Positions 1 through 10,383 of a stretch of 10,383 nt of DNA are shown piece after piece. The DNA comes from Dehalococcoidia bacterium (GTDB lineage: Bacteria > Chloroflexota > Dehalococcoidia > GIF9 > UBA5629). Every line of letters begins with the position of its first letter. The first letter of the stretch is position 1. Under the pieces are notes generated by a model that did not search any database, had not been told where the DNA came from, and was given only the letters and a program-made list of their open reading frames with translations. The stretch covers positions 1 to 10,383 of the forward strand of contig JAFGLP010000143.1 of assembly GCA_016927965.1 (NCBI GenBank). The letters are read 5' to 3'. The position numbers were made by a program, and so were the translations under genes.

Positions 1-774
1 AAAAGGAAATATATTGTTATGCTTTCCGGCTGCGCCGCCATGGTGATCGGCATGAAGAAGGATAAGGATGGAAAGACCCTTTACGAAAAATATTCGCCCA
101 ATTTCGAGGCAGGCGGCATTATCAACGTGGGTTCCTGTGTATCCAACGGACATATCAGCGGGGCCGCTATCAAAATAGCGAACATCTTCGCTACCCTGCC
201 GCTGCGCGGCAACTACGAGGTAATAGCCGACTATATTTTGAACCGCGTGGGCGCCTGCGGTCTGGCCTGGGGTGCTTATTCACAGAAGGCTGCCTCCATC
301 GCCACCGGGTTTAACCGTCTGGGTATACCGGTGGTGCTGGGCCCGCACTCAGCCAAATACAGAAGGCTGTATATGAGCCGCAAGGAAGAGGATGACTGGA
401 CGGTGATGGATGGCAGGGAGAGAAAACTGGTCGACACTGGAGAACCCTCTCCGGAACACCTGGTCACAGTTATAGAATCCAAGGAAAGGGCGATGATCAC
501 AATGGCCAAGCTCTGCATCAGGAAAAACGATACACCGCAGGGCCGCCAGCTCAAGCTCACGCACTATATAGGACTGCACAAGCAGCACATGGGAGGACTG
601 CCCGACGACCTGCATCTTTTCGTCAGAAAAGCCTCGGACATACCGATCTTCTTCAAAAAGGAAGTACTGGCCTATCTGGAAAAAGCAGGCTGGAAAGAGA
701 AGCAGTCGTTGTCCCTGCCGACCGTGATCGGCACTTACGACTCTGATATCTCCATTGATTCGGTGATACACTGA
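1..774 (+). CDS. cdhA: CO dehydrogenase/acetyl-CoA synthase complex, alpha subunit (CdhA), C-terminal part
   Basis: This is the last 257 codons of the nickel CO dehydrogenase subunit of the archaeal-type CODH/ACS complex. The subunit interconverts CO2 and CO at the Ni-Fe-S C-cluster. The frame is open to the left edge, so the ATG at 19 is internal (the residues before it read KRKYIV) and roughly 500 N-terminal residues lie outside. Two cysteine motifs are visible: LSGCAAM (Cys codon at 31-33) and [10 protein letters not shown] (Cys codon at 136-138). By remembered alignment they match the last two cysteine ligands of the C-cluster in CO dehydrogenases. The segments [18 protein letters not shown] and [20 protein letters not shown] are typical of CdhA rather than of bacterial CooS/AcsA. 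The gene ends in three consecutive in-frame stops (TGA TAA TAA, 772-780). cdhB starts 25 bases after the first stop, so the two are surely co-transcribed. Family assignment is secure; the missing N-terminus with its extra Fe-S clusters cannot be judged. Confidence 0.93.
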
Positions 775-799
775 TAATAAATTGAGGATTAAGTAGAAA

Positions 800-1351
800 A
801 TGACGGGTAACCTGCCGTACCACAGGGTAAACGTACTGACGGGCACCAAAGCCGCCCGCATAATCGAGGATGCCGCTGAGTACGCCCACCTGATAAAGCG
901 CTCTGAGCGGCCGCTGCTGGTGGTGGGGCCAAGGGCGCTGACCATGTCCCTGGAGGGTAAACCGGTCATAGAATACGCCGTGGAGATCGCCGGAACACTG
1001 AACATCCCGGTCTGCGCTACAGCACACACCAGGAAAAAGCTGGTTGAGCTGGGCCTCGAACCGGCCAGCAGCTATGACTTGGTGGAGATAATCAACCACC
1101 TTAAAGACCCCGGCTGGAAGGGGACCAGGAGAGACGGCAACCATGACCTAGTGATGTTTATCGGCATACGGACCGATCTGGCCGAGCAGGGGCTGTCCAC
1201 ACTGAAACACTACGCCAGGCACCTGCGGACTATGACCCTATGCAAATACTACTACCCCAATGCTTCGTATAGCCTGCCTAATATGAAAGACGGCAAGTGG
1301 AAAGAATTCCTGGATGCCCTGATAATGAATTTAAAGGAGAACGCAGGATAA
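800..1351 (+). CDS. cdhB: CO dehydrogenase/acetyl-CoA synthase complex, epsilon subunit (CdhB)
   Basis: A 183-residue protein, close to the roughly 170 residues usual for CdhB. This small subunit binds CdhA in the archaeal complex and has a nucleotide-binding-like (DHS/TPP-type) fold; its exact role in electron transfer is not settled. Recognisable segments are LIKRSERPLLVVGPRAL (residues 31-47), the strand LNIPVCATAHTRKK (67-80), DLVMFIGIRTDLAEQGLSTLK (from 116), and the C-terminal KYYYPNASYSLPNM (149-162), a CdhB hallmark. The ATG at 800 follows a GAGG ribosome-binding site at 784-787 with 12-base spacing. Its stop (1349-1351) directly abuts the cdhC start. Typical bacterial acetogens lack this subunit, so its presence between cdhA and cdhC marks the locus as archaeal-type. 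No truncation or frameshift is seen. Confidence 0.93.
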   Translation: MTGNLPYHRVNVLTGTKAARIIEDAAEYAHLIKRSERPLLVVGPRALTMSLEGKPVIEYAVEIAGTLNIPVCATAHTRKKLVELGLEPASSYDLVEIINHLKDPGWKGTRRDGNHDLVMFIGIRTDLAEQGLSTLKHYARHLRTMTLCKYYYPNASYSLPNMKDGKWKEFLDALIMNLKENAG

Positions 1352-2578
1352 ATGGATGGTGTTTTTCCGGTAGACATAGGCCCCCAGTACGAGGGGGAGG
1401 TGATCAGAAAAGCCGACCTGTACGTTGAGCTGGGTGGGCCGAACGTCAGTGGAAAATTCGAGCTGTTGACGGTCAAAAGCGCCGACCAGGTTGAAAATGA
1501 GAAAATCGAAATCATCGGGCCGGACATCCAGGACATGCAGGAAGGCGGCAGCTTCCCGATAGGGCTGGTAATCGACGTAGCCGGGGAGCGGCTGGAAAAG
1601 GACATGGAACCTGTCATGGAACGCCGCATGCACCTCTACGGCAACTATATCGAGGGCTTCTATCATATGAACCAGCGGGATGACGTATGGATGAGGCTCA
1701 ATAAAGAGGCCTACGGTAAAGGGCTAAACTCCCTGGAAGAAATCGGCAAGATATTGATGTTCCTCTATACTTCGGAGCTGGATGTCATCGAAAAGATCGC
1801 CATTACTTTCATCACCGACGAAAAGAATATTGCCGGGATGCTGCCGTCAGTACGCGAAATCTACAAGGCCAGGGACATACGGGCCAGGGGACTGAAAGAG
1901 GAAGACGTGGAGGAGTTTTACAGCTGCGCTCTCTGCCAGAGCTTCGCCCCCACCCATATCTGCATCGTCAGCCCGGAGCGGATAGCCAACTGCGGGGCCA
2001 TCAGCTGGTTCGACGGCAAGGCAGCCTATAAGCTGGACCCGGAAGGTCCCGTGCAAAAGATCACCAAAGGCGAATGCCTCGACCCGGTCCGTGTTGAATA
2101 CTCGGGCTGCAACGAACTGGCCGCCGAGAAATCCATGGGCAGCTACACCCGCGTCTACCTGCACAGTGCGTTCGGCTTTCCCCATACTTCCTGCGGGTGT
2201 TTCCAGGCCATCTGTTTTTATATACCGGAAGCGGATGCTTTCGGCATCGTGAACCGCGACTTCCCGGGAGAAACGGTCATCGGCACTTCGTTCTCCACCA
2301 TGGCCGGCGAGGCCAGCGGCGGGCAACAGATCGAGGGCTATCTTGGTCTGGCAATGGAGTATTTGCGATCTCCCAAGTTCCTGCAGGCGGATGGAGGATG
2401 GAAACGTATCGTATGGATGCCGCAGGTGATTAAAGAGATGTACCGTGAAGCCTGCCCCGCAGACCTGTTCGATAAAATCGCCAGTGAGAACGACGCTAAA
2501 ACTACCGACGAGCTCGTCGAGTTCCTCAACAGGGTGGGACACCCCTGGATCAAGGGAGAAGTCGAACTGCCGGTATAA
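1352..2578 (+). CDS. cdhC: Acetyl-CoA synthase, beta subunit of CODH/ACS (CdhC, short archaeal type)
   Basis: This 408-residue protein forms or cleaves acetyl-CoA from CO, a corrinoid-bound methyl group and CoA at the Ni-Ni-[4Fe-4S] A-cluster. The ligand set is complete: C192-x2-C195-x8-C204-x9-C214 for the cubane, and C281-G-C283 for the nickel sites. This spacing equals that of bacterial ACS. The N-terminus (FPVDIGPQYEGEVIRK, then YVELGGP) aligns with archaeal CdhC, so the start at 1352 is well placed. An AAAGGAG site at 1333-1339 precedes it, and the ATG abuts the cdhB stop. The protein lacks the roughly 300-residue N-terminal region of bacterial AcsB (about 730 residues) and appears to lack the charged C-terminal tail of methanogen CdhC (about 470 residues). 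The cdhD and cdhE corrinoid-protein genes do not follow; the operon ends here and gyrB comes next. Confidence 0.96.
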   Translation: MDGVFPVDIGPQYEGEVIRKADLYVELGGPNVSGKFELLTVKSADQVENEKIEIIGPDIQDMQEGGSFPIGLVIDVAGERLEKDMEPVMERRMHLYGNYIEGFYHMNQRDDVWMRLNKEAYGKGLNSLEEIGKILMFLYTSELDVIEKIAITFITDEKNIAGMLPSVREIYKARDIRARGLKEEDVEEFYSCALCQSFAPTHICIVSPERIANCGAISWFDGKAAYKLDPEGPVQKITKGECLDPVRVEYSGCNELAAEKSMGSYTRVYLHSAFGFPHTSCGCFQAICFYIPEADAFGIVNRDFPGETVIGTSFSTMAGEASGGQQIEGYLGLAMEYLRSPKFLQADGGWKRIVWMPQVIKEMYREACPADLFDKIASENDAKTTDELVEFLNRVGHPWIKGEVELPV

Positions 2579-2594
2579 ACATAAGCCCACCGAA

Positions 2595-2638
2595 AAGCGT
2601 TGTTATCTGGCAGGGGACGAGAAATCCCGCAGTCGCTT
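2595..2638 (+). terminator. Imperfect inverted repeat after cdhC, possible weak terminator
   Basis: Outer arms AAGCG (2595-2599) and CGCTT (2634-2638) enclose inner arms GC (2610-2611)/GC (2629-2630) and GGGA (2614-2617)/TCCC (2625-2628) around the loop CGAGAAA. It lies 17 bases past the cdhC stop, where the Cdh operon should end. There is no U-run after it and the pairing is interrupted, so it is not a convincing intrinsic terminator. It may be an RNA 3'-end structure or chance. Confidence 0.2.
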
Positions 2639-2664
2639 AACAGTATGCATTTAAACGCCAAATA

Positions 2665-2673
2665 TGGTATACT
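2665..2673 (+). promoter_or_regulatory. Extended -10 promoter for gyrB
   Basis: TGG directly followed by TATACT (2668-2673) fits an extended -10 element (TGn plus five of six bases of TATAAT). No good -35 sits at 17 bases; TTAACA at 2637-2642 is 25 bases away, too far. Transcription from about 2680 would give gyrB a leader of about 117 bases. This would separate gyrB from the Cdh operon. Confidence 0.5.
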
Positions 2674-2796
2674 ATCTACGAAATTGCAAGGTCTAGTATG
2701 TTTGAATTCAAAAAACACAATATATAGTGGTGATTTTCATAATAACCTGCTGCTGGGAAGTGCTGGACGGAAGAAATCCACCTGAAAAAAGAAGCC

Positions 2797-4719
2797 ATGA
2801 CACCAGAACAAATCAACAATTCCAATAACGGCGAATATACCGCAGAAAATATACGCGTCCTGGACGGGCTGGAAGCGGTCCGCCTGCGGCCAGGCATGTA
2901 TATCGGCGATACGGGCAAAGACGGCCTGCATCACCTCGTATACGAGATCGTCTATAACAGCATAGACGAGGCGATGGCCGGTTTCTGCGACCATATCCAT
3001 GTCATCATACATCCTGACAACTCAGTAACCGTAACCGATAACGGCCGTGGCATCCCGGTGGATATTCACCCCGAAAAGGGGGTCTCCGCCCTTGAGCTGG
3101 TAATGACGACCTTACATGCCGGCGGCAAGTTCGGTGATGGCGCTTACAGTGTTTCCAGCGGCCTGCATGGGGTGGGTGCTTCGGTCGTCAATGCCCTCTC
3201 AACCTGGATGGTGGCTGAGATATCCCGCAACGGCAAGATCTGGCGCCAGGAATATAAACAGGGTGAGAGCCTGAATGAAGTAAAAGCTACAGGCAAGACC
3301 GATGAAAACGGTACTGCTATTACTTTTATGGCCGATACCGAGATCTTCGGAGAAATTGTTTATGATTTTAATGTCCTCTGCGAGAGGTTAAGAGAGCTAG
3401 CGTTTCTCAACAAAGGCGTCTCAATAAGCCTCATGGATGAAAGGACCGACAACGAGGTCTCATATTTCTTCGAGGGCGGCATAGCCAGCCTGGTCCGCCG
3501 AATAAATAAGAACCGCCAGGTGCTGGATAAATCAATCTATATTGAAGGAAGGGTCAATAGTACCGGTGTCGAGATCGCCATACAGTACAACGACGGCTAC
3601 TCGGAAAATGTGACCGCTTTCGCCAACTGCGTTAACACCAAGGAAGGCGGCACCCATATGACTGGTTTCCGGGCGGCCCTGACCCGCGTGCTTAACGATT
3701 ATGCCCGCAAGAATAAGTTCTTGAAAGAAAATGACCCCAATCTGTCAGGCGAAGACATCCGCGACGGATTAACCGCAGTAGTCAGCGTTAAGGTCGCCCA
3801 ACCCCAATTTGAAGGCCAAACGAAAGGCAAACTGGGCAACCCCGAAGTTAAAGGCCAGGTGGAATCGATAGCCAGCGACGGCCTGAACGAGTACCTGGAA
3901 AAGCACCCCGAAGAGGGCAAATCAATAATTGACAAGTGTTTGCTGGCGGCCAAGGCCAGGGAAGCCGCCCGCAAAGCCCGCGACCTCATACTCAAGAAGA
4001 CCGGACTCGAGTTCGGAACCTTGCCGGGAAAACTGGCCGACTGTTCCAGCAACAACCCCAGAGACTGTGAGCTGTACCTGGTGGAGGGCGACTCGGCAGG
4101 AGGCTCAGCCAAGCAGGGTCGCGACCGCAATTTCCAGGCCATATTGCCCCTGCGCGGTAAGATACTCAACGTGGAAAAAGCCGCCAAGGACAGGATCTTT
4201 GATCATGAAGAAATACGGGCACTGATAACCGCGCTGGGCACGGGCATCAGCGAAGCCTATGATTATTCCAAACTGCGCTACCACCAGATCATTATCATGA
4301 CTGATGCTGACGTGGATGGCGCCCACATCCGCACGCTGCTACTGACTTTTTTCTACCGCAATATGTCTGACCTTATTGAGAACGGCCACCTCTTTATCGC
4401 CCAGCCGCCGCTTTACCGCGTGCAGGCCGGCAAAAAGCAGGCCTGGGTCTACTCGGATGCGGAAAAGGATGCCGAGCTGGCCAAGCTGAAAACCGGCGGC
4501 AAAGTTGATGTACAGCGCTACAAAGGCTTGGGTGAAATGAGCCCCGAGCAATTATGGGAAACAACCATGAACCCGGCTACCAGGACGTTGTTAAAGGTGC
4601 ATGTCGACGATGCCATCAAAGCCGATGAGGTTTTCCACATGCTGATGGGAAGCGATGTACCACCTCGCAAGTCTTTCATTCAGGCACATGCCCGCAGTGT
4701 AAAGAACCTGGATATCTGA
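2797..4719 (+). CDS. gyrB: DNA gyrase subunit B
   Basis: This 640-residue ATPase subunit of DNA gyrase works with GyrA to introduce negative supercoils. It is the usual length for the short (non-proteobacterial) form. The GHKL ATPase domain shows YEIVYNSIDEA (catalytic Glu50, Asn54), DNGRGIP (81-87), HAGGKF (107-112) and SSGLHGVG (120-127). The TOPRIM domain shows EGDSAGG (430-436) and DADVDG (503-508), and the protein ends in the typical RSVKNLDI. The start is forced: the frame is closed by a stop at 2743-2745 and no ATG or GTG lies between; only a weak AGAAG precedes the ATG. Odd: residue 53, next to catalytic Asn54, is Tyr where the family nearly always has Asp (VVDN). The gene runs towards the acetyltransferase gene on the other strand, with 4 bases between the stops. 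GyrB and ParE are hard to separate by motif alone, but gyrB is much more likely near dnaA. Confidence 0.96.
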   Translation: MTPEQINNSNNGEYTAENIRVLDGLEAVRLRPGMYIGDTGKDGLHHLVYEIVYNSIDEAMAGFCDHIHVIIHPDNSVTVTDNGRGIPVDIHPEKGVSALELVMTTLHAGGKFGDGAYSVSSGLHGVGASVVNALSTWMVAEISRNGKIWRQEYKQGESLNEVKATGKTDENGTAITFMADTEIFGEIVYDFNVLCERLRELAFLNKGVSISLMDERTDNEVSYFFEGGIASLVRRINKNRQVLDKSIYIEGRVNSTGVEIAIQYNDGYSENVTAFANCVNTKEGGTHMTGFRAALTRVLNDYARKNKFLKENDPNLSGEDIRDGLTAVVSVKVAQPQFEGQTKGKLGNPEVKGQVESIASDGLNEYLEKHPEEGKSIIDKCLLAAKAREAARKARDLILKKTGLEFGTLPGKLADCSSNNPRDCELYLVEGDSAGGSAKQGRDRNFQAILPLRGKILNVEKAAKDRIFDHEEIRALITALGTGISEAYDYSKLRYHQIIIMTDADVDGAHIRTLLLTFFYRNMSDLIENGHLFIAQPPLYRVQAGKKQAWVYSDAEKDAELAKLKTGGKVDVQRYKGLGEMSPEQLWETTMNPATRTLLKVHVDDAIKADEVFHMLMGSDVPPRKSFIQAHARSVKNLDI

Positions 4720-4723
4720 TTCT

Positions 4724-5179
4724 CTAACTTTCCAGCTTTATATCATAATTGGCCACAGTGCTGCGGTGAAATCCAAGGTTCTCTACAGATTTACGAAGTT
4801 TCTCATTTTTTTCGGGGAATATAGCACGCACTGTATTTACACCTTCTGCGCTACACCTGTCCAATACCTCATCAACCATCCGCCTGCCGATACCCCTGCC
4901 ACGAAATTCATCAGCAACATCAATAGCATTTATGACACAGAATTCATTAAACGGCATACCCATATACATCAGGCGGGCAAGTATAAAACCGGCAAATTTT
5001 TTCTCCACCTGAGCAACAAAGCTAAAATCAAGCGGGCCTCCCGGATCAAGCGCCACCATATCCTTATAGGTAATCTGGCTTTTACCCCCACCGATTTTCC
5101 TGTCCAGATCGATGACTGCATCAATGTCAGCCCTGGTCATTCGCCTTACTATTACCCCTTCCCTGCCAAGCATACTCAT
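4724..5179 (-). CDS. GNAT-family N-acetyltransferase, substrate unknown
   Basis: A 151-residue single-domain protein of the Gcn5-related acetyltransferase superfamily, which moves an acetyl group from acetyl-CoA to an amine. The acetyl-CoA pyrophosphate loop is RGRGIG (residues 93-98) after the strand CVINAIDVADEF; the C-terminal NEKLRKSVENLGFHR (125-139) is the motif B region. The N-terminal VRRMTRADIDAVIDLD is also typical. It resembles RimI-like enzymes in size, but no feature fixes the substrate. The start at 5179 has a strong GGAGG site (5185-5189) at 5-base spacing; an in-frame ATG at 5173 is a less likely alternative. A promoter at 5292-5321 and a terminator-like hairpin at 5194-5240 both lie upstream, suggesting conditional expression. 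Its stop is 4 bases from that of gyrB, so the two transcripts probably overlap at their 3' ends. Confidence 0.9.
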   Translation of the reverse strand: MSMLGREGVIVRRMTRADIDAVIDLDRKIGGGKSQITYKDMVALDPGGPLDFSFVAQVEKKFAGFILARLMYMGMPFNEFCVINAIDVADEFRGRGIGRRMVDEVLDRCSAEGVNTVRAIFPEKNEKLRKSVENLGFHRSTVANYDIKLES

Positions 5180-5193
5180 TTCACCCTCCCTTT

Positions 5194-5240
5194 AAAATAA
5201 AAAACTCAAGTTGCTCGTGGTGTGCAATTTCAGAGTTTTT
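5194..5240 (-). terminator. Intrinsic terminator-like hairpin between the GNAT promoter and its start codon (possible attenuator)
   Basis: On the minus strand, AAAAACTC (5240-5233) pairs with GAGTTTTT (5207-5200), and inside it AAATTGC (5230-5224) pairs with GCAACTT (5214-5208). Together they make 15 pairs, with one G-U, a 2-base bulge and a 9-base loop. The 3' arm runs into a T-rich tract (T6, A, T4) ending at 5194, a classic rho-independent layout. The acetyltransferase ribosome-binding site begins 4 bases later, so no promoter fits between them. It may simply end the obgE-nadD transcript with readthrough, or act as an attenuator. On the plus strand the same hairpin ends in T5 and could stop transcripts running on from gyrB. 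Confidence 0.7.
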
Positions 5241-5291
5241 CCGTCACCTCAGCCAACCTGTGAAATATCCAGCCGCTTACCTTACACTACT

Positions 5292-5321
5292 CTTATACTA
5301 CGCTATGTTCATGCATGTCAA
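5292..5321 (-). promoter_or_regulatory. Sigma-70 type promoter for the GNAT gene
   Basis: On the minus strand a perfect -35 TTGACA (5321-5316) is followed after 18 bases by TATAAG (5297-5292; five of six bases of TATAAT). It begins 7 bases past the nadD stop. The predicted start near 5285 gives a leader of about 105 bases that contains the terminator-like hairpin. Confidence 0.6.
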
Positions 5322-5327
5322 AAAGAG

Positions 5328-5933
5328 TCATTTGCCTTTGTATAGACCATGTTCTTCAATATAGTTTTTCACATCATCGGGTACCAGGTAACGGACTGAC
5401 TTCTCCTCCACCAGACGCTCCCTGACATCTGTTGAGCTGATGCCTACAGGGGTACCCTCGAATTCTATCATGCGTTTTGAAAGTCCGGGCATGGACTCTT
5501 CCATCTCTGCAATGTCCGGCCGGGATATACCGGGCCGGGGAAATGTCACCAGGGTCGCCATCTTTGATATGCGATAAGGGGCCTTCCACTGAGGCATGGT
5601 CTTCAATCCATCCCACCCGATCAGCAGGAATAGCTTTGTATCACTGCCTAGGTCCCTGCTCAACTGCTCAAGCGTATCGACCGTGTAAGACCAGCCCGGA
5701 TGTTCTATTTCAATAGTCAAGAGCTCAAAGAGAGGGTTTGACTGTATGGCCAATCTGACCATCTCTACCCTGTGCTCAGCCCCTGTTATACAACGATTGG
5801 CTTTCATCCAGGGTTCCCCGGCCGGAATAAACATGACCTTATCTAGCTCTAGGGCTTCCCGGATCTCCTCGGCAATGATAAGATGCCCGATATGTACCGG
5901 ATCAAATGTCCCACCCATTATCCCAACTTTCAT
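5328..5933 (-). CDS. nadD: Nicotinate-mononucleotide adenylyltransferase
   Basis: NadD transfers AMP from ATP to nicotinate mononucleotide, giving deamido-NAD in NAD synthesis. The 201-residue protein begins MKVGIMGGTFDPVHIGH, holding the nucleotidyltransferase signature GTFDPVHxGH (residues 8-17). It also has IPAGEPWMK (36-44) and the C-terminal ISSTDVR (165-171), which binds nucleotide phosphate. Length is normal. An in-frame ATG at 5948 lies inside obgE, but the ATG at 5933 is preferred: AAGG lies 8 bases before it, the family starts at MKVGI, and it sits one base past the obgE stop (5935-5937). It is thus translationally coupled to obgE and depends on the obgE promoter. At 106-109 it reads GWDG where the family usually has GAD plus a small residue, a mild variation. 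Confidence in function is high. Confidence 0.95.
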   Translation of the reverse strand: MKVGIMGGTFDPVHIGHLIIAEEIREALELDKVMFIPAGEPWMKANRCITGAEHRVEMVRLAIQSNPLFELLTIEIEHPGWSYTVDTLEQLSRDLGSDTKLFLLIGWDGLKTMPQWKAPYRISKMATLVTFPRPGISRPDIAEMEESMPGLSKRMIEFEGTPVGISSTDVRERLVEEKSVRYLVPDDVKNYIEEHGLYKGK

Positions 5934-5934
5934 A

Positions 5935-6996
5935 TCAATTGCCTTCATCTACCGGTTTAGGCCTGTAGACAACCTCTGGTTTACTTTCTCCGGCTGACTG
6001 CAGTTTCCGTTCCGTTACCAGACCATGCACAGCGGTGATAAGGCCTGCAAGGCCTTTTTCCTCCTTGGCGGAGATGAAATATACGGGCCATCCTTTATCC
6101 TGCATTGCCGCCTGGATTTCTTCAACCCTGGAGGTAGTTTCAAGCAGGTCAACTTTATTAATCACAACTACACTTTCTTTTTCTGCTATTGCAGGATCCA
6201 CCATGGCAACCTCTTCCTGCAATTGCAGCAGGTCTTTCTCAACATCCTGTGAGCAGGCTTCCAGCAGATAAATCAGCACGTCAGCCCTGCCAGCTTGGCG
6301 CAGGAACGCGTTGCCCAGTCCTTTTCCTTCATGTGACCCCCTGATCAATGCGGGTATCTCCGCCCAAATATACTTATCTATCCCATCATTAACAACACCC
6401 CTGACTGGTTCTCTGGTTGTAAAAGGATATTCTGCAATTTTCGGCTTCGCTGCCGATACAGCAGCCAGCAAAGCAGATTTCCCGCTGTTAGGAAGACCCA
6501 GCATACACACGTCTATTGGAATGATTATCCTTAGTATTATGTTATATTCTTCACCGGCTTCACCTGGCTGAAAAATATGCGGCGTTTTGCGGGTTGCGGT
6601 AGCAAAATGCACATTTCCCTTCCCTCCCCTACCACCCCTTACTGCCAGTAGTTTTTTTCCATCTTCTTGCAGGTCCATTACCAATAACTCTTTATCAGGC
6701 TCTTTGACATAAACAGCGGTCCCGACCGGCACTTTGATTACCAGAGTTTCCGCATTAATGCCATGCATTTTGTTTGCCCCTCCCCTGCCGCCAGCTCCAG
6801 CCTTAAAAACATACTTATGCTTGAATACGCTCAGGTCCTCCATATTACCGTCAGCCTGAAAATATACATCACCTCCCTTTCCACCATCACCTCCATCAGG
6901 ACCTCCAAAAGGCAGAAACTTCTCACGTCTGAAACTTGCCAGCCCATTGCCTCCATCACCTGCTTTAATTGTTATTTCAACATTATCAACAAACAT
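5935..6996 (-). CDS. obgE: Obg-family GTPase, short form with altered G3 motif
   Basis: Obg proteins bind the large ribosomal subunit and act in its assembly and in stress signalling. The 353-residue protein has the glycine-rich OBG domain (1 to about 157, including GGPDGGDGGKGGDV and GGRGGKGNVHF) and a G domain. G1 is GLPNSGKS (167-174), G2 is YPFTT (190-194), G4 is NKVD (280-283) and G5 is SA (309-310). Two oddities stand out. The G3 motif, normally DIPG in Obg, reads EIPA (213-216), so both the Mg-associated Asp and the gamma-phosphate Gly are replaced. The C-terminal OCT domain is absent; the protein ends about 23 residues after the G domain. G1 also has Ala where Thr is usual after GKS. 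No ribosome-binding site precedes the ATG, but a strong extended -10 lies 39 bases upstream. nadD follows in the same operon. It could be a divergent Obg paralogue rather than the only Obg. Confidence 0.9.
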   Translation of the reverse strand: MFVDNVEITIKAGDGGNGLASFRREKFLPFGGPDGGDGGKGGDVYFQADGNMEDLSVFKHKYVFKAGAGGRGGANKMHGINAETLVIKVPVGTAVYVKEPDKELLVMDLQEDGKKLLAVRGGRGGKGNVHFATATRKTPHIFQPGEAGEEYNIILRIIIPIDVCMLGLPNSGKSALLAAVSAAKPKIAEYPFTTREPVRGVVNDGIDKYIWAEIPALIRGSHEGKGLGNAFLRQAGRADVLIYLLEACSQDVEKDLLQLQEEVAMVDPAIAEKESVVVINKVDLLETTSRVEEIQAAMQDKGWPVYFISAKEEKGLAGLITAVHGLVTERKLQSAGESKPEVVYRPKPVDEGN

Positions 6997-7184
6997 AATT
7001 TTAATTAATAATCCAATATATAATATATCTATTGATTATATCATCATCCTCATTATAAACTGGTTTATGTTGTGGAAGATAGCTATGCAGACTATGAGAG
7101 TAGAATGAAGCTGAAAGCGATGTTTAAAAGATATGACGGTTATACACAAAGAGTTATGATTTGTCCACAAAGAGTAAAGAGGCA
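6997..7184. other. dnaA-obgE spacer, candidate replication-origin element with DnaA-box-like sites
   Basis: This 188-base spacer lies just past the dnaA stop. It contains TTATACACA (7140-7148), a full match to the TTATNCACA DnaA box, and TTGTCCACA (7161-7169), one base off TTATCCACA in the same orientation. A weaker reverse site TGTGGAAGA (7071-7079; 7 of 9) also occurs. The left third (about 6997-7060) is very AT-rich, as expected of an unwinding element, though it also holds the obgE promoter. Origins commonly flank dnaA, so this is the best candidate in the window; the box number is small and no strand-skew data were computed. Confidence 0.45.
7035..7043 (-). promoter_or_regulatory. Extended -10 promoter for obgE-nadD
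   Basis: On the minus strand, TGA (7043-7041) directly precedes a perfect TATAAT (7040-7035), giving the extended -10 form TGnTATAAT. No clear -35 is present. Transcription from about 7028 leaves a leader of about 31 AT-rich bases without a ribosome-binding site before the obgE ATG. A second TATAAT lies a little upstream (7057-7052). Confidence 0.5.
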
Positions 7185-8543
7185 TTAACGGGGATTGCTG
7201 GATTTCAACATAATACGGATATCTTCAATGGATTTGCTAAGCTGAGAATCCGTACTTATTTGAGTGGATATTTTTTGGCAGCCGTGTATAACCGTTGAGT
7301 GGTCTCTATCGCCCAAAATCTTACCGATTTCAGCGAGGTTGCAGTTGTTCTGCTGACGGAGCAAGTACATGACAATGTGGCGGGCGCGTGCTGTCTTCAG
7401 GTCCCTCTTTTTACTGGTGATATCTTCGGGCAAGACAGCATAATAATCAGCGACTGCTCCTATCACTGATGAAGCAGGGTAGTGGCCAGTGCTCTCTTTA
7501 GAGACTGAGATCATGTCAGCGAGCAACTGCCTGGCAGCGTTTATATTCAGGGTGCTGCCTTCCAGCCTGGCATAGGTTGCCAGCCGTATTAACGCGCCCT
7601 CCAGCTCGCGGACGCTGTGATGAAAGTGCGTTGCCAGAAATTCCAGGATAGACGGGTCGAAATCAGCTGACAGCGCAGTTGCCCTCAATTCAAGGATGGC
7701 CAGCCTGGTCTTATGATCTGGCGGATAAATATCTGCCACCAGCCCGCCTTCCAGTCTGGAACGTAAACGTACATTGAACGACGTAATATCACGGGGGGGG
7801 CGGTCGCCGGTTATGACAACCTGTTTGTTGTCGGCCAGGAAGTCGTTAAGTATATGGAAAATGCATTCCTGAGTCTGTGTTTTACAACTGAGGAACTGAA
7901 TATCATCCAGCAAGAGGACATTCACGTTACTGAATTTATACCTGAATTCTTCGGCATTCTTATTACGTATTGCCACGATAAACTCATTGGTAAATTGCTC
8001 AGCACTCATGTACACCGCTGATAAATCTAGCAGCCTGACAGCATGACCGATGGCATGTATCAGGTGTGTTTTTCCGGTGCCGGTGCCGCCGTAAATATAA
8101 AATGGATTAAAGATAGCCCCCGGATTTGCAGCTATCTCGATAGCAGCTGTATAAGGCAGGCGGTTGCAATCGCCCGATACAAAGGTGCTGAAAGTCAACT
8201 TTGGATTGAAGAAATAGGCCTTGTTGGCAGGTTCAGGGACTTTAAGGCTCGTACCGCCATCAGGCATTAATCCGGCTTTGATCTTGACGGCCTGATCAAT
8301 GGCCTGGACCTGGAAACTCACCTCAGCGTTTTGGCCGATTAATGTCGAAACAATACGGCAGACCACCGAATGGAGCCTGCTCTTCAGCCATTCGGCAATG
8401 AACGCTGTAGGAACTGCGACCGTAAATATCCCATAACTATAGTCCAGTCCCCTGGTATCTTTCAGCCAGGTATCATAATTTACTTTACTAACTTGAAGTT
8501 GGAGCTCACCCAGAGCCGCCCGCCATATCTTATCAGCTTGCAT
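7185..8543 (-). CDS. dnaA: Chromosomal replication initiator protein DnaA
   Basis: DnaA binds DnaA boxes at oriC, opens the duplex and loads helicase. The 452-residue protein has the usual order. Domain I begins DKIWRAALGELQLQVSKVNYDTWL. The AAA+ domain carries Walker A GGTGTGKTHL (152-161) and Walker B LLLDD (210-214), followed by the RLRSRLEGGL segment. The C-terminal DNA-binding domain carries GDRDHSTVIHGC. The ATG at 8543 (MQADKIW) is chosen because the family begins here. The frame continues to a TTG at 8621, but those 26 residues match nothing I know. The ribosome-binding site is weak (GGAA 12 bases before the start). A C8 run on the coding strand (7793-7800), encoding part of RPPR, is a possible slippage or sequencing-error spot. 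dnaN does not follow; obgE lies downstream on the same strand across the candidate origin spacer. Confidence 0.97.
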   Translation of the reverse strand: MQADKIWRAALGELQLQVSKVNYDTWLKDTRGLDYSYGIFTVAVPTAFIAEWLKSRLHSVVCRIVSTLIGQNAEVSFQVQAIDQAVKIKAGLMPDGGTSLKVPEPANKAYFFNPKLTFSTFVSGDCNRLPYTAAIEIAANPGAIFNPFYIYGGTGTGKTHLIHAIGHAVRLLDLSAVYMSAEQFTNEFIVAIRNKNAEEFRYKFSNVNVLLLDDIQFLSCKTQTQECIFHILNDFLADNKQVVITGDRPPRDITSFNVRLRSRLEGGLVADIYPPDHKTRLAILELRATALSADFDPSILEFLATHFHHSVRELEGALIRLATYARLEGSTLNINAARQLLADMISVSKESTGHYPASSVIGAVADYYAVLPEDITSKKRDLKTARARHIVMYLLRQQNNCNLAEIGKILGDRDHSTVIHGCQKISTQISTDSQLSKSIEDIRIMLKSSNPR

Positions 8544-8651
8544 ATGCAATACAAATTCCGTACTATATTTTTTTTGCCGGGAACCGAAAAAAGGCGCGAA
8601 AACTCCCCTACCGAGAGACAAACAAACATTTTTAATAATAATTTAGAAAAA

Positions 8652-8657
8652 ATTATA
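8652..8657 (-). promoter_or_regulatory. Possible -10 element for dnaA
   Basis: A perfect TATAAT on the minus strand, about 109 bases before the dnaA ATG, but without a good -35 at 16-18 bases. A nearer alternative is TATAGT at 8567-8562, which would leave a leader of only about 12 bases. Either may be chance in this AT-rich stretch. Confidence 0.3.
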
Positions 8658-8734
8658 TTGGACGTGTTTGCCAAGTTTCGCCTATGTACCCCTCCCGAAA
8701 ACAGTTAATAGGTTACCACGCCCGTCTTATGTGC

Positions 8735-8754
8735 TGTCAATGGTTATTTTGACA
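8735..8754. repeat. Inverted repeat TGTCAA-N8-TTGACA in the dnaA-fmt divergent region
   Basis: Perfect 6-base arms at 8735-8740 and 8749-8754 are separated by 8 bases. The right arm is the -35 of the fmt promoter; the left arm read on the minus strand is a TTGACA pointing towards dnaA, but no good -10 follows it. A second, overlapping repeat GTTAT (8743-8747)/ATAAC (8754-8758) is also seen. This could be an operator covering the fmt -35 or two back-to-back -35 elements. Confidence 0.4.
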
Positions 8755-8777
8755 TAACGGTAAAAATTAACTAAATT
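8749..8777 (+). promoter_or_regulatory. Promoter for fmt, apparently giving a leaderless mRNA
   Basis: A perfect -35 TTGACA (8749-8754), a 17-base spacer and TAAATT (8772-8777; four of six bases of TATAAT). The expected transcription start, 6-8 bases after the -10, falls at about 8783-8785, on the fmt ATG at 8784. No ribosome-binding site is seen upstream of that ATG. Confidence 0.5.
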
Positions 8778-8783
8778 TTATGG

Positions 8784-9731
8784 ATGCATACGATAAAAGC
8801 TGTATTTATGGGATCGCCAGCCTTCGCTTTGCTGGCATTACAGTCGCTTATGTCAAGCCAATATGACGTAAGCGCGGTATATACGCAACCCGACAAGAGG
8901 ACAGGCCGGGGTCAACAGCTTATGTCATGTCCGGTAAAGCAGTACGCTACAGCGCAGGGACTTCGCGTGATGCAGCCCGCGACTTTCAAGGACCCGCAGG
9001 AAGTATCTGTGCTGGCAGATTTGCAGCCGGACATAATTATTGTGGCGGCCTACGGGCAAATATTGCCCGATTCAGTATTGAGTATTCCCAAATACAAATG
9101 TATTAATATTCACCCATCACTGCTGCCGAAGTACCGCGGGCCTTCACCGGTGGCGGCGGCGATACTTAATGGGGACATAATGACCGGAGTGACCATTATG
9201 TTAATTGAGAAAAAGGTGGATGCCGGTCCCATACTTGCCCAGGAAGAAGTTCCGGTAGCGGAAGATGTAACAACAGACCTGCTTTCTGAAATACTGGCAA
9301 AAGCGGGTGCGGAACTGCTGTTGCGCACCATACCATCATGGACCAGCGGGATAATCCAGCCGCAAATACAGGATGAATCCCGGGCAAGCTATACCAGAAT
9401 GGAGACCAAGGAGGACGGAAGGCTTGACTGGAATTTGCCGGCCGTACAGCTATGGAGGAAAGTCAGAGCCTATCATCCCTGGCCTGGATGTTTTACCGAT
9501 TGGAAGGGAACACGATTAAAGATAGTGAAAGCAGTACCTGTGCAGTCAGCCGGGAGTGGCAAAGTAGGTGAAATTATCGTGCTGCCAAAAGGCGCCGAAG
9601 CCCGGGTAGCTGTTTGTACTGCGAATGGGATGCTCGGCCTGATCACCGTTCAGCCGGAAGGGAAGAAGGAGATGGGCGTAACTGATTTCATGGTAGGACA
9701 CCGTGAGTTCGCCGGCAGCTTTTTGACTTAG
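8784..9731 (+). CDS. fmt: Methionyl-tRNA formyltransferase
   Basis: Fmt formylates the initiator Met-tRNA with 10-formyltetrahydrofolate so that translation can begin. The 315-residue length is normal. The N-terminal catalytic domain starts KAVFMGSPAFA, has VAAYGQILP (87-95), and carries the formyl-transfer residues Asn108 and His110 in NIHPSLLPKYRG and Asp146 in KKVDAG. These have the same numbers as the E. coli catalytic residues as I recall them. The C-terminal tRNA-binding domain follows, with LWRKVRAYHPWPGCFT. The ATG at 8784 fits the family start; another ATG at 8780 is out of frame. No ribosome-binding site precedes it and the likely promoter starts transcription at the ATG, so translation may be leaderless. 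The peptidase gene follows 54 bases on and is probably co-transcribed. Peptide deformylase, often adjacent, is not in this window. Confidence 0.96.
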   Translation: MHTIKAVFMGSPAFALLALQSLMSSQYDVSAVYTQPDKRTGRGQQLMSCPVKQYATAQGLRVMQPATFKDPQEVSVLADLQPDIIIVAAYGQILPDSVLSIPKYKCINIHPSLLPKYRGPSPVAAAILNGDIMTGVTIMLIEKKVDAGPILAQEEVPVAEDVTTDLLSEILAKAGAELLLRTIPSWTSGIIQPQIQDESRASYTRMETKEDGRLDWNLPAVQLWRKVRAYHPWPGCFTDWKGTRLKIVKAVPVQSAGSGKVGEIIVLPKGAEARVAVCTANGMLGLITVQPEGKKEMGVTDFMVGHREFAGSFLT

Positions 9732-9772
9732 TCACCACTGCGAAATAAACTTACTTAGTAGGATTTATCCCC

Positions 9773-9777
9773 AGGAG
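9773..9777 (+). promoter_or_regulatory. Strong ribosome-binding site of the metallopeptidase gene
   Basis: AGGAG, 8 bases before the ATG at 9786, decides that start. It contrasts with fmt, obgE and dnaA, which have weak or no such site. Confidence 0.75.
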
Positions 9778-9785
9778 TATAAATA

Positions 9786-10383
9786 ATGTTGCTTTACCTG
9801 ATTTTTATGATACCTCCCCTTATATTCATGATATATGCTCAGATAAAGGTAAAATCGACATATAAAAAGTATGCCAAGGTATATAACCAGAAAGGAATAA
9901 CGGGCGCACAGGCTGCCTTGCAGGTGTTAAGGAGCAATGGGCTTGGCGACGTGCCGGTGGAAGTAGTTAAGGGTAAGCTGACCGACCACTATGACCCGAC
10001 TAAGAAGGTCCTCCGGCTGTCGCAGGATGTGGCCAACACAACTTCGGTGGCAGCTATTGGTATAGCACTGCACGAGGTAGGCCATGCTATTCAGCACCAG
10101 ACCAAATACTGGTTCATGGGAATACGCTCGGCCCTGGTTCCGGCGGCCAATATCGGCAGCAATTTCGGATGGATACTGGTGATCGGAGGCGTGCTGCTGA
10201 TGGCGCTGTCGCAGGCTCTGGCTGAGTTCGGGATGTGGATAGCGATGGCAGGGGTAGTGCTTTTCGGGGCGGCCGTGTTATTCACTCTGGTAACTCTTCC
10301 GGTGGAGTTCGATGCCAGCAACCGGGCCAGGAAGATGATAAAAAGCACAGGTCTGCTGGTGGGGCGGGAATACGACGGCGCCA
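9786..10383 (+). CDS. YugP-type membrane zinc metallopeptidase, N-terminal part
   Basis: The first 199 residues are present; the frame runs off the right edge (YugP-family proteins are about 225-230 residues). An N-terminal membrane helix (LLYLIFMIPPLIFMIYAQI) is followed by KVKSTYKKYAKV, GITGAQAALQVLRSNGL and LTDHYDPTKKVLRLSQDV, all typical of the family. The zinc motif HEVGH (residues 96-100) and its continuation AIQHQ are intact, and VEFDASNRA (173-181) probably supplies the third zinc ligand as Glu174. Two further hydrophobic stretches (about 128-145 and 149-171) should span the membrane. The family is a predicted integral-membrane neutral protease; its substrate is not established, though a role in membrane protein quality control is plausible. 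It lies 54 bases after fmt with no obvious promoter between, so is likely the second gene of that operon. Confidence 0.92.
   Translation, partial: MLLYLIFMIPPLIFMIYAQIKVKSTYKKYAKVYNQKGITGAQAALQVLRSNGLGDVPVEVVKGKLTDHYDPTKKVLRLSQDVANTTSVAAIGIALHEVGHAIQHQTKYWFMGIRSALVPAANIGSNFGWILVIGGVLLMALSQALAEFGMWIAMAGVVLFGAAVLFTLVTLPVEFDASNRARKMIKSTGLLVGREYDGA

Follow-up and report, generated by a model that had tools for sequence, protein, structure and literature searches.

A probable six-subunit hybrid CODH/ACS operon beside gyrB in a Dehalococcoidia-type bacterium, and CdhA without C-cluster ligands in a related lineage

The window, that is, the whole stretch of 10,383 nucleotides analysed here, begins inside cdhA and carries the end of a cdhABC operon together with gyrB and other bacterial genes. 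An Rfam search of the window found nothing. The following features were assigned:

1..774, plus strand: 3' part of cdhA, CODH alpha subunit, running in from the window edge (TIGR00314, 378 bits)
800..1351, plus strand: cdhB, CODH epsilon subunit, 183 aa, complete (TIGR00315, 136.2 bits; cut-off 101.2)
1352..2578, plus strand: cdhC, acetyl-CoA synthase beta subunit, 408 aa, complete (NF003379, 626.8 bits; cut-off 372)
2579..2796, no strand: cdhC-gyrB spacer, with the conserved TGGTATACTAT, an extended -10-like element, at 2665-2675
2797..4719, plus strand: gyrB (NF004189, 1008 bits)
4724-5179, minus strand: GNAT, below every NCBIfam cut-off
5328-5948, minus strand: nadD
5935-6996, minus strand: obgE
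7185-8621, minus strand: dnaA
8784-9731, plus strand: fmt
from 9786: zinc peptidase

The cdhA piece encodes the C-terminal 257 of about 765 residues, a stretch that starts within Rossmann fold 2 and includes the C-terminal extension, and aligns to positions 526-761 of the 784 in the TIGR00314 profile. It scores below the cut-off of 781 bits because only the C-terminal third of the protein is present, and no CooS-family match to this fragment was obtained. The best solved relative of CdhB is the epsilon subunit 1ytl (78.8 bits). CdhC also exceeds the TIGR00316 cut-off (584.8 versus 355.95 bits), consists of the A2 and A3 domains only, and matches the Methanosarcina thermophila chain 9c0s with 463 bits. 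The architecture of CdhA, CdhB and CdhC without an A1 domain is that of the methanogen ACDS (M. thermophila, 9C0S/9C0T), and the A-cluster cysteines (Cys192, 195, 204, 214, 281 and 283) and the alcove phenylalanine (Phe198), described in PMC11474084, are all conserved in the CdhC of the window. Unlike the methanogen protein of 472 aa, the window protein lacks the C-terminal extension of ~75 residues and ends just after A3.

A sequence-only reading of this DNA had proposed an archaeal-type cdhA-cdhB-cdhC in a bacterial chromosome, with an epsilon subunit and a short CdhC, and family scores bear this out for all three subunits. For CdhA, the assignment comes from pairwise scores of the full-length relative L001 rather than from a broad phylogeny (660-834 bits against archaeal alpha chains versus about 21-51 bits against CooS/AcsA-type chains); archaea were represented in the trees constructed here by two CdhA sequences and one CdhC. 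It is hardly credible that the window genes are ordinary bacterial AcsA/AcsB: CdhC does align to AcsB (401 bits), but to its C-terminal half only, the A1 domain is missing, the epsilon subunit is present, and the L001 scores favour archaeal alpha chains.

The linkage of the cdh genes to bacterial neighbours noted in that reading also stands, with gyrB, dnaA and fmt confirmed in the window. The order cdhA-cdhB-cdhC-gyrB-GNAT-nadD, in the same orientation, recurs in L001 (MAG Zod_Metabat.1459) and L002 (a LacPavin MAG), and the synteny shared with L001 extends through fmt and the peptidase. The gyrB genes beside cdhC are 94% (L001) and 91% (L002) identical to that of the window. The spacer between cdhC and gyrB is alignable in all three loci, with a length of 218 bases in both the window and L001 and of 216 in L002, and the element TGGTATACTAT is identical in them; it is probably the gyrB promoter, a putative one, and a consensus scan of the spacer found no sigma-70-type site. 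In total, gyrB is present in 12 of the 56 cdhC loci, in two arrangements. All five CdhC matches bearing an organism name, among those listed, belong to Dehalococcoidia or Chloroflexota, and the host is a Dehalococcoidia-type member of the Chloroflexota. That misassembly or a binning error attached a piece of archaeal DNA to a contig with a bacterial gyrB is therefore very unlikely: the window starts inside cdhA and shows one junction, but that junction and its intergenic DNA are conserved in L001 and L002, which according to their records come from different sites. Neither of the two outcomes that the sequence-only reading had named as contradicting it, ordinary AcsA/AcsB or a misassembled junction, turned up.

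The reading was also right to warn that this type might be known already. Chloroflexi RBG_13_51_36 is among the organisms for which a hybrid CODH/ACS made of CdhABC and AcsCDE has been published (PMC6305446; PMC9751293); the six-subunit form is described in Unc8 (NPL-UPA2), Ca. Desulforudis audaxviator and the same Chloroflexi genome (PMC6305446). In L001, acsE, cdhD, cdhE, nuoE and nuoF lie upstream of cdhABC and divergent from it, with scores of 549 bits for gamma, 353 bits for delta and 222.7 bits for AcsE, the last being below its cut-off of 259. Since L001 carries acsE-cdhD-cdhE-nuoE-nuoF, the window system is probably the six-subunit hybrid known from Chloroflexi, which it resembles in having archaeal-type CdhABC in a bacterium and, in L001, AcsE and corrinoid-protein genes nearby. 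The window operon would be a further member of this known, laterally acquired enzyme, with a rearranged gene order: unlike in the described hybrids, cdhABC of the window lineage is detached, turned and adjoins gyrB. Chloroflexi RBG_13_51_36 itself is present in our set as locus L035. Cys204, kept in the window CdhC, gives way to Ser in 26 loci, L035 among them.

As for catalysis, flux direction and the rearrangement, we infer the following, taking L001, L002 and P0122 as guides to the complete CdhA, the other subunits and the folate branch of the window organism. The archaeal-type CODH, CdhA2B2, would convert CO2 to CO at the Ni-Fe-S C-cluster, and CO would reach the A-cluster of CdhC through an internal channel, CdhC being docked on CdhA at Rossmann fold 2 and at the C-terminal extension. 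A methyl group supplied from methyl-THF by way of AcsE and CdhDE, the corrinoid protein, would join CO to give acetyl-CoA, and the process would be reversible. The methyl branch in the relatives is of the folate type: MTHFR (PF02219) was found in 28 of 28 genomes, FTHFS in 23 of 28 (missing from five) and FolD in 11 of 13 (missing from two), and archaeal Mch in none of 13 genomes, with positive controls working. The operon would adjoin gyrB because the lineage inherited the cdh cluster near gyrB-nadD-obgE-dnaA; cdhABC would have turned later and now reads towards gyrB, and this gyrB-side arrangement is probably derived. A probability of about 0.9 is given to this reading as a whole: a Dehalococcoidia-type bacterium whose six-subunit hybrid CODH/ACS is encoded in part by the cdhABC operon that ends in the window, with an active CODH and a cluster inherited near gyrB.

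The ligands of the C-, B- and D-clusters were put on the M. thermophila (Mt) numbering using conserved motifs and what we take to be the ligands of CODH-II. Two of the six C-cluster ligand sites fall inside the window, the other four and the E/F domain lying outside; both cysteines concerned (Mt C549 and C584) and the acid-base Lys are kept. The window piece of CdhA is 94.6% identical to P0122, 91.8% to L002 and 84% to L001. All six ligands are intact in P0122, P0123 and P0208, and in all 119 listed matches besides L001 (best 120 of 2421); the N-terminal CdhA piece of G002 keeps the ligand His. Judging from these relatives, the CODH of the window is probably active.

L001 is the closest MAG by CdhC (91% identical to that of the window), and its CdhA has His249 replaced by Asn and Cys277 by Ser, has lost two more histidines and sits on a long branch (0.15 versus 0.017 for P0122, in a tree on a sample of the P rows). 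These losses suggest that CODH decay may occur in the window's clade. The same direction is indicated by the dN/dS values between the window and L001, which are 0.119 for CdhA and 0.197 for CdhB against 0.061 for CdhC, and by the related gyrB-linked lineage without a C-cluster described below. Nevertheless, it is improbable that the CODH of the window is already inactive and the operon serves ACS alone, given that both covered cysteines and the acid-base Lys are kept, the identity to the intact P0122 is high and cdhB is retained. The state of L001 has a published parallel: in clade A of Ni-CODH, groups A-4 (D and P at the His and Cys1 positions) and A-6 (N and S) show partial loss of C-cluster ligands (PMC6344411), and L001 resembles A-6.

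According to the CdhC tree, the window, L001 and L002 group together with 100/100 support. The window clade and the related gyrB-linked lineage appear as sisters in the quick CdhC tree (SH-aLRT 90) and are unresolved in the careful one. Identities of gyrB to that of the window (80-88% in the related lineage, 70% in L006) favour the sister relationship.

In this related lineage, cdhA encodes a protein designated here pseudo-CdhA. Every C-cluster cysteine is gone in 49 of the 50 pseudo-CdhA protein clusters, P0289 keeping three, whereas groups A-4 and A-6 keep Cys2-Cys5 (PMC6344411). The acid-base Lys634 is absent in all 50 clusters and the ligand His is kept in P0243 only; these counts were taken over all 50 clusters, CdhA sequences shorter than 430 aa (including L012) having been left out of the alignment and ligand table. 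One C-cluster ligand presumably corresponds to C276 or C277 of M. thermophila; both are absent in the pseudo lineage. A relocated C-cluster cysteine (Mt C642 versus C624) was considered and dropped, as neither matches a ligand motif. Two putative D-cluster cysteines are lost, the E/F insert is usually lost, and the B-cluster-type cysteines are retained. cdhB was absent by search in 9 of 9 pseudo-CdhA genomes, and a TIGR00314 search of the same nine found no second intact cdhA; the other matches were a second partial frame in G019, which is that of L012 (placed in the pseudo clade by CdhC), along with short matches resembling ferredoxin or CooS.

We consider it likely that the pseudo-CODH has been retained as a scaffold that holds ACS and has no catalysis of its own, doing as a chain apart what the A1 domain does within bacterial ACS. 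Although the catalytic residues are lost, all 50 clusters have the helix positions that face ACS unchanged, the frames are uninterrupted (692-764 codons) in all nine loci with most of the gene, and dN/dS for six pairs is 0.069-0.140. All nine loci tested have the A-cluster cysteines in the adjoining CdhC; this check was made on CdhC sequences of at least 290 aa, which leaves out L051-L054. It is rather unlikely, in view of these features, that pseudo-CdhA is instead a decaying gene or one with a new catalytic role, an explanation favoured by dN/dS values above those of three intact pairs, by the retained B-cluster-type cysteines, which could still hold one Fe-S cluster, and by the Rossmann 1 region, where identity to active forms is reduced (43%, with approximate domain borders of our own and 51 pseudo rows, namely L013, L014, L021 and P0241-P0288).

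Returning to the scaffold, pseudo-CdhA may by analogy work like A1, from which it differs in form: pseudo-cdhA stands as a gene of its own, lying 69-102 bases ahead of cdhC in 10 loci, its product of about 692-764 aa keeps the B-cluster-type cysteines, and A1 of bacterial AcsB (e.g., 1RU3, 9G7I) is fused to the N-terminus of ACS. An origin of A1 from a duplicated Rossmann 2 domain of CODH is a published speculation, left open in PMC11474084; the pseudo lineage bears on the question posed there of how a domain of CODH could turn into one that supports ACS. ACS in this lineage, if it does rest on such a scaffold, would lack an attached CO source and would use free CO or cleave acetyl-CoA, and the lineage offers living material for testing ACS without CODH.

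The pseudo-CdhA genomes very probably lack the conversion of CO2 to CO. TIGR01702 (CooS) matches occur in six of the nine, one of them partial. In 11 of 13 listed matches taken from pseudo, window-kin and active genomes together, 10 sites were readable, and all 10 carry NIE[A/T]GQE with Glu at Cys1, a pattern that fits Ni-CODH group D-1 (PMC6344411). On this sequence evidence, CooS as a substitute CODH was rejected as a likely CO source because of this Cys1 to Glu change and because the Glu-bearing Ni-CODH-V is said in PMC13240472 to have no CO chemistry.

Profile-based annotation can still name pseudo-CdhA a CODH: with TIGR00314, L014 (827 bits) passes the cut-off of 781.3 and L013 (752.5 bits) falls just short, and several database names call the protein a CODH/ACS alpha. 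Such genomes could be taken to have the Wood-Ljungdahl pathway in full. Among the open-licence PMC papers listed as best matches, none described a CdhA without C-cluster ligands in Dehalococcoidia; the C-cluster-less CdhA at the gyrB-linked locus is new, whereas the hybrid CODH/ACS itself was already known. The window genes add one more member of a known borrowed enzyme and its chromosomal site, and the related lineage matters more.

A further known parallel is Dehalococcoides mccartyi, in which ACS is likewise kept within the Dehalococcoidia without CODH activity (PMC7005905). D. mccartyi is stated to have neither CODH nor AcsE, whereas the pseudo lineage keeps a C-cluster-less CdhA under selection, L013 has an AcsE-like gene (227.5 bits, below the cut-off of 259) and PF02219 (MTHFR) matches are present. 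A missing MTHFR, as in D. mccartyi, is unsupported as an explanation, the PF02219 match being universal in the genomes searched. This occurrence sits badly with PMC7005905, which states that metF is missing from every known member of the Dehalococcoidia, although PF02219 covers more than MetF.

The cdhA-cdhB-cdhC genes proposed in the sequence-only reading, followed by gyrB and replication genes, were confirmed by open frames and profile matches. The cdhA match spans only profile positions 526–761 of 784, indicating that this gene is truncated by the window edge.

1–774, + strand: cdhA (CODH alpha), 3' part, open frame
800–1351, + strand: cdhB (CODH epsilon), open frame, match well above the curated cut-off
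1352–2578, + strand: cdhC (ACS beta), open frame, match well above the curated cut-off
After a 218-base spacer following cdhC: gyrB
Beyond gyrB, − strand: GNAT, nadD, obgE, dnaA
Beyond dnaA, + strand: fmt, zinc peptidase

The AT-rich obgE-dnaA interval (6983–7291) is a possible oriC: the GC skew turns there, and DnaA-box-like sites occur, one of them exact (7140). Over the whole window, however, such sites number 22 versus 15.8 by chance, which is not a clear excess.

The archaeal type of the enzyme, also proposed from the sequence, was borne out in comparisons with thin archaeal sampling. The full-length CdhA (L001:6317–8614) of L001, the closest relative of the window by CdhC, scored 834 bits with the Ethanoperedens alpha chain and 660–702 bits with three Methanosarcina-type alpha chains, versus at most 50.9 bits with CooS/AcsA-type CODH chains. 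The predicted epsilon subunit matches archaeal epsilon chains, and CdhC is indeed short (408 residues): it lacks both the C-terminal extension of the Methanosarcina thermophila protein (472 residues; 463 bits) and the N-terminal A1 domain of bacterial AcsB (C. hydrogenoformans protein matched in its C-terminal part; 401 bits). All five CdhC matches with an organism in the name were from Dehalococcoidia or Chloroflexota (best 120 of 4946).

As for the rest of the pathway, rnhA separates cdhA of L001 from the divergent acsE-cdhD-cdhE-nuoE-nuoF. In the genomes of relatives, MTHFR was matched in 28/28, FTHFS in 23/28 and FolD in 11/13, and archaeal Mch in 0/13. This gene set fits the hybrid CODH/ACS of PMC6305446, where Chloroflexi RBG_13_51_36 (locus L035 here) is named as a bearer and a single CdhABC transfer from Euryarchaeota is favoured, after Adam 2018. 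Hybrid CODH/ACS is also described in putative homoacetogens of two serpentinite-hosted systems (PMC9751293). Thus, the earlier suspicion that the type might not be new was correct, and the window system is an ordinary hybrid CODH/ACS, a new member of a described enzyme type.

Of the six C-cluster ligands, two fall within the window part of CdhA, as does the acid-base Lys, and these three residues are kept (positions mapped by motifs, M. thermophila numbering). Protein cluster P0122, 94.6% identical over this stretch, has the full ligand set, as do the remaining 118 listed matches to L001 apart from L001 itself (119/119 in all; best 120 of 2421). The CODH of the window is probably active. L001 alone, on a long branch, carries His249Asn, Cys277Ser, His119Gln and His122Arg; either CODH activity was lost early and independently there, or the MAG is in error. 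The first E-cluster Cys is replaced by His in L001–L008, L049 and P0122–P0240 (119/119 P rows), possibly giving a His-ligated cluster.

A scan of GTDB genomes yielded 56 loci. The order cdhA-cdhB-cdhC-gyrB-GNAT-nadD recurs in L001 and L002, with synteny in L001 extending through obgE-dnaA-fmt-peptidase; the cdhC-gyrB spacer is alignable across all three and contains the identical TGGTATACTAT, so the reported gyrB linkage holds. gyrB is present in 12/56 loci, or in 8/33 when only loci with >8 kb ahead of cdhC are counted. In L006 and nine loci of a lineage with C-cluster-less CdhA (the pseudo lineage), gyrB lies on the other side of the cluster on the opposite strand; the annotated order in L013 is gyrB(−) acsE-cdhD-cdhA-cdhC-cdhE-nuoE-nuoF. 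Since gyrB adjoins the cluster in two arrangements, the cdh cluster appears to be a long-standing neighbour of gyrB in this group, and the window arrangement is probably a derived rearrangement.

In the nine pseudo-lineage loci holding most of cdhA, the ligand His and Cys276/277, 322, 520, 549 and 584 are substituted, as are Cys72 and Cys76, and Cys75, 78, 83 and 93 (B-cluster-type spacing) are retained. Similar results were obtained for P0241–P0290, the first 50 matches to L013 (best 120 of 735; the other listed matches are of the intact type). Among these 50, all C-cluster positions are without Cys in 49, the earliest branch (P0289) retaining three, and only P0243 keeps the ligand His; Cys72 and Cys76 are absent and the four B-type Cys present in 47/47 rows reaching there, and E-cluster columns are missing in 38. 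The lineage forms one clade in the trees of CdhA (27 sampled rows, SH-aLRT 100) and CdhC (8 rows, support 100/100). The cdhA-cdhC gap is 69–102 bases with no cdhB between in L012–L017, L021, L033, L053 and L056, and cdhB was found in 0/9 pseudo-lineage genomes, an absence only as good as the MAG assemblies. The ACS cysteines beside these CdhA are intact. The gyrB-linked family therefore includes a variant, C-cluster-less CdhA, of which no description was found in open-access literature. Partial ligand loss is known in two clade A groups, A-4 and A-6 (PMC6344411); sequences with altered C-cluster Cys were excluded before the analysis described in PMC13240472, so this lineage could have been dropped there.

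In the nine pseudo-lineage genomes, no working CODH was seen and any further cdhA was of the pseudo type. CooS-type genes occur in six (one partial), with Glu replacing Cys1 in all five readable ones; counted together with those of window-kin and active genomes, 10/10 readable frames (L061–L063, L079–L084 and L086) have this Glu and resemble group D-1/CODH-V. Since no working CODH was seen, ACS would use free CO or cleave acetyl-CoA, the situation reported in PMC7005905 for the CODH-less D. mccartyi.

A second degenerate CdhA (L020:8599–9936; 445 aa, large deletions), on a long branch of unsure tree position, lies 64 bases from a cdhC with retained A-cluster Cys and no cdhB between; cdhB was also not found in that genome, as far as its assembly goes. 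In L009/L078 (CP070642, chromosome), two cdhB pieces lie ~765 kb apart, near cdhA and near cdhC, indicating either an inversion breakpoint or an assembly error; CdhA itself reads uninterrupted. In L010, a MAG titled Dehalococcoides mccartyi, the full cdhA-cdhB-cdhC is present; Dehalococcoides lacks CODH according to PMC7005905, so the label is probably wrong. In 26/52 loci rows (L022–L029, L031, L032, L034–L046, L048, L050, L055), all of the RBG_13_51_36-type group and three of them from Syntrophaceae, Ser replaces the third Cys of the CdhC A-cluster [4Fe-4S] motif (CxLCQSFAPTHxC). An additional 233-aa ORF, weakly DUF166-like (83 bits, cut-off 200), lies between cdhA and cdhB at L003:8728–9429, and L004–L008 have a gap of similar size there.
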